A stretch of DNA of 64,000 nt, from the NCBI RefSeq assembly GCF_000147695.2, contig NC_015958.1, positions 1,280,501 through 1,344,500 on the forward strand, given 5' to 3'. A program made the position numbers and the translations under genes. The notes below the pieces were generated by a model. It saw nothing but the letters and a program-made list of their open reading frames with translations. It had not been told where the DNA came from and did no database searches. This document shows, in pieces, positions 1 through 64,000 of this stretch. The stretch comes from Thermoanaerobacter wiegelii Rt8.B1 (lineage in GTDB: Bacteria; Bacillota; Thermoanaerobacteria; Thermoanaerobacterales; Thermoanaerobacteraceae). Each line of letters opens with the position of its first letter. Within the stretch, counting starts at the first letter, position 1.

Positions 1-218
1 TAATAAGAGAATACACTGATAAAATTAATCCTGGCTTTCCTGTTACTCCAAATACGCTAAGACAATCTTTTGCGCAGCATATGCTTCAAAATGGTGCAGA
101 TATTCGAGCTGTTCAAGAAATGTTAGGTTATCAAACAGATTTAAATACAAATTTACTTTCTTTAATTTCAAAATCAAAAATAAAAGAAGTTTATAATAAA
201 TTTCACCCTCGTGCTTAA
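1..218 (+). CDS. C-terminal end of a XerD-like tyrosine recombinase with lost catalytic residues (partial)
   Basis: The open frame enters from the left edge and stops at 216-218. It reads like the XerD C-terminus: [19 protein letters not shown], then [10 protein letters not shown], ending [11 protein letters not shown]. In active Xer proteins this part carries PHxLR, LGH and the nucleophile in TTQIYTH. Here the PHxLR histidine is Asn, the LGH histidine is Tyr, and the nucleophilic tyrosine position is Leu; only the Arg remains. The fold-defining residues and the HPRA tail are intact and the frame is open to its stop. In Bacillus-like genomes xerD lies upstream of dacF, so the position fits a xerD relic. 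It is either a decaying gene or a non-catalytic paralog. Confidence 0.72.
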
Positions 219-282
219 AAATATAAAAAGTATAATATTCACCCTCCAGCGCAAAATAAATAGTGATGAGGAGGGTGATTTT

Positions 283-1428
283 ATGTTTAAAAGGCTTTTA
301 ACATTATTAGTGAGTGTGATACTAGCTATTTCTTTTGTCTTAAATGGCACAGTATATGCTGATACTTTAAATTTAAAGTCAAAATCTGCTATTTTGATAG
401 AGGCTAATACTGGACAAATTCTTTATGAAAAAGATAGCCATAATCCCTTGCCGCCTGCCAGTGTTACCAAAGTAATGACTCTTTTACTGGCGATTGAAGC
501 AATAGATTCTGGTAAAATTAAAATAACAGATAAAGTTGTCACAAGTAAACATGCCTTTGATATGGGAGGTACACAAATATATTTAGAAGTAGGAGAGGAA
601 ATGACAGTAGATGATTTAATGAAGGCTATAGCGATGAATTCGGCAAATGATGCTTCTGTTGCTTTAGCTGAGTATATTGCGGGTACAGAGGAAAATTTTG
701 TTGAAATGATGAATAAAAGGGCTAAGGAATTGGGAGCAAAAAATACTACTTTTAAAAATGCAACTGGACTACCTGAGGAAGGGCACTTGACAAGCGTATA
801 TGATATTGCAATGATTTCAAGGGAATTAGTAAAGCACGAGAGCATATTTAAATATCTAACCAATAAATTAGATTCTTTAAGAAATGGGAAATTTAGTCTC
901 ATAAATACTAATAAATTATTATGGCGCTATAAAGGAGCAGATGGTATTAAAACAGGATCTACTTCGGAAGCACTTTATTGTATGGCAGCAACAGCTAAAA
1001 GGGGAGATACAAGGCTAATAGCGGTGGTATTTGGAGCACCTGATTCTGAGACGAGGTTTAGTGAAGCGGCTAAGTTATTAGATTACGGATTTGCTAATTA
1101 TGAAAGTGTAAAAGTAGCTTCAAAGGGGCAAAGTTTTGGCAATGTCAAAGTTTTTAAAGGAAAAAAGCAGGCTGTTAGTGTTGTGTGCCGCGATGATGAG
1201 TATATACTGATTAAAAAAGGAGAAGGTAAAAATATAAAAACAGAGGTGGAGCTAAAGAATGCTGTATTAGCTCCTCTGGCCAAAGAGGTCCCAATAGGCA
1301 CTGTAAAAATAACACAGGATGGCAAGATTATAAAGACATTTAACATATATCCTCAGGAAGTAGTAGAAAAAGCGAACTTTTTTGAAAATCTCAATAAAGT
1401 TTTTATTGGATGGCTAAGATATCAGTAG
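283..1428 (+). CDS. dacF: D-alanyl-D-alanine carboxypeptidase (DacF-type, penicillin-binding protein)
   Basis: A secreted serine peptidase of the S11 family that trims the terminal D-Ala of peptidoglycan stem peptides. The ATG at 283 follows GAGGAGGGTGATTTT and starts a signal peptide (MFKRLL, then a hydrophobic run, cleavage near VYA-D). The GTG at 211 has no ribosome site and would overlap the upstream gene. The three active-site motifs are present: SVTK near residue 60, SAN near 120 and KTG near 223. The length of 381 residues suits the family, with a C-terminal beta domain and a last amphipathic stretch. It lies directly before spoIIAA, as dacF does in Bacillus, which supports a sporulation (cortex) role. 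A terminator follows it. Confidence 0.93.
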   Translation: MFKRLLTLLVSVILAISFVLNGTVYADTLNLKSKSAILIEANTGQILYEKDSHNPLPPASVTKVMTLLLAIEAIDSGKIKITDKVVTSKHAFDMGGTQIYLEVGEEMTVDDLMKAIAMNSANDASVALAEYIAGTEENFVEMMNKRAKELGAKNTTFKNATGLPEEGHLTSVYDIAMISRELVKHESIFKYLTNKLDSLRNGKFSLINTNKLLWRYKGADGIKTGSTSEALYCMAATAKRGDTRLIAVVFGAPDSETRFSEAAKLLDYGFANYESVKVASKGQSFGNVKVFKGKKQAVSVVCRDDEYILIKKGEGKNIKTEVELKNAVLAPLAKEVPIGTVKITQDGKIIKTFNIYPQEVVEKANFFENLNKVFIGWLRYQ

Positions 1429-1436
1429 TTTACTTA

Positions 1437-1464
1437 AGCACTAAACAGATGTTTAGTGCTTTTT
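1437..1464 (+). terminator. Rho-independent terminator after dacF
   Basis: A 10-bp perfect stem AGCACTAAAC / GTTTAGTGCT with a 4-nt loop is followed by TTTT. It separates dacF from the spoIIA operon. Confidence 0.85.
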
Positions 1465-1492
1465 ATATTTTTTAGAAAAATATCACAAAAAA

Positions 1493-1521
1493 GGAGGAAT
1501 TTTAAAATTTACATCGAATAT
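1493..1521 (+). promoter_or_regulatory. Sigma-H-type promoter of the spoIIA operon
   Basis: GGAGGAATT at 1493-1501 and ATCGAATAT at 1513-1521 match the Bacillus sigma-H consensus RNAGGAWWW and RNNGAATWW at every position, with an 11-bp spacer. spoIIA is a classic Spo0H target in Bacillus, so site and gene agree. The start of transcription should fall shortly before the spoIIAA ribosome site (GGGGGAGG at 1525-1532). Confidence 0.8.
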
Positions 1522-1541
1522 AATAGGGGGAGGTTGATAAA

Positions 1542-1877
1542 ATGAGAGTAAAATTTGCAAAAAAAGGGGATGCTTTGATAGTAAAAATTGAAGGTGAGTT
1601 AGACCATCATGTGGCGGAGAGCATAAAAAGTGTTATTGATGACGAGTATAAAAAAAAGTCGTGTAAAAATTTAATTTTTGATTTTAAAAATGTAAATTTT
1701 ATGGATAGTTCAGGAATTGGCGTTATAATAGGAAGATATAAAAAAATCAAAGAGAATAATGGTAAGGTAGCTATAGTAAATGCCAATAAGCAATTACATA
1801 AAATTATTGAAGTTTCTGGATTGTTGCGTATAATTAAATGTTATAATGACATTGAAGAAGCCTTAAAGGAAATATAG
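1542..1877 (+). CDS. spoIIAA: Anti-sigma F factor antagonist SpoIIAA
   Basis: A small cytosolic STAS-domain protein of 111 residues. Dephosphorylated SpoIIAA binds SpoIIAB and frees sigma F in the forespore. The phosphorylation motif [15 protein letters not shown] is conserved, with the target serine at residue 56 or 57. The ATG is preceded by GGGGGAGGTTGATAAA. It is the first gene of a three-gene operon with spoIIAB 13 bp downstream and sigF next, the standard order. The perfect sigma-H-like promoter upstream suggests control by Spo0H and Spo0A at sporulation onset. Confidence 0.97.
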
Positions 1878-1890
1878 AAGGGGGATTATC

Positions 1891-2322
1891 ATGGAATACA
1901 CAAACATGATGGAGTTAAAATTTTTAAGTAAGTCGCAAAATGAGTCTTTTGCAAGGACTGTTGTTGCAGCTTTTGCTGCTCAACTAGATCCGACAATTGA
2001 GGAAATTGCAGATATAAAAACTGCTGTTTCAGAAGCAGTTACTAACTGCATAATTCACGGATATGAGAATAAGATCGGCATCATTACTATTAAAGCTTTT
2101 ATTTCAGGTAACAAAATAACAATTGAAGTCATAGATGAGGGAAAAGGGATTGACGATATTGAGAAAGCTATGCAACCTCTTTTTACTACTCGCTTAGAAG
2201 AAGAGCGAGCAGGAATGGGTTTTACTGTCATGCAGACCTTTATGGATGAATTAGAAGTTGAATCAACTCCAGGAAAGGGAACTCTTGTCCGAATGACAAA
2301 GTATATAAGGTCTGATAAATGA
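1891..2322 (+). CDS. spoIIAB: Anti-sigma F factor / serine kinase SpoIIAB
   Basis: A 143-residue GHKL-family ATPase that binds and holds sigma F and phosphorylates SpoIIAA. The Bergerat fold motifs are visible in order: the N box [13 protein letters not shown] near 48-60, the G1 box DEGKGID near 86-92, and GMGFTVM near 110. The ATG follows GAAGGGGGATTATC. It ends 9 bp before sigF and is co-transcribed with spoIIAA. Nothing appears to be missing from the ATP-binding site. Confidence 0.97.
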
Positions 2323-2331
2323 GGTGACTTT

Positions 2332-3072
2332 ATGAAAGAAGGGAATTTTGAAAAAAGTGATGAGAATTTGGAATTGATAAGAGCGGCACAAAAAAATGAT
2401 AAAGAAAGCTTGGAAAAATTAATTTTAGAAAATAGTGGCCTTATTTGGAGTATTGTTAAAAAGTTTTCTAATAGAGGATATGAATTGGAGGATTTGTATC
2501 AAATAGGTTGTATAGGTTTTGTAAAGGCAATTCAAAAATTTGATGAATCTTACAATGTAAAATTGTCAACCTATGCAGTACCTATAATAATGGGAGAAAT
2601 TAAGAGATTTCTAAGAGATGATGGATTAATAAAAGTGAGTCGTTCTTTAAAGGAGCTTTCTACAAAAGCTTTTTATGTTAAAGAGATTTTAAGCAATGAA
2701 TTAAATAGAGAGCCAACTATTAATGAAATTGCTGAAAGATTAAATGTAAGTCCTGAAGAAATTGCTATGGCTTTTGAATCGGCTGCTACTGCTGAGTCAT
2801 TATATGACAACGCAACTCATGACGAAGATGACAGGCTTTTAATTGAAATGGTGAGTGAAGAGGAAAAAGAAGTTGATATAGACGATAAATTAGCTTTACA
2901 GATGGTTATAAATAAACTTAAACCACGAGAAAAACAAATAATATTTTTGAGATATTTCAAGGATATGACGCAGATGGAGGTGGCAAGTGTTTTAGGAATT
3001 TCCCAAGTGCAAGTATCTAGAATTGAGAAAAAAGTTTTACAAAAACTAAGAAAAGAATTGGAAGAAGTGTAG
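2332..3072 (+). CDS. sigF: RNA polymerase sporulation sigma factor sigma F
   Basis: A 246-residue sigma-70-family factor, the first forespore-specific sigma. The region 2 signature (ENSGLIWSIVKKFSNRG, EDLYQIGCIGFVKAIQKFD) lies near residues 30-75, the sporulation-type LSTYAVPIIMGEIKRFLRDDG near 85-105, and the region 4 helix-turn-helix (MTQMEVASVLGISQVQVSRIEK) near residues 210-232. It follows spoIIAB by 9 bp with ribosome site GAGGTGACTTT. Its stop codon lies inside the stem of a strong terminator. The downstream spoVA genes are separate and probably under sigma G. Confidence 0.97.
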   Translation: MKEGNFEKSDENLELIRAAQKNDKESLEKLILENSGLIWSIVKKFSNRGYELEDLYQIGCIGFVKAIQKFDESYNVKLSTYAVPIIMGEIKRFLRDDGLIKVSRSLKELSTKAFYVKEILSNELNREPTINEIAERLNVSPEEIAMAFESAATAESLYDNATHDEDDRLLIEMVSEEEKEVDIDDKLALQMVINKLKPREKQIIFLRYFKDMTQMEVASVLGISQVQVSRIEKKVLQKLRKELEEV

Positions 3073-3101
3073 TATTTTAACACAAATACTACACTTTTTT
3101 T
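3066..3101 (+). terminator. Terminator ending the spoIIA operon
   Basis: AGTGTAGTATTT / AAATACTACACT forms a 12-bp perfect stem with a 6-nt loop, followed by six or more T. The sigF stop TAG is within the left arm. Confidence 0.9.
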
Positions 3102-3130
3102 GAATTAATTTTGCTTATCTTCACATACTA
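3102..3130 (+). promoter_or_regulatory. Possible sigma-G/sigma-F promoter before the dodecin-spoVA genes
   Basis: CATACTA at 3124-3130 fits the sigma-G -10 consensus CATWHTA, and GAATT at 3102-3106 fits GHATR in four of five places with a 17-bp gap. spoVA operons are forespore (sigma G) genes in Bacillus. The match is short and the genome AT-rich, so this is only a candidate. If correct, transcription begins near 3137, which rules out the ATG at 3134 as a start. Confidence 0.35.
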
Positions 3131-3151
3131 ATAATGGCTGGTGAAATGAAA

Positions 3152-3493
3152 ATGAAAAAGATGTTAATTATAATCGTGGCAATATTGCTAATTTTTGCTG
3201 TTAGCTATTTTTATATGCATAAAACCAATAAAAAAATACCTGACAGTGCTGATTTGGTATATAAGGGAGGAGGAAATTGTATGGCAGTTGTGAAAGTATT
3301 AAATGTTGTAGGGGATTCAACAGTGAGCTGGGAAGATGCAATACACAAAGCTGTAGAAGAGGCAGCTAAGTCTATTGACAATATATCAGGAATTGAAATT
3401 ATCAATCAAACAGCAAATGTAAAAAACGGTAAAATAGTAGAATATAAAGCTAATATACAAATAGCTTATAGAGCAGATAAAGAATTAGGTTGA
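3152..3493 (+). CDS. Dodecin-family protein with an N-terminal membrane segment
   Basis: Residues from 3281 onward (MAVVKVLNVVG, then SWEDAIHKAVEEAAKSI) match dodecin, a small flavin-binding protein of about 70 residues that forms dodecamers. The same frame is open upstream and encodes MKKMLIIIVAILLIFAV, a basic end plus one hydrophobic helix, then a linker NKKIPDSADLVYKGGGN. So either an anchored dodecin of 113 residues is made from 3152 (SD GGTGA at 3138-3142), or a soluble dodecin starts at 3281 behind the very strong GGGAGGAGG at 3265-3273, or both. It sits directly before spoVAC, hinting at a spore role. The dodecin assignment is firm; the start is open. Confidence 0.78.
   Translation: MKKMLIIIVAILLIFAVSYFYMHKTNKKIPDSADLVYKGGGNCMAVVKVLNVVGDSTVSWEDAIHKAVEEAAKSIDNISGIEIINQTANVKNGKIVEYKANIQIAYRADKELG
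3265..3283 (+). promoter_or_regulatory. Strong internal ribosome-binding site and ATG within the dodecin gene
   Basis: GGGAGGAGG at 3265-3273 is followed after 7 nt by the ATG at 3281, where similarity to ordinary dodecins begins. Within the longer frame the same bases encode a Gly-rich linker. This is one of the best ribosome sites in the region. Confidence 0.7.
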
Positions 3494-3545
3494 AAATAAA
3501 GGAGCACCGTCTATGGTGCTCTTGTCATAAGGAAGGGTGAAATTA

Positions 3546-3992
3546 ATGGAAAGAGATGTAAAAAAAGAGCAAGAATATAAAAACATAGCACAGAAATATG
3601 AGCCTAAACCTGCTTTGCTTAAAAACCTAGTAATGGCTTTTGTAGTAGGAGGATTGATAAGCGACATAGGGCAGTTCTTTTTAAATTTTTACCTATCAAG
3701 AGGTTATTCTATGCAAGATGCCAATACTCTTGTATCAATTACTATGGTATTTCTTGGGGCTTTTTTAACTGGAATTGGGGTCTATGACGATATAGGGAAG
3801 TTTGCAGGGGCAGGTTCTATAGTGCCAATAACAGGTTTTGCAAATTCTATTGTGTCACCGGCAATGGAGTTTAAAAGGGAAGGTTTTGTTTTTGGGGCGG
3901 CAGCAAAGATGTTTACAATTGCAGGACCTGTTATTGTATATGGGGTCAGTACTTCAATTATTATAGGTTTGATATATTATTTTTTAAAGTAA
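3546..3992 (+). CDS. spoVAC: Stage V sporulation protein AC
   Basis: An integral inner forespore membrane protein of 148 residues, part of the SpoVA channel that moves Ca-dipicolinate into the spore and releases it on germination. SpoVAC features include PKPALLKNLVMAFVVGG, DIGQFFLNFY, GIGVYDDIGKFAGAGSIVPITGFANS and a hydrophobic C-terminus, with about four to five membrane segments. ATG 3546 is chosen over GTG 3537 because the GTG lies inside the ribosome site GGAAGGGTGA. A hairpin GAGCACC/GGTGCTC at 3502-3521 with a poor T-run separates it from the dodecin gene. spoVAD and spoVAE follow, without spoVAA or spoVAB, the usual clostridial set. Confidence 0.95.
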   Translation: MERDVKKEQEYKNIAQKYEPKPALLKNLVMAFVVGGLISDIGQFFLNFYLSRGYSMQDANTLVSITMVFLGAFLTGIGVYDDIGKFAGAGSIVPITGFANSIVSPAMEFKREGFVFGAAAKMFTIAGPVIVYGVSTSIIIGLIYYFLK

Positions 3993-4007
3993 AAGGGGAA
4001 GTTAGAT

Positions 4008-5020
4008 ATGGCAAAAAAAAATTAGGCACACAAACTATTAAGTTTAAAAATCCTCCTTCTATAATAGCTGGAGGCACTATTGTAGGACCTAAAGAAGGAG
4101 AAGGACCTTTAAGAGATTATTTTGATATGATTTTAGTAGACGATACTTATGGAGAAAAAAGTTGGGAAAAAGCAGAGTCAAAAATGTTTCAAGATGCTGT
4201 AAATTTAGCATTAAAAAAGGCCAATCTCAAGATTTCAGAAATTGATTACCTATTAGGTGGTGATTTGTTAAATCAAATTATAAGTGCAAATTTTGCTGCG
4301 CGACAACTGAATGTGCCACATTTCGGATTGTATGGTGCTTGTTCTACTATGACAGAGGGATTGACTTTAGGGGCTATGCTTATTGATGGAGGCTATGCTG
4401 ACTATATAATAGCGGCAACTTCCAGCCATTTTTCTACTGCAGAAAGACAGTTCAGATATCCTTTAGAACAAGGCATTCAAAGGCCTTTTACTTCACAGTG
4501 GACGGTGACAGGTGCAGGAGCTACAATTTTAGCCTCCACAGGAGAAGGCCCTTATATTACCCATGCTACTACTGGCAAAGTTGTAGATTTGGGGATGAAG
4601 GATGCCAATAACATGGGAGCGGCAATGGCACCTGCTGCAGCAGATACAATTATCACTCATTTTAAAGATACAGGTTTTACAATAGAAGACTATGACCTTA
4701 TTATGACGGGAGACATGGGAAGAGTAGGGAGAGACATACTTTTAGAGTTACTGTATAAAGAGGGGTATGACATAGAAAGCAAGTATAAAGATTGTGGAAT
4801 AGAAATTTTTGATGAATCACAAGACGTTCACTCTGGTGGCAGCGGTGCGGCTTGTTCTGCAGTGGTTTTGAATGGATGGCTGTTATCTCAAATACAAAAT
4901 GGAGTCTATAAAAAAGTTTTATTTATGGCGACGGGAGCTCTTTTATCTCCTACCAGCAGCCAGCAAGGGGAATCTATTCCTGGGATTGCCCATGCTATTA
5001 CAATATCGACAACATTATAA
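4008..5020 (+). CDS. spoVAD: Stage V sporulation protein AD with a frameshift at an A9 run in codons 2-5
   Basis: A thiolase-fold protein that binds dipicolinic acid in the SpoVA complex. Homology is continuous from 4014 onward (KKKLGTQTIKFKNPPSIIAGG, later GACSTMTEGL, and VHSGGSGAACSAVV near the end). The only ATG with a ribosome site (AAAAGGGGAAGTTAGAT) is at 4008, but it reads ATG GCA followed by AAA AAA AAT TAG and stops. One more A in the 9-A run (4013-4021) would give MAKKKLGTQT in frame with the rest. The next in-frame ATG, at 4127, would remove the first 40 or so conserved residues and has no ribosome site. This is a real mutation, a sequencing error, or slippage-dependent expression. 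spoVAE follows 10 bp downstream. Confidence 0.88.
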
Positions 5021-5030
5021 GGAGGTCAAT

Positions 5031-5387
5031 ATGGATTATATAAAAGCGTTTTTAATGGGAGGTTTGATTTGTGCTATTGCACAAATTTTGATTGATAAGA
5101 CTAAATTGACTCCTGCAAGAATATTAGTAACATATGTGACATTAGGAGCAATACTTGGAGGCCTTGGAGTTTATAAGAAATTGATAGATATAGGTGGTGC
5201 AGGAGCTACAATACCCCTTTTGGGCTTTGGAAATTCCCTTGCCCAAGGTGTAATAAAAGCTGTTGAGAAAGATGGATTGATTGGAGTTTTTACAGGAGGA
5301 TTGACAGCCACTGCCGGAGGAATTTCTGCTGCAGTATTTTTTGGGTACATTTTTTCTTTAATTTTTAATTCAAAGACTAAGAAATAA
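5031..5387 (+). CDS. spoVAE: Stage V sporulation protein AE
   Basis: A 118-residue membrane protein of the SpoVA dipicolinate channel. Typical features are MDYIKAFLMGGLICAIAQILID at the start, LGGLGVYKKLIDIGGAGATIPLLGFGNSLA in the middle, and a final hydrophobic helix with a KTKK tail. ATG 5031 follows GGAGGTCAAT. It is the last gene of the spoVA cluster, and its stop codon runs into a terminator. Confidence 0.95.
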   Translation: MDYIKAFLMGGLICAIAQILIDKTKLTPARILVTYVTLGAILGGLGVYKKLIDIGGAGATIPLLGFGNSLAQGVIKAVEKDGLIGVFTGGLTATAGGISAAVFFGYIFSLIFNSKTKK

Positions 5388-5427
5388 GTATAGGTTAATG
5401 AATTTTAACTTATACTTATTTTTTTAT
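5382..5427 (+). terminator. Terminator after spoVAE
   Basis: AAATAAGTATA at 5382-5392 pairs with TATACTTATTT at 5411-5421, with inner GTTA/TAAC pairing, followed by a T-run. Confidence 0.8.
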
Positions 5428-5487
5428 CTTTTCCTATGGTATAATATAAAAAGCAAGGAATTATTTTGTTGGTAAAAGGGTGATTTT

Positions 5488-6654
5488 TTGCGTATAGAGA
5501 TTAATGAAATAGATTTAATTAAACTGCTGAAAGAAATTTCTTTAAAAACAAAAATTAAATCTTATATTGTAGGTGGAGTTGTAAGAGACTTTTTATTAGG
5601 GGTTAAAAACCTTGATATTGATGTAGTAGTGGAAGGAGACGGAATTGAGTTTGCTTATATATTGCTTTCTTATTTAAAAGGTGATATTGTAGTGTATGAA
5701 GCTTTTAGGACTGCTACCTTAAGTTATGACGGTATTTCTATTGATATTATATCTGCTCGTAAAGAGTATTATGAACGTCCTGCTGCACTGCCAACAATCG
5801 AATTTTCAAATATATACGATGACATGGCAAGAAGAGATTTTACTATAAACACTTTGGCTTATGATGTAATAGAAGAGAAGATTTTGGATTATTTTAATGG
5901 ATTAGAGGACTTAAAAAAGGGTTTAATTAGAGTCCTTCATCCTAAAAGTTTTATTGATGACCCTACCAGAATATTTAGAGCTATAAGATATGCTACTAGA
6001 TATTCTTTTGAGATTGAAGAAAAGACACACAATTTGATGAAAGAATCAATAGAAAATATTAGACTTTTGTCTGCTGATAGAATAAGGAATGAAATCTTTT
6101 TAATTTTAAAAGAAAGTAAAGCCCAAGAGATGATTGATAAGCTTATTTATTACGGTATTGATAAAGTTATTTTTGATGGAATTACACTTAATACTCAACA
6201 TCTCGATACAGTATATGTAAATTTGGAAATTGAATTATACAGATTTTTAGTGCTTTTTTACTATCTAAAAGAAAAAGATATTAATGAAATTGAAAAGAGG
6301 TTGCGAATAAATAAAATTTATCTCAAGGCTTTAAAAGACTTGGTTTTTTTGAGAGAGCAACTCAATTGCCAAAATAAAAATATCAGAAAAATAAGAGAAA
6401 CTATAGAAGAAACAAAAGAAGAAGTTTTAAAAGCTATTGAAGTAATGGAAGGAGAAAAAGCCGAAAAAATTATAAAGGGGAAATTGACTGTAAAGGGAAA
6501 AGACATAGAAAATTTAGGACTTCCTCCCGGTTCTTTATATGGGGAATTAATGGATAATGTGTTTGAGGCGAAAATTAATGGAATTATTGCTACAAGAGAT
6601 GAAGAAATTGCATTTTTGAAAAAACTGATAGAAAAATTAAAGAAAGGAGAATAA
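5488..6654 (+). CDS. cca: CCA tRNA nucleotidyltransferase / poly(A) polymerase family protein
   Basis: A class II nucleotidyltransferase that adds or repairs the 3' CCA end of tRNA. Motifs near the N-terminus are VGGVVRDFLLG (residues 29-39), DIDVVVEGDG (metal-binding DxD, about 46-55), ARRDFTINTLAYD and DDPTRIFRAIRYATRYSFEIE. The TTG start at 5488 has ribosome site AAAGGGTGA. At 388 residues it lacks a C-terminal HD domain. Some clostridia split CC- and A-adding activities between two enzymes, and which type this is cannot be told by eye. A TATAAT at 5440-5445 may be its -10 element. It is followed by a protease gene 2 bp away. Confidence 0.86.
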   Translation: MRIEINEIDLIKLLKEISLKTKIKSYIVGGVVRDFLLGVKNLDIDVVVEGDGIEFAYILLSYLKGDIVVYEAFRTATLSYDGISIDIISARKEYYERPAALPTIEFSNIYDDMARRDFTINTLAYDVIEEKILDYFNGLEDLKKGLIRVLHPKSFIDDPTRIFRAIRYATRYSFEIEEKTHNLMKESIENIRLLSADRIRNEIFLILKESKAQEMIDKLIYYGIDKVIFDGITLNTQHLDTVYVNLEIELYRFLVLFYYLKEKDINEIEKRLRINKIYLKALKDLVFLREQLNCQNKNIRKIRETIEETKEEVLKAIEVMEGEKAEKIIKGKLTVKGKDIENLGLPPGSLYGELMDNVFEAKINGIIATRDEEIAFLKKLIEKLKKGE

Positions 6655-6656
6655 AT

Positions 6657-7265
6657 TTGATAGATTTTATAGATTTTTTATATAGAATACCTGCACTTCT
6701 TATTGCGATGAGTTTCCACGAATTTAGCCATGGTTATGTGGCAGATAAATTGGGGGACCCTACTCCAAGGCAAAGTGGCAGGCTTACATTAAATCCGTTA
6801 GCTCATATTGACCCCCTTGGTCTTTTAATGCTTTGGCTTTTAAGGTTTGGGTGGGCGAAACCTGTTCCTATTAATCCTTTATATTTTAGAGATAGAAAAA
6901 AAGGTGTATTGCTTGTATCCTTAGCAGGCCCTCTTTCCAACGTCTTGTTGGCTATCGTTTCTCGAATATTGATGATAGCATTTAAAGATGTTCCAATACT
7001 GTATCCACTTTTATATCTATTGTACATTTACAATTTAATTTTTGCTGTTTTCAATATAATACCGGTGCCGCCTTTGGATGGTTCAAAAGTACTGTGGAGT
7101 TTGTTACCCCCAAGAGAAGCTTATATGATTTCTCAATATGAAATGTATGGACAGGTTATTTTGCTCCTTCTTGTTTTCACTGGGGTTATAGGACAAATCA
7201 TGGGGCCTCTTATGAATGCTTTGGACTCTTTTATAACTCTTATTTTAAAGCCTTTTGAGGTGTGA
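6657..7265 (+). CDS. Site-2 protease family (M50) membrane metalloprotease
   Basis: A 202-residue intramembrane zinc protease. The zinc-binding HEFSH motif is at about residues 21-25 within the first membrane helix, and the second conserved block NIIPVPPLDGSKVLWSLLP (third zinc ligand Asp) is near 130. Four or more hydrophobic segments are seen. It is the short form found beside scpAB in many Firmicutes, with no PDZ domain. The TTG start at 6657 follows GAAAGGAGAATAAA. It ends 2 bp before scpA. The substrate is unknown. Confidence 0.9.
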   Translation: MIDFIDFLYRIPALLIAMSFHEFSHGYVADKLGDPTPRQSGRLTLNPLAHIDPLGLLMLWLLRFGWAKPVPINPLYFRDRKKGVLLVSLAGPLSNVLLAIVSRILMIAFKDVPILYPLLYLLYIYNLIFAVFNIIPVPPLDGSKVLWSLLPPREAYMISQYEMYGQVILLLLVFTGVIGQIMGPLMNALDSFITLILKPFEV

Positions 7266-7267
7266 AG

Positions 7268-7999
7268 ATGTACAACGTAAAATTAGAAGTGTTTGAAGGA
7301 CCTTTTGATTTGCTTTTTCACCTTATAGAAAAAAATGAAATTGATTTGATGGATATCCCGATTTCAGTTATTTTAGATCAATATATGGAATATATTAAAA
7401 CTTTGCAGGAAATGGATTTAAATGTGGCATCAGAATTTATTGTAATGGCAGCTACTTTATTAGAAATTAAATCTAAAATGTTGCTTCCCAAACAGCAGTT
7501 TGAGGGACAACAATTAGAAATGGAAGAAGTAGACCCAAGAGAAGAATTAGTAACTAAATTGATTGAGTACAAGAAATATAAAATTATTGCCCAGACTTTT
7601 AAAGAAATGTGCAAAATTGGTTCTCGTTTTTTTAGAGAAGAGTCTGAAGTAAAATATATAGATAAAAAAATTGCTTTAAACTACTCTAGTGAAGATATAT
7701 ATAAAGCGTATCTTAAAGTTATTTCAAAAAATAACGCCAGAGAAAATGAAATAGAAATAAAAAAAGATGAATATACTGTAGAGAATAAGATTAAAGAGTT
7801 ATTAGTGAAATTAGTAAAAAAGCCTTTCCTTTGGTTTAGTGAACTTATTAAGAAAAGTCGAGCAAAAGGAGAAATTATTGTTTCTTTTATCGCTGTTTTA
7901 GAGTTAGTGAGATTAAATAGAATTATAGCGGAACAAAAGACTACTTATGGGGATATACTTATTAAATCCTTTAGGAGAGGAGAAAAAAATGAGCAATGA
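7268..7999 (+). CDS. scpA: Segregation and condensation protein A
   Basis: The kleisin subunit of the SMC-ScpAB complex that compacts and separates the nucleoid. The N-terminal motif KLEVFEGPFDLLFHLIEKNEIDLMDIPI is diagnostic, and the C-terminal winged helix (GEIIVSFIAVLELVRLNRI) contacts the SMC head. It has 243 residues from ATG 7268, with SD GAGGTGTGA overlapping the previous stop. Its end overlaps scpB by 11 bp, which implies translational coupling. Confidence 0.95.
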   Translation: MYNVKLEVFEGPFDLLFHLIEKNEIDLMDIPISVILDQYMEYIKTLQEMDLNVASEFIVMAATLLEIKSKMLLPKQQFEGQQLEMEEVDPREELVTKLIEYKKYKIIAQTFKEMCKIGSRFFREESEVKYIDKKIALNYSSEDIYKAYLKVISKNNARENEIEIKKDEYTVENKIKELLVKLVKKPFLWFSELIKKSRAKGEIIVSFIAVLELVRLNRIIAEQKTTYGDILIKSFRRGEKNEQ

Positions 8000-8495
8000 A
8001 GGAAAAATAGAAGCTATATTGTTCGCAGCAGGGGGACCAGTAAAATTAAAAACCTTATCCGAAGTAGTAGGACTTTCTCAAGAGGAAATAGTAGATGTTG
8101 CAAACAAATTAAAAGAATATTACGACCGAGAAAATCGCGGTTTAGATATTATATTTTTTGAAGATAAAGTTCAAATGTGTACAAATGATAATTATGGAGA
8201 AATAGTTAGACAAGCTTTGGGATTAGAAATAAAACAAGGACTTTCTCAAGCAGCATTAGAGGTTTTGGCTATAATAGCTTATAATCAACCTATTACAAGG
8301 GCAGAAATTGAAAGAATAAGGGGTGTAAAAAGCGATAAAGCTATAAATACTTTGCTGGAGTATAATTTGATCAAAGAAAGCGGAAGGGCTTTATCTCCTG
8401 GTAGGCCAATACTGTATACTACTACAGAAGATTTTTTAAAGTATTTTGGAATTAAATCTTTAAAAGAGTTACCGCAAATTGAAATCACACCTTAA
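7989..8495 (+). CDS. scpB: Segregation and condensation protein B
   Basis: A 168-residue protein with two winged-helix domains that dimerises on ScpA in the SMC complex. Conserved blocks are GKIEAILFAAGGPV, LSQAALEVLAIIAYNQPITRAEIERIRGV and SGRALSPGRPILYTTT. ATG 7989 follows GGAGAGGAGAAAAAA and lies within the end of scpA. In related genomes ytfI, ytfJ and dacB follow; here about 4.5 kb of inserted elements separates scpB from ytfI. Confidence 0.95.
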   Translation: MSNEGKIEAILFAAGGPVKLKTLSEVVGLSQEEIVDVANKLKEYYDRENRGLDIIFFEDKVQMCTNDNYGEIVRQALGLEIKQGLSQAALEVLAIIAYNQPITRAEIERIRGVKSDKAINTLLEYNLIKESGRALSPGRPILYTTTEDFLKYFGIKSLKELPQIEITP

Positions 8496-8638
8496 GTATT
8501 TCGGTAATATGTCAAGAGGGTGATAAAAAAAATTCAAAAAAAATTTAATAAAATAACCTAAAAAAGGGCATAGCAAAGCTAACCATCACGCAATAAGCTG
8601 ATGGAAATTAATGTAAAATATGGTTATGGGATAATATG

Positions 8639-9898
8639 TTAACTTATACAATCATCTCCTTTCATTATTGGGGATTTATAAAGTTTTTCTTCGCGCAGCA
8701 GAGCGAAGACTAACCTTACAGTTTTACGTGCAGTCAATACAAGAGCACGTTTATGCTTGTGAGTTTTGCTTTCTTTAAATTTGCGAGCATAGTATTGTGA
8801 GAACTCAGGTAAATACTTCCTGAGTTGGTCAGCTGCTTGAATAAAATAATATCTGAGATACTCATTACCAGTACGCTTGAGATATGTGTCCTCCGCTTTA
8901 AAATCAGCAGACTGGTATTCTGACCAATAAAGGCCGGAAAACTTTGCAAGGGCATTATCATTATCAAACCTTGAAATTCCGCCTATCTCAGATATTAAGC
9001 CGGCTGCGATGGTTGGGCCAATACCTTTTACTGATGTAAGACAAAGAAATTCATTGTTAAATCCTTTTACCTCATTAATAATGGCTTTTTCTACAGCTTT
9101 CTTCTGTTTTTCAAGGGACTGTAGATTATCAAAGCAAGACTTGATAACAAAGTTTAAAGAATCATCTACAGTAGCATTAATTCTATAAGACTTGCGAACA
9201 GCCTCTTGAAGCAATTTAGCTGTAGCTTCTGGATCATCAAAGCGATCTTTACTCTTATCAACCAAAAAGCCGGCAAGCTCATCAAGCGGTCGAGCCGCAA
9301 TATCATCAAGGGTGAAAAACTCATTAAACATTTCAGTAGCAGTTGCTCCAAAATTATTACTAAAGACTTTATTTTGGCACAAACCGCTAAACTTAAGGAA
9401 CAAATTGCTGAGTAAATAATTTTTTTCTCTAACAATACTATTAACAATGTGAAAGCGATGGCGAGTAAGCCTCTGGAGAGCAAGATATCTAAAATCTACA
9501 GAACAAGATTTAGGGAGTCTACCGAATCTCAGTTTTTCAGCAATAGCAAAGGCATCCATCCAGTCATTTTTAGGCAAATTGCCGAGAGACTTTTTAAAAG
9601 CATTAATAATATTAGCATTAAAAGTAGTAATAGAAGGTTGATAAGGCTTAAGAGCAAAATGATCAGCCAAATAATACTGGAGGTGCCAGCCATAGACTGA
9701 GGTAGATTCCAAACCAATAAAGACCTTTTGGATATTGTATTTATTACAACACTCCAAGATACGTGATACTATAACATCACAACCATGAGGGTTATTTTCT
9801 ACAGAAAAACGAGAGGAAGCATCATTACCCTCCTGGTCGAGAATATGAACCTTGACATCATTCAGGCTTACATCCATACCAACAAAAAGCTTATTCAA
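8639..9898 (-). CDS. IS110-family transposase
   Basis: A 419-residue RNA-guided recombinase of the IS110 type. The RuvC-like DEDD residues are seen in VGMDVSLND, FIGLESTS and NDWMDAFAIAEKL. The C-terminal Tnp_20 domain contains SVKGIGPTIAAGLISEIG, then FSGLYWSEYQSADF with the likely catalytic serine. The TTG start at 9898 is preceded by AAAGGAGGTG at 8-nt spacing; an upstream TTG at 9919 would put the ribosome site inside the gene. The frame is intact, so the element could be active. Its 5' noncoding side is the usual bridge RNA position for IS110. Confidence 0.93.
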   Translation of the reverse strand: MNKLFVGMDVSLNDVKVHILDQEGNDASSRFSVENNPHGCDVIVSRILECCNKYNIQKVFIGLESTSVYGWHLQYYLADHFALKPYQPSITTFNANIINAFKKSLGNLPKNDWMDAFAIAEKLRFGRLPKSCSVDFRYLALQRLTRHRFHIVNSIVREKNYLLSNLFLKFSGLCQNKVFSNNFGATATEMFNEFFTLDDIAARPLDELAGFLVDKSKDRFDDPEATAKLLQEAVRKSYRINATVDDSLNFVIKSCFDNLQSLEKQKKAVEKAIINEVKGFNNEFLCLTSVKGIGPTIAAGLISEIGGISRFDNDNALAKFSGLYWSEYQSADFKAEDTYLKRTGNEYLRYYFIQAADQLRKYLPEFSQYYARKFKESKTHKHKRALVLTARKTVRLVFALLREEKLYKSPIMKGDDCIS

Positions 9899-9944
9899 GA
9901 TTGTTACACCTCCTTTCAAAAGTGATAAAGTAAGTAAAAGTTAA

Positions 9945-10174
9945 TTTGAGATAACCCTAGCAACCAGATTATGTAGCAACCTCGCAATTAGCTCTTAATA
10001 TATAAGCCTGAATCCTCTGCTGCCAGGGGCTTATATATGACAAAGCAGATTTCGCGTAAGAAAAGGCAAATCTGGTGTAGGGACCACACTTAAAAGAGCG
10101 GTCAAGCCGCATGGAGGACGAAAGCCTGTCCCACATTAACTTTACAGTATAATAATGCTACAAGTTATCTCAAA
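9945..10174 (-). ncRNA. Candidate IS110 bridge RNA (copy A)
   Basis: An 11-bp closing stem pairs TTTGAGATAAC (9945-9955) with GTTATCTCAAA (10164-10174). Inside are a 10-bp hairpin TATATAAGCC/GGCTTATATA (9999-10008, 10028-10037; 19-nt loop), a 7-bp hairpin CAGATTT/AAATCTG (10046-10052, 10068-10074; 15-nt loop), and shorter GCGG/CCGC and GGAC/GTCC pairs. Two large loops in a noncoding RNA directly upstream of an IS110 transposase fit a bridge RNA with target- and donor-binding loops. The strand is inferred from the transposase. No guide sequences were matched to target DNA. Confidence 0.55.
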
Positions 10175-10186
10175 AGTAAATAATAA

Positions 10187-10253
10187 GGCCGAAAAAAGAT
10201 GAGACGGCCGCGCCATGAATCCTGCATATTGCGCAATATTACGGATTCATGGC
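10187..10253. repeat. Two hairpins at the outer edge of IS110 copy A
   Basis: GGCCG/CGGCC (10187-10191, 10205-10209) is followed by an 11-bp perfect inverted repeat GCCATGAATCC/GGATTCATGGC (10212-10222, 10243-10253). Its centre is itself palindromic (ATATTGCGCAATAT at 10226-10239). This may be the IS end, a hairpin target or a terminator without a T-run. Confidence 0.6.
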
Positions 10254-10406
10254 AATAGATAAGATTTTAGACAAGATGAGAATATTAAAGATTTCCAGTT
10301 ATAAATTTGCTTTATTAAATTTTAAGAAGTGAGACAAATTTATTGCCTTTAAAATTAATTATACGAGGGAGGATTATATATGAAACGAAATATTGCGTCT
10401 CTACTT

Positions 10407-12670
<2,264 letters not shown>

Positions 12671-12745
12671 GGTTATATATGATTTGTCCCAAATCCTATA
12701 TCTACATGATTTTCATTAAGTGTTGCATTTAATATTGCAATTTAT

Positions 12746-12782
12746 AGTACAATTTTACATAGAAGTTTTCTACAATTGTACT
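12746..12782. repeat. Hairpin directly beyond the right end of IS30 copy A
   Basis: AGTACAATT (12746-12754) pairs with AATTGTACT (12774-12782), with an inner TAGAA-GTT-TTCTA stem. The rest of 12783-12950 is AT-rich with no gene; a TATAAT at 12893 may serve ytfI. Confidence 0.55.
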
Positions 12783-12956
12783 TGCTATTTTTTCAAAAAG
12801 AGGTTATCATATATCAAGATACTATATTTCCTTTATATGGATAAAAATACAATATAGGCAGTTTTTAATAACTATCAATTTTTTTACCAAAACTATAATA
12901 AAGACCTAAATCTTGCTTAGAAAAGGCTTATAAACAGCGTGATATGAGGTGAAATG

Positions 12957-13565
12957 ATGAAATATTTGTCTGTTGTTTTTATAATCCTTATTTTTTTGAT
13001 TTTACTGTATTTTTTGCCTCTTAAAATTAAAATAAAAGCGAATAAAGAGGAGAAAAATATTTCCCTGGAAATAGCAGCTAATATATTTTTTGTAAATTTT
13101 TTGACCTTTAAATTACAGAAAGAGCCTGAAAAAGAGGAATTGTATTTTAAAATTTTTGGCATCCAGATACTTAAAAGTGTAGGAACAAAAAAATTAGAGA
13201 GAACTAAAAAAGAGAGAAAATTTTCGACTTTAGATATAGGATATAAAGATTTTTTTAAGATTATAGAATTTTTAAAAGATGTGCTAAAAGATACTATTGT
13301 TTATAGATTTTATTTAAATTTAAAAATTGGCTTAGAAGATGCAGCTTGGACTGCTATCTTGAACGGCTCTTTATGGGGAACAATATATACAGCTCTTATG
13401 CCGATATATAATAATGCTACTTTTACTAATGCGCCGGAGGTTTATATCACACCTTACTATGGTCAGAATAAGTTAGAAGGAAATTTAATTTGCATATTTA
13501 AAATAACCTGTGGTAATATTATTATTAATGGAATAAAGTTTTTGGGTAGTTTAAATGGGAGGTGA
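12957..13565 (+). CDS. ytfI: DUF2953 family protein (YtfI-like)
   Basis: A 202-residue protein with one N-terminal membrane helix (YLSVVFIILIFLILLYFLPL) and the DUF2953 body (YRFYLNLKIGLEDAAWTAILNGSLWGTIYTAL, PEVYITPYYGQNKLEGNLICIFKI). Function unknown. It is conserved before ytfJ in spore formers, which suggests a link to sporulation. ATG 12957 is preferred over ATG 12954 because the ribosome site GAGGTGA ends at 12952. It lies 6 bp before ytfJ. The upstream neighbour should be scpB, now separated by insertions. Confidence 0.85.
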   Translation: MKYLSVVFIILIFLILLYFLPLKIKIKANKEEKNISLEIAANIFFVNFLTFKLQKEPEKEELYFKIFGIQILKSVGTKKLERTKKERKFSTLDIGYKDFFKIIEFLKDVLKDTIVYRFYLNLKIGLEDAAWTAILNGSLWGTIYTALMPIYNNATFTNAPEVYITPYYGQNKLEGNLICIFKITCGNIIINGIKFLGSLNGR

Positions 13566-13571
13566 AAATAA

Positions 13572-14018
13572 ATGAGTGACCACCCAATCGATGCTTTGAT
13601 GAAAACGACCATGGAAAGCTTAAAAGACATGATAGATGTCAATACAATAGTAGGAGATGCTGTAGAAACTCCTGATGGAACGATAATAATTCCTATCTCT
13701 CGTGTGACCTTTGGCTTTGCTGCTGGAGGCGGTGAAATTAACTTGCCAAAAAATGATAAAAAAGGTGCAGAACAAGATTCATCTCAAAACATGCCCTTTG
13801 CCGGTGGCAGTGGCGCAGGGGTTTCTGTACAACCCGTTGCCTTTATGGTGGTTGGCCAAGGGCAAATCAGACTCTTGCCAGTTACTCAAAGTGCTATGCT
13901 GGAGAGAATAATAGATTTGACGCCTAAATTGATAGAAGAAATACAAAACTTGTTCAATAAAGGTAAGCCGACAAAAAAGGTACAAAATCCAACAATAAAT
14001 AACAATGCTGATATTTAA
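13572..14018 (+). CDS. ytfJ: GerW family sporulation protein YtfJ
   Basis: A 148-residue protein of the GerW/YtfJ family, needed for normal spore germination in Bacillus. Characteristic segments are HPIDALMKTTMESLKDMIDVNTIVGDAVETPDGT, IIPISRVTFGFAAGGGE, and a Gly-rich block followed by VQPVAFMVV. ATG 13572 follows GGGAGGTGAAAATAA. A strong terminator follows directly. In related genomes dacB comes next; here an IS110 copy intervenes. Confidence 0.93.
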   Translation: MSDHPIDALMKTTMESLKDMIDVNTIVGDAVETPDGTIIIPISRVTFGFAAGGGEINLPKNDKKGAEQDSSQNMPFAGGSGAGVSVQPVAFMVVGQGQIRLLPVTQSAMLERIIDLTPKLIEEIQNLFNKGKPTKKVQNPTINNNADI

Positions 14019-14043
14019 AAAGTGGGGAATCCCACTTTTTTGT
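14017..14043 (+). terminator. Terminator after ytfJ
   Basis: AAAAAGTGGG / CCCACTTTTT with a GAAT loop and a continuing T-run. The stop codon of ytfJ touches the left arm. Confidence 0.9.
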
Positions 14044-14151
14044 ATATAAAGGAGGCATAGTGTGAAAGTGAAATAGTGAAATTTGGGCATGACAAAAAAG
14101 GGCACCAAATAAAGCTGCCCAAAATCCAGATAATGGTAATATATAATAATG

Positions 14152-15410
14152 TTAAGTAATAGTTGGAGGGATAATAGTACAACCTTCTTTTTCTAAAAGT
14201 TTAATAGCTTTCTTAATATATTGTTGCTTATGCTTTTGATAAAGTTTTTCTGGCATATTAATGTAATCGGCGTCAGAAGGATTAAAAGGTTCCCTTTTCA
14301 AAAGCATATGATAGAGACAAGTAAGGATCATACGAGCAATAGCAACAATTGCCCGTTTATGACCGCGACGCTTTTTAATACGTTCATATTTAAGCCTAAA
14401 ATAAGGATTCTTTTTATCCCTAATTGCTGCATTGGCACACTGTATTAAGAGAGGTTTTAAATAAACACCTGCTCTTGAGACATGGACAGATTTTTTCTTA
14501 CCTGCACTTTCGTTGTTTTGGGGAGAAAGACCAGCCCAAGAGCAAAGGTGCTTGTCAGATTTAAAAACTGTCATATCCGTGCCGATTTCAGCGATGATAT
14601 AAGTTGCCGATTTTTCGGTTATGCCAGGGAGAGTAACAGCGATATCAATCAAGTCTTGATAAGGTTTGGCTAATTGAGAAATGGCTTTATCTAAATCAGA
14701 AACACATTGATTAATAAAATCATAGTGTTTTCTGCAAACCTTCATCTTGACTGATTGATCATCCCTCAATTCGTATCCAATAATCGACTGAATGATTTCG
14801 TCAGCCTTTTTATAAAGAGTTTTGTGTAGAAGTGACTTGCAGTATTCAGGGTCAAAAGTATCGCAAGTTAAGATATATCAATGATAGAAGAAGCAGATTT
14901 ACCGAAAGAATCAGTGACGACGGAGGCTAAAGCGATGTTGGATACGGTGAGGGCATTTTGAAGCCTGTTTTTTTCACTAGAGCGATGACCAATAAGTTTA
15001 AAACGATAGCGAACAAGTTCACGTAACATGCGGATATCCTCAGGGGGAATAAAACTAGAGGGGACGATATTGAATTTAAATAGATTGGCAATCCAAGTAG
15101 CATCTTTATCATCGGTTTTTTGCCCTTTAATGGCACGGAGATACTTAGGATTAGCAATAACAACATGGCAGGATTTTTCAAGGACATTAAAGATTGGGAT
15201 CCAATACTTACCGGTGGATTCCATGCAGACTTCGAAACAATTGTAACTGAGAAGCCAATCCCTTAACTTAATAAGGTCAGAGTTAAAGGTAGAAAAGCGT
15301 CTTTTAACATAAGTAGTAACATTGTTAGAATCAGTAATAGCAATAGCAGCAACTAGGAATTTTTTGTGGACATCTATGCCACAGCAGATAGGGTGAACAA
15401 TTTTTAACAT
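14152..15410 (-). pseudogene. IS110-family transposase with a 2-bp insertion frameshift
   Basis: It begins at ATG 15410 with a GGAGGGTTGTTT ribosome site: MLKIVHPICCGIDVHKKFLVAA, then CMESTGKYWIP and DDKDATWIANL (the DEDD domain). The first frame stops at 14868 after SIIDIS. Reading past it in another frame restores ILTCDTFDPEYC and continues in the frame that ends at 14152 (TLPGITEKSATYIIAEIG, then AGLSPQNNESAGKKKS with the catalytic-serine region). The break is at GATATATC (14872-14879); GATATC would be in frame, so one AT unit appears to be inserted. The protein is probably inactive unless frameshifting occurs. Confidence 0.9.
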
Positions 15411-15457
15411 AAACAACCCTCCAAAAGGGAAAGAATTAAAATATATAGACATTGACT

Positions 15458-15550
15458 GAATATCCAGCACATAAAACACTAAGGAATTGCTTATACAATG
15501 ATTAGTGTACGTGATCAGAGTCACACTTATTTGTGCTTGAGAGGATATTC
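15458..15550 (-). ncRNA. Candidate IS110 bridge RNA core (copy B)
   Basis: Nested pairs: GAATATCC/GGATATTC (15458-15465, 15543-15550), AGCACA/TGTGCT (15466-15471, 15532-15537), ACACTAA/TTAGTGT (15476-15482, 15502-15508; 19-nt loop) and GTGA/TCAC (15511-15514, 15521-15524). The region lies just upstream of the transposase start, the expected place for an IS110 bridge RNA. The transcribed strand is inferred. Confidence 0.5.
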
Positions 15551-15724
15551 TACACATGTTAAAATGCGGACTTGAGTCCAATGAGTGGGAGAAATAATTC
15601 CACTCCCTCCTCCGTGCTTTGTAGTATATCTATATATTTTAAAGAAATTATATCAAAAATATCGCTCAAAAGCACACTTTCATTACAATTTGTGCTTGAG
15701 CAAAGCGAAAGGATGTGGGTTAAA

Positions 15725-16864
15725 ATGAAAAAATTTATACTTTATCTTTTTATTTTGTTGTATTTTATGTCTTCTGTAAAAGTGTATGCTGAGAGCTATC
15801 CTTCTATCTCTGCTAAAGCAGCAATTGTAATGGACCAAGAGACAGGGAGAGTGTTATATGAAAAAAATTCTCATGAAAAGCTGCCAATGGCAAGCACTAC
15901 AAAAATAATGACTTTGTTGGTTGCTTTAGAAAAAGGTAATTTAAATGATATTGTAACTGTCAGCAAAAGGGCTGCAAGCGTTGGAGGTTCATCTATTTGG
16001 CTTTCGCCAGGAGAAAAAATTGATATGGAAAGCTTACTTTATGGACTTATGTTAAACTCAGGGAACGATGCCGCCACAGCTATTGCGGAACATATAGGTG
16101 GTAGTGTAGAAAGTTTTGTCGAAATTATGAACCAAAAAGCAAAAGAAATAGGGGCATATAACACCCATTTTGTAACACCTTCTGGTTTAGACATTGGCAT
16201 TGATGACCATTATACTACTGCTTATGATTTAGCTTTAATAACAAGGTATGCTTTTAGATATCCTAAATTTACAGAGATTGTATCAACAAAAGAAAAGACA
16301 ATTCCTTGGGAAGGGAAAGAATGGGATAGATATTTGAGAAATAAAAATAAGCTCTTATGGATATACGAAGGAGCAGATGGAGTAAAAACTGGATTTACTA
16401 ATAAAGCAGGTAGGTGTCTTGTATCTTCTGCTACAAGAGAGGGAAGGAGATTTATTGCAGTTGTTTTAAATAGTCCTCCTATGTGGGAAGATTCCATGAA
16501 AATATTAGATTATGCTTTTTCAAAGTACAAACCCTATAAAGTTTTAGAAAAAGGGGAGTTAATTAAGAAGGTAAAAGTAGAAGGTGGGAAAGAAAATACT
16601 GTATCAGTTGTAAGTGAGAAAGCATGTGTTATTCCAGCATTAGAAGAGGAGAAGCAGAATGTGAATTTAGAATTTTATCTTCCCAAAAGTGTCAAAGCTC
16701 CTGTTGAAAAAGGCGAAAAAATAGGTTATGTGACAGTAAAGATAGGAGAAGAAAAAGTTTGTGATGTCAATTGTGTAGCCTTAAAGAAAGTAGAACAAGA
16801 AGAGTTTGGTTACAATTTTCAAAAGATAATAAAAAATTGGTTAAAGGTGCTGAATCCCTCTTGA
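15725..16864 (+). CDS. dacB: D-alanyl-D-alanine carboxypeptidase (DacB-like)
   Basis: A secreted S11-family peptidase of 379 residues, the second in this window. It has a signal peptide (MKKFILYLFILLYF, cleavage near VYA-E) and active-site motifs STTK near residue 57, SGN near 118 and KTG near 223. It follows ytfI-ytfJ as the dacB gene does in Bacillus, so a spore-cortex role is likely. ATG 15725 has only a weak ribosome site (GAAAGGA about 12 nt before). A strong AAAGGAGG at 14049-14056, now cut off by IS110 copy B, may have been the original one. Its stop codon lies in a terminator stem. Confidence 0.9.
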   Translation: MKKFILYLFILLYFMSSVKVYAESYPSISAKAAIVMDQETGRVLYEKNSHEKLPMASTTKIMTLLVALEKGNLNDIVTVSKRAASVGGSSIWLSPGEKIDMESLLYGLMLNSGNDAATAIAEHIGGSVESFVEIMNQKAKEIGAYNTHFVTPSGLDIGIDDHYTTAYDLALITRYAFRYPKFTEIVSTKEKTIPWEGKEWDRYLRNKNKLLWIYEGADGVKTGFTNKAGRCLVSSATREGRRFIAVVLNSPPMWEDSMKILDYAFSKYKPYKVLEKGELIKKVKVEGGKENTVSVVSEKACVIPALEEEKQNVNLEFYLPKSVKAPVEKGEKIGYVTVKIGEEKVCDVNCVALKKVEQEEFGYNFQKIIKNWLKVLNPS

Positions 16865-16886
16865 ATATGACTCAAGAGGGTTATTT
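16856..16886 (+). terminator. Terminator after dacB
   Basis: CCCTCTTGA / TCAAGAGGG with a 7-nt loop, then TTATTT. A group II intron starts 2 bp later. Confidence 0.88.
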
Positions 16887-16888
16887 GT

Positions 16889-17546
16889 GTGCGCCCGGCA
16901 TGGGCGATAGCTAGGCGGTGAAAGTCCGCTGTGGGCTTGGTAGTGGGAACCACTAGCCGAGAGCAAGGGTGTCCATCATGAGGTGGAATCTGAAGGAAGC
17001 TTAAGGCAAAATCTCGGTCTGATGAACAAGAACCAGATAAGAGGCTGAATTGGGATGGACGAGTTTGCACATCAAAACAAAGTCCAACACTACCCGAATC
17101 CCATACAGTAAATCTGGCAGATATATGAGATGAAAGCTATCGTTCTTACCCGGGGAGGTCTCAAGGATAAGTCATGGAAGTAAAATATGAAGTGACAACC
17201 CATACAGTGATGTATGGCTGAACCTTGAGAAGTCAGCAGAGGTCATAGTACTTATCTAGACATGAATAGATAAGGAAGGACTGAACATTAGGAGGTTTCG
17301 GAAATCCTATGAACTCGAGAGATATGCGAAGACTGCAGACAACTCAACAAAGAGGCTATCCGTTGGATAGAGAAAGGGAATTTCAAAAGACAACGGAAGT
17401 GCATAGTATATCATCGGCGTCAAGGGATGGAAGAAACGATGTACTAAGAATTGTACATAATTCCTAATGAACCGCCGTATACCGAACGGTACGTACGGTG
17501 GTGTGAGAGGACGCTGAATAAAATAATGATTCAGCTCCTACTCGAT
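16889..17546 (+). mobile_element. ORF-less group II intron
   Basis: The 5' end GTGCGCCCGGCATGGGCG and the following GGCGGTGAAAGTCCGC are typical of bacterial group II introns. Domain V is clear: ACCGCCGTA (17471-17479) pairs with TACGGTGGT (17494-17502), with an inner TACC-GAAC-GGTA hairpin and a 2-nt CG bulge. Domain VI is GCTGAAT/ATTCAGC (17513-17535), and the end is CCTACTCGAT at 17546. It is 658 nt long with no intron-encoded reverse transcriptase, so mobility would need one in trans. The 5' boundary may shift by 2 nt. It sits right behind the dacB terminator, in the same orientation. Confidence 0.9.
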
Positions 17547-17607
17547 TTTGTAATAGTTTTTAAGTTTGAAGAATATTTTATTAGTGTGAAATTGGAGGTG
17601 AGATAAA

Positions 17608-18579
17608 TTGGCAAATAGATTAGAATGCATTGACGCTGGTACTGATTATTGTCCTTGCTATTTGGCTGAATTAAATGAGTGCATAGTATGTTCACAACTT
17701 CAGGGGAAAAATTTTTGCGATTGTAATTGGCGAGGAGTTTGTATCTTTCAGGAATTTGTTTGGGCAGGATACAAGGCTAAAGCTACCCGCAGCACAATTT
17801 TTTCTAAAGTGTTAAAAAGGGAAGAAATTAACGAAGAAGTTATAATTTTGACTCTTAAAGTACCAAATAAGATGGCACGAGATTTGAATGAACCAGGTTC
17901 TTTTGTTTTTTTAAGGGGAATTTCAAGCCCACCTTTTTTTGATACTCCTATGTCAGTAATGTATGCAGACGAGCTTGAAGGAATAATCAAGATAGCTATA
18001 CAAGTAAGTGGTCCAAAAACAAAATTGATTCAAAAAGCTGAGGAAGGAGAAGAGGTTTATTTAAGAGGGCCTTATTGGAATGGGCTTTTAGGTCATAGGT
18101 ATATTAAAGGAATTCACAATTCTAAGGCTTTAGTTGTTTTGAGAGGAATTGCACAAGCTCCGGGGGTAATTGTTATTTCAAAACTAATAAACAACAAAAA
18201 CAAAGTTATTGCTATCGTAGACAAAGGAAAAGTAGGAGTAAATTTTATAAATGACTATTTGAAAGAGTTTAATATAATGATAATTGAAACAGACCTTTTA
18301 AGCGAAGAAGGAGAAAGAATTTTAAAGGAGTTAATTAAAGATAAAGAAATAACGGTTGTATATAGTGGAGGCTCTGATGAACAGCATGTGAATATTTTAA
18401 ATTATTTGGACTTATATAATCAAGAAGCCTATTTAGCGGTTTCAAACAATAATACTATATGCTGTGGTGAAGGGATATGTGGTAGTTGTGAAGTTCAGAT
18501 AGGATACCAAAAAGTAAGAACCTGTAAGGTTCAAGTGGATATTAGAAAAGCTTTGGAAAGGAAGATGTTACATGGTTAA
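17608..18579 (+). CDS. FAD/NAD-binding ferredoxin-reductase-like protein with Cys-rich N-terminus and 2Fe-2S C-terminus
   Basis: A 323-residue protein. Residues 8-48 hold many cysteines (CIDAGTDYCPCYLAELNEC, CSQLQGKNFCDCNWRGVC), suggesting one or more metal or Fe-S sites. A PyrK/ferredoxin-reductase-like FAD and NAD domain follows (VFLRGISSPPFFDTPMSVM, AQAPGVIVI), and a C-terminal CCGEGICGSC with a later RTC resembles the PyrK 2Fe-2S site. It is not beside pyrD, so it is probably not PyrK itself. It overlaps the next flavoprotein gene by 8 bp, which points to a two-subunit redox enzyme. TTG start at 17608 with GGAGGTGA. Physiological reaction unknown. Confidence 0.8.
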   Translation: MANRLECIDAGTDYCPCYLAELNECIVCSQLQGKNFCDCNWRGVCIFQEFVWAGYKAKATRSTIFSKVLKREEINEEVIILTLKVPNKMARDLNEPGSFVFLRGISSPPFFDTPMSVMYADELEGIIKIAIQVSGPKTKLIQKAEEGEEVYLRGPYWNGLLGHRYIKGIHNSKALVVLRGIAQAPGVIVISKLINNKNKVIAIVDKGKVGVNFINDYLKEFNIMIIETDLLSEEGERILKELIKDKEITVVYSGGSDEQHVNILNYLDLYNQEAYLAVSNNNTICCGEGICGSCEVQIGYQKVRTCKVQVDIRKALERKMLHG

Positions 18580-19855
18580 AGTTGTTGTAATAGGTGGAGG
18601 TTGGGCTGGTTGTGCAGCTGCTTTAACGGCTCGAAAAGCAGGGGCGGAAGTAGTGCTTTTAGAAAAGACTGATATGCTTTTGGGATGCGGACTTGTAGGA
18701 GGTATAATGAGAAATAACGGGAGATATACTGCTGCAGAAGAACTTATATATTTGGGTGGAAATGAACTTATTGAAATAACAGATAAGGCAGCAAGACATG
18801 TAAATATCAACTTTCCTGGCCATGCTCATGCAAATCTGTATGATGTGACAATGGTAGAACCAATGATTAGAAAAATGTTACTTGAAAAAGGGGTTACTAT
18901 TAAGCTGATGACAAGAGCTACAGATGTTGTGATGGAAAGCAAAAAAAGAATAAAAGGAATAGTTTTAGCAGATGATACTATAGAGTATGGAGATGTTTTT
19001 ATAGAAACTACGGGTTCTACAGGACCTATGGGCAATTGCCTAAGATATGGAAACGGATGTGCTATGTGTATTTTAAGGTGCCCTTCTTTTGGCCCTCGAA
19101 TTAGCATAAGTTATAGGGCAGGGGTAGAAGACCTTTTAGGAATGAGGGCAGATGAAGTTTATGGTGCTTTTAGTGGTTCATGTAAATTAAATAAAGAATC
19201 TTTAAGCAAAGAGATAAGAGAAAAGTTGGAAAGAGATGGAGTAATAGTATTGCCTGTGCCTAAAGAAGATATTAACATGGAAAAATTGAATTTGAAGGTG
19301 TGTCAACAATATGCATTGCCAGAATACGCAGAAAATGTTATACTATTAGATACTGGTTATGTAAAGCTCATGACTCCTTTTTATCCATTAGAAAAACTTA
19401 GAAAAATTCCTGGCTTAGAAAGAGCACGTTATGATGACCCCTATTCTGGAGGAAAAGCTAATTCTGTAAGATATTTGTCAATGGCACCGCGAGATAATAC
19501 AATGAAAGTTATAGGTTTAGAGAATTTATTATGTGCAGGGGAGAAGTCTGGCTTGTTTACTGGGCATACTGAGGCAATGGTGACAGGATGTCTTGCTGGA
19601 CATAACAGCGTAAGATTAGCTCTTGGCATGCCTCTTTTGGAGTTACCAAGGAATTTAGCTTCTGGTGATTTGATAGCATATGCTAATGAAAGCATAAAGA
19701 CGAAAGAAGGCTTGAAAAAGAGGTATACTTTTGCAGGGGCAGAATATTTTGAGAGGATGAAACAATTAGGCCTTTATACTACTGATACCAACTTGATAAA
19801 AGAAAGGATCATGAGAAATAATTTATTAAAAATTTATGACGAAAAACTTGTATAA
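18572..19855 (+). CDS. FAD-dependent oxidoreductase
   Basis: A 427-residue flavoprotein with an N-terminal Rossmann motif VVIGGGWAGCAAALTARKAG and the acidic residue at VVLLEK, like GidA/TrmFO and related FAD enzymes. Other features are GCGLVGGIMRNNGRYTAAEEL, a CAMCILRCPSFGPR cysteine cluster near residue 165, and a C-terminal LLCAGEKSGLFTGHTEAMVTGCLAGHNSVRLALGMPL. It is translationally coupled to the Fe-S flavoprotein before it. It is not a close TrmFO by its cysteine block. The substrate cannot be inferred, and the pair may form an electron-transfer complex. Confidence 0.78.
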   Translation: MVKVVVIGGGWAGCAAALTARKAGAEVVLLEKTDMLLGCGLVGGIMRNNGRYTAAEELIYLGGNELIEITDKAARHVNINFPGHAHANLYDVTMVEPMIRKMLLEKGVTIKLMTRATDVVMESKKRIKGIVLADDTIEYGDVFIETTGSTGPMGNCLRYGNGCAMCILRCPSFGPRISISYRAGVEDLLGMRADEVYGAFSGSCKLNKESLSKEIREKLERDGVIVLPVPKEDINMEKLNLKVCQQYALPEYAENVILLDTGYVKLMTPFYPLEKLRKIPGLERARYDDPYSGGKANSVRYLSMAPRDNTMKVIGLENLLCAGEKSGLFTGHTEAMVTGCLAGHNSVRLALGMPLLELPRNLASGDLIAYANESIKTKEGLKKRYTFAGAEYFERMKQLGLYTTDTNLIKERIMRNNLLKIYDEKLV

Positions 19856-19877
19856 ACGAAAAAATGGGTGAACACAA

Positions 19878-20588
19878 ATGGAAAGGTTGCAAAAATACTT
19901 AGCAGAATGTGGAATAGCCTCACGAAGAAAGTGCGAAGAGTATATTTTACAAGGCCGTGTAAAAGTAAATGGAAAAGTAGTAAAAGAGTTGGGAGTAAAA
20001 ATCAATCCTGATGTTGACATAATTGAATTTGATGATAAAATTGTGAGAAGAGAAAAGAAAAAAGTTTATATTATGTTAAATAAGCCAACAGGATATATTA
20101 CTTCCGTAAAAGACCAGTTTGGCAGGCCTACAGTGATGGACTTAGTTAAAGTTAAGGAAAGAATATATCCTGTTGGCCGCTTAGATTATGATACATCAGG
20201 GCTTCTGTTACTCACAAATGATGGGGAGATAGCCAATATCTTAATGCATCCTCGACATGAAATTGTGAAGACGTATATTGCAAAAATCAAAGGAATTCCA
20301 ACACAAGAAGAGTTGGAAAGGTTTAGAAATGGACTTTTGATAGGAGATTATTTGACTTCGAAAGCAGAAATAGAGATTTTAGCAGTTAAAAATGGGACAA
20401 GTGTTGTAGAAATAAAAATTCATGAAGGTAAAAATAGACAAGTTAGAAGAATGTGTGAGGCTATTGGACATCCTGTTATTTCTCTTACAAGAACTAAAAT
20501 TGGTGAGTTATCTTTAGAAGGGTTAAAACCAGGAGAGTGGAGGTATTTGACACAAAAGGAAATAGATTATTTAAAAAGCTTGAGGTGA
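19878..20588 (+). CDS. rluB: rRNA pseudouridine synthase (RluB/RsuA family)
   Basis: A 236-residue enzyme isomerising a uridine in rRNA. The N-terminal S4 RNA-binding domain (MERLQKYLAECGIASRRKCEEYILQGRVKVNG) is followed by the catalytic core YPVGRLDYDTSGLLLLTNDGE with the essential Asp. The C-terminal part has EGKNRQVRRMCEAIGHPVISLTR. The position after scpAB-ytf-dac genes is the standard one for rluB in Firmicutes. The ribosome site GGGTGA precedes ATG 19878. It is followed after 3 bp by a GNAT gene. Confidence 0.93.
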   Translation: MERLQKYLAECGIASRRKCEEYILQGRVKVNGKVVKELGVKINPDVDIIEFDDKIVRREKKKVYIMLNKPTGYITSVKDQFGRPTVMDLVKVKERIYPVGRLDYDTSGLLLLTNDGEIANILMHPRHEIVKTYIAKIKGIPTQEELERFRNGLLIGDYLTSKAEIEILAVKNGTSVVEIKIHEGKNRQVRRMCEAIGHPVISLTRTKIGELSLEGLKPGEWRYLTQKEIDYLKSLR

Positions 20589-20591
20589 AGT

Positions 20592-20969
20592 ATGTTTTCA
20601 GTTAACTTTGCTAAAGCAGAGGATTTCGAAATTATTAAAAAAATTGCTAATGAGTGTAATTTGAAGGGAACTTTAAATTTTTTAGAAGAGATTTTCATGA
20701 TTGCAAGAGAAGACAAGCCTTTTGGCTTTATTTCTATGAAAGAAGAAAATAATAATGCTATAATAACTAATTTGGCAATTTTGCCTTCCTACAGGGATAA
20801 GGGGTTTGAAAATTTAATGGTAAGAGTAGTACTTAATCATGCCCTAGATATGGGGTTAGAAAATGCTTGTGTCAATATACCTTTTTATAAAGATTTTTTT
20901 TGTAAATTAGGTTTTAAAGAAAAAGGCGATTTTCAGATAGTTAAATTAAAAGAGTTTTTTGGAGAGTGA
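20592..20969 (+). CDS. GNAT-family N-acetyltransferase
   Basis: A 125-residue protein with a short GNAT fold: FGFISMKEENNNAIITNLAILPSYRDKGFENLMVRVVLNHAL covers beta4, the acetyl-CoA loop (PSYRDKGFENL, a variant of the R/Q-x-x-G-x-G/A loop) and alpha3. The acetyl-CoA loop has GFENL in place of the usual GIGxxL, so binding could be weakened. It overlaps no neighbour but follows rluB by 3 bp with ribosome site GAGGTGAAGT. The substrate is unknown. Confidence 0.75.
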   Translation: MFSVNFAKAEDFEIIKKIANECNLKGTLNFLEEIFMIAREDKPFGFISMKEENNNAIITNLAILPSYRDKGFENLMVRVVLNHALDMGLENACVNIPFYKDFFCKLGFKEKGDFQIVKLKEFFGE

Positions 20970-21014
20970 GATATTTTTTTAAATATATTATTAAAAATCT
21001 TGGAGGTGTTTTCA

Positions 21015-21848
21015 ATGGAATTATGGTTTACAGAAAATCAGGATGAAAATTTGAGATTTTCTTTGAAAGTTAAAGAAACATTGGTGGTAGAAAAAACTCC
21101 TTATCAACATTTAGCAATACTCGATACATATCAATTTGGAAGAGTATTAACTTTAGATGGTATACTTCAAACCACTGAAAAAGATGAATTTGTATATCAT
21201 GAGATGATAGTACATGTACCCCTCTTTACTCATAAAAATCCAAAAAGCGTGTTAATTGTTGGAGGCGGAGATGGAGGCTCAGTAAGAGAGGTCTTAAAGC
21301 ACCCTTCTGTAGAAAAAGTAGTTTTGGCAGAAATTGACGAGGCAGTAGTGAGAAATTCTAAAAAATATCTTCCTACAATAAGCCAGGCATTAGATGACCC
21401 AAGAGTAGAAATAATGATTGGAGATGGAATTAAATATGTTAATGAACACAAAAATGAATTTGATGTGGTAATAGTGGATTCTACTGACCCAATTGGGCCA
21501 GCTGTAGGGCTTTTTACTTCTGATTTTTATAAAGCCGTATATGAATGCTTGAAAGAAGATGGTATTATTGTGGCTCAGACAGAATCACCTTTTATTTATG
21601 GAAAATTGATAAACAAACTCAGCAAAATGTTCAAAGAAATATATCCTATTACAAAAGCTTATATAGCAACAATACCGACTTATCCAGGAAGTTTGTGGAC
21701 TTTTACCATGGGTTCAAAAAAATATGACCCTGAAGAAGTGGACATAAATTCTATTCCAAGAATAGATACTAAATACTATACACCTGAAATTCACAAAGCG
21801 GCCTTTGTATTGCCTAAATTTGTGAAGGATATTTTTGATGAGGTGTAA
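21015..21848 (+). CDS. speE: Spermidine synthase (polyamine aminopropyltransferase)
   Basis: A 277-residue SAM-fold enzyme that transfers an aminopropyl group from decarboxylated SAM to putrescine. Key blocks are [38 protein letters not shown] (nucleotide loop), [11 protein letters not shown], and [17 protein letters not shown] with the catalytic Asp. ATG 21015 is chosen for its ribosome site TTGGAGGTG. The stop lies one base before the speB ATG. speD, which makes the co-substrate, is far away at 39.5 kb. Some bacterial homologs use agmatine, and this cannot be excluded. Confidence 0.95.
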
Positions 21849-21849
21849 T

Positions 21850-22716
21850 ATGATAGAAGGAAAATATTTTGTTGATCCGGGAAAGTTTTTAGGGGCTACT
21901 GAAGATTATGAAAAGGCAGAGGTAGTTATAGTAGGTTTGCCTATGGATTACACAGTGAGTTTCAAAGCAGGAAGCCGCTTTGGACCTGCTGCCATAAGGC
22001 AAGCCTCTTATGGTTTAGAATATTATAGTGTGTATTTAGATAGGAGGCTGGAAGATAAGAAATTTTATGATTTAGGAGATTTAGTACTTCCTTATGGGAA
22101 TGTGGAAAAGAGTTTAGATTTAATCTCAAAAGCTACAGAAGACATTTTGAAAAGTGGAAAAAAAGGATTGTTCTTGGGTGGAGAACATTTAGTGACTTAT
22201 GGAATTTTAAAAGAGTACTTAAAAAAATATGAGGATAACCTTGTAATCCTTCATTTTGATGCCCATACTGATTTAAGAGAAGAATTTTTTGGTGAAGCAT
22301 ATTCTCACGCTACAGTGATGAGAAAAGTATGGGATATTGCTAAAGGTATTAAAATGTATAATTTTGGGATAAGGTCAGGTGAAAAAGAAGAATTTGAGTT
22401 TGCAGAAAAAAATACCCATATGTTTTTGTACGAAGTAGTTGAACCTTTGAAAGGTGTAATTGATGATATAAAAGATTATCCAATTTATATTAGCTGGGAT
22501 ATAGATGTTATAGACCCTGCTTTTGCACCAGGCACTGGTACACCAGAACCAGGGGGAATAACCACAAAAGAGGCATTAGAGGCTATTCATATTTTAAAAG
22601 ATTTAAATGTAGTTGGGATGGATTTGGTGGAAGTCTCGCCTTCTCACGATATAGCTGGTATAACCTCTATTTTAGCAGCTAAACTTATAAGGGAATCTAT
22701 CCTTTCCTTCTTCTAA
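21850..22716 (+). CDS. speB: Agmatinase / ureohydrolase
   Basis: A 288-residue arginase-family enzyme hydrolysing agmatine to putrescine and urea. The two-manganese ligands are visible in GGEHLVTY, HFDAHTDLREEF and SWDIDVIDPAFAPGTGTPEPGG. ATG 21850 follows GATGAGGTGTAAT and nearly overlaps the speE stop. Its pairing with speE and the presence of speD suggest a putrescine-spermidine route. A strong terminator follows. Confidence 0.94.
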   Translation: MIEGKYFVDPGKFLGATEDYEKAEVVIVGLPMDYTVSFKAGSRFGPAAIRQASYGLEYYSVYLDRRLEDKKFYDLGDLVLPYGNVEKSLDLISKATEDILKSGKKGLFLGGEHLVTYGILKEYLKKYEDNLVILHFDAHTDLREEFFGEAYSHATVMRKVWDIAKGIKMYNFGIRSGEKEEFEFAEKNTHMFLYEVVEPLKGVIDDIKDYPIYISWDIDVIDPAFAPGTGTPEPGGITTKEALEAIHILKDLNVVGMDLVEVSPSHDIAGITSILAAKLIRESILSFF

Positions 22717-22722
22717 AATTTT

Positions 22723-22743
22723 GAGCCTTTTGGCTCTTTTTTT
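22723..22743 (+). terminator. Terminator after speEB
   Basis: GAGCC/GGCTC with a TTTT loop and a run of seven T. A TATAAT at 22768-22773 just beyond may belong to the next gene's promoter. Confidence 0.8.
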
Positions 22744-22794
22744 ATTTTGTTTCTTTTGAAAAAATAGTATAATATATTATGAGGAGGTATTAAT

Positions 22795-24192
22795 ATGAGC
22801 AATAAAATTAAAATTACAGAAACTGTATTAAGAGATGCCCATCAATCACTCTTGGCTACTCGAATGTCGACGGAAGAAATGCTCCCAATTGCAGAAAAAT
22901 TGGATGCAGTAGGATATTATTCTATTGAAGCGTGGGGAGGAGCTACCTTTGATGCTTGTATGAGATTTCTTGACGAAGACCCTTGGGAAAGATTAAGAAG
23001 ATTAAAGAAAAGGATAAAAAATACGCCTCTTCAAATGCTTTTGAGAGGACAAAATCTATTAGGATATAGGCATTATCCTGATGATATAGTAGAAAGATTT
23101 ATTGAGAAGGCTGTTTACAATGGAATAGATATAATAAGAATTTTTGATGCTTTAAATGATGTACGAAATCTTGAAGTTGCTATAAAAGCTACTAAAAAGG
23201 CGGGAGCTCACGCTCAAGGTACCCTTGTTTATACTATAAGTCCTGTTCACAACATTGACCATTATATTAAAGTAGCAAAAGAGCTGACAGAATTAGGAGT
23301 AGATTCCATATGCATAAAGGATATGTCAGGAATATTAACTCCTTATGTTGCTTATGAGTTAGTAAAAAGCCTTAAAGATACAGTAAATGTTCCTATACAG
23401 TTGCACAGCCATTATACGAGTGGAATGGCGGCCATGACTTATCTTAAAGCAATAGAGGCTGGAGTAGATATAATAGACACTGCTATTTCACCTTTGGCAT
23501 TAGGAACTTCTCAACCTGCTACAGAAACAATGGTGGCAGCTTTAAAAGGCACTCAATATGACACTGGTTTGGATATGGAGTTATTATCAGAGATTGCTTC
23601 ATACTTTAAAGAAGTAAAACAAAATCACAATAAAGAAATAGATTTATCTATGGTTACGAGTGTAGATACAGATGTATTAATTTATCAAGTTCCAGGAGGA
23701 ATGCTATCAAATTTGATTTCCCAATTGAAACAACAAAATGCTTTAGATAAGTACCCGGAGGTTTTAAAAGAAATTCCTAAAGTTAGAGAAGAATTAGGAT
23801 ACCCACCTCTTGTTACTCCTATGAGTCAGATGGTAGGGACTCAAGCCGTCTTGAATGTAATAACTGGAGAAAGGTATAAAATGGTACCAAAAGAAATAAA
23901 AGATTATGTGAAAGGACTGTATGGTAGACCACCAGCGCCAATTTCAGAAGAAATAAAGAAGAAAATAATAGGAGATGAAGAGGTAATAGATGTTAGACCA
24001 GCAGATCTTTTAAAACCGCAATTTGAAGCGATTAAAGAAGAGATTAAAGAGTATTATGAACAAGAAGAAGATGTTTTATCTTATGCTCTTTTCCCACAAG
24101 TAGCAAAGAAATTTTTTGAATACAGAAGAGCAAAAAAATATCAAATAGATGCAACTCTTCTTAATATGGAATATATGACATATCCAGTCTGA
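22795..24192 (+). CDS. Oxaloacetate decarboxylase alpha / pyruvate carboxylase B-type carboxyltransferase, no biotin domain
   Basis: A 465-residue TIM-barrel carboxyltransferase related to OadA, PycB and the transcarboxylase 5S subunit. The start ITETVLRDAHQSLLATRM carries the metal-site Asp, SIEAWGGATFDACMRFL the substrate loop, CIKDMSGILTPY the catalytic Lys, and LHSHYTSG the His metal ligands. The PycB-like conserved C-terminal domain is present to PQVAKKFFEYRRAKK, but there is no Ala/Pro linker or biotinyl MKM motif. A separate biotin carrier must work with it if it is active; none is in this window. It stands alone between two terminators, with ribosome site GAGGAGGTATTAAT. Confidence 0.88.
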   Translation: MSNKIKITETVLRDAHQSLLATRMSTEEMLPIAEKLDAVGYYSIEAWGGATFDACMRFLDEDPWERLRRLKKRIKNTPLQMLLRGQNLLGYRHYPDDIVERFIEKAVYNGIDIIRIFDALNDVRNLEVAIKATKKAGAHAQGTLVYTISPVHNIDHYIKVAKELTELGVDSICIKDMSGILTPYVAYELVKSLKDTVNVPIQLHSHYTSGMAAMTYLKAIEAGVDIIDTAISPLALGTSQPATETMVAALKGTQYDTGLDMELLSEIASYFKEVKQNHNKEIDLSMVTSVDTDVLIYQVPGGMLSNLISQLKQQNALDKYPEVLKEIPKVREELGYPPLVTPMSQMVGTQAVLNVITGERYKMVPKEIKDYVKGLYGRPPAPISEEIKKKIIGDEEVIDVRPADLLKPQFEAIKEEIKEYYEQEEDVLSYALFPQVAKKFFEYRRAKKYQIDATLLNMEYMTYPV

Positions 24193-24218
24193 CAGGGAAA
24201 TAATCTTCCCTGTTTTTT
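24192..24218 (+). terminator. Terminator after the carboxyltransferase gene
   Basis: ACAGGGAA/TTCCCTGT with a 6-nt loop, then TTTTT. It starts at the stop codon. Confidence 0.88.
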
Positions 24219-24240
24219 ATATTTAAAAATCCCTCCTGTA

Positions 24241-24266
24241 ACATATATTTTTATCCTTCATAACAT
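24241..24266 (+). promoter_or_regulatory. Possible sigma-K (or sigma-E) promoter of the LysM gene
   Basis: AC at 24241-24242, 16 bp, then CATAACAT at 24259-24266, close to the mother-cell sigma-K consensus AC-N16/17-CATANNNTA. The gene encodes a spore-coat-like LysM protein, so a mother-cell promoter fits. Short motif, moderate trust. Confidence 0.42.
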
Positions 24267-24303
24267 GTAGTAGAAAGTTTAAGTTTAAAAGGAGGGAAAT
24301 AAG

Positions 24304-24726
24304 ATGACAATAGATGGATCTTATTACAATCCCAACTATCCTAAGTATCCTTACCATCATCCCTATTATCCACATCATCCTCATCCGGGACATTGTAAGA
24401 CTTTTTATACAGTGCAGCCAGGAGACAGTATGTGGTCTATAGCGAATATGTTTGGAATAAGTCTTGACTGCTTAATAAGAGCTAATCCTCAGATATCGGA
24501 TCCTAATTTGATATATCCAGGGCAACAAATTTGCATACCTTTCTATTGTCCACCAGTGTCTCCAGAAACCTGCAAAACAATATACACAGTAAAACCGGGA
24601 GACAGTATGTGGTCAATAGCTAATATGTTTGGCGTAAGTCTTGATGCATTGATAAGAGCAAATCCACAAATACCAGATCCCAATTTGATATACCCAGGAC
24701 AACAAATATGTATACCTTCTGCCTAA
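24304..24726 (+). CDS. Double-LysM protein, probable spore coat or morphogenetic protein
   Basis: A 140-residue protein. It opens with a Tyr/His/Pro-rich tail (HHPYYPHHPHPGH), followed by two nearly identical LysM repeats (residues about 33-79 and 92-139), each with YTVxPGDSMWSIANMFG, LIRANPQI and DPNLIYPGQQICIP. LysM domains bind peptidoglycan or chitin-like glycans. It has no signal peptide, as in SafA-like coat proteins, which are made in the mother cell. Cysteines flank each repeat. A candidate mother-cell promoter lies upstream and a strong bidirectional terminator downstream. Confidence 0.86.
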   Translation: MTIDGSYYNPNYPKYPYHHPYYPHHPHPGHCKTFYTVQPGDSMWSIANMFGISLDCLIRANPQISDPNLIYPGQQICIPFYCPPVSPETCKTIYTVKPGDSMWSIANMFGVSLDALIRANPQIPDPNLIYPGQQICIPSA

Positions 24727-24730
24727 ATAT

Positions 24731-24770
24731 TTAATTGTTAAGGCACCTTTTAAGGTGCCTTAACAATTAA
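24731..24770. terminator. Bidirectional terminator with 19-bp perfect stem
   Basis: TTAATTGTTAAGGCACCTT (24731-24749) and its exact complement at 24752-24770 are separated by TT. It serves the convergent LysM gene and the minus-strand gene; the last codons of the latter are part of the stem. Confidence 0.88.
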
Positions 24771-25398
24771 TGTGAAGATATATAGTATTAGGATAATTGC
24801 TTGTATATTTTATAACTTTTACAGTCCCTGGTTGAATATTTTTTCCACATTTTAAGCATAGGTAATTTTTGTTTTCTTGCAAATAAGTGTAGCTTATTTC
24901 TACCTCTAATTTTCCATATTTTTTCCAGCTATTCCACCCAGTTTTGCACAATTTGGCTCTGTTTTCATGATCGGCATATACCCATCTCAGCAATCGATGA
25001 AAATGAAAAGGATATTTTGTGTATCTTAAAAACTTTTCTGGCAATCCTAAAGATAAAGCGTAATTTTCAAAAGAATTTTCTATTATATCCTGAAGAGGAT
25101 TTAATATTTGGGTACTTTCCCAATTATACTCTTCTTGTTCTAACCATTTTCTAAAAGTATCAAACATGTAACCTCTACAAACTTGTATTTTTTCAGTTTT
25201 GCTTACTTTAAGCTTTTCTAAAAGTTTTTTCCCGATTTCACAGGCTTTTTTTAAATACAATTTATTTTTAAAGTTTTCTTCGTTATAATATTCTATGGGA
25301 ATTATATCACAGAAAAATTCTCCGGTTTCTACTCTCATAGCCCCAATACACGTTCCACCTACTAAACTTCCACTTCCCGCGTCGTCTATTTGTATCAC
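24760..25398 (-). CDS. Conserved hypothetical protein with RNase H-like start and zinc-ribbon end
   Basis: A 212-residue protein not assigned to a named family. The N-terminus MIQIDDAGSGSLVGGTCIG resembles the first strand and Asp of an RNase H-like fold. The C-terminal part has CLKCGKNIQPGTVKVI and a last cysteine (HINC), which could form a zinc site. The middle is rich in Trp and Tyr (FHFHRLLRWVYADHENRAKLC). There is no membrane segment. ATG 25398 is preceded by AAGGAGTGATAC. It is divergent from surE. Function unknown. Confidence 0.75.
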   Translation of the reverse strand: MIQIDDAGSGSLVGGTCIGAMRVETGEFFCDIIPIEYYNEENFKNKLYLKKACEIGKKLLEKLKVSKTEKIQVCRGYMFDTFRKWLEQEEYNWESTQILNPLQDIIENSFENYALSLGLPEKFLRYTKYPFHFHRLLRWVYADHENRAKLCKTGWNSWKKYGKLEVEISYTYLQENKNYLCLKCGKNIQPGTVKVIKYTSNYPNTIYLHINC

Positions 25399-25476
25399 TG
25401 TATCACTCCTTGCCTATATATAAATTTTGTAATAAAATCAAAGTAATTATACGTTATTAATTAGAGGAGGTAGAAA

Positions 25477-26235
25477 ATGAAAATACTTCTTACTAATGAC
25501 GATGGAGTACAAGGATTAGGGATGTTAAAATTAGCAGAATATCTTAAAGATAAGTATAAGGTAACGGTAGTAGCTCCTGAAAAAGAAAGAAGTGCTATAA
25601 GCCATGCTATAACTTTACATAAACCTTTAAGGCTTAAAAAAGTGAAGGAAGAGGATGGTTTGAAAATATATGCGGCAAATGGTACGCCCTCCGATTGTGT
25701 CAAATTAGGAATTGAAGTGGTGCTGGAAGAAAAACCTGATATTATAATTTCTGGCATTAATGAAGGTCTAAATTTAGGGACAGATATACTTTATTCTGGT
25801 ACTGTTTCTGCGGCTATAGAAGCTGCAATTTACGCCATTCCTGCTATTGCAGTTTCCCTTGCAGAAACCGCTGATATTGAAGATAGGCGTATATATAAAT
25901 TTTTGGAGAATTTAATAGAAAAAGTTTTAGAAAAAGGATTACCTAAAAACACATTATTGAATGTAAATATACCCGATTTTAAGAAGGGAATAAAGGGCGT
26001 AAAAGCTACAATACTCGGCAAGAGAATCTATATTGAGACTTTTCAAAAAAATTATGACCCAAGAGGGAAAGAGTACTATTGGATGGCAGGGAAAATTTCG
26101 GAAATAGAAAAGGATGAAAGGACAGACATTGTTTCTGTGAAAGAAGGTTATATTTCTATTACTCCAATTCATTTTGATTTAACAGAGTACAACATGATAA
26201 ATATTTTAAACTCCTGGGACATAAAAATAGAATAA
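25477..26235 (+). CDS. surE: 5'/3'-nucleotidase SurE
   Basis: A 252-residue metal-dependent phosphatase acting on nucleoside monophosphates. Metal ligands are in ILLTNDDG (residues 3-10), VVAPEKERSAISHAIT (the Ser/Asn loop) and NGTPSDCVKLG, with the conserved IISGINEGLNLGTDILYSGTVSAAIEA. ATG 25477 follows AGAGGAGGTAGAAA. It stands alone, divergent from the hypothetical gene before it, with about 135 bp to the next gene. Confidence 0.95.
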   Translation: MKILLTNDDGVQGLGMLKLAEYLKDKYKVTVVAPEKERSAISHAITLHKPLRLKKVKEEDGLKIYAANGTPSDCVKLGIEVVLEEKPDIIISGINEGLNLGTDILYSGTVSAAIEAAIYAIPAIAVSLAETADIEDRRIYKFLENLIEKVLEKGLPKNTLLNVNIPDFKKGIKGVKATILGKRIYIETFQKNYDPRGKEYYWMAGKISEIEKDERTDIVSVKEGYISITPIHFDLTEYNMINILNSWDIKIE

Positions 26236-26242
26236 ATATTTC

Positions 26243-26336
26243 TAATATTCTATATGATGCAAGAATTGTATCAAAAATATTCATGAAATTTATTATTCAT
26301 TTTATGGAGGATTTTTTATTTTTGTATAGAATATTA
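26243..26336. repeat. 12-bp inverted repeat framing 70 bp upstream of korD
   Basis: TAATATTCTATA (26243-26254) and TATAGAATATTA (26325-26336) are exact complements. The inner part is AT-rich and contains TATGGAGG, which looks like an unused ribosome site. It may be a regulatory hairpin or a short MITE-like insertion. Confidence 0.5.
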
Positions 26337-26370
26337 TATATTGCAAACAAAATTTAATGAGGGTGATAAA

Positions 26371-26568
26371 TTGGTAAAAAATAAAGAGCTCGTAATAATA
26401 GAAGAATGGTGCAAAGGCTGCGGCATTTGTGTAGAATTTTGTCCTGTTAAAGTATTGGAACTAAAAAATGGTAAAGTTAGACTAATAGATGCGGATAAAT
26501 GCACTAAATGCGGCCTTTGCGAGCTCCGGTGTCCTGATTTTGCCATATATTTAGAGGTGAAAGAATGA
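26371..26568 (+). CDS. korD: 2-oxoacid:ferredoxin oxidoreductase, delta (ferredoxin-like) subunit
   Basis: A 65-residue protein with two 4Fe-4S sites, CKGCGICVEFCP and CTKCGLCELRCP, passing electrons to ferredoxin. The TTG start at 26371 is preceded by GAGGGTGATAAA. Its stop overlaps the korA start (ATGA). It is the first gene of a four-gene korDABC set. Confidence 0.92.
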   Translation: MVKNKELVIIEEWCKGCGICVEFCPVKVLELKNGKVRLIDADKCTKCGLCELRCPDFAIYLEVKE

Positions 26569-27704
26569 TGCCTACGGTATTGATGCAAGGAAATGAAGCG
26601 GTAGTGGAGGGAGCTATAGATGCTGGACTAAAATTTTATGCAGGATATCCAATAACTCCCTCTACTGAGATTGCTGAACTTTGTGCCGAAAAACTTCCTT
26701 TTGTAGGTGGGAAATTTATTCAAATGGAAGATGAAATCGCCAGCATGGCAGCAGTTATAGGAGCTTCCCTTACTGGATTAAAAGCAATGACTGCTACATC
26801 GGGTCCTGGGTTTTCTTTAAAACAAGAAAACATAGGCTTCGCTGCTATGGCAGAAATTCCATGTGTTATAGTAGATGTTCAACGAATGGGTCCGAGCACA
26901 GGAATGCCTACTTCCCCTGCACAAGGAGATGTAATGCAATCCAGATGGGGAACTCATGGCGACCATCCTATAATCGTTTTATCACCATCTTCTGTAAAGG
27001 AAGCTTACTATATTACTATTCAAGCTTTTAATCTTTCTGAAAAATACAGGACACCTGTAATTTTACTTATGGATGAAGTTATAGGTCATCTAAGAGAAGC
27101 AGTTAATTTGGATGAATATAAAGATGTAGAAATTTTTGAACGACCCATGCCCCAAGACAAAGAGAACTACTTACCTTACCAGTTTATAGAAAATGGAGTT
27201 GCACCTTTAGCACCCTTTGGTAAAGGTTTTAGATTTCATGTAACAGGACTTGCCCACAATGAAAAAGGATTGCCTACAAATGACCCTAAAGTAACAGAAA
27301 AATTGGTAAAAAGATTGATGGGAAAAATTGAAAACAATAAAAAAGACATACTGATGTTTGAAGAAAAAGATACTGAAGGAGGAGATATATTACTTATATC
27401 CTTTGGTTCTTCTGCTAGAGCTTGTGAAGCAGCAATGGAAGAACTTAAAAAAGAAGGAATAAAAGTTGGACTTTTTAGACCTATAACCATATGGCCTTTC
27501 CCTGATGAAAAATTGAGGGAAATATATCCTAGATTTAAGAAAGTGTTTGTAGTTGAAATGAATACAGGGCAACTTTACTATGAAGTAGATAGAATAATCA
27601 AAGGTAATACCTATGTAGAGAAAATTAACAAATTTAATGGAGAATTTTTCACTCCTTTTGAGATTGTAGAGAAAATAAAGGAGAGTTTTAAAAATGGCAT
27701 CTGA
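26565..27704 (+). CDS. korA: 2-oxoacid:ferredoxin oxidoreductase, alpha subunit
   Basis: A 379-residue subunit of a 2-oxoglutarate- or related 2-oxoacid:ferredoxin oxidoreductase. It contains GYPITPSTEIAELCAE, MEDEIASMAAVIGASLTG and TSGPGFSLKQENIGFAAMAEIPCVIVDVQRMGPSTGMPT, all typical of KorA/VorB-type chains. The gamma domain is separate (korC). Two ATGs (26565, 26568) are possible. It overlaps korB by 11 bp. The preferred substrate cannot be read from sequence; the gdhA neighbourhood favours 2-oxoglutarate. Confidence 0.92.
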   Translation: MMPTVLMQGNEAVVEGAIDAGLKFYAGYPITPSTEIAELCAEKLPFVGGKFIQMEDEIASMAAVIGASLTGLKAMTATSGPGFSLKQENIGFAAMAEIPCVIVDVQRMGPSTGMPTSPAQGDVMQSRWGTHGDHPIIVLSPSSVKEAYYITIQAFNLSEKYRTPVILLMDEVIGHLREAVNLDEYKDVEIFERPMPQDKENYLPYQFIENGVAPLAPFGKGFRFHVTGLAHNEKGLPTNDPKVTEKLVKRLMGKIENNKKDILMFEEKDTEGGDILLISFGSSARACEAAMEELKKEGIKVGLFRPITIWPFPDEKLREIYPRFKKVFVVEMNTGQLYYEVDRIIKGNTYVEKINKFNGEFFTPFEIVEKIKESFKNGI

Positions 27705-28518
27705 GCTGGTGGAAGGGTATTTCAGGAAGGAAACGTTACCAAATATTTGGTGTCCAGGTTGTAGCAATGGAATAGTAACGGCAGCTATTGTAAGAGCAAT
27801 TGACAACTTAGGACTTGACCAAGATAAGGTATGTATTGTATCTGGAATTGGTTGTTCTGCAAGGGCATCAGGATACTTGGATTTTAATACTTTGCATACT
27901 ACCCATGGAAGAGCTATTGCTTTTGCAACAGGTATTAAATTTGCTAATCCTGAGCTTACAGTAATAGTTATTACTGGAGATGGAGATAATGCGGCTATTG
28001 GAGGTAATCACTTTATTCATGCTTGCAGAAGAAATATAGACTTAACTGTAGTAATGTACAACAACCATATTTATGGAATGACAGGAGGACAGTATTCTCC
28101 AACGACTCCACGATTTGACAGAGCTACTACTGCACCTTACGGAAATATTGATAGGTATTTTGATATTTGCAAATTGGCTATTGGAGCAGGTGCTACTTAT
28201 GTAGCTAGAGGTACTGCTTACCATGTTCAACAATTGACAAAACTAATTGAAAGAGGAATTTCTCATAAAGGTTTTTCCTTCATTGAAGCTTTAAGTATAT
28301 GTCCTACTTACTATGGAAGAAAAAATAAAAAAGGAACACCTGCAGATATGCTAAAGTGGTTAAAAGACCATGCAGTAGACATAAAACAAGGTAGTAAAAT
28401 GGACCCTGAAGAGTTTCATGACAAATTTATTATTGGAGAGCTTTTAAATATTGATGAGCCTGAATTTGTAGAAGAATATCAAAAAATGTTAAATAATTTG
28501 AAGGTGAATTACAAATGA
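27694..28518 (+). CDS. korB: 2-oxoacid:ferredoxin oxidoreductase, beta (TPP-binding) subunit
   Basis: A 274-residue TPP-binding subunit. CPGCSNGIVTAAIVRAI gives one cysteine pair and GDGDNAAIGGNHFIHACRRN the TPP/Mg motif (GDGxxxxIG...N). MYNNHIYGMTGGQYSPTTP follows. It overlaps both neighbours by a few bases, indicating coupled translation within korDABC. Confidence 0.93.
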   Translation: MASELVEGYFRKETLPNIWCPGCSNGIVTAAIVRAIDNLGLDQDKVCIVSGIGCSARASGYLDFNTLHTTHGRAIAFATGIKFANPELTVIVITGDGDNAAIGGNHFIHACRRNIDLTVVMYNNHIYGMTGGQYSPTTPRFDRATTAPYGNIDRYFDICKLAIGAGATYVARGTAYHVQQLTKLIERGISHKGFSFIEALSICPTYYGRKNKKGTPADMLKWLKDHAVDIKQGSKMDPEEFHDKFIIGELLNIDEPEFVEEYQKMLNNLKVNYK

Positions 28519-29078
28519 GTTCAATAGAGATAAGATTAAGTGGTTCAGGAGGGCAAGGTTTAATCCTTGCAGGAATAATTTTGGCGGAAGCTGCAATATT
28601 GGATGGTAAAAATAGTGTTCAAAGTCAGTCCTATGGTCCTGAGGCAAGAGGGGGGTCCAGCAAAGCAGAAATAATAATAAGTGATGAATATATAACGTAT
28701 CCTAAGGTATTAAAGCCAGACATACTACTTACTCTTGCGCCTTCTGCCTATTTATGTTATAAAAATGACATGAAAGAAAATGGAATAATTATAATAGATG
28801 AATCAATAATTCCTAATGATGAAGATGCCCAAAAAGTTGTCCGACTTCCCATAATAAAAACTGCACAAGAGGTAATTGGAAGAGCTTTTGTGGCGAATAT
28901 AATATCTTTAGGTGTAATAGCAGAGTTAACTAATGTAGTAACAAAAGAATCTTTGGAAAGAGCTGTTTTAAATAGAGTACCTCCAGGCACAGAAGAGATT
29001 AACAAAAGAGCATTGACAGAGGGCTATAATCTTGTAAAAATGAGGGGTAGTGAAATATGGCAAAAACAGATGATTTGA
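28515..29078 (+). CDS. korC: 2-oxoacid:ferredoxin oxidoreductase, gamma subunit
   Basis: A 187-residue subunit containing the pyruvate-ferredoxin-oxidoreductase gamma fold: RLSGSGGQGLILAGIILAEAA, SQSYGPEARGGSSKAEIIISDE and FVANIISLGVIAELTNVV. It starts in the korB stop (ATGA) and its end overlaps the RpiR-type regulator by 22 bp. Confidence 0.93.
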   Translation: MSSIEIRLSGSGGQGLILAGIILAEAAILDGKNSVQSQSYGPEARGGSSKAEIIISDEYITYPKVLKPDILLTLAPSAYLCYKNDMKENGIIIIDESIIPNDEDAQKVVRLPIIKTAQEVIGRAFVANIISLGVIAELTNVVTKESLERAVLNRVPPGTEEINKRALTEGYNLVKMRGSEIWQKQMI

Positions 29079-29920
29079 TAAAAAGGATACAAGATAATTA
29101 TACAAAATTAAGCAAAAGCCAAAAGATAATAGCAGAGTACATTATAAATCATTATGATAAGGCAGCTTTTATGACAGCTGCAAAATTGGGAGCCAGCATA
29201 AATGTAAGTGAATCAACTGTTGTAAGATTTGCTAATACTTTAGGCTATAATGGATATCCAGAACTTCAAAATGCACTGCAAGAGCTTATAAAAAATAAAC
29301 TTACAACAGTCCAAAGGTTAGAAATGACAGAAGAGACAGATGAAATTGCTATATTGAATAATGTACTAAAAGCCGACATAGAAAACATAAAAGAGACCAT
29401 AAATGAAATAAATAAGGATGACTTTAGAAGAGTCGTTTCAGATATCATCAATGCTACAAAAATTTATATAATAGGTTCCAGAAGTTCTATTGTCATTGCA
29501 GAATATTTGGGATTTTATTTAAATTTAATACGGGAAAATGTGTCAGTCGTTAAAGCCGGCGTATCAGATGTTTTCGAGCAAATTCTCAGAGTTAGTGAAA
29601 ATGATTTAGTGATAGGAATTGGTTTTCCGAGATACTCAAAAAGAACATTAGATGTGCTGAAATATGCAAAATCTCAGAATGCAAAAATCGTTACAATAAC
29701 AGACAGTTTAATTTCTCCTCTTACCTCTGTTGCTGATGAGATATTAATTGCGAAAAGCAACATGGCTTCTTTTGTGGATTCATTAGTGGCACCGCTAAGT
29801 CTTGTCAATGCTCTTGTTGTAGCTGTGGGTCTCAAAGAAAAAGAGAAAATAACGGATACTTTTGAAAAATTGGAAAGTATTTGGGATGAATATGGAGTAT
29901 ATTTCTCGAAGCCAAATTAA
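29057..29920 (+). CDS. MurR/RpiR family transcriptional regulator
   Basis: A 287-residue regulator with an N-terminal HTH_6 domain (LSKSQKIIAEYIINHYDKAAFMTAAKLGASINVSESTVVRFANTLGYNGYPELQ) and a C-terminal SIS sugar-phosphate-binding domain (IYIIGSRSSIVIAEYLGFYL). It starts inside korC, so it belongs to the kor transcript, and lies about 100 bp before gdhA. RpiR proteins usually sense phosphosugars; control of the kor/gdh genes is an inference from position. Confidence 0.9.
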   Translation: MAKTDDLIKRIQDNYTKLSKSQKIIAEYIINHYDKAAFMTAAKLGASINVSESTVVRFANTLGYNGYPELQNALQELIKNKLTTVQRLEMTEETDEIAILNNVLKADIENIKETINEINKDDFRRVVSDIINATKIYIIGSRSSIVIAEYLGFYLNLIRENVSVVKAGVSDVFEQILRVSENDLVIGIGFPRYSKRTLDVLKYAKSQNAKIVTITDSLISPLTSVADEILIAKSNMASFVDSLVAPLSLVNALVVAVGLKEKEKITDTFEKLESIWDEYGVYFSKPN

Positions 29921-30018
29921 TAATAAAATTTTTGAAGGATTATTAAAAAATTTGTAGAATATATAATTTAGAAATCGATTTATTTGCTTCAAAATTTTAA
30001 AATTAGGAGGATAATAAA

Positions 30019-31269
30019 ATGTCAAAAGAGTCATTAAATCCTTTGATTATTGCGCAAAAACAGATTAAAAATGCTTGTGATTTGCTGGGGTTAGAAGAAT
30101 CTGTTTACGAACTTTTAAAGGAACCTATGCGAGTATTAGAAGTTTCCATTCCTGTGCAGATGGATGATGGTACGGTAAAAGTCTTTAAAGGTTATAGGTC
30201 CCAACACAATGACGCATTAGGGCCCACAAAAGGTGGAATAAGATTTCATCCTGATGTTACATTAGATGAAGTAAAAGCCTTATCCATGTGGATGACATTT
30301 AAATGTGGGGTAGTTGGGCTGCCATACGGGGGAGCAAAAGGCGGAGTAGTGGTAAATCCAAAAGAATTATCTAACGATGAGTTGCAGCGGTTAAGCAGGG
30401 GCTATATAAGAGCAATAGTCAGTATAATTGGTCCTAATAAAGATATACCAGCTCCAGATGTAAATACTAACATGCAAATTATGGCTTGGATGGTAGATGA
30501 GTATAACAAAATTGTAGGCTACAATAGCCCTGCGGTCATTACAGGAAAACCTTTGATATATGGTGGTTCTAAAGGAAGAACTGCTGCAACTGGATATGGA
30601 GTTGCATTGATGGCACGGGAGGCTGTAAAACGTTTACAGATGGATTTCAAAAATTGTACATCAGCTGTACAGGGCTTTGGAAATGTTGGAAGTTACACAG
30701 CTTTAAATCTTCATAGATTAGGAGCTAAAATTGTGGCAGTAAGTGATGTGTATGGAGGTATATACAATAAAGACGGAATTGATGTCGAAAAATTAGTAGA
30801 GCATGTAAATAAGACAGGAACAGTTTGCAATTTTGAAGGAACAACCAGTATAACAAATGAAGAGCTTTTAACAATGGATGTAGATATTTTAGCTTTAGCA
30901 GCTTTAGAAAACCAGATAACTTCTGCAAATGCGCCAGATGTAAAGGCGAAAATAATTTGCGAGGGAGCAAATGGTCCTACCACCCCTGAAGCAGATAAAA
31001 TTTTAGCAGAAAAAGGCGTGTTTGTAGTTCCAGATATTTTAGCTAATTCAGGAGGAGTAATAGTCTCATATTTTGAATGGGTGCAAAATCTCATGAATTA
31101 TTACTGGACAGAAAAAGAAGTAGAAGAAAGACAGGAAATTATGATGGTAAATGCTTTTAACGCTATATATGAATTAGCACAGCAGTACAAAGTTGATATG
31201 AGGACAGCAGCTTACATGATATCGATTAAGCGAGTCTATGAAGCTATGAAAATTAGAGGTTGGTTATAA
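30019..31269 (+). CDS. gdhA: Glutamate dehydrogenase (NAD(P)-linked)
   Basis: A 416-residue hexameric-type dehydrogenase interconverting glutamate and 2-oxoglutarate plus ammonia. The substrate site GPTKGGIRFHP and catalytic Lys in VGLPYGGAKGGV are present, as are the Rossmann motif QGFGNVGSYTA and a C-terminal ANSGGVIVSYFEWVQN. ATG 30019 follows TTAGGAGGATAATAAA. It follows the kor-rpiR operon, consistent with glutamate fermentation or with assimilation through 2-oxoglutarate. A terminator ends the unit. Cofactor preference is not determined. Confidence 0.96.
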   Translation: MSKESLNPLIIAQKQIKNACDLLGLEESVYELLKEPMRVLEVSIPVQMDDGTVKVFKGYRSQHNDALGPTKGGIRFHPDVTLDEVKALSMWMTFKCGVVGLPYGGAKGGVVVNPKELSNDELQRLSRGYIRAIVSIIGPNKDIPAPDVNTNMQIMAWMVDEYNKIVGYNSPAVITGKPLIYGGSKGRTAATGYGVALMAREAVKRLQMDFKNCTSAVQGFGNVGSYTALNLHRLGAKIVAVSDVYGGIYNKDGIDVEKLVEHVNKTGTVCNFEGTTSITNEELLTMDVDILALAALENQITSANAPDVKAKIICEGANGPTTPEADKILAEKGVFVVPDILANSGGVIVSYFEWVQNLMNYYWTEKEVEERQEIMMVNAFNAIYELAQQYKVDMRTAAYMISIKRVYEAMKIRGWL

Positions 31270-31270
31270 A

Positions 31271-31296
31271 GGCCTTCAATTGAAGGTCTTTTTTTT
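31271..31296 (+). terminator. Terminator after gdhA
   Basis: GGCCTTCAA/TTGAAGGTC followed by eight T. Confidence 0.85.
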
Positions 31297-31340
31297 ATAT
31301 GGTAAAATATTATAAAAAGCTTATCAGAGGAGGCTTCTTT

Positions 31341-32048
31341 ATGGTAAGGAGTCTTCTAACTGTAGATTGGGATTATTTTATACCTTCTAAAAAAGAGTGG
31401 TTTTTCTCTTATATAGAAAATGATAAAAATTTGACTCAACTGTGGTATAAGAGATATATAAAAGGGAAATTAGAGGGAGAAAATTTGGAAAAGACTATAA
31501 AAGTAGGTAAAGTCATAAAAGGCTTCTGGGATAAAATAAAGACACAGTTTGAGTTTGATAAAAATATTAAAATTTTTGTCTCTGAATCCCATAAAGTTGC
31601 CTATTATTTGGCAAAAAATTTTGAGTGTTCTGAAGTAATTTCTTTTGATGCCCATTCTGATTTAGGATATGGTGGACTACCTTCACTGGATTTTGAATTA
31701 AATTGTGCTAATTGGCTAGGTAAACTTTTAAAAGAAGGTATAGTAAAAAGAGCCAACATTGTATATAGCCCTTACACCTTTGAAAAGCCTTCAGATTTTG
31801 AGGACTTTAACAATCTTTACAATATACAGTATTATAAATCTGTAGAAGAATTACCAAAAGAGAATTTGATAGGGGTTATACACATTTGTAGGTCGGGTAT
31901 TTGGACACCTCCTTGGCTGGATGAGCGATTTGAAAAATTTATAAATGAGTTAGGCTTGCCTTTCAAGAAAATTCCATTAAAAGAGAGAAAATGGGAGGTG
32001 TCAAAGCTTTCTTACGCAGATCAAATCTTTTACCTTAATTTCGCATAA
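31341..32048 (+). CDS. Arginase-like (UPF0489-type) conserved hypothetical protein
   Basis: A 235-residue protein. LLTVDWDYFIP near the start and EVISFDAHSDLGYGG near residue 105 recall the metal-binding Asp/His blocks of the ureohydrolase fold. HICRSGIWTPPWLDERF near the C-terminus is also distinctive. The third arginase motif is not evident, so it may have different chemistry. ATG 31341 has AGAGGAGG before it; an upstream ATG at 31299 lacks a ribosome site. It lies 18 bp before a phosphatase gene. Function unknown. Confidence 0.7.
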   Translation: MVRSLLTVDWDYFIPSKKEWFFSYIENDKNLTQLWYKRYIKGKLEGENLEKTIKVGKVIKGFWDKIKTQFEFDKNIKIFVSESHKVAYYLAKNFECSEVISFDAHSDLGYGGLPSLDFELNCANWLGKLLKEGIVKRANIVYSPYTFEKPSDFEDFNNLYNIQYYKSVEELPKENLIGVIHICRSGIWTPPWLDERFEKFINELGLPFKKIPLKERKWEVSKLSYADQIFYLNFA

Positions 32049-32066
32049 AACTTAAGGAGGAATTGT

Positions 32067-32696
32067 ATGACTACACGACTATATATAGCACGTCACGGGC
32101 AGTCAGAGTGGAATTTACACAATAAAATGCAAGGTGTGCAGGATATTGATTTGACACCTACAGGTTTAAAACAGGCTGAACTACTGGCGAGTCGATTAAA
32201 AAATGAGAAAATAGATTGTATATATTCAAGTGATTTAAAAAGAGCTTATGTAACTGCACAAATAATTGCAAAAGAGTTGGGATTAGAAGTTCAGAAAATT
32301 CCTGAGTTTAGAGAAATGTCCTTTGGTATATGGGAAGGGCTTACATCGGAAGAAATTAATGAATTGTATAAAGAAATATATACATTATGGAAAACAAATC
32401 CTGTTAAAGCTAATATAGAAAAAGGAGAAACTTTAGAAGAAGTTCAAAAGAGAATGGTAAAAAATACTTTGAAGATAGTTGAAGAGAATAAAGGAAAAAA
32501 TATATTGATTGTTTCTCATGGGACTTCTATAAAAGCACTGATTTTAGGGCTTTTAGGAATTGACTTAAGTTTTTATCCTAGATTTAGACTTGATAATACT
32601 TCTCTTAATATAATAGATGTTAAAGAAGATGGAAAAACTGTTTTAGTGCTATTTAACGATACTTGTCATTTGAGGAGAGATGAAAAAATAATATGA
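32067..32696 (+). CDS. Histidine phosphatase family protein (phosphoglycerate-mutase-like)
   Basis: A 209-residue enzyme with the RHG motif LYIARHGQSEWN, SSDLKRAYVTAQIIA, the acid residue in FREMSFGIWEGL, and the second His in ILIVSHGTSIKAL. It belongs to the cofactor-dependent PGM/CobC superfamily. The substrate is not predictable; candidates are phosphosugars or alpha-ribazole phosphate. It overlaps the following flavoprotein by 4 bp. Confidence 0.9.
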   Translation: MTTRLYIARHGQSEWNLHNKMQGVQDIDLTPTGLKQAELLASRLKNEKIDCIYSSDLKRAYVTAQIIAKELGLEVQKIPEFREMSFGIWEGLTSEEINELYKEIYTLWKTNPVKANIEKGETLEEVQKRMVKNTLKIVEENKGKNILIVSHGTSIKALILGLLGIDLSFYPRFRLDNTSLNIIDVKEDGKTVLVLFNDTCHLRRDEKII

Positions 32697-33913
32697 AAAA
32701 AATATTTGTAGTAGGCGGCGGTCCAGCAGGAATGATGGCAGCTTTATCAGCAGCTATGATGGGAAAAGAAGTAAGTATATTTGAGAGGAATAACATTTTA
32801 GGTAAAAAATTATTAGTTACAGGTAATGGAAGGTGTAATATTACGAATTTTGCTGACAAAGAAGAATTTTTCGAGAATATTCCAGGCAATAGTAAATTTT
32901 TATATAGCGCTTTTAGCAAGTTTTCTAATAAGGATTTAATAGAGTTTTTAAATAGAAATGGGCTTAAAACTAAAGTAGAAAGAGGCTTAAGGGTTTTTCC
33001 GGTTTCAGATAAATCAATAGAAGTGAGAGATTTTTTTGTGAATATCCTTAAAAAATATGGAGTAAAGATAAATTATAACTGCAGAGTAAGTGATGTGATA
33101 GTGGAAAATAAACACGTAAAGGGCATAAGTGTTGATGAGAGTGTTTTAAACTGCGATAGTGTAATATTAGCAACAGGAGGAGTGTCATATCCTACGACTG
33201 GCTCTACTGGTGATGGGTATGAAATTGCTAAGAAATTGGGGCACACAATTATAGAGCCATTTCCTTCCTTAGTGCCGATTGTTACATATGAAAATGTAAG
33301 AGAATTGATGGGACTCACTCTTAAAAATGTCAAAGTTTCTGCTTTTTTTGGAGAGAAATTAATAAGAGAAGAGTTTGGAGAAATGCTTTTTACCCATTTT
33401 GGGTTGTCAGGCCCTGCAATACTCACCTTAAGCAGGTTTTTACATGACTACTTAGGTAAGGGAGAAGTGGTAATAAAAATTGACTTAAAGCCGGGACTTA
33501 ATGTTGAAAAGCTGGAGGAAAGAATATTAAGAGATTTTAATAAGTACCAAAATAAAAATCTGAAAAATGCCTTGGAAGATTTATTGCCTCATTCATTAAT
33601 CCTATATGTTATAAAAAGGGCGAATATAGACCCTGATAAAAAAGTTAGGGAAATAACCAAAGATGAAAGAAAAAAATTGGTCAATAGCTTAAAAAATCTT
33701 ACTTTTAAGGTAAAAGGCCTAAGGCCTATAAGAGAAGCAATTGTTACAGGTGGTGGAGTAAGTATAAAAGAAATAAATCCCTCTACAATGGAGTCTAAAA
33801 TAATAAAAGGCTTATTTTTTGCAGGTGAAATTATAGATGTGGATGGATTTACCGGTGGATTCAACTTGCAAATCGCCTTTTCTACGGGATATGTGGCAGG
33901 AATCAATGCGTGA
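32693..33913 (+). CDS. NAD(P)/FAD-dependent oxidoreductase (HI0933/YhiN family)
   Basis: A 406-residue flavoprotein with a Rossmann FAD motif FVVGGGPAGMMAALSAA, NILGKKLLVTGNGRCNITN, SVILATGGVSYPTTGSTGDGY and FFAGEIIDVDGFTGGFNLQIAFSTGYVAG at the C-terminus, the full HI0933 pattern. Members have been annotated as aminoacetone oxidases or BaiN; the true role is unsettled. It starts in the end of the phosphatase gene and is followed by a terminator. Confidence 0.92.
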   Translation: MKKIFVVGGGPAGMMAALSAAMMGKEVSIFERNNILGKKLLVTGNGRCNITNFADKEEFFENIPGNSKFLYSAFSKFSNKDLIEFLNRNGLKTKVERGLRVFPVSDKSIEVRDFFVNILKKYGVKINYNCRVSDVIVENKHVKGISVDESVLNCDSVILATGGVSYPTTGSTGDGYEIAKKLGHTIIEPFPSLVPIVTYENVRELMGLTLKNVKVSAFFGEKLIREEFGEMLFTHFGLSGPAILTLSRFLHDYLGKGEVVIKIDLKPGLNVEKLEERILRDFNKYQNKNLKNALEDLLPHSLILYVIKRANIDPDKKVREITKDERKKLVNSLKNLTFKVKGLRPIREAIVTGGGVSIKEINPSTMESKIIKGLFFAGEIIDVDGFTGGFNLQIAFSTGYVAGINA

Positions 33914-33918
33914 ATGTG

Positions 33919-33941
33919 AAATGCGGGAAACCGCATTTTTT
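33919..33941 (+). terminator. Terminator after the HI0933-type flavoprotein
   Basis: AAATGCGG/CCGCATTT with a GAAA loop, followed by a T-run. Confidence 0.88.
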
Positions 33942-33983
33942 TATTTATTTTGCATAAGATATAATAAGAAAAGGAGGATAAAT

Positions 33984-34445
33984 ATGGGAAAAAGAGTCAA
34001 AAGGAAAAAATACAGATATATTGACAGTGAAAGTATTCTTGTAGTATTGATAATGTTAGGGCTTTTAAGTATAGCTATAACTCAACTTTTGATGACAAAT
34101 GACGATATAAAAGTTTTTTTAAGTTCTACACAAAAATTAGAGGGGATTAATTTAAATTCTAATCTTTCGCAAGAAGGTAAAGTGACAATTGAGGTTGTAG
34201 AAAAGGATAAAGCATTAAATTCCTTTGTATTGCTAGACGGAGAGCCAGTTGGAAATTTTTCTACCAAGTCTATTACTATTACAGTAAGGCCCAATCAAAT
34301 TTTGGAAATAGATGGCACCAGAGAAAAGGAACCTCTTCATTTTAAAGTAGTAGCAATTAGTGAAAATGTAATTGAGCCGCAAAATACCACTGTAGTTAAA
34401 GTAGATAAGAATATACAAAAAATATGTATGATTAGGCTGAAATGA
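33984..34445 (+). CDS. Hypothetical single-pass membrane protein
   Basis: A 153-residue protein with a basic N-terminus (MGKRVKRKKYRYIDSE), one membrane helix (ILVVLIMLGLLSIAITQLLM) and an outside domain of about 110 residues rich in beta-strand patterns. No family is recognised. ATG 33984 follows AAAGGAGGATAAAT. A promoter-like TATAAT lies in the 50 bp upstream. It is located between the flavoprotein and aroH. Confidence 0.75.
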   Translation: MGKRVKRKKYRYIDSESILVVLIMLGLLSIAITQLLMTNDDIKVFLSSTQKLEGINLNSNLSQEGKVTIEVVEKDKALNSFVLLDGEPVGNFSTKSITITVRPNQILEIDGTREKEPLHFKVVAISENVIEPQNTTVVKVDKNIQKICMIRLK

Positions 34446-34514
34446 TTTATTTGTAAAGGGTAATTATGCTATAATATAAAAAAGACAAAAGATGATAGGA
34501 GAGGAGAATGCCCT

Positions 34515-34862
34515 ATAAAAGTCATAAGAGGTGCTATAACTTCCAAAAATACAAAAGAAGATATTTTAAAGGATACTACTATTCTCATTGAAGAAATTAT
34601 TAAAGCAAATGAATTAGAAGAGAAAAACATAATTTCTATTTTTTTTAGTGCTACTAAAGATTTAGATGCGGTTTACCCTGCCGAAGCAGTTAGGAATATG
34701 GGTATGACCTCAATACCTATGATGTGCCTACAAGAAATGGAGGTAAAAGGCAGTCTCAGCCATTGCATAAGAGTTGCGATTTTTACAAATTTAAGTGAAG
34801 ATAAAGAGGTTAAACACGTTTATTTGAAAGAAGCAAAAAAACTGCGTCCAGACTTAGTTTGA
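34515..34862 (+). CDS. aroH: Chorismate mutase (AroH class), start codon irregular
   Basis: About 115 residues of an AroH-type chorismate mutase: KVIRGAITSKNTKEDILK, SIFFSATKDLDAVYPAEAVR, then PMMCLQEMEVKGSLSHCIRV and HVYLKEAKKLRPDLV. The conserved Arg, Glu and final Arg are present. No ATG, GTG or TTG is in frame near the start. The strong ribosome site AGGAGAGGAG (34497-34506) is 8 nt before an ATA at 34515. An ATG at 34508 is in another frame and would join if the AAAA at 34517-34520 were AAA (MPYKVIRGAI). So it uses an AUA start or carries a one-base insertion. It overlaps the cmk ribosome site. Confidence 0.82.
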   Translation: MKVIRGAITSKNTKEDILKDTTILIEEIIKANELEEKNIISIFFSATKDLDAVYPAEAVRNMGMTSIPMMCLQEMEVKGSLSHCIRVAIFTNLSEDKEVKHVYLKEAKKLRPDLV

Positions 34863-34872
34863 GGTGATAGTA

Positions 34873-35538
34873 TTGACTGTAAAAATAGCAATAGATGGGC
34901 CGGCGGGAGCTGGCAAGAGCACTGTTGCAAAAAAATTAGCTAAACTTTTAAATTATACCTATATCGATACAGGTGCTATGTATAGAGCCATTACATATAA
35001 GGCCATACAACAGGGGGTAAATCTTATTGAAGAAAACAAAATAGCTGATATTGTGCAAAGTGCTGATATCATCTTAGAAGGAGAAAAAATTTTTTTAGAT
35101 GGAAAAGACATTTCTGAAGAAATAAGAAAACCGGAGGTTTCTGAAAAAGTATCTTTGGTATCTAAAATACCTAAAGTGAGAGAAATTTTAGTGCAAAAAC
35201 AAAGGAAAATTGCTGAAGGCAAAAATGTAGTAATGGATGGAAGAGACATAGGAACAGTTGTGCTGCCTGATGCACAGTTTAAATTTTTTTTAACTGCTTC
35301 TTTAGAAGAAAGGGCAAAACGGCGTTATAGAGAACTTAAAACTAAAAATGTAAATGTAAGTTATTACGAGGTGTTAAAAGAAATAGAAAATCGTGACACC
35401 ATAGATTCACAGAGAGATACATCTCCTCTAAAAATTGCTGAAGATTCTATTGTCATTGATACTACATATCTTTCAGAAGAGGAAGTTTTAGAAAAACTGT
35501 ACAATATTATAAAGGAAGGATTAAAAGGGGAAATTTAA
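34873..35538 (+). CDS. cmk: Cytidylate kinase
   Basis: A 221-residue P-loop kinase converting CMP and dCMP to diphosphates. It has the Walker A motif AIDGPAGAGKSTVAKKLAK, DTGAMYRAITYKA, VVMDGRDIGTVVLPDA and RYRELKTKNVNVSY. The TTG at 34873 is chosen for the GAGGTGA site 5 nt upstream; a GTG at 34864 lies inside that site. It opens the widely conserved cmk-plsC-ispH-rpsA order and follows aroH closely. Confidence 0.94.
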   Translation: MTVKIAIDGPAGAGKSTVAKKLAKLLNYTYIDTGAMYRAITYKAIQQGVNLIEENKIADIVQSADIILEGEKIFLDGKDISEEIRKPEVSEKVSLVSKIPKVREILVQKQRKIAEGKNVVMDGRDIGTVVLPDAQFKFFLTASLEERAKRRYRELKTKNVNVSYYEVLKEIENRDTIDSQRDTSPLKIAEDSIVIDTTYLSEEEVLEKLYNIIKEGLKGEI

Positions 35539-35540
35539 GT

Positions 35541-36119
35541 ATGTTTTATTATATTGCTAAAATTATAGTATTAGTAATTATAAAAGTGATGTTTAGAATA
35601 GAAGTAAGAGGACTTGAAAATATTCCTAAAAAAGGCCCAGTAATCATATGCCCTAACCATATAAGTCTTCTAGATCCTCCTGTCATAGGAGCACTTTTAA
35701 ACAGACGAATATACTTTATGGCAAAAGAAGAGCTTTTTAAAAATCCTTTTTTAAAGCTTCTTTTAGGGACAGGCTTAGGAGCTTTTCCCGTTAAAAGAGG
35801 TACTGCTGATTTATCAGCTATTAAAACTGCTTTAACTTACTTAAAAAAAGGAAGAGCAATTGGAATTTTCCCTGAAGGTACAAGAAGTAAAACCGGAAAA
35901 CTTCAAAAGGCTGAACCAGGGGTTGCCTTATTAGCAATTAAAGGGAATGCTCCTGTAGTACCTATAGGAATTAAAGGGAAATATCGCCTTTTTTCTAAGA
36001 TTATTATAAATATCGGTAAACCAATAACTTTTGAAAAATATGCTAATTCTAAACTTTCCTCTGAGAGACTTTCTGCTATTGGAGAGGAAATAATGCAAGA
36101 AATTGCAAAATTGCTGTAG
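35541..36119 (+). CDS. plsC: 1-acyl-sn-glycerol-3-phosphate acyltransferase
   Basis: A 192-residue membrane-associated acyltransferase forming phosphatidic acid. It has the NHISLLDPP motif (HX4D), FPVKRGT, FPEGTRSKTG and PVVPIGIKG in the usual order. The hydrophobic N-terminus (YYIAKIIVLVIIKVMF) anchors it to the membrane. ATG 35541 lies 2 bp after cmk. Confidence 0.93.
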   Translation: MFYYIAKIIVLVIIKVMFRIEVRGLENIPKKGPVIICPNHISLLDPPVIGALLNRRIYFMAKEELFKNPFLKLLLGTGLGAFPVKRGTADLSAIKTALTYLKKGRAIGIFPEGTRSKTGKLQKAEPGVALLAIKGNAPVVPIGIKGKYRLFSKIIINIGKPITFEKYANSKLSSERLSAIGEEIMQEIAKLL

Positions 36120-36129
36120 GAGGTAAAGA

Positions 36130-36996
36130 ATGAAAATATTGATTGCTGAGTATGCAGGTTTTTGCTTTGGAGTAAAAAGAGCTATTGAAACTGCATATCA
36201 GGAAATTGAAAAAGGTGATGGAAAGAAAATATATACTTTAGGTGAAATTATTCATAATCCACAAGTTATATCGGACTTATCGAAAAAAGGGGTTAATGTT
36301 ATTGAAGAAGAAGAGCTGGATAAATTGACTGAGGGCGATAAATTAATTATCCGAAGTCATGGGGTGTCTAAAAAATTATACGACTTTCTCGCTAAAAAAG
36401 GAGTTGAAGTCATAGATGTTACCTGCCCATTTGTAAAAAAGGTCCAAAATATAGTTTATGAGTACTACCACAAGGGCTACTCTATTATCATTGTAGGAGA
36501 TAGAAATCATCCAGAAGTAATAGGAGTAAACGGATGGTGTGATGACACTGCTTATGTGGTAAATTCAATTGAAGAAGCTTATGAATTACCTCAATTAGAA
36601 AAGGCATGTGCAGTTGCTCAAACTACTCTCATTGAAAAGCATTGGAAAGATATTTTAGAAGTAATAAAGCTAAAAGTTAAAGACCTTATTTTTTTTAATA
36701 CTATATGCGATGCTACACAAAAAAGACAAGATGCTGCTGATGAGCTTTCAAAAAAGGTAGATGTAATGTTTGTAATTGGGGGGAAACATAGTTCTAATAC
36801 TCAAAAACTAAAAAAGATATGTGGAAAAAATTGTAAAAACACTTTTCATATAGAAGATGCAGAGGAATTGACTCTTGAGATGGTAAAAGACCATGAGATT
36901 ATAGGAGTAACAGCAGGAGCTTCAACCCCCGATTATGTGATAGAAGACGTGATAGAGAAAATTAGATTTTTAAAAGGGGAAGATGGGGATGAGTGA
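36130..36996 (+). CDS. ispH: 4-hydroxy-3-methylbut-2-enyl diphosphate reductase
   Basis: A 288-residue Fe-S enzyme that ends the MEP isoprenoid pathway. The three cluster cysteines are in EYAGFCFGVKRAIE, VIDVTCPFVKKVQ and TICDATQKRQDAA. Further motifs are IHNPQVISDL, RSHGV and VGDRNHPEVIG. It overlaps rpsA at its end, as in other Firmicutes where ispH is joined or coupled to an S1 gene. ATG 36130 follows TGTAGGAGGTAAAGA. Confidence 0.95.
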   Translation: MKILIAEYAGFCFGVKRAIETAYQEIEKGDGKKIYTLGEIIHNPQVISDLSKKGVNVIEEEELDKLTEGDKLIIRSHGVSKKLYDFLAKKGVEVIDVTCPFVKKVQNIVYEYYHKGYSIIIVGDRNHPEVIGVNGWCDDTAYVVNSIEEAYELPQLEKACAVAQTTLIEKHWKDILEVIKLKVKDLIFFNTICDATQKRQDAADELSKKVDVMFVIGGKHSSNTQKLKKICGKNCKNTFHIEDAEELTLEMVKDHEIIGVTAGASTPDYVIEDVIEKIRFLKGEDGDE

Positions 36997-38086
36997 TTTT
37001 TTAGAAGGTTATACTTTTAAGACGTTGCGACCTGGAAACATTGTCAAGGGAAAAGTGATAAAAGTTTCTGATGAGGGGATTATTGCAAATATTGGCTATA
37101 AATCAGATGCTTTTGTGCCTAAAAATGAACTTTCTTTAAATCCTAATTTTGATGTAAAAAAGACCTTCAATGTTGAGGATGAGTTAGATTTATATATAAT
37201 AAGTGTGGAAAATGATGAAGGAAATGTATTAGCCTCTAAAGTTATGGCTGATGATAAGCTGAGCAGAGAAAAAATTGAAAAAGCCTATAAAAATAAAGAG
37301 ATAATTGAAGGAGAAATTATTGAGGTTGTAAAAGGCGGAGTGATTGCCTACTCATTAGGAGCTAAGGTTTTTATTCCTGCTTCTCAACTGGAATTACATT
37401 ATGTCGATAAATTAAATGAATATTTAGGTAAAACTTTGCGGCTTCGAATAATTGAGTATATTCCCGGCAAGAAGATTGTTGGATCTCAAAAAGAAGTACT
37501 GAAACTAGAAAGAGAAAAAGTTAAAAAAGCGCTTTTATCTAATTTGAAAGAAGGAGACATAGTAGAAGGAAAAGTAAAAAATATAATAGATAAGGGAGTT
37601 TTTGTAGACATAGGAGGTTTTGATGGTTTTATCCCTCTAAGTGAAATTAGCTGGGAAAGAATTAAAAATCCGCGAGAAGTATTGGGAATTGGAGATAAAG
37701 TCTCGGTTTATATATTAAATGTGGATGAAAAAAAAGAAAAAATTACTTTGAGCCTGAGAAAAGTATTGCCAGATCCGTGGGAGAATGCAGAAACAAAATA
37801 TCACGAAGGAGACGTGCTAAAGGGAACTGTTACTAATATTACGCCTTTTGGAGTATTTGTACAGCTAGAACCAGGGATAGAAGGATTGATTTATAAAAAT
37901 AATTTAGAAAATAGTATCAAAACATACAAAATAAATGATACTATAAAAGTAGAAATATTGAATATAAACCAACAAGATAAAAAAATAAATCTTAAAGAAG
38001 TGCCTCTTGAAGAAGAAGATATTCCAGAAATAGAGCATCAAGAGCTTAGAATCACCTTGGGAGAAATATTTAATAAAAATTTATAA
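36989..38086 (+). CDS. rpsA: S1 RNA-binding domain protein (RpsA-like)
   Basis: A 365-residue protein with four S1 repeats (about residues 13-80, 100-165, 185-255 and 270-340). Repeats three and four are the canonical ones (GKVKNIIDKGVFVDIGGFDGFIPLSEISW and GTVTNITPFGVFVQLEPGIEGLIYK). ATG 36989 is used because AGGGGA is 8 nt upstream; ATG 36983 is only 2 nt away. An IS30 copy sits in the last codons: its 14-bp flanking repeat changes the original end IFNKNF to IFNKNL and supplies a new TAA. Only the last residue is altered, so the protein should be functional. Confidence 0.92.
   Translation: MSDFLEGYTFKTLRPGNIVKGKVIKVSDEGIIANIGYKSDAFVPKNELSLNPNFDVKKTFNVEDELDLYIISVENDEGNVLASKVMADDKLSREKIEKAYKNKEIIEGEIIEVVKGGVIAYSLGAKVFIPASQLELHYVDKLNEYLGKTLRLRIIEYIPGKKIVGSQKEVLKLEREKVKKALLSNLKEGDIVEGKVKNIIDKGVFVDIGGFDGFIPLSEISWERIKNPREVLGIGDKVSVYILNVDEKKEKITLSLRKVLPDPWENAETKYHEGDVLKGTVTNITPFGVFVQLEPGIEGLIYKNNLENSIKTYKINDTIKVEILNINQQDKKINLKEVPLEEEDIPEIEHQELRITLGEIFNKNL
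38069..38082. repeat. 14-bp direct repeat, left flank of IS30 copy B
   Basis: TTTAATAAAAATTT, identical to 39425-39438. Removing the element and one copy restores a continuous rpsA end (ATA TTT AAT AAA AAT TTT TAA), which supports a true target duplication. Confidence 0.85.
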
Positions 38087-38157
38087 ATTGTAATATTAAA
38101 TGCAACACTTAATGAAAATCATGTAGATATAGGATTTGGGACAAATCATATATAACC

Positions 38158-39355
<1,198 letters not shown>

Positions 39356-39424
39356 CTATATCATACATGATTTTCACTATGGTTTCTATTTTTTTATCTG
39401 TTGCATTTAATTATACAACTAACC

Positions 39425-39438
39425 TTTAATAAAAATTT
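39425..39438. repeat. 14-bp direct repeat, right flank of IS30 copy B
   Basis: The second copy of TTTAATAAAAATTT. It lies 22 bp before the speD promoter. Confidence 0.85.
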
Positions 39439-39460
39439 TTAAACTGTCATGTAAAAAACC

Positions 39461-39488
39461 TTGACAAAAGAAAAAAATCTGCTAAAAT
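39461..39488 (+). promoter_or_regulatory. Sigma-A-type promoter of speD
   Basis: TTGACA at 39461-39466, a 16-bp spacer, and TAAAAT at 39483-39488. It survives 36 bp from the end of the inserted IS30. Confidence 0.72.
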
Positions 39489-39538
39489 TAAAATCATTGA
39501 ATGTATACATTATTTTAGTAAAGGAGGCACGATACAAA

Positions 39539-39913
39539 ATGAATGCTTTGGGTCGCCACATTTTGGCAGAAATTTATGGGTGCGATAGCAATATTTTAGA
39601 CAACTTGGAATTAATCGAAGACATAATGGTTCAGTCTGCAATAGTGACAGGCGCAGAGATACGGGAAGTTGCTTTCCATAAATTTAATCCCCAGGGCGTA
39701 AGCGGAGTAGTGGTCATATCAGAATCTCATATAACTATCCATACTTGGCCAGAACTGGGTTATGCCGCGGTTGACGTATTTACTTGTGGTGATGATGTCA
39801 ATCCGTGGGATGCCTGTAACTATATAGCGAAAATGTTAAGAGCACAAAACATGACTGCAACAGAGGTCAAACGTGGAGTCTTTGAAAAACCAGTGAAGGT
39901 GGTTAATTACTGA
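39539..39913 (+). CDS. speD: S-adenosylmethionine decarboxylase proenzyme
   Basis: A 124-residue pyruvoyl enzyme (prokaryotic class 1B, SpeH type) making decarboxylated SAM for spermidine. Self-cleavage occurs at the Glu-Ser of VISESHITIHTWPE, forming the pyruvoyl group. VDVFTCGDDVNPWDA carries the catalytic Cys. ATG 39539 follows AAAGGAGGCACGATACAAA. A good promoter and a terminator make it a single-gene unit. Its partner speE is at 21 kb. Confidence 0.95.
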   Translation: MNALGRHILAEIYGCDSNILDNLELIEDIMVQSAIVTGAEIREVAFHKFNPQGVSGVVVISESHITIHTWPELGYAAVDVFTCGDDVNPWDACNYIAKMLRAQNMTATEVKRGVFEKPVKVVNY

Positions 39914-39947
39914 TTAAACTTCAAAATATGAAGGATCTGGTTTGTTT

Positions 39948-39970
39948 GTGGCTTTTAAAGCCACTTTTTT
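39948..39970 (+). terminator. Terminator after speD
   Basis: GTGGCTTT/AAAGCCAC followed by TTTTTT. Confidence 0.85.
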
Positions 39971-39994
39971 CTATAATTAGGGGTGAACATATTT

Positions 39995-40774
39995 ATGGTA
40001 GGTTATGAGGACTTTGTTAAAAAAATACATAAATTGACTGGAATAGATTTATCTTTATACAAAGAAAAGCAGATGAAAAGAAGATTAGAATCTTTAATCA
40101 CTAGTCACAAATTTAGCTCTTATGAGGAATATTTTAATGAACTCTCTGTTAATAAGACATTATATGAAGAGTTTCTAAATTATATTACTATTAATGTGAC
40201 AGAATTTTTTAGGAACCCTTCACAGTGGGAAATCTTAGAGAAAGACCTTTTACCTGACATTATAAAAAAAAGTTTTAGAGTCTGGAGTGCAGCTTGTTCT
40301 ACTGGAGAAGAACCTTATTCTGTAGCCATGCTTTTAACAAAGTTTATAGATTTAAAAGATGTGACAATTATTGCTACAGACATAGATGGAAGAGTATTGG
40401 AAAAAGCTAAAAAAGGTATATATTCGGCTGAGAGTGTAAAAAAAGTACCTCAAGAATATTTAAAAAAATTCTTTAGAAAAATTGATGACAAAAGTTATCA
40501 GATAAGTGAAGATATTAGAAAAAGCGTACAATTTGAAAAGCATGACTTGTTAAATGATGAATATCCTAAAAATATAGATTTATTAATTTGTAGAAATGTG
40601 TTAATATATTTTAATGATACAGCTAAAGATAAAATATATAAAAAATTTTATGAGTCTTTAAATGATAACGGTATATTTTTTGTGGGTAGCACAGAGCAGA
40701 TAATATTGCCGTATAGATACAATTTTGAACCAATTAAAACTTTTTTCTACAAAAAAATTATTCCACAGGGATAA
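39995..40774 (+). CDS. cheR: CheR-type protein-glutamate O-methyltransferase
   Basis: A 259-residue SAM-dependent methyltransferase that methylates chemoreceptors. It has an N-terminal all-alpha domain (about residues 1-75) and then [34 protein letters not shown] (SAM loop), [17 protein letters not shown] and [13 protein letters not shown]. No receptor, cheB or other chemotaxis gene is nearby. ATG 39995 is preceded by AGGGGTGA; the GTG at 39983 is within that site. Confidence 0.93.
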
Positions 40775-40791
40775 AAGAGGTGTTAATAATA

Positions 40792-42207
40792 ATGCCTACC
40801 AATATTTATGTGACTGAAGAAGAATTAAAAAAACAAGAAAAAATAATGAAAGAAATTGCAGAAGAAAATAAGGGTAAAAACCTTTATTATCACATTGAAA
40901 CTTACGGCTGCCAAATGAATGTCCATGATTCGGAGAAATTGGCAGGTATGCTAGAAAAGATGGGATATAAATATACTGAAAATCTGGAACAAGCTGATGT
41001 TTTACTTTTTAACACTTGTGCTGTAAGAGAACATGCTGAAATAAGAGTATTGGGAAGAGTATCACAAATGAAAGAATTGAAGGCTAGAAATCCTAATTTA
41101 ATTATTGGTGTATCTGGCTGTATGATGCAAGAAAAAAATGTAGTAGAAGCTATTAAAGAAAAATATTCCTATATAGATATTGTTTTTGGCACTCATAATA
41201 TATATAAATTTCCACAGCTTTTATGGGAGGCTTTGAACTCTCAAGATATAGTTATAGATATTATAGAAGATACAAAAAATGTAATTGAAGAGTTACCTGT
41301 CAAAAGGGACAGCAATTTAAAGGCATGGGTTAATATTATTTATGGTTGCAATAATTTTTGCACCTATTGCATAGTACCCTATACAAGAGGCAGAGAAAAG
41401 AGCAGAAAGCCAGAAGATATAATAGCAGAAGTAAAAGAATTAGCCCAAAAAGGGTATAAGGAAATCACTTTATTAGGGCAAAATGTAAATTCTTACGGAA
41501 AAGACCTTGATGAAGATATAACTTTTGCAAAACTACTTTACAAGCTAAATGATATTGAAGGAATTGAGAGAATAAGGTTTATGACCTCTCATCCTAAAGA
41601 TATTTCCGATGAATTAATATATGCCATTAGGGATTTAGATAAAGTTTGTGAACATTTGCATTTACCTGTACAAGCTGGTAGCAACAAGATTTTAAAAAAG
41701 ATGAATAGAAAATACACCAAAGAACACTATTTAGAAATTATTGACAAAGTAAGAAGTAACATTCCAGATATTGCGATAACAACAGATATAATCGTAGGTT
41801 TTCCAGGTGAAACAGAAGAAGATTTTTTGGAGACGTTGGATTTAGTAGAAAGAGTGCGATTTGATGCCGCTTATACTTTTATTTACTCTAAAAGAGCAGG
41901 CACTGTTGCGGCAAATATGCCAGACCAAGTAGATGATGCTATAAAACATGAGCGTTTAGAAAGACTTATAGAGTTGCAAAACAAAATCAGCTTAGAAAAA
42001 AGTGCAGAATTGAGAGGAAAAATTGTGGAAGTATTGATAGAAGGAATTAGTAAAAGAGACAGTAATAAATTGACCTCTCGAACTCGAACCAATAAAGTAG
42101 TCCACTTTGTGGGAGATGAAAGCCTTATCGGCAAACTTGTTAATGTTAAAATAACTGAAACAAAGGCTTGGACAATGCAGGGAGAATTAGTAGAAGTTAT
42201 AAGATAA
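40792..42207 (+). CDS. miaB: tRNA-2-methylthio-N6-dimethylallyladenosine synthase MiaB
   Basis: A 471-residue radical-SAM methylthiotransferase modifying A37 of tRNA. The N-terminal UPF0004 cysteines are in [23 protein letters not shown] and GVSGCMMQE. The radical-SAM CxxxCxxC is in [17 protein letters not shown], with a C-terminal TRAM domain ([15 protein letters not shown]). miaA, which makes the substrate modification, is downstream after mutS-mutL. ATG 40792 follows AGAGGTG at 9-nt spacing. Confidence 0.96.
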
Positions 42208-42270
42208 AAGTGCGCCTATATGGGCGCTAATTTTTATGATATAATAAAAAGGAGTCGGAGGTGCAAAAAA

Positions 42271-44874
42271 ATGGCCGTCACTCCAATGATGGAACAATAC
42301 CTTAAAATAAAAGAAAAATATAAAGATGCAATACTCTTTTTCCGCCTAGGAGATTTTTATGAGATGTTTTACGAAGATGCGGAAATTGCTGCTAAAGAGC
42401 TTGAAATAGCTTTGACAGGAAGAGACGTAGGAACGGAAGAAAGAGCCCCAATGGCTGGTGTTCCTTACCATGCAGCAGACTTTTATATAGACAAGTTAAT
42501 AAAGAAAGGATATAAAGTTGCTATTTGTGAACAATTAGAAGACCCTGCAAAAGCAAAAGGTTTGGTAAAAAGAGATGTAGTAAGAATATATACTCCGGGG
42601 ACAATAATAAATCCTGAATCAATGGATGAAAAAACAAATAACTACCTTGTGTCTGTTTTTAAAGGAAGGGACAATTATGGAATTTGTGCTGTTGATGTAA
42701 CAACGGGAGATTTATACGCTACAGAACTTAAAAATTGTAAAGACACTAAAAGAGTTTATGATGAAATAACAAAGTATGCTCCTTCAGAAATAATCGCTAA
42801 TGAAGATTTTTTAAAAAATAATAAATACGTAAAAATTTTCAAGAATAATAACTGTGCTATAAATATCTATGAAAAGCAGCTTGACTATGAAGAAAAAATT
42901 AAATTAATAGAAACTCAATTTAATAAAAAATCCGAAGAATTAGGTATAAAAGATAAGCCTTATATGGCTAATTCGTTAGCGGCTCTTTTTAGCTATTTAC
43001 AAGAATTACAAAAAACTGCTTTAAAGCATATAAACAAATTGCTTATATATGAAGATAACTCCTATATGGGATTAGACAGCAATGCAATAAAAAATTTAGA
43101 AATATTAGAGTCTAATAAAAACAAGTCAAAAAAAGGTTCTTTATTAGGAGTTTTAGATAAAACTGTAACTCCTATGGGAGGAAGGCTTTTAAAAAAATGG
43201 CTAGAAGAGCCTTTGCTTAATAAAGAGCATATTGATGCTCGGTTGCAAGCAGTAGAAGAACTTTTTAATGATTATAAAAATCGCCAAGATTTAAAACAAC
43301 TTTTAAACAAAATATACGATTTAGAAAGATTGGCCAGCAAAATTGTCTACCAGAGTATTAATCCAAAAGATTTTATTTCCATAAAGCTATCTCTTCAAAA
43401 TTTGCCTTACATCAAAGAAATATTAGAAAAGTTCAATTCAAGGCTTTTGAAAGAGATATGCGAGAAATTTGATATTTTACAAGATATATACGAATTAATA
43501 GATAAGTCGATAAAAGATGACCCTTCTACTCAATTAAAAGAAGGAAATATCATAAAAGACGGGTATAATGAAACAGTGGATAAGCTAAGAAAGGCTTCAA
43601 CAGAAGGTAAAAATTGGATCGCAAATCTTGAGGCTGAAGAAAGAGAAAAAACAGGCATTAAGAACTTGAGAATAGGTTACAACAAAGTTTTTGGCTATTA
43701 TATTGAAGTTACAAAATCTAATATACCACAGGTTCCTGAAAGATTCATACGAAAACAAACTTTGGCAAATGCAGAAAGGTATGTGACACCTGAGCTTAAA
43801 GAAATAGAAGAGACTATATTAGGAGCAGAAGAAAAATTAATTGAGCTTGAATATCAGCTTTTTAACGAAATAAGAGAAAAAGTAGAACTACAAATTGTAA
43901 GAATACAAAATACAGCAAAATATATAGCCATAATAGATGTACTCATTTCCTTTGCAGAAGTTGCGGAAACAAATAGATATATAAAACCGATAGTAGATTA
44001 TAGTGACAGAATAGTCATCACGGAAGGGAGACATCCAGTAATAGAGACTATTTCTGATGAATCTTTTGTAGCAAATGATATAGATATTGGTTCTGAAAAT
44101 CCTATCATGATAATAACGGGGCCTAATATGGCTGGTAAATCTACTTACATGAGACAGGTTGCTTTAATTGTACTGATGGCTCAGATAGGCTCTTTTGTCC
44201 CTGCTTCTTACGCTAAAATTGGGATTGTAGATAAAATCTTTACAAGAGTAGGAGCATCCGATGACATCTTTGCAGGACAGAGTACCTTTATGGTGGAAAT
44301 GTCTGAAGTGGCAAATATATTAAAATCTGCCACTAGTAAAAGTTTGATAATACTAGATGAGGTAGGGAGAGGCACAAGCACTTATGATGGTATGAGTATA
44401 GCTCATGCAGTTATTGAATATATTCATGAAAAGATAAAGGCTAAAACTTTGTTCGCTACTCACTATCATGAATTGACAAAACTTGAAGGCAAGATGAAGG
44501 GAGTAAGGAATTATAATGTTTCAGTAGAAGAAAGAGAAGATGACATAATATTTTTACGGAAAATAGTACCTGGTGGCGCTGATAAAAGCTATGGAATACA
44601 AGTTTCAAAATTAGCAGGACTACCTTATAGCATTGTTGAAAGAGCAAAAGAGATATTGAACAGTTTGGAAAATGATAAGGTCATAAAGTCCGAATTAGAA
44701 AATGCATCACAGCAACTTGCCTTTACTCAAATAGATATTTTTTCTACGGCAAAGGATTCGCTAATTGATGATATAGCCAATTGCGATGTGGACAACATGA
44801 CTCCTATTCAAGCTCTAAATTATTTATATGAATTAAAGGAGAAGGCAATCTCCTTGAGGAGCGGAGTATTATGA
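42271..44874 (+). CDS. mutS: DNA mismatch repair protein MutS
   Basis: An 867-residue protein. The mismatch-binding motif [15 protein letters not shown] (with the Phe-x-Glu) is near residue 22, the lever and clamp regions are in the middle, the Walker [19 protein letters not shown] is near 610, the ABC signature is [20 protein letters not shown], and [20 protein letters not shown] is the Walker B. ATG 42271 follows GGAGTCGGAGGTGC. Its stop overlaps the mutL ATG. The gene looks complete, unlike mutL. Confidence 0.97.
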
Positions 44875-46714
44875 ATAAAATTCATCTTTTAGATGAAAAG
44901 ACAATAAATAAAATTTCTGCAGGAGAAGTTGTTGAAAGACCTGCCTCTATTGTGAAAGAATTAATTGAAAATTCTATTGACGCTGGAAGCAAAAATATTA
45001 CAGTGGAAATTTTAGAAGGTGGCATTCCTTATATAAAGGTATCTGACGACGGTTGGGAATGAATGAAATAGACGCTATTTTAGCTTTTGAAAGGCACGCC
45101 ACCAGCAAGATAAAATCTGACAATGACCTTTATAGTATAGGGACATTAGGTTTTAGAGGAGAGGCCTTAGCTAGTATTGCTGCAGTTTCCCATGTAACTT
45201 TACAGACTAAAGAAGAAGGAGCTTTATTTGGTACTAAAATTGTTGTGGAAGGTGGGAAGGTAGTAGAAAAAACTACTTGTGGTTGTGCAAAAGGATGTAG
45301 TATTGAAGTAAGAGATGTGTTTTTTAATACGCCGGCACGAAGGAAGTTTTTGAAACGTCCTTCAACAGAGACTATGTATATAACTGATGTTGTAACTAAA
45401 TTGTGCCTTTCCCATCCTGAAATTTCTTTTAAATATGTAAAAGACAGGAAACTACAGTTTATAACATCAGGCACTGGAAATATAGAAGATGTAATTTTGA
45501 GGCTTTTTGGAAATGAAGTCTACTCTTCTCTTATGTCAGCTTCTTTTGAAAGTGAAGATTTGAAATTAAAGATTTTAGCAGGTAAAAATTCTTTAAATTA
45601 TTCAAATAGGAATATGCAATTTTTCTATGTAAATGGAAGATACGTAAAAAATAAGACCCTCTCGGCCGCTGTAGATGAAGCTTTTAAGACTTATATACCT
45701 GTGAACCGATATCCTGCTGTTTTTTTGTACATGGAAATAGACCCAAGGCAAATTGATGTGAATATACATCCTTCAAAATTAGAGATAAAATTTTCAGATG
45801 AAAGAAGAATTTTTGAAGCTGTTTATAAAACTATAAAGGATAGCCTTCATAAATACAACTTGATACCAGAAGTAAAAATTGAAGAAAAGAAAAATATCTT
45901 TGAAATTGAAACTCCAACTATTTCAGCTGAACAGACGAAATTATACTTGACTTCTTCTGATAAAGAATTAGAAGAGGAAAAAAAGAAATTTGACAATGAA
46001 TTTAAAGGTAAGAATGTTTTTTTAAAAGATAATGTATTAAAAGAAAATAGTAAAAATAGTAGTTTAGATAACCATTTGGCTGTTTATGAGGAATATGAAC
46101 ATGAAAAAGAAGAAATAAATAAAAATGACCTTGCTAAAAAAATAAGTGATATAAGAATAGTGGGCACATTATTTTCTACTTATATAATCGTAGAAAAGGA
46201 AGATGTATTCTATATAATTGACCAACATGCTGCCCACGAAAGGATTTTATATGAAAAATTTACTTCCCAATATGAAAAAATTCAAACAAGGCAGGTAACA
46301 TTTCCTATTGTAGTAGAATTACAACCAAGAGACTTAGAACTTGTTCATCAAGAAAAAGAGCTTTTAAATAAATTAGGTTATGTATTTGAGGAATTTGGGA
46401 ACAATTCTATAATATTAAGAGAAGTGCCTGTAATTTTAGGACAGCCAGAAGCAAGGCAGTTATTTATAGATATAGTGGAAAAACTTAAAGATAAGGAACT
46501 TATCAATAAAATATCCTTAAAAGAAGAAAATATTATAATGATGGCTTGTAAAGCTGCAGTAAAAGCTATGGATAATTTATCTGAGAAAGAAATTCATAAA
46601 CTTTTTGAAGACTTAAAAATTACAGAAAATCCTTATACTTGTCCTCACGGAAGACCTGTTATAATCGCTATAACAAAAACTCAGTTAGAAAAGATGTTTA
46701 AAAGAATTATGTAA
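44871..46714 (+). pseudogene. mutL: DNA mismatch repair protein MutL, frameshifted at the DGCGM motif
   Basis: Residues 1-62 read [39 protein letters not shown] and so on to VSDDG, then stop at 45060. The remainder continues in another frame from [19 protein letters not shown] to the normal end. The GHKL ATPase motif should be DDGCGMNEID; the DNA reads GGT TG GGA ATG, lacking one base of the Cys codon after 45055. GFRGEALASIAAVSHV, the C-terminal QHAAHERILYEKF endonuclease-type site and CPHGRPVIIAI are otherwise intact. Without correction the ATPase is split and mismatch repair would fail. A sequencing error must be excluded. Confidence 0.9.
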
Positions 46715-46729
46715 TATAAGGGTGATGGG

Positions 46730-47677
46730 ATGGCTATACAACTTGTGCTTATTGTTGGACCTACCGCTTCTGGTAAGTCTAAATTAGCAGTAGACGTGGC
46801 AAAAGAATTTAATGGAGAAATCATTTCTGCTGATTCTATGCAAGTTTATAAGTACATGGATGTTGGTACAGCAAAAATTACAAAGGAAGAAATGCAAGGC
46901 ATCCCTCATTATTTGATAGATATTGTAGAGCCAAATCAAGAGTTTAGTGTAGCAGAATATGAAAAAAGAGCGAAAGAGATTATAAAGGATATTTACAAAA
47001 GAGGGAAACTTCCTATAATTGTAGGGGGAACTGGTTTATATATCAATTCAATAATTTACATCATGCACTTTTCTGATTTTGAAGGAAGCAAAGAATTTAG
47101 AGAGAAAATGAAAGAATTAGCAAATACTTATGGCAGTCAATATCTTTATGAGAGGTTAAAAAGTGTGGACCCAGAGGCAGCAAAAAAAATACATTCAAAT
47201 GATATTAGAAGAATCATCAGAGCTTTAGAAGTTTATGAATTTACAGGCAAACCTATTTCTTACTATCAAAAAATGAGTGGTATGCGTTTAAATCTAGAGT
47301 ATCAGCCTATAATGATAGGGCTTAATTTCAGAGACAGACAAATTTTATACGATAGAATTAATCAAAGAGTAGATGAAATGATAAAAAATAATTTGGTTGA
47401 AGAAGTGGTAAACTTGCTAAAAATCGGGTATAATAAAGACAGTACTGCTATGCAGGCTTTAGGATATAAAGAAATTGTCGAATATTTAAAAGGAGAGATT
47501 TCTTTAGAAGAAGCTGTTGAAAAGATTAAAAAAGGGACAAGGAGGTATGCAAAAAGACAGATCACCTGGTTTAAGGGTTATAACTTTATCAAATGGTTTT
47601 TTGTAGATGACTATAAAAATTATGAAGAACTCAAAAAAAATATTATTAAATATTTAGCAGGAAAATTAAATTTTTGA
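46730..47677 (+). CDS. miaA: tRNA dimethylallyltransferase MiaA
   Basis: A 315-residue enzyme adding the isopentenyl group to A37 of tRNA, the step before MiaB. It has the P-loop IVGPTASGKSKLAVDVA, DSMQVYKYMDVGTAK, PIIVGGTGLYINSI and RRYAKRQITWFKG. It is located between mutL and hfq, the usual order. ATG 46730 follows AAGGGTGATGGG. Confidence 0.96.
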   Translation: MAIQLVLIVGPTASGKSKLAVDVAKEFNGEIISADSMQVYKYMDVGTAKITKEEMQGIPHYLIDIVEPNQEFSVAEYEKRAKEIIKDIYKRGKLPIIVGGTGLYINSIIYIMHFSDFEGSKEFREKMKELANTYGSQYLYERLKSVDPEAAKKIHSNDIRRIIRALEVYEFTGKPISYYQKMSGMRLNLEYQPIMIGLNFRDRQILYDRINQRVDEMIKNNLVEEVVNLLKIGYNKDSTAMQALGYKEIVEYLKGEISLEEAVEKIKKGTRRYAKRQITWFKGYNFIKWFFVDDYKNYEELKKNIIKYLAGKLNF

Positions 47678-47719
47678 TAGAATATAACTAATGATACATA
47701 TTAAAGAAGGGGGATAAAG

Positions 47720-47980
47720 ATGGCAAGTTCAAAAGCAGCTATTAATTTACAGGATATCTTTTTAAATCAAGTGAGAAAAGAGCATGTACCAGTAACTGTC
47801 TACTTAATCAATGGATTCCAATTAAAGGGTTTAGTGAAAGGATTTGATAATTTTACGGTGGTGTTGGAGTCAGAGAACAAACAGCAACTTCTTATCTACA
47901 AGCATGCTATTTCGACAATTACACCCCAAAAGCCTGTAATCTTCTCTGCTTCTGATAAGGATGAGAAGAAAGAAGAGTAA
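47720..47980 (+). CDS. hfq: RNA chaperone Hfq
   Basis: An 86-residue hexameric Sm-like protein. The Sm1 and Sm2 motifs are [29 protein letters not shown] and then [21 protein letters not shown], with the YKH box. A short acidic-lysine tail follows. ATG 47720 follows GAAGGGGGATAAAG. A strong terminator ends the miaB-mutSL-miaA-hfq run. Confidence 0.96.
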
Positions 47981-47988
47981 AAACAAAA

Positions 47989-48021
47989 AAACAGTATTAG
48001 GGTAACTAATACTGTTTTTTT
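47989..48021 (+). terminator. Terminator after hfq
   Basis: AAACAGTATTAG/CTAATACTGTTT with a 5-nt loop and a following T-run. Confidence 0.92.
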
Positions 48022-48050
48022 GAAATAACAAAGTAGGGGAGTTTTTCAAG

Positions 48051-48845
48051 ATGAAGATTGGTTTTATAGGAGTCGGCAATATGGGACTTGCTCTTATAAA
48101 GGGCATATTAAAGTCGGATTTTATAGACGCTGAGGATTTAATTCTTTATGATCCGGTGAAAGAAAAAACAGCGGGGTTAGAAAAAGAATTTGGTGTTATT
48201 GTTGCAAAAGACAATATTGACCTAACTGAAAAGTCAGATATTATCATTTTAGCAGTAAAACCTAATATTTACGATGCTGTATTAGAAGAAATAAAAGCAA
48301 AAGTAACTGCTAAAAAAATAATAATTACTATAGCTCCGGGTATAACTATAAGTCATGTCAAAGATATTTTAAAAACGGGAAAGATAGTGAGAACAATACC
48401 TAATACTCCTGCTTTAATAGGAGAAGGTATTACTGCTATAAGTTATTCACAAGACATACAGCGAGAGGATAAAGAGATTGTGGAGAAGATTTTTAAAACC
48501 TGTGGGGAAATTGTAGAAGTAGAAGAAAAGTTAATTGATGCTGCAATGGCTGTCTCTAGTTGTAGTCCAGCATTTGTGTACATGTTTATTGAAGCATTGG
48601 CAGATGGTGGTGTACTATTGGGATTACCAAGAGATGTTGCGTATAAATTAGCTTCAAAGGCTGTAGCTGGTGCAGGTAACATGGTATTAAAAACAGGTTT
48701 TCATCCTGGCCAATTAAAAGACATGGTAACATCTCCAGGTGGTACAACTATTGAAGGTATAAGGATTTTGGAAAAAAATGCAATGAGAAGTGCAGTGATT
48801 GAAGCAGTGGCTGCAGCATATCAAAAAACAGAGGGATTGAAGTAA
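48051..48845 (+). CDS. proC: Pyrroline-5-carboxylate reductase
   Basis: A 264-residue enzyme for the last step of proline synthesis. The N-terminal NAD(P) motif is IGFIGVGNMGLALIKG, with VKPNIYD, RTIPNTPALIGEG and the C-terminal KDMVTSPGGTTIEGIRILE signature. ATG 48051 follows GTAGGGGAGTTTTTCAAG. It lies 2 bp before rnhA. Confidence 0.96.
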   Translation: MKIGFIGVGNMGLALIKGILKSDFIDAEDLILYDPVKEKTAGLEKEFGVIVAKDNIDLTEKSDIIILAVKPNIYDAVLEEIKAKVTAKKIIITIAPGITISHVKDILKTGKIVRTIPNTPALIGEGITAISYSQDIQREDKEIVEKIFKTCGEIVEVEEKLIDAAMAVSSCSPAFVYMFIEALADGGVLLGLPRDVAYKLASKAVAGAGNMVLKTGFHPGQLKDMVTSPGGTTIEGIRILEKNAMRSAVIEAVAAAYQKTEGLK

Positions 48846-48847
48846 AA

Positions 48848-49306
48848 ATGTCAAATAATATCGATGTTGTTGAAATATACACAGATGGAGCTTGTAGCGG
48901 TAATCCTGGTCCAGGTGGCTGGGCAGCAGTTTTACTGTACAAAGGAACAAAAAAAGAAATATCAGGATTTGAAGAAAATACTACAAACAATAGAATGGAA
49001 TTAAAAGCAGTAATAGAAGCTTTGAAAGCCTTAAAAAGGCCTTGTAAAGTTAATTTATATAGTGACAGTAGTTATGTAATAAATGCCTTTAAAGAAGGCT
49101 GGCTTGAAAAGTGGCAGAAAAACAATTGGCTAAAATCAGATAAAACTCCAGTAGAAAATCAAGAGTTATGGAAGGAGCTTTTAGAGGTTTCAAAAAGACA
49201 TCAAATCAATTGGATTAAAGTAAAAGGTCATGCAGATAGTGAATACAATAATTTATGTGATAGACTGGCTACAGAGCAAATAAAAAGAAATACTAAAAAG
49301 TTATAA
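48848..49306 (+). CDS. rnhA: Ribonuclease HI
   Basis: A 152-residue endonuclease cutting RNA in RNA-DNA hybrids. Catalytic acids are in EIYTDGACSGNPGPGGW (Asp), NNRMELKAVIEAL (Glu), YSDSSYVINAF (Asp) and VKGHADSEYNNLCDRLA (His, Asp). The ribosome site is weak and distant, so translation may be coupled to proC. Confidence 0.95.
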   Translation: MSNNIDVVEIYTDGACSGNPGPGGWAAVLLYKGTKKEISGFEENTTNNRMELKAVIEALKALKRPCKVNLYSDSSYVINAFKEGWLEKWQKNNWLKSDKTPVENQELWKELLEVSKRHQINWIKVKGHADSEYNNLCDRLATEQIKRNTKKL

Positions 49307-49313
49307 GAGTTTT

Positions 49314-49356
49314 AAGCTCAAGGAATCTTAGTTTAGTAAGGTTCCTTGAGCTTTTT
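49314..49356 (+). terminator. Terminator after rnhA
   Basis: AAGCTCAAGGAA/TTCCTTGAGCTT with an inner CTTA/TAAG pair and a short T-run. Confidence 0.85.
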
Positions 49357-49386
49357 AATAATTTTGAACGCAGTCTCTAAAGTAGC

Positions 49387-49416
49387 TTGATTTAAGCATT
49401 ATATGTATGGTATTAT
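49387..49416 (+). promoter_or_regulatory. Likely promoter of the tyrosine recombinase gene
   Basis: TTGATT at 49387-49392, an 18-bp spacer, and TATTAT at 49411-49416. The palindrome at 49426-49457 would cover the transcription start and early leader. Confidence 0.45.
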
Positions 49417-49425
49417 ATATACAAG

Positions 49426-49457
49426 TAATTATACGAAATAGTTATTTCGTATAATTA
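49426..49457. promoter_or_regulatory. 14-bp-arm palindrome upstream of the tyrosine recombinase
   Basis: TAATTATACGAAAT, AGTT, ATTTCGTATAATTA: perfect arms with a 4-bp centre, 25 bp before the recombinase ATG. It can be read as 12-bp arms around an 8-bp centre, the geometry of recombinase core sites, or as an operator over the promoter start. Confidence 0.7.
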
Positions 49458-49481
49458 GAATTGTAGAAAGGAGTTTTGAGA

Positions 49482-50474
49482 ATGTCTAATGAAATTTCTA
49501 ATAATACTTCCAATAATGGTTCTATTAAATATCCCCCTCTTCTTGAAGAATTTTTAAACTACTTCTCAACTGTAAAAGCCCGTTCTTATAATACTGTAAA
49601 AGCTTATGCTTATGATTTAGTTTTGTTTTTGCGCTTTTTAAAGCAAAGACGCGGAAAAGTTAGTCCTAATGTAGAATTTGATGAAATAGATATTTCTGAT
49701 GTAGATGTTGATTTGATAGAATCTGTTGATTTAAACGACTTATACGCCTACCTTAACTTTGTAGCTAACGAAAGGTCTAATACTCCCCCTGCTCGTGCTC
49801 GAAAAGTAGCAAGTTTAAGGTCTTTTTATAATTATCTTTACAAAAAAGCCAAAGTGCTAAGCAAAAATCCTACTCAAGAATTAGAGTCGCCAAAACTTTC
49901 TGTAAGACAGCCTATTTACCTCACCCTTGATGAAAGCAAGAAGCTTTTAAATTCTATAGATGGGCCCTTTAAAGAAAGAGATTACGCTATTATCACTTTG
50001 TTTTTAAACTGTGGGCTCAGAGTTTCTGAACTGGTGAATATAAATCTAGACGACATAAAAGATGATAAACTAACTGTTATAGGAAAAGGAAATAAACAAA
50101 GAACAGTTTATTTAAATGATGCGTGTATTAATGCAATAAATACATATTTGAAGGTAAGACCTAAAGAAGGAGTCAAAGATAAAAAGGCTTTGTTTTTGAG
50201 CAAAAGGCTTAAACGCATAAGTGTTAAAACTGTACAATATACCGTAAAAAAACATTTAAAAAATGCTAATTTAGAAGGAAAAAAATATTCTGCCCATAAA
50301 TTGCGCCATACAGCCGCGACTTTGATGTACAGATATGGTAATGTAGATATAAGGACTTTACAAAAGCTCCTAGGGCATTCTAACGTGTCTACAACGCAAA
50401 TTTATACCCATGTAGATGATTCGCAATTAAAAGAAGCTGTAAATAAAAACCCTTTATCACAAAAGGAAGATTGA
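49482..50474 (+). CDS. Tyrosine recombinase (XerC/XerD-like)
   Basis: A 330-residue site-specific recombinase. It has an N-terminal SAM-like core-binding domain (LEEFLNYFSTVKARSYNTVKAYAYDLVLFLRFL) with an insert rich in Asp (about residues 60-85). Catalytic residues are all present: Arg in LNCGLRVSELVNI, Lys in VIGKGNKQRTV, HKLRHTAAT, LGHSNVSTTQIYTHV. ATG 49482 has AAAGGAG upstream. With the edge-of-window XerD relic inactive, this may be a chromosome-dimer recombinase, but it could also act on the palindrome next to it. No phage genes are near. Confidence 0.9.
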   Translation: MSNEISNNTSNNGSIKYPPLLEEFLNYFSTVKARSYNTVKAYAYDLVLFLRFLKQRRGKVSPNVEFDEIDISDVDVDLIESVDLNDLYAYLNFVANERSNTPPARARKVASLRSFYNYLYKKAKVLSKNPTQELESPKLSVRQPIYLTLDESKKLLNSIDGPFKERDYAIITLFLNCGLRVSELVNINLDDIKDDKLTVIGKGNKQRTVYLNDACINAINTYLKVRPKEGVKDKKALFLSKRLKRISVKTVQYTVKKHLKNANLEGKKYSAHKLRHTAATLMYRYGNVDIRTLQKLLGHSNVSTTQIYTHVDDSQLKEAVNKNPLSQKED

Positions 50475-50517
50475 AAATAAAATTCAAGAGGTAAGATTTT
50501 CCTCTTGAATTTTATTT
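50473..50517. terminator. Bidirectional terminator, 18-bp perfect stem
   Basis: AAAATAAAATTCAAGAGG/CCTCTTGAATTTTATTTT between convergent genes. Confidence 0.9.
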
Positions 50518-50523
50518 TGTAGC

Positions 50524-51798
50524 TTATTCTTCTTTGTAAATATTATTTAAAGCAATAGCTATTGCCAATTTTACTTGAGGATAAGTAAGACCACCTTGCA
50601 CGTATGCGATATAAGGTTCTCTTATAGGTGCATCTGCACTTAACTCTATAGAAGATCCTTGTATAAATCCTCCTGCTGCCATTATGACTTTATCCTGATA
50701 TCCTGGCATGTCCCACGGCTCAGGAATTACATGAGAGTCTACTGGGGACCCCATTTGTATTCCCTGGATAAAAGATATCAACTCTTCAGCAGTTTTAAAT
50801 TTGATAGCTTGAACTATGTCAGTTCTTTCTTCGTCATATTTTGGAGTAACTTCATAGCCTAAGTCTGACATAATTTTCGCTAAAAGAACAGCTCCTTTTA
50901 AAGCTTGTCCTACCACTTGAGGTGCAAAAAATAACCCTTGTAAAATCAATCTATTTAAATCTAAAGAAGGACCTACCTCTTTTCCTATGCCAGGGGCATA
51001 TAGCCTATAAGAAGCATTTTCAACTAATTCCTTTTTTCCTACTACATATCCACCTGTAGGGGCAATTCCCCCACCTATGTTTTTTATAAGAGAACCTGCT
51101 ATAATGTCGGCTCCTACTTCTGTTGGTTCTTTTATCTCAGTAAATTCTCCATAGCAATTATCTACAAATATGATTACATCTTCTTTTACCTTTTTAATTT
51201 CACCAATTGCCTTTTCTATATCTTCTATCTTCAAAGACTTTCTATAGTCATACCCTTTTGATCGTTGAATCATCACCATTTTAGTTTTTGAGGTTATTGC
51301 TTTTTTTACACTTTCTATATCTATTTTTCCATCATTAAGGAGGGGAATTTCTTTATATATAACTCCGTATTCTTTTAAACTTCCCCTCCCCTCCCCTTTT
51401 ATCCCTATTATTTCTTCTAACGTATCATAAGGCCTCCCACAAGCCGAAATTAGCTCTTCATTTGGTTTTAAATTGCCAAATAGACATAATGCTATGGCAT
51501 GAGTTCCAGATACGATTTGAGGCCTTACTAAAGCGTCTTCTGCGGCAAATATTCCTGCATATATTTTTTCGATTGTCTCTCGCCCGATGTCACCATATCC
51601 ATAGCCAGTTGTGCCATTAAAATGGATATCGCTTAATTTGTTCTTTTGGAAATGATATATGACCTTATACTGATTGTACTCTACAGTCTTATCAATCTTT
51701 CTAAATACAGGATAACAATCTTTTTCTGATTTTTCTATAACTTCGATTATTTTTGAGTTTATATGGAAATTGTTCTGCAAAATTTTTTTTGTGTCCAT
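50524..51798 (-). CDS. Methionine gamma-lyase-like PLP protein (YnbB / aluminium-resistance family)
   Basis: A 424-residue fold-type I PLP enzyme. The PLP lysine is in IIAGSLIKNIGGGIAPTGGY; RPQIVSGTHAIALCLFGNLKP and FVDNCYGEFTE are family marks. Members are named aluminium resistance protein or methionine gamma-lyase family; the true substrate is unproven. It starts 4 bp after spoVK, so the two are co-transcribed. In Bacillus, spoVK and ynbB are likewise neighbours near hfq. Confidence 0.9.
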   Translation of the reverse strand: MDTKKILQNNFHINSKIIEVIEKSEKDCYPVFRKIDKTVEYNQYKVIYHFQKNKLSDIHFNGTTGYGYGDIGRETIEKIYAGIFAAEDALVRPQIVSGTHAIALCLFGNLKPNEELISACGRPYDTLEEIIGIKGEGRGSLKEYGVIYKEIPLLNDGKIDIESVKKAITSKTKMVMIQRSKGYDYRKSLKIEDIEKAIGEIKKVKEDVIIFVDNCYGEFTEIKEPTEVGADIIAGSLIKNIGGGIAPTGGYVVGKKELVENASYRLYAPGIGKEVGPSLDLNRLILQGLFFAPQVVGQALKGAVLLAKIMSDLGYEVTPKYDEERTDIVQAIKFKTAEELISFIQGIQMGSPVDSHVIPEPWDMPGYQDKVIMAAGGFIQGSSIELSADAPIREPYIAYVQGGLTYPQVKLAIAIALNNIYKEE

Positions 51799-51802
51799 TT
51801 TC

Positions 51803-52714
51803 TCAGTCCTCTCTAATGTCTATACTGTCTATTGTTATTAAATCTTCTTTGGTTATATTTATTTTGTTTAAAACTCTTACAGCCTGTTTTCTAATTGCTC
51901 TTTCTATGATATTCCTTACAAGGCGCGCGTTTCCTATTTCTCTTGAATTGTCGTCACGAATCAATATTTTCATTAATTTTCTCTTTGCACTTTCTGTAAG
52001 CTTATATTGCCTGTTTTTTACCATGACTTCCGCAATCTGAAGAAGTTCATCTATAGTATAATCAGGAAAATCTATCTGGATTGGAAACCTGGAGCGAAGT
52101 CCGGGATTGGTATTTAAAAAATATTCCATTTCGTGTTTGTAACCTGCTAATATAAGTATAAATTTATTCCTATTGTCTTCCATTTCTTTGACAAGAGTAT
52201 CAATAGCTTCTTTGCCAAAGTCTTTTTCTCCACCCCTTGCCAAAGAATAAGCTTCATCTACAAACAAAATTCCTCCCAAAGCTTTTTTTACATTTTCACG
52301 GACTCTGTGAGCAGTATGTCCTATGTATTCTCCTACTAGATCAGCTCTCTCTACTTCAACTACATGGCCTTTTTCTAAAACTCCTATACTTTTTAAAAGT
52401 TTTCCTAATATCCTTGCTACAGTAGTTTTGCCTGTTCCTGGATTACCTTTAAATATCATATGTAATACTATAGGTTCAGTGGCTAATCCTTCCTTTTTAC
52501 GCTTTATTTGCAGTTGCGAGAAAGCGTAAATTTCTTGTATAATTTCTTTCACTTTATTAAGGCCTATCAAAGAATTTAGCTCTTTTAAAGCTTCTTCTTG
52601 TAATTTTTTATCATCTACAGTTGTTGTGACTTCTTTAGGTTTATCTTCTGACTTTTTTTCTATTTTATATCCTTCAAATTTATATCCTTCAAAGAAAACT
52701 GGCCGTATTCCCAT
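51803..52714 (-). CDS. spoVK: Stage V sporulation protein K (AAA ATPase)
   Basis: A 303-residue AAA+ ATPase of the CbbX/SpoVK type, needed for spore maturation. Walker A is FKGNPGTGKTTVARILG, Walker B is GGILFVDEAYSL, then the second-region motif LILAGYKHEMEYFLNTNPGLRSRFP and sensor-2 arginines in IGNARLVRNIIERAIRKQ. The N-terminal part repeats FEGYKFEGYKIE. The ATG at 52714 has a weak ribosome site (GGTGG) that lies beside a hairpin arm. A sigma-K-like promoter is just upstream. Confidence 0.94.
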   Translation of the reverse strand: MGIRPVFFEGYKFEGYKIEKKSEDKPKEVTTTVDDKKLQEEALKELNSLIGLNKVKEIIQEIYAFSQLQIKRKKEGLATEPIVLHMIFKGNPGTGKTTVARILGKLLKSIGVLEKGHVVEVERADLVGEYIGHTAHRVRENVKKALGGILFVDEAYSLARGGEKDFGKEAIDTLVKEMEDNRNKFILILAGYKHEMEYFLNTNPGLRSRFPIQIDFPDYTIDELLQIAEVMVKNRQYKLTESAKRKLMKILIRDDNSREIGNARLVRNIIERAIRKQAVRVLNKINITKEDLITIDSIDIRED

Positions 52715-52718
52715 CTAC

Positions 52719-52767
52719 CACCACATCCCAATACCATTTTTATTGTTATTCTATGATATTGGGATGT
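52719..52767. repeat. 13-bp inverted repeat between purB and spoVK
   Basis: CCACATCCCAATA (52719-52731) and TATTGGGATGTGG (52755-52767) with a 23-nt loop. The arm next to spoVK covers the G-rich stretch before its ATG. It has no T-run, so it is a poor terminator for purB. Confidence 0.7.
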
Positions 52768-52772
52768 GGAAA
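52745..52772 (-). promoter_or_regulatory. Candidate mother-cell (sigma-K/sigma-E) promoter of spoVK
   Basis: On the minus strand, AC (52772-52771), 17 bp, then CATAGAATA (52753-52745), a full match to CATANNNTA. In Bacillus spoVK (spoVJ) is transcribed by sigma E and sigma K. Confidence 0.55.
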
Positions 52773-52783
52773 GTGAACAAATT

Positions 52784-54205
52784 TTACACTTCTACTTTTG
52801 CTTCTACATCTTCTTTAAAATCTGCTAAAATAGGGTTTACAATTTCCTTAATGTATTCTTCAGTCTGGCTTACAGCTCTTCCGGTAAATTTTATAGGGTC
52901 AACTAATTCTTTAATTTCTTCTTGGGAAAGTTTAAATCTTTGGTCATTTTGTATATAATCAAGCAACCTATTTTTTTCTCCATTTTTAACTTCTTCTGCC
53001 GCTTTTAAGGAGTATACTCTTATAGCTTCATGTAACTCTTGTCTGTCCCCACCTTTAAGTACAGCTTTCATTAAAATCTTTTCTGTAGCCATAAAAGGCA
53101 ATTCCTTCATCACATTTTTTTCAATTACTTTTTTGTTTACTTTTAAACCAGACGCAATGTTTATATAAAGATTTAATATAGCATCTGTGGCAAGGAACAT
53201 TTCGGGTATTACAATTCGCCTGTTAGCTGAATCATCTAAAGTTCTTTCAAACCATTGAGCAGAAGAAGTAATAGATGCATTTAAAAGTGTGACAATAACA
53301 TACCTACTTAAAGCTGCCATTCTCTCGCTTCTCATAGGATTTCTTTTATAAGCCATTGCAGATGAGCCTATTTGTTTTTCTTCAAAGGGCTCTTCAATTT
53401 CTCTTAAATGTTGCAAAAGCCTTAGATCGTTGCTGAATTTGTGAGCACTTTGAGCAATACCGCTTAAAACAGACAAAAGCATAAAGTCATATTTTCTCGT
53501 ATAAGTTTGTCCTGTCACAGGGAAGGACTTTTTATATCCCATTTTTTCTATTACTAATCTGTCTAGCTCTTTTACTTTTTCTTCATCACCACCAAAAAGC
53601 TCCATAAAACTTGCTTGTGTACCAGTGGTGCCTTTTACTCCTCTTAACATTATGTTTTCTCTTCTATATCTTAAATCTTGTAAATCGAGAATTAAATCTT
53701 GTATCCAAAGGCATGCTCTTTTACCAACTGTAGTAAGTTGAGCTGGTTGAAAGTGAGTATAACCTAAAGTTGGTAAATCCTTATAAGTTAGTGCAAATTC
53801 GGATAAAACTTTTATTACTTTGAGAAGTTTCTTTTCAATTAGCTCAAGAGCTCTATCCATAAGAATTATATCAGTATTGTCATCTACAAAAGCAGAGGTA
53901 GCTCCTAAATGGATTATAGGTTTGGCTTTGGGGCACAAAAGACCATAGGCATGTATGTGAGCCATAACATCATGTCGAAATTCTCTTTCGAATTTTTCCG
54001 CATCTTCATAGTTTATGTTGTCTATATTTTCTTCCATTTCTTTAATCTGCTCATCTGTAATATTGAGCCCTAATTCTTTTTCGCTTTTTGCCAAAGCTAC
54101 CCATAATCTTCGCCAAGTTTTAAATTTTTCATCGTCAGAGAAGATTTGGGTCATTTCTTTGCTAGCGTATCTTGTTATTAACGGATTCTGATAAGTATCT
54201 CGCAT
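52784..54205 (-). CDS. purB: Adenylosuccinate lyase
   Basis: A 473-residue enzyme of purine synthesis acting on SAICAR and adenylosuccinate. It has the fumarase-superfamily signature [18 protein letters not shown] (about residues 288-305) with the catalytic serine loop. [14 protein letters not shown] and [17 protein letters not shown] hold catalytic His residues. It is the longer eukaryote-like form common in Clostridia. ATG 54205 follows GAGGTAAAT. aspC lies 13 bp upstream. Confidence 0.96.
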
Positions 54206-54218
54206 ATTTACCTCCTCA

Positions 54219-55406
54219 TTATGCTTTATTTAAAAATTCTTCGATTCTATTTAAGCCTTTTTCAATATTTTCAATGGAAGTAGCATAAGAAATCCTAATG
54301 TAATTGTCCATTCCGAAGGGCAAAGCAGGAACAACTGCTACATTTGCTCCTTCAATTAAAGCATTTGCAAAATCTATGGAACCTCTAATAATTTTTCCTT
54401 TTATTTCTTTTCCAATGTATTCGTCTATATTTACCATTACATAGAAAGCCCCTTGAGGTTTATTTGATTTTAACCCCTTTATTTTATTTATCCTTTCAAC
54501 CATATAAATTCTTCTTTTATTGAATTCTTCTGCCATTCTTTTAATAACAGTTTCATCTCCTAATAAAGCGGCTACACTGGCATATTGAGCAATTGAATTG
54601 GGATTTGAGGTGGTGTGACTTTGAATGTTTGACATAACCTTTGCAATTTCTAAAGAAGAAGCGGTATATCCAATTCTCCATCCTGTCATAGCATAAGCTT
54701 TAGACATGCCGTTTACCAAAATTGTCAGTTCTTTAATTTTTTCATTTAAAGAGCCGATACTGATGTGACTGCCCTCGTAAATTAATTTTTCGTATATTTC
54801 ATCTGAAATGACAAAAATATTTGCTTCTTCAATAATTTTTACAAGTTCTTCTAACTCTTCTTTAGTATACACTGAGCCAGTTGGATTGTTGGGGGTATTT
54901 AAAATTAAAGCTTTTGTCTTAGAGGTAATAGCATTTTTTAATTCTTCGGCTGTAATTTTAAAGTCATTTTCTGCTTTTGTTTTTACAAAGACAGGCTTTC
55001 CATAAGCCAGCCTTACCATCTCAGGATAGCTTAACCAATAAGGTACAGGAATTATAACTTCGTCGCCAGGATTTAAAATTGCACAAAGAGCGTTATATAT
55101 AGAGTGTTTAGCGCCGTTTGATATGACAATTTGGTCTGGTTGGTATTTAAGGTCGTTGTCTTTTAAAAGCTTGTCGCATACTGCTTTTTTTAATTCAGAA
55201 ATGCCTGAAGAAGGGGTGTATTTGGTGTAGCCTTTTTTTATAGCGTCAATTGCAGCTTCTTTTATGTAATCAGGTGTATCAAAATCTGGCTCTCCTACTC
55301 CGAAGTCTATAACGTCTATGCCTTGAGCTTTTAGCTGTTTTGCCTTTGCAGTTATTTCTAATGTCATAGAAGGGGTAATTTGTAAGGCATTTTGGGATAA
55401 ATCCAA
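54219..55406 (-). CDS. aspC: Aspartate aminotransferase (class I, subgroup Ib)
   Basis: A 395-residue PLP aminotransferase. It has [20 protein letters not shown] and [16 protein letters not shown], the PLP lysine in [18 protein letters not shown], and the C-terminal RISYATS substrate arginine. The TTG start at 55406 follows GGAGGTGTAAAAA. It is co-oriented with purB; both may draw on the aspartate pool. Confidence 0.92.
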
Positions 55407-55461
55407 TTTTTACACCTCCAGAGGGTTTTGTTATATGAATCACAATATTATTTTAACTTAA

Positions 55462-56298
55462 TTATTTTGATATTTCTACAAAATTTTTAGCTTTACTTTT
55501 CAATATTTTTACATATTCATAGTCTAACTTTATGGTTCCTAAAAGGTCTCTGCCATCTACTTCTATACCGTGAAAATCTGAGCCTCCAGTTATGATTAAC
55601 TTGTATTTTTTAGCTTTGTTTAAATACTTTTCTATATCTTCGGTAGTGTGTTTTGAATGGTAAACTTCTATTCCGATTAAACCTTTTGGGGCTAATTCCT
55701 CAATAATACTATCATCTTGAAGTAACCCGGGATGAGCTAAAACAGGAACACCTCCATTTTCTAAAATAAGGTTTATTGCTTCAAAAGGAGTGATTCTGTA
55801 TCTTTCTATATAAGCAGGAGCACCCACTCCTATGTATTTTTCAAAGGCTTCTTTTACACTTTTTACATAATTCTTTTTTACCATGGCTCTTGCTATATGA
55901 GGTCTTCCTATGAATTTTTCACTTGTGAATTCCAATACGTCTTCTATAGAAATATCAATTCCTAATTCATTTAATTTTTTTAAAATCGCTTTGGCTCTGT
56001 CATTTCTCAGCTTTTTCATCTCTTCTAATTTTTCAGTAAAATTTTTATCGTGATAATTTATAAAATAACCTAAAATGTGAATTTCTTGATCTTGATAATA
56101 ACAATTAAATTCAATTCCAGGGATAACTTCTATTTCATATCTCGAAGAAGCTCCTATGGCTTCCTCTAATCCATCAATCGTATCATGATCTGTCAGAGAA
56201 ATACAACTAAGTCCGTGTTCTTTTGCCAATCGAACTACTTCAGAAGGTGAATTAGTTCCATCAGAAGCTTTTGAATGCATGTGAAGGTCTGCAAACAT
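55462..56298 (-). CDS. PHP-domain phosphoesterase
   Basis: A 278-residue PHP-fold metal phosphoesterase. Motifs are ADLHMHSKASDGTNSP, ISLTDHDTIDGLEEA, IPGIEFNC, RPHIARAMV and GSDFHG, supplying the trinuclear metal ligands. It resembles YciV/TrpH-type enzymes, some of which are 5'-3' exonucleases or nucleoside bisphosphatases. The substrate cannot be fixed from sequence. It is followed downstream by aspC. Confidence 0.88.
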   Translation of the reverse strand: MFADLHMHSKASDGTNSPSEVVRLAKEHGLSCISLTDHDTIDGLEEAIGASSRYEIEVIPGIEFNCYYQDQEIHILGYFINYHDKNFTEKLEEMKKLRNDRAKAILKKLNELGIDISIEDVLEFTSEKFIGRPHIARAMVKKNYVKSVKEAFEKYIGVGAPAYIERYRITPFEAINLILENGGVPVLAHPGLLQDDSIIEELAPKGLIGIEVYHSKHTTEDIEKYLNKAKKYKLIITGGSDFHGIEVDGRDLLGTIKLDYEYVKILKSKAKNFVEISK

Positions 56299-56340
56299 TA
56301 TATCCCAACCTTTCTTCTAAATTTTACCTTTACAATTTAA

Positions 56341-56368
56341 AATAACCTGCAAAATGCAGGTTATTTTT
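56341..56368 (-). terminator. Terminator downstream of spoVS
   Basis: AATAACCTGC/GCAGGTTATT with a 5-nt loop. T-rich runs lie on both sides, so it could also work on the plus strand. Confidence 0.75.
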
Positions 56369-56628
56369 TATCGTGGCTCTACAATTAACTTTATTGCTGT
56401 CCTTTCTTCACCGTCTATTTCAATGTCTGTAAAAGCAGGAATGCAAATTAAGTCAATCCCGCTTGGTGCTACAAAACCCCTCGCAATTGCAACAGCTTTT
56501 ACAGCTTGATTTATTGCACCTGCACCTATTGCTTGTACTTCCGCACCTCCACGCTCTCTTAACACCCCTGCCAACGCTCCTGCTACAGCGTTTGGATTAG
56601 ATTTTGCTGAAACTTTTAACACTTCCAT
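56368..56628 (-). CDS. spoVS: Stage V sporulation protein S
   Basis: An 86-residue ALBA-like protein, highly conserved (MEVLKVSAKSNPNAVAGALAGVLRERGGAEVQAIGAGAINQAVKA). Needed for proper septation and spore coat formation in Bacillus. Its location after ymdB and rny is the standard one. The ribosome site AAGGGGG precedes the ATG. Confidence 0.97.
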   Translation of the reverse strand: MEVLKVSAKSNPNAVAGALAGVLRERGGAEVQAIGAGAINQAVKAVAIARGFVAPSGIDLICIPAFTDIEIDGEERTAIKLIVEPR

Positions 56629-56700
56629 TGTTTTTCCCCCTTAAAAACAAATGATTTTCTCTTTGTTAATATTCTACATTTGTTTTAAAAATCCTCTTTT

Positions 56701-57480
56701 TTATGCATAAATTTTATTAATCCGTTCTATGCTAAAGCATTTTCCTGTTATTTCATTAACAGAAATTACAATGGCATTTATTTGGGCAGGACCTTTTGCA
56801 ACTTCAAAGCGTACAGGTACAGAAGATGTAAATTTTTTAATTATTAATTCTTTATCTATTCCCAATATAGAATCACTAGGACCTGTCATGCCAACATCAG
56901 TTATGTAAGCTGTCCCATTTTGTAATATTTTCTCATCTGCCGTTTGTACATGAGTATGAGTGCCAAAAACACAACTTACTTTTCCGTCTAAAAAATATCC
57001 CATTGCTATTTTTTCAGAAGTAGCTTCTGCATGAAAATCTACGAGGATTATATTCGTCTCTTTTTTTAACTTTTCCATTTCTTCTAAGGCGACAAAGAAA
57101 GGATTTCTATTGCAAGGCATAAAGGTAGTTCCCTGCAAATTTATAATACCAATTTTTGTATTTTTAAAATTAAGTGCTATAGAGCCCCTGCCAGGTGTTT
57201 CCTCTAAATAATTGGCAGGTCTTACAATTCGCATTTCTTCATCAATAAATTTTAATATTTCTTTTTGATCCCACACGTGATTTCCCATTGTTAATGCAGA
57301 AATTCCCATTTCAAAAAGTTCATCAGCAACTTTGCGAGTCAGTCCATTTCCTCCGGCAGCATTTTCTCCATTCGCTATAACTATGTCAATATTGTATTCT
57401 GATATTAATTCTTGTAAGTGCTCTTTTAATATGTTTCTACCTGGTCTTCCAACTATATCGCCGATGATAAGTATCTTCAT
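56701..57480 (-). CDS. ymdB: TIGR00282-family metallophosphoesterase (YmdB)
   Basis: A 259-residue calcineurin-like phosphoesterase with a di-metal site: MKILIIGDIVGRPGR, ANGENAAGGNGLTRK, TMGNHVWD, VDFHAEATSEK and FGTHTHVQTADE. In Bacillus YmdB hydrolyses cyclic nucleotides and affects biofilm and motility decisions. ATG 57480 is used because TGGAGGTTAAGA precedes it; a longer reading to 57525 lacks such a site. Its gene follows rny. Confidence 0.94.
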   Translation of the reverse strand: MKILIIGDIVGRPGRNILKEHLQELISEYNIDIVIANGENAAGGNGLTRKVADELFEMGISALTMGNHVWDQKEILKFIDEEMRIVRPANYLEETPGRGSIALNFKNTKIGIINLQGTTFMPCNRNPFFVALEEMEKLKKETNIILVDFHAEATSEKIAMGYFLDGKVSCVFGTHTHVQTADEKILQNGTAYITDVGMTGPSDSILGIDKELIIKKFTSSVPVRFEVAKGPAQINAIVISVNEITGKCFSIERINKIYA

Positions 57481-57573
57481 TCTTAACCTCCAAAAAATAA
57501 TTTTCTTAAACTTATTATTACACAAACCTAGCTATTAAAACAATAGCTAATAAAAATTTATGATGAAACTTTT

Positions 57574-57600
57574 AAAGCGTGCTCATCGCACGCTTTTTTT
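57574..57600. terminator. Hairpin terminator between rny and ymdB
   Basis: AAAGCGTGC/GCACGCTTT with a 5-nt loop; the T-run is stronger on the plus strand (TTTTTTT), weaker on the minus. A second hairpin TAGCTATT/AATAGCTA is near 57530-57549. Confidence 0.65.
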
Positions 57601-57607
57601 CAATCCT

Positions 57608-59134
57608 TTATTTTGCATAATCTACAGCTACTGTCTCTCTTATGACAGTCACTTTGATTTGACCTGGATATTCAACTTCTTCCTCAATTTTTTTGCTTAT
57701 ATTTCGCGCCAAAATGACAATATCATCATCATTGACAATTTCAGGTTTTACCATTATTCTGATTTCTCTTCCTGCTTGTATAGCATAAGACTTTTCTACA
57801 CCTTCAAAAGAATTAGCAATTTGTTCTAACTTATCTAAACGCTTAATATAGGCTTCTAAAGCTTCCCGCCTTGCACCTGGCCTTGCAGCAGAGATAGCAT
57901 CTGCCGCTTGTACTAATACTGCCTCAACAGTCTGAGGCTCTACATCATTATGATGAGCCATTATGGCATGAATGACAGCATCAGACTCATGATATCTTTT
58001 AGCTAGTTCTGCACCTATCATTACATGAGGGCCTTCCACCTCATGGTCTACGGCCTTACCTATATCGTGTAAAAGTCCTGCTCTTTTGGCAACTAGGGCA
58101 TCTGCACCTAATTCATAAGCCATAAGTCCTGCCAAATGAGCTACTTCGATTGAATGCTTTAAGACATTTTGCCCGTAGCTAGTTCTAAATTTAAGTCTTC
58201 CTAGTAACTTAATCAGCTCGGGATGCAAACCGTGAATTCCTACTTCAAAAGCCGCTTCTTCTCCTGCTTTGATTATCATGTTGTCTACTTCTTTTTTAGC
58301 CTTTTCTACCATTTCCTCTATTCTTGCGGGATGTATTCGCCCATCTTCAATTAATTTTTCCAGCGCAATCCGCGCAACTTCTCTTCGTATAGGGTCAAAG
58401 CCTGAAATAACAACAGCCTCAGGAGTATCATCTATTATAAGGTCAATTCCCGTCAATGTCTCTATTGTCCTTATATTTCTGCCTTCCCTACCTATTATGC
58501 GACCTTTCATTTCATCATTAGGAAGGGTAACAACAGACACAGTTGTTTCTGCAGCATGGTCAGCCGCACAACGTTGAATGGCATTGCTAATTATTTCCTT
58601 TGCTTTCATTTCTGCTTCTTCTTTAGCTTTGTTTTCCATTTCTTTAATCATTATAGCCATTTCATGTTGTATATCTTTTTGAACACTTTCTAATAAAATG
58701 GCTTTTGCTTCTTCACGGCTTAGTCCCGAAATTCTTTCTAATTCTTCTATTTCTTTTTGATGGAGTAAAGAAATTTGTTCTTCCAATTGTTGAATTTCTT
58801 TTTGTTTTTCTTCTAGAAGATTTTCTTTTTGTTCTAAAGTTTCGGCTCTTTTATCCAGGGTTTCTTCTTTTTGAAGGAGTCTTTTTTCTAAACGCTGTAA
58901 TTCACCTCTGCGATCCCTTATCTCTTTTTCTAAATCAGTTCGCATGCGGTGAATCTCTTCTTTAGCTTCTAATAAGAGCTCTCTTTTTTTATTTTCAGCG
59001 TCTCTTTTTGCACTTTCTAGTATGGTACGCGCTAAATTTTCTGCGCTTTTTATTTTAGATTCTGCAATAATCTTTCTTGCAAAATAACCAATTAGAAAGC
59101 CGACTGCTATTGCAATAAGTGCTGTGATTATCAA
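57608..59134 (-). CDS. rny: Ribonuclease Y
   Basis: A 508-residue membrane-anchored endoribonuclease that starts mRNA decay. It has an N-terminal membrane helix ([17 protein letters not shown]), a long coiled coil (about residues 30-180), a KH domain ([26 protein letters not shown]), an HD domain ([33 protein letters not shown]) and a C-terminal domain. The TTG at 59134 has no ribosome site at the right distance. The strong GGAGGTG at 59163-59157 lies 7 nt before an in-frame ATT at 59149, and an ATG at 59142 is out of frame by one base. So either ATT initiation, or a lost base giving MLELIITAL, is possible. Confidence 0.92.
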
Positions 59135-59183
59135 TTCAACATGGCTAATACTCTTACACCTCCTTAGTAGTTATTCATATTTT

Positions 59184-59212
59184 ATTTTAGACCCTTTTCA
59201 AAATTATGTCAA
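59184..59212 (-). promoter_or_regulatory. Sigma-A-type promoter of rny
   Basis: On the minus strand TTGACA (59212-59207), a 17-bp spacer, TAAAAT (59189-59184). A near-consensus promoter. Confidence 0.8.
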
Positions 59213-59333
59213 GTTATAAATCCTTTTCGTCCGTGTCAAGTTTTCGTAGGTAAATTTTTTTAAAGGTTAGTTGTATAATTAAATGCAACAGATAAAAAAA
59301 TAGAAACCATAGTGAAAATCATGTATGATATAG

Positions 59334-60531
<1,198 letters not shown>

Positions 60532-60606
60532 GGTTATATATGATTTGTCCCAAATCCTATATCTACATGATTTTCATTAAGTGTTGCATTTAATATTGCA
60601 ATTTAT

Positions 60607-61914
60607 ATATGATTCATCCTGTCTCCACCTTCTCTTGTCCATCTGCAACCAAGGCGTTTCATCCTTCTAGCTATGTTGTGTTGTATTTGCCCTTCTATGC
60701 TTCCTAATCGTTCTGCTCCAGGTGAATTTATTATGCCTCCTCAGTTGTCAATCAAATATTTTAATAGCTTAATAATTTTTTCCTTTCGTTCTCCCTTTGT
60801 TCTTTTTATCGCTTCTCTTAATGTTACTTCTGTCGCTTGTAAGTCACCTTGATAAATTGCTTCTCTTGCCTTGTTATAAATCTCTTCGTCATGCCAAAGA
60901 GCTTCTGTTAACTGCTTGTTAAGATGGATCTAGTCTGTATTTCTGCTCCCAGAAAGTATTCTAATCCTTCTTTTGGCCATTCTGCTCCGTCTCCTCCTAT
61001 GTACACTTCCTCTATATTTTCTATATCCCATTTGTATCCCACTTTTGCATAAACCTCTTCCCATATTTCTTCACTGTTCCTTAATCCACTTACTACTAGT
61101 TTATCTTTTAATTTATATCTTCCTTCGCTTATCTTTTTTTCCCTTCATAGGCTATTATGTGTTTTATTTCTCCTCTCTTTTTATTCGCTCTTTGTAGCCT
61201 TATTATTACACCATCGCTTTCTATGTATAGCTTCTTTGTAACCTTCTCTCCTTTCGGTAACTTCCCATCTTCAAAAACTTCTTTCCTCTTTTCTTCACTG
61301 TCTTCCCTTAAATCTTCTCCTACTTCCTGCACTCCTTTCCAGATCGGCATCGGACTAATTCCAGGAAATAGATAGTTTAATATTTCTGCCGCACGCCTAA
61401 AAGGCATTTCTGTACCTAATTTTACAGCTATTTCTCTTAACTTCGGTGTTATTTGTGAACGAGATCTTAAATCTAATAATTCATCCAGTAAAAACTTTGT
61501 CTCTCCTCTCTTTTTGTTTCTGTATAGACGCCTCCTTTATATAAATTCTCCAAAGGTACTAACAACCTGTTTCGCTCTAAATCCTACTACTTCCCATACT
61601 TCCTTCTCTCTTCCCTTCATAAGTTGTGTGTCTATTTCTTCTAAAGCCCATGCAAAAATTTGAGTGGATATCTTCTGCATGAGGTTGTGGATTCCTTATT
61701 CAAGTTCACAAAAGTCTTTACTTTCTTTTATTATTTTTATTAATCCATTTGCAAAAAGGAAGGATTGCCCCCACTATGTGTCGAATATCTAACATATTAG
61801 ACCTTACCTTTCTTTTGATTTTTGTTTTATTTCGTTTTTGAGTGGTGAGGTCTTTTTTCTACATTTGTCCCCATTTTTCCTGCTTCATTTCACATACTTA
61901 AATTTTACACTGCC
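60607..61914 (-). pseudogene. Degenerate ISLre2-family element and transposase (copy B)
   Basis: The terminus GGCAGTGTAAAATTTAAGTA (minus strand, from 61914) is shared with copy A. The transposase is broken in several frames. The longest piece, 61129-61407, reads MPFRRAAEILNYLFPGISPM, then IESDGVIIRLQRANKKRGEIKH. Near 60607-60700 fragments of the C-terminal domain (RRMKRLGCRW) remain, which copy A lacks. The distal end is lost at the IS30 junction. It is non-functional. Confidence 0.85.
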
Positions 61915-62511
61915 ATCCTTTTCTTTCAAGGCATCACTAATATTTTCAATTTGAAACCCGTTGTTGTAAAGATAGTTTTTTAACTTTTTAGTTTCTTCTT
62001 GGGATTTTAATTTTTTTTCAATTATTTTTTTTATTATTTCAACTTCTTTTTCTTCAGGATAAAAATTGTTTAAGCTTTCTTGGATCAATTCTTTACTAAT
62101 TCCTTTTTTTACAAGTTCGTAATAAATTTTTCGCCTACTATACAGTTGATTTATCTTTTGTTCTATAAATAATTTGGTATAAACTTCGTCATTGATATAG
62201 TTATAGCTTTTCAGCTTTTCAATAACACTTTTTATAATATTCTCTTCAAAACCTTTTATTTCAAGCTTTTGAGAAAGTTCTTTTTCTGTTAACATTTTTC
62301 TTGATAAAAGTTTAAATGCGTAGTCACTCGCTTGTCTTGTTGCAGTATAGTTTACATAATAATTATACTGTTCACTATCTAGTTCTTTTCCTTCCTTTAT
62401 GCCTAAATAGATCAAATCTTCTAAATTGCAACTAAAGGCATATTCTCCATCTATGTAAACATTATATTGCGTTTTATTTTTTTTCTGCTTTTCTATAGTA
62501 GTTATTATCAT
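61885..62511 (-). CDS. recX: Regulatory protein RecX, C-terminus altered by ISLre2
   Basis: A 208-residue modulator of RecA filaments, built of three-helix repeats (ASDYAFKLLSRKMLTEKELSQKLEIKGF, then YINDEVYTKLFIEQKI and YELVKKGISKELIQESL). ATG 62511 is preceded by AAAGGAGAAATAAGC. The last residues GSVKFKYVK are encoded by the end of the ISLre2 remnant (61885-61914), so the native C-terminus was cut within or just after ISDALKEKD. The domain itself is complete, so function may be kept. It is co-oriented with recA, 43 bp downstream of it. Confidence 0.9.
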   Translation of the reverse strand: MIITTIEKQKKNKTQYNVYIDGEYAFSCNLEDLIYLGIKEGKELDSEQYNYYVNYTATRQASDYAFKLLSRKMLTEKELSQKLEIKGFEENIIKSVIEKLKSYNYINDEVYTKLFIEQKINQLYSRRKIYYELVKKGISKELIQESLNNFYPEEKEVEIIKKIIEKKLKSQEETKKLKNYLYNNGFQIENISDALKEKDGSVKFKYVK

Positions 62512-62537
62512 GCTTATTTCTCCTTTTGTAATAAAAT

Positions 62538-62556
62538 AACCCCACAATAAGGGGTC
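62538..62556 (-). terminator. Weak hairpin between recA and recX
   Basis: ACCCC/GGGGT on the minus strand, loop TTATTGT, followed by TATTTTATT. It could reduce recX transcription relative to recA. Confidence 0.5.
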
Positions 62557-63580
62557 ATTCTACTATTGCATCAGGGGAGGATTTTATTTTATTATAAGCT
62601 AGATTGAAATTTTCTCTAATTTTTCTTTCAATTTCATCTGCGATTTCTTTGTTTTCTTTTAAAAATTGCTTAGCGTTTTCTCTTCCTTGCCCTAATCGTA
62701 TATCTCCATAGGAATACCAAGCACCACTTTTTTCAATTATGTCTATACTTGTGCCAATATCCAAAATGCTTCCTTCTCTTGAAATACCTTCTCCATACAT
62801 TATATCGAATTCTGCTTGTTTAAAAGGCGGAGCAATTTTATTTTTTACAACTTTGACACGCGTTCTATTGCCGATTATCTCATTTCCCTGCTTTATTGCA
62901 TCTACTTTTCTCACATCTAGTCTTATTGTGGCATAAAATTTCAGTGCTCTTCCTCCAGGGGTTGTTTCAGGATTTCCAAACATAACACCTACTTTTTCTC
63001 TAAGCTGGTTTATAAAGACCACAATAGTTTTAGACTTACTAGTAACCCCTGCTAATTTTCTCAAAGCTTGAGACATCAGTCTCGCTTGAAGCCCTACATG
63101 GCTATCTCCCATTTCACCATCAATCTCCGCCTTAGGTACTAAAGCAGCAACAGAGTCTATCACAATTATGTCAACAGCACCACTTCTAACAAGGGCTTCT
63201 GCAATTTCTAAGGCTTGTTCGCCCGTATCAGGCTGCGCCACCAATAAATCCTCAATATTGACCCCAAGATTTTTTGCATATACAGGATCAAGAGCATGTT
63301 CTGCATCTATAAAAGCACCCGTTCCTCCCATTTTTTGTGCTTCTGCTATCATATGTAGCGCTAAGGTAGTTTTTCCTGAAGACTCAGGGCCAAAAATTTC
63401 TATTATCCTTCCCCTTGGAACTCCTCCGACACCTAAAGCAATGTCTAATTCAAGAGAACCTGTAGGTATTACTTCTACATTCAATTTTGCAGTATCTCCC
63501 AATCTCATGATAGAGCCCTTGCCAAACTGCCTCTCTATCTGACTTATAGCCATTTCTAAAGCCTTTTGTTTTTCTATCAT
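62555..63580 (-). CDS. recA: Recombinase RecA
   Basis: A 341-residue DNA strand-exchange ATPase. Motifs are Walker [28 protein letters not shown], the L2 loop [40 protein letters not shown] and the C-terminal domain. ATG 63580 follows TTGGGAGGTAAATAATAA. A good promoter and a small palindrome lie between it and cinA. recX follows. Confidence 0.98.
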
Positions 63581-63600
63581 TTATTATTTACCTCCCAAGA

Positions 63601-63616
63601 ATACAAGGTATTGTAT
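63601..63616. promoter_or_regulatory. Palindrome in the recA leader, possible operator
   Basis: ATACAA-GGTA-TTGTAT, between the -10 element and the ribosome site of recA. It does not match the Firmicutes LexA box GAACNNNNGTTC. Confidence 0.45.
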
Positions 63617-63623
63617 TAAATTA

Positions 63624-63652
63624 ATTATATATTAAGGGACATAACTAGTCAA
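63624..63652 (-). promoter_or_regulatory. Sigma-A-type promoter of recA
   Basis: On the minus strand TTGACT (63652-63647), a 17-bp spacer, TATAAT (63629-63624). The -35 element overlaps the end of cinA. Confidence 0.8.
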
Positions 63653-64000
63653 TTTTTATTCCCAGAAGATATCTTCTTACAATGTCTAAAGCATGTAGTA
63701 CTGTCCTCGTCCTTATTTTACTTCTATCACCACTTAACATTAGTTTTTTTACATAGACTTTTTCATTGGTAGCAAAACCCACATACACTAATCCTACGGG
63801 CTTTTCAGGTGTTCCACCTGTAGGTCCTGCAATTCCAGTAGTAGACAAACCAAAATCAGCATTGGCCAATTTTCTTATATTTTCTGCCATTTCTTTTGCT
63901 GTCTCATGGCTTACTGCTCCATAAGACTCTAAAGTAGATTTTCTAACCCCTAAGATATTTTCTTTAGCTTCATTGCTGTAAGAAACAACACCTAAATTAA
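63645..64000 (-). CDS. cinA: CinA family protein, C-terminal nicotinamide-nucleotide amidase domain (partial)
   Basis: The frame is open to the right edge of the window, giving 117 residues from NLGVVSYSNEAKENILGV onward. The CinA C-terminal domain is clear: STLESYGAVSHETAKEMAENI, then GLSTTGIAGPTGGTPEKPVGLVYVGFAT with the conserved TGIAGP. This domain deamidates NMN. cinA before recA is a widespread order. The N-terminal part, with any MoCF-like domain, is outside the window. Confidence 0.93.
   Translation of the reverse strand, partial: NLGVVSYSNEAKENILGVRKSTLESYGAVSHETAKEMAENIRKLANADFGLSTTGIAGPTGGTPEKPVGLVYVGFATNEKVYVKKLMLSGDRSKIRTRTVLHALDIVRRYLLGIKID

Follow-up and report, generated by a model that had tools for sequence, protein, structure and literature searches.

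The purB–spoVK intergenic region

The spoVK gene of T. wiegelii (nt 51803–52714, − strand) encodes stage V sporulation protein K, an AAA+ ATPase whose score exceeds the curated cut-off for the SpoVK family (TIGR02881, 443.1 bits; cut-off 422.95). It is preceded by the co-directional gene purB (nt 52784–54205, − strand; TIGR00928, 402.7 bits), and both lie in the window, meaning the whole 64,000 nt stretch of DNA that was analysed. The two genes are separated by 69 nt, and the − strand sequence from the purB stop codon to the spoVK ATG is AATTTGTTCACTTTCCACATCCCAATATCATAGAATAACAATAAAAATGGTATTGGGATGTGGTGGTAG. A terminator scan found no terminator-like site between them on this strand. Near the start of spoVK there is a 15-nt tandem duplication (EGYKFEGYKIE; window 52660–52695), which is absent from relatives with proteins of 298 aa.

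The gap contains a 13-bp perfect inverted repeat. The distal arm, CCACATCCCAATA (nt 52757–52769, − strand), is fully complementary to the gene-proximal arm, TATTGGGATGTGG (nt 52721–52733, − strand), and the stem lengthens to 17 bp with a single G-U pair, extending from 52753 on the distal side and to 52737 on the proximal side. Within the proximal arm is GGGATGTG (nt 52729–52722, − strand), a plausible Shine-Dalgarno sequence that forms a duplex of −9.9 kcal/mol with the anti-Shine-Dalgarno and sits about 8–9 nt 5′ of the ATG (nt 52714), a spacing that is constant across species; this is the G-rich stretch before the ATG that the initial annotation had placed under the gene-side arm. The distal arm lies between two promoter-like elements, and its sequence (CACATCCC...) resembles the 16S anti-Shine-Dalgarno. 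The first element is an AC (nt 52774–52773, − strand), a candidate −35; it is followed by a 17-nt spacer (TTTCCACATCCCAATAT) and then by the −10 element CATAGAATA (nt 52755–52747, − strand) in the loop. Re-reading of the sequence confirmed exactly the proposed arrangement of a 13-bp repeat with CATAGAATA in its loop and AC 17 nt upstream.

These elements match the promoter pattern of the sigma-K regulon, AC-N16/17-CATANNNTA, without deviation, and assignment to sigma-K rather than sigma-E is predicted from the AC at −35 together with the 17-nt spacing. From the position of the promoter, transcription is predicted to start at nt 52740 (− strand), 7 nt past the −10 and also inside the loop. The sigK gene itself was found above the profile cut-off in this genome, with its reading frame broken by one A in this assembly and lost after about 38 codons. 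The run at this point has seven A's (L149:1537–1560; G000:C1 about 1235150) and is one A shorter than in a second genome of the same species (G061) and in other relatives, which show eight or an equivalent of the same length (compare L275); the frame is intact in G061. The break may represent an assembly error, a strain defect or a slippage site.

The hairpin is far more stable than expected for its composition. The 61-nt element has a minimum free energy of −27.3 kcal/mol, compared with −10.3 ± 2.7 for dinucleotide shuffles (z −6.3, 0/200). When pairing between the upstream region and the start region was calculated for all 63 genes of the window, spoVK ranked first (−31.3 kcal/mol against a median of −8.4), and among 807 ORFs, drawn from about 860 kb of genome sequence, it also gave the top stem score. 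The spoVK leader occurs as a single copy in the genome, and a repeated element was rejected on that ground.

Folding predictions differ for RNAs beginning on either side of the distal arm. In a long RNA derived from upstream, the spoVK Shine-Dalgarno is predicted to be paired with a probability of about 1.0 at 37 °C and 0.99 at 65 °C, the latter being closer to the temperature at which these bacteria grow. The claim that a readthrough transcript would have its start masked agrees with these values. A short RNA from nt 52740 would lack the distal arm, which lies upstream of the predicted start, again as the initial annotation had proposed. Its Shine-Dalgarno is predicted to pair weakly with the coding sequence in this genome (0.74 at 37 °C, 0.58 at 65 °C) and only at 0.2–0.4 in several relatives at 65 °C. 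This residual pairing is the soft spot of a model in which readthrough is silenced.

Conservation of the leader

Both arms and the AC-N17-CATA pattern are kept in all Thermoanaerobacter and Thermoanaerobacterium species examined. The sigma-K-type promoter, which had been suggested from the one sequence, matches its consensus exactly and is conserved in four genera (AC-N17-CATA in 21/21 leaders); the −10 element is conserved in all relatives, and the promoter is recognisable in many Clostridia. The exact pattern CATCCCAATATCATA...ATTGGGATG occurs once per genome in 19 genomes (all of genus g1, including the second genome of the same species, and all of genus g2), and wherever this was checked it was at spoVK. 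In Thermoanaerobacterium a gene other than purB precedes spoVK, so a different neighbour leaves the hairpin and promoter in place at spoVK. In Thermoanaerobacter thermocopriae (L004, L088) the spoVK frame is interrupted near its N-terminus, and the leader hairpin is intact.

The arms are nearly invariant in 18 species, and the proximal arm is near-invariant across three genera. Because the arms are almost fixed, the leader alignment provides little covariation: one stem pair is changed on both sides and there are a few G-U changes. The outermost pair is C-G or U-A depending on the genus, with pairing retained. U-G pairs are seen in one genome (G007) and at two positions in the third genus (L098), where one additional change disrupts an innermost pair. 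The loop varies in both sequence and length.

More distant leaders can have the same layout with different arms. Two genomes from another family of the order (L103, L107), with a purB-like sequence upstream, carry the arms GCCACTTTTTTGCATAT / ATATGTAAAGAGGTGGC, plus a TGCCTCTTTGCATAT version, and the arms in Desulfosporosinus (L058) are CACCTTTCATCTTTACT / AGTAAGGATGGGAGGTG. In all three, a sigma-K-like −10 is located within the loop or next to it. No such stem was seen in many of the other clostridial spoVK leaders compared.

Stems covering the Shine-Dalgarno at other genes

Stems that bury a Shine-Dalgarno were scanned for in 40 stretches totalling about 860 kb, including the window and amounting to under a third of the genome, with 807 ORFs preceded by a Shine-Dalgarno. 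With a score of at least 26, 24 such stems were seen, against 0.95 expected when the upstream part was shuffled, an excess of about 25-fold. Most of the 24 belong to IS transposases, present in several copies, and sporulation genes are the other main group, their share being judged by reading the matches and not from a blind list of sporulation genes. The pyrH and gltX genes also scored, and their stems may be due to chance. The stems at a GH18 lipoprotein gene and a lipase-like gene are accompanied by sigma-E/K-like sites, but these genes cannot be tied firmly to sporulation. One further hit of the scan, a SASP gene, was rejected because it did not pass the shuffle control (z +0.3).

An IS30-like transposase gene is present twice (window 38276–39384, − strand; 59305–60413, + strand), with a 16-bp perfect inverted repeat (39-nt loop) spanning the start codon. 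In RNA arriving from outside, this repeat would hide the start. Similarly, a UPF0236 (ISLre2-like) gene (window 10407–11438, − strand) has AGACCTCACC / GGTGAGGTCT over its Shine-Dalgarno, and a second copy lies at G000:C1:1711492.

The sporulation genes with a stem are spoVK, spoIIM (TIGR02831), a yunB-like gene, named from our own reading of the sequence and not from a family search, and a gene for a SpoVD-like PBP beside sigK. Two weaker cases are a DacF-like carboxypeptidase gene (window 283–1428, + strand; stem score 24) and sigG, which has a shorter version. The DacF-like leader follows the same design, with arms TCACCCTCC (nt 239–247, + strand) and GGAGGGTGA (nt 270–278, + strand), and a recombinase-like (XerD) reading frame ends 64 nt upstream of the gene. 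In the sigG leader of this genome (L150, between sigE and sigG), the Shine-Dalgarno is buried by ATCCTGCC / GGCAGGAT, a case known from B. subtilis.

The named sporulation genes are situated 44–69 nt downstream of a co-directional gene. Their distal arms lie in, or overlap, sporulation-type promoters: sigma-E-like at spoIIM, AC-N17-CATAAAATA at yunB and sigma-F-like at the DacF-like gene; these promoters were read by eye, except those of yunB and spoVK. With transposases excluded, a stem was present at 3/18 ORFs with a strict sigma-K-type site (spoVK being one of the three) and at 10/772 without one (p 0.0025). The arms also change jointly across genera or families. Those of the DacF-like gene are TCACCCTCC/GGAGGGTGA here and ATCCCTCC/GGAGGGAT in Thermoanaerobacterium, those of yunB are AAAACACCTCC/GGAGGTGTTTT or ATATATAATCCTCCC/GGGGGGATTATATAT, and those of spoIIM behave likewise.

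A swap test between species can be confounded by G+C. Beyond the family, the test was therefore repeated with a control for composition, in which the upstream part of each leader was itself shuffled and a leader was counted as passing if it beat 95% of its shuffles. The proportion passing was 43% for yunB leaders (one per family, n = 21), 20% for spoVK leaders (n = 54, own lineage excluded) and 8% for other genes of this genome, so that the effect outside the family is modest but significant, with the leaders in each set being related to one another. The yunB swap within the family made no difference, because the arms barely vary there. A wrongly assigned start in L262 was left out of these comparisons. 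A trade-off between hairpin and terminator across Clostridia was not significant (8/27 vs 3/25, p 0.18) in a crude classification in which the 90-aa ORF limit missed small upstream genes.

A probable translational insulator and its known counterparts

The observed stem, the promoter-like elements, their conservation and their recurrence at other sporulation genes are best explained, with a probability of nearly 80%, by an intergenic hairpin that is interleaved with a sporulation promoter and acts as a translational insulator. During growth, readthrough RNA from purB would carry both arms, and the resulting 13–17 bp stem would bury the spoVK Shine-Dalgarno and prevent translation. During sporulation, RNA polymerase with sigma-K would initiate within the loop; since the start would be inside the loop, the RNA would lack the distal arm and its Shine-Dalgarno would be available. 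The distal arm can occupy the space between −35 and −10 presumably because the sigma factor does not read the spacer. Every part of the originally proposed readthrough masking that can be examined in sequence agrees with it, and the proposal is supported to that extent.

If the repeat were instead a DNA operator, each arm would be a half-site for a dimeric regulator, with the promoter flanked by the two and under their control. Near-invariance of the arms in 18 species is as expected for a protein site, but the distance from one half-site to the other differs, in small increments, by as much as about 9 bp, and the changes that are tolerated include G-U pairs on the RNA strand. A regulon sharing one half-site at fixed spacing was not found at the other sporulation leaders: the arms differ among sporulation genes and families, where complementarity to the Shine-Dalgarno is the only common feature, and outside this locus the genome has just two exact matches to the spoVK arms, each a single copy standing alone. 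We regard an operator as improbable. Slightly less probable still is a general attenuator that damps all spoVK transcripts, including sporulation RNA from farther upstream, and is perhaps opened by a factor. Precedents exist in B. subtilis, where spoVK is served by two promoters, P1 (sigma-E) and P2 (sigma-K) (PMC517825, citing Foulger and Errington 1991), and where a small hairpin at the RBS of sigG is described as damping all sigG transcripts (PMC5942855). Against this, the sole conserved promoter-like element of the spoVK leaders and its predicted start both sit in the loop, folding at 65 °C is predicted to leave the stem closed, and apart from the −10 the loop shows no sequence conservation.

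A terminator, or a stabiliser of the purB RNA 3′ end, would fit a stable hairpin immediately 3′ of purB, and a processed purB 3′ end may lie at the stem. An intrinsic terminator combines a GC-rich stem with a T-run, but here no T-run follows the stem and the terminator scan was negative, loops of 15–29 nt are atypical of terminators, and the hairpin remains with spoVK where another gene replaces purB, making this explanation very unlikely. A functionless chance repeat can be dismissed almost entirely: although the window holds 33 inverted repeats of at least 13 nt with arms within 70 nt, conservation across three genera refutes it, and the shuffle controls are also against it.

The translational insulator may extend beyond spoVK. 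We consider it slightly more probable than not that anti-Shine-Dalgarno arms in promoter spacers provide a general insulation of sporulation genes in Thermoanaerobacterales, weaker in other Clostridia, with RNA self-complementarity replacing terminators 45–70 nt behind housekeeping genes and the sporulation sigma factors thereby setting translation as well as transcription. If this is true, no terminator would be needed between a housekeeping gene and a spore gene immediately downstream of it, because both the timing of transcription and the translatability of the RNA would be set by the sporulation sigma factor. Anti-Shine-Dalgarno stretches between the −35 and −10 of developmental promoters would then serve as a sequence signature that helps to locate the true promoters and start codons of sporulation genes.

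Several known systems bear on this reading. In transposase leaders of the IS10/IS50 type, RNA entering from outside has the start of the transposase gene buried by an inverted repeat. Several elements of this genome show such a repeat, a feature shared with spoVK; unlike the spoVK leader, leaders of this type guard against transposition in new surroundings and are not developmental. At the B. subtilis spoVK there is likewise a sigma-K promoter, but also the separate sigma-E P1, and the accessible part of the source mentions no hairpin (PMC517825). Within the open literature, outside which most subscription papers fall, we found no report that describes the device at spoVK or treats it as common to sporulation genes in general.

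The B. subtilis sigG gene (spoIIIG) is closer. There, a large stem has been proposed to keep readthrough RNA of the upstream operon from being translated, and this stem cannot form in RNA from sigG's own promoter (PMC5942855, citing Masuda 1988 and Sun 1991). In this sigG resembles spoVK, as a sporulation gene with a proposed readthrough-blocking stem that is absent from its own-promoter RNA. It differs in gene, sigma factor, cell compartment and upstream operon, spoIIGA-sigE being itself a sporulation operon whereas purB is vegetative. In the leaders of T4 gene e and I-TevI, a stem burying the RBS in RNA from upstream promoters has been shown experimentally; the late promoter lies within the 5′ strand of the stem, so that late RNA lacks that strand and is translated, and for gene e the effect is about 100-fold (PMC3014915, PMC2988022). 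The likeness to spoVK is an RBS stem with its own promoter nested in the 5′ part. The T4 cases are phage genes under a phage late sigma factor, whereas for spoVK, a chromosomal sporulation gene with a sigma-K-type promoter, we infer the same behaviour. The spoVK leader is probably a further case of the device shown in T4 and proposed for sigG, and its recurrence at several sporulation genes is the new part; if true, a rule from phage late genes, proposed once for sigG, would extend to many chromosomal developmental genes.
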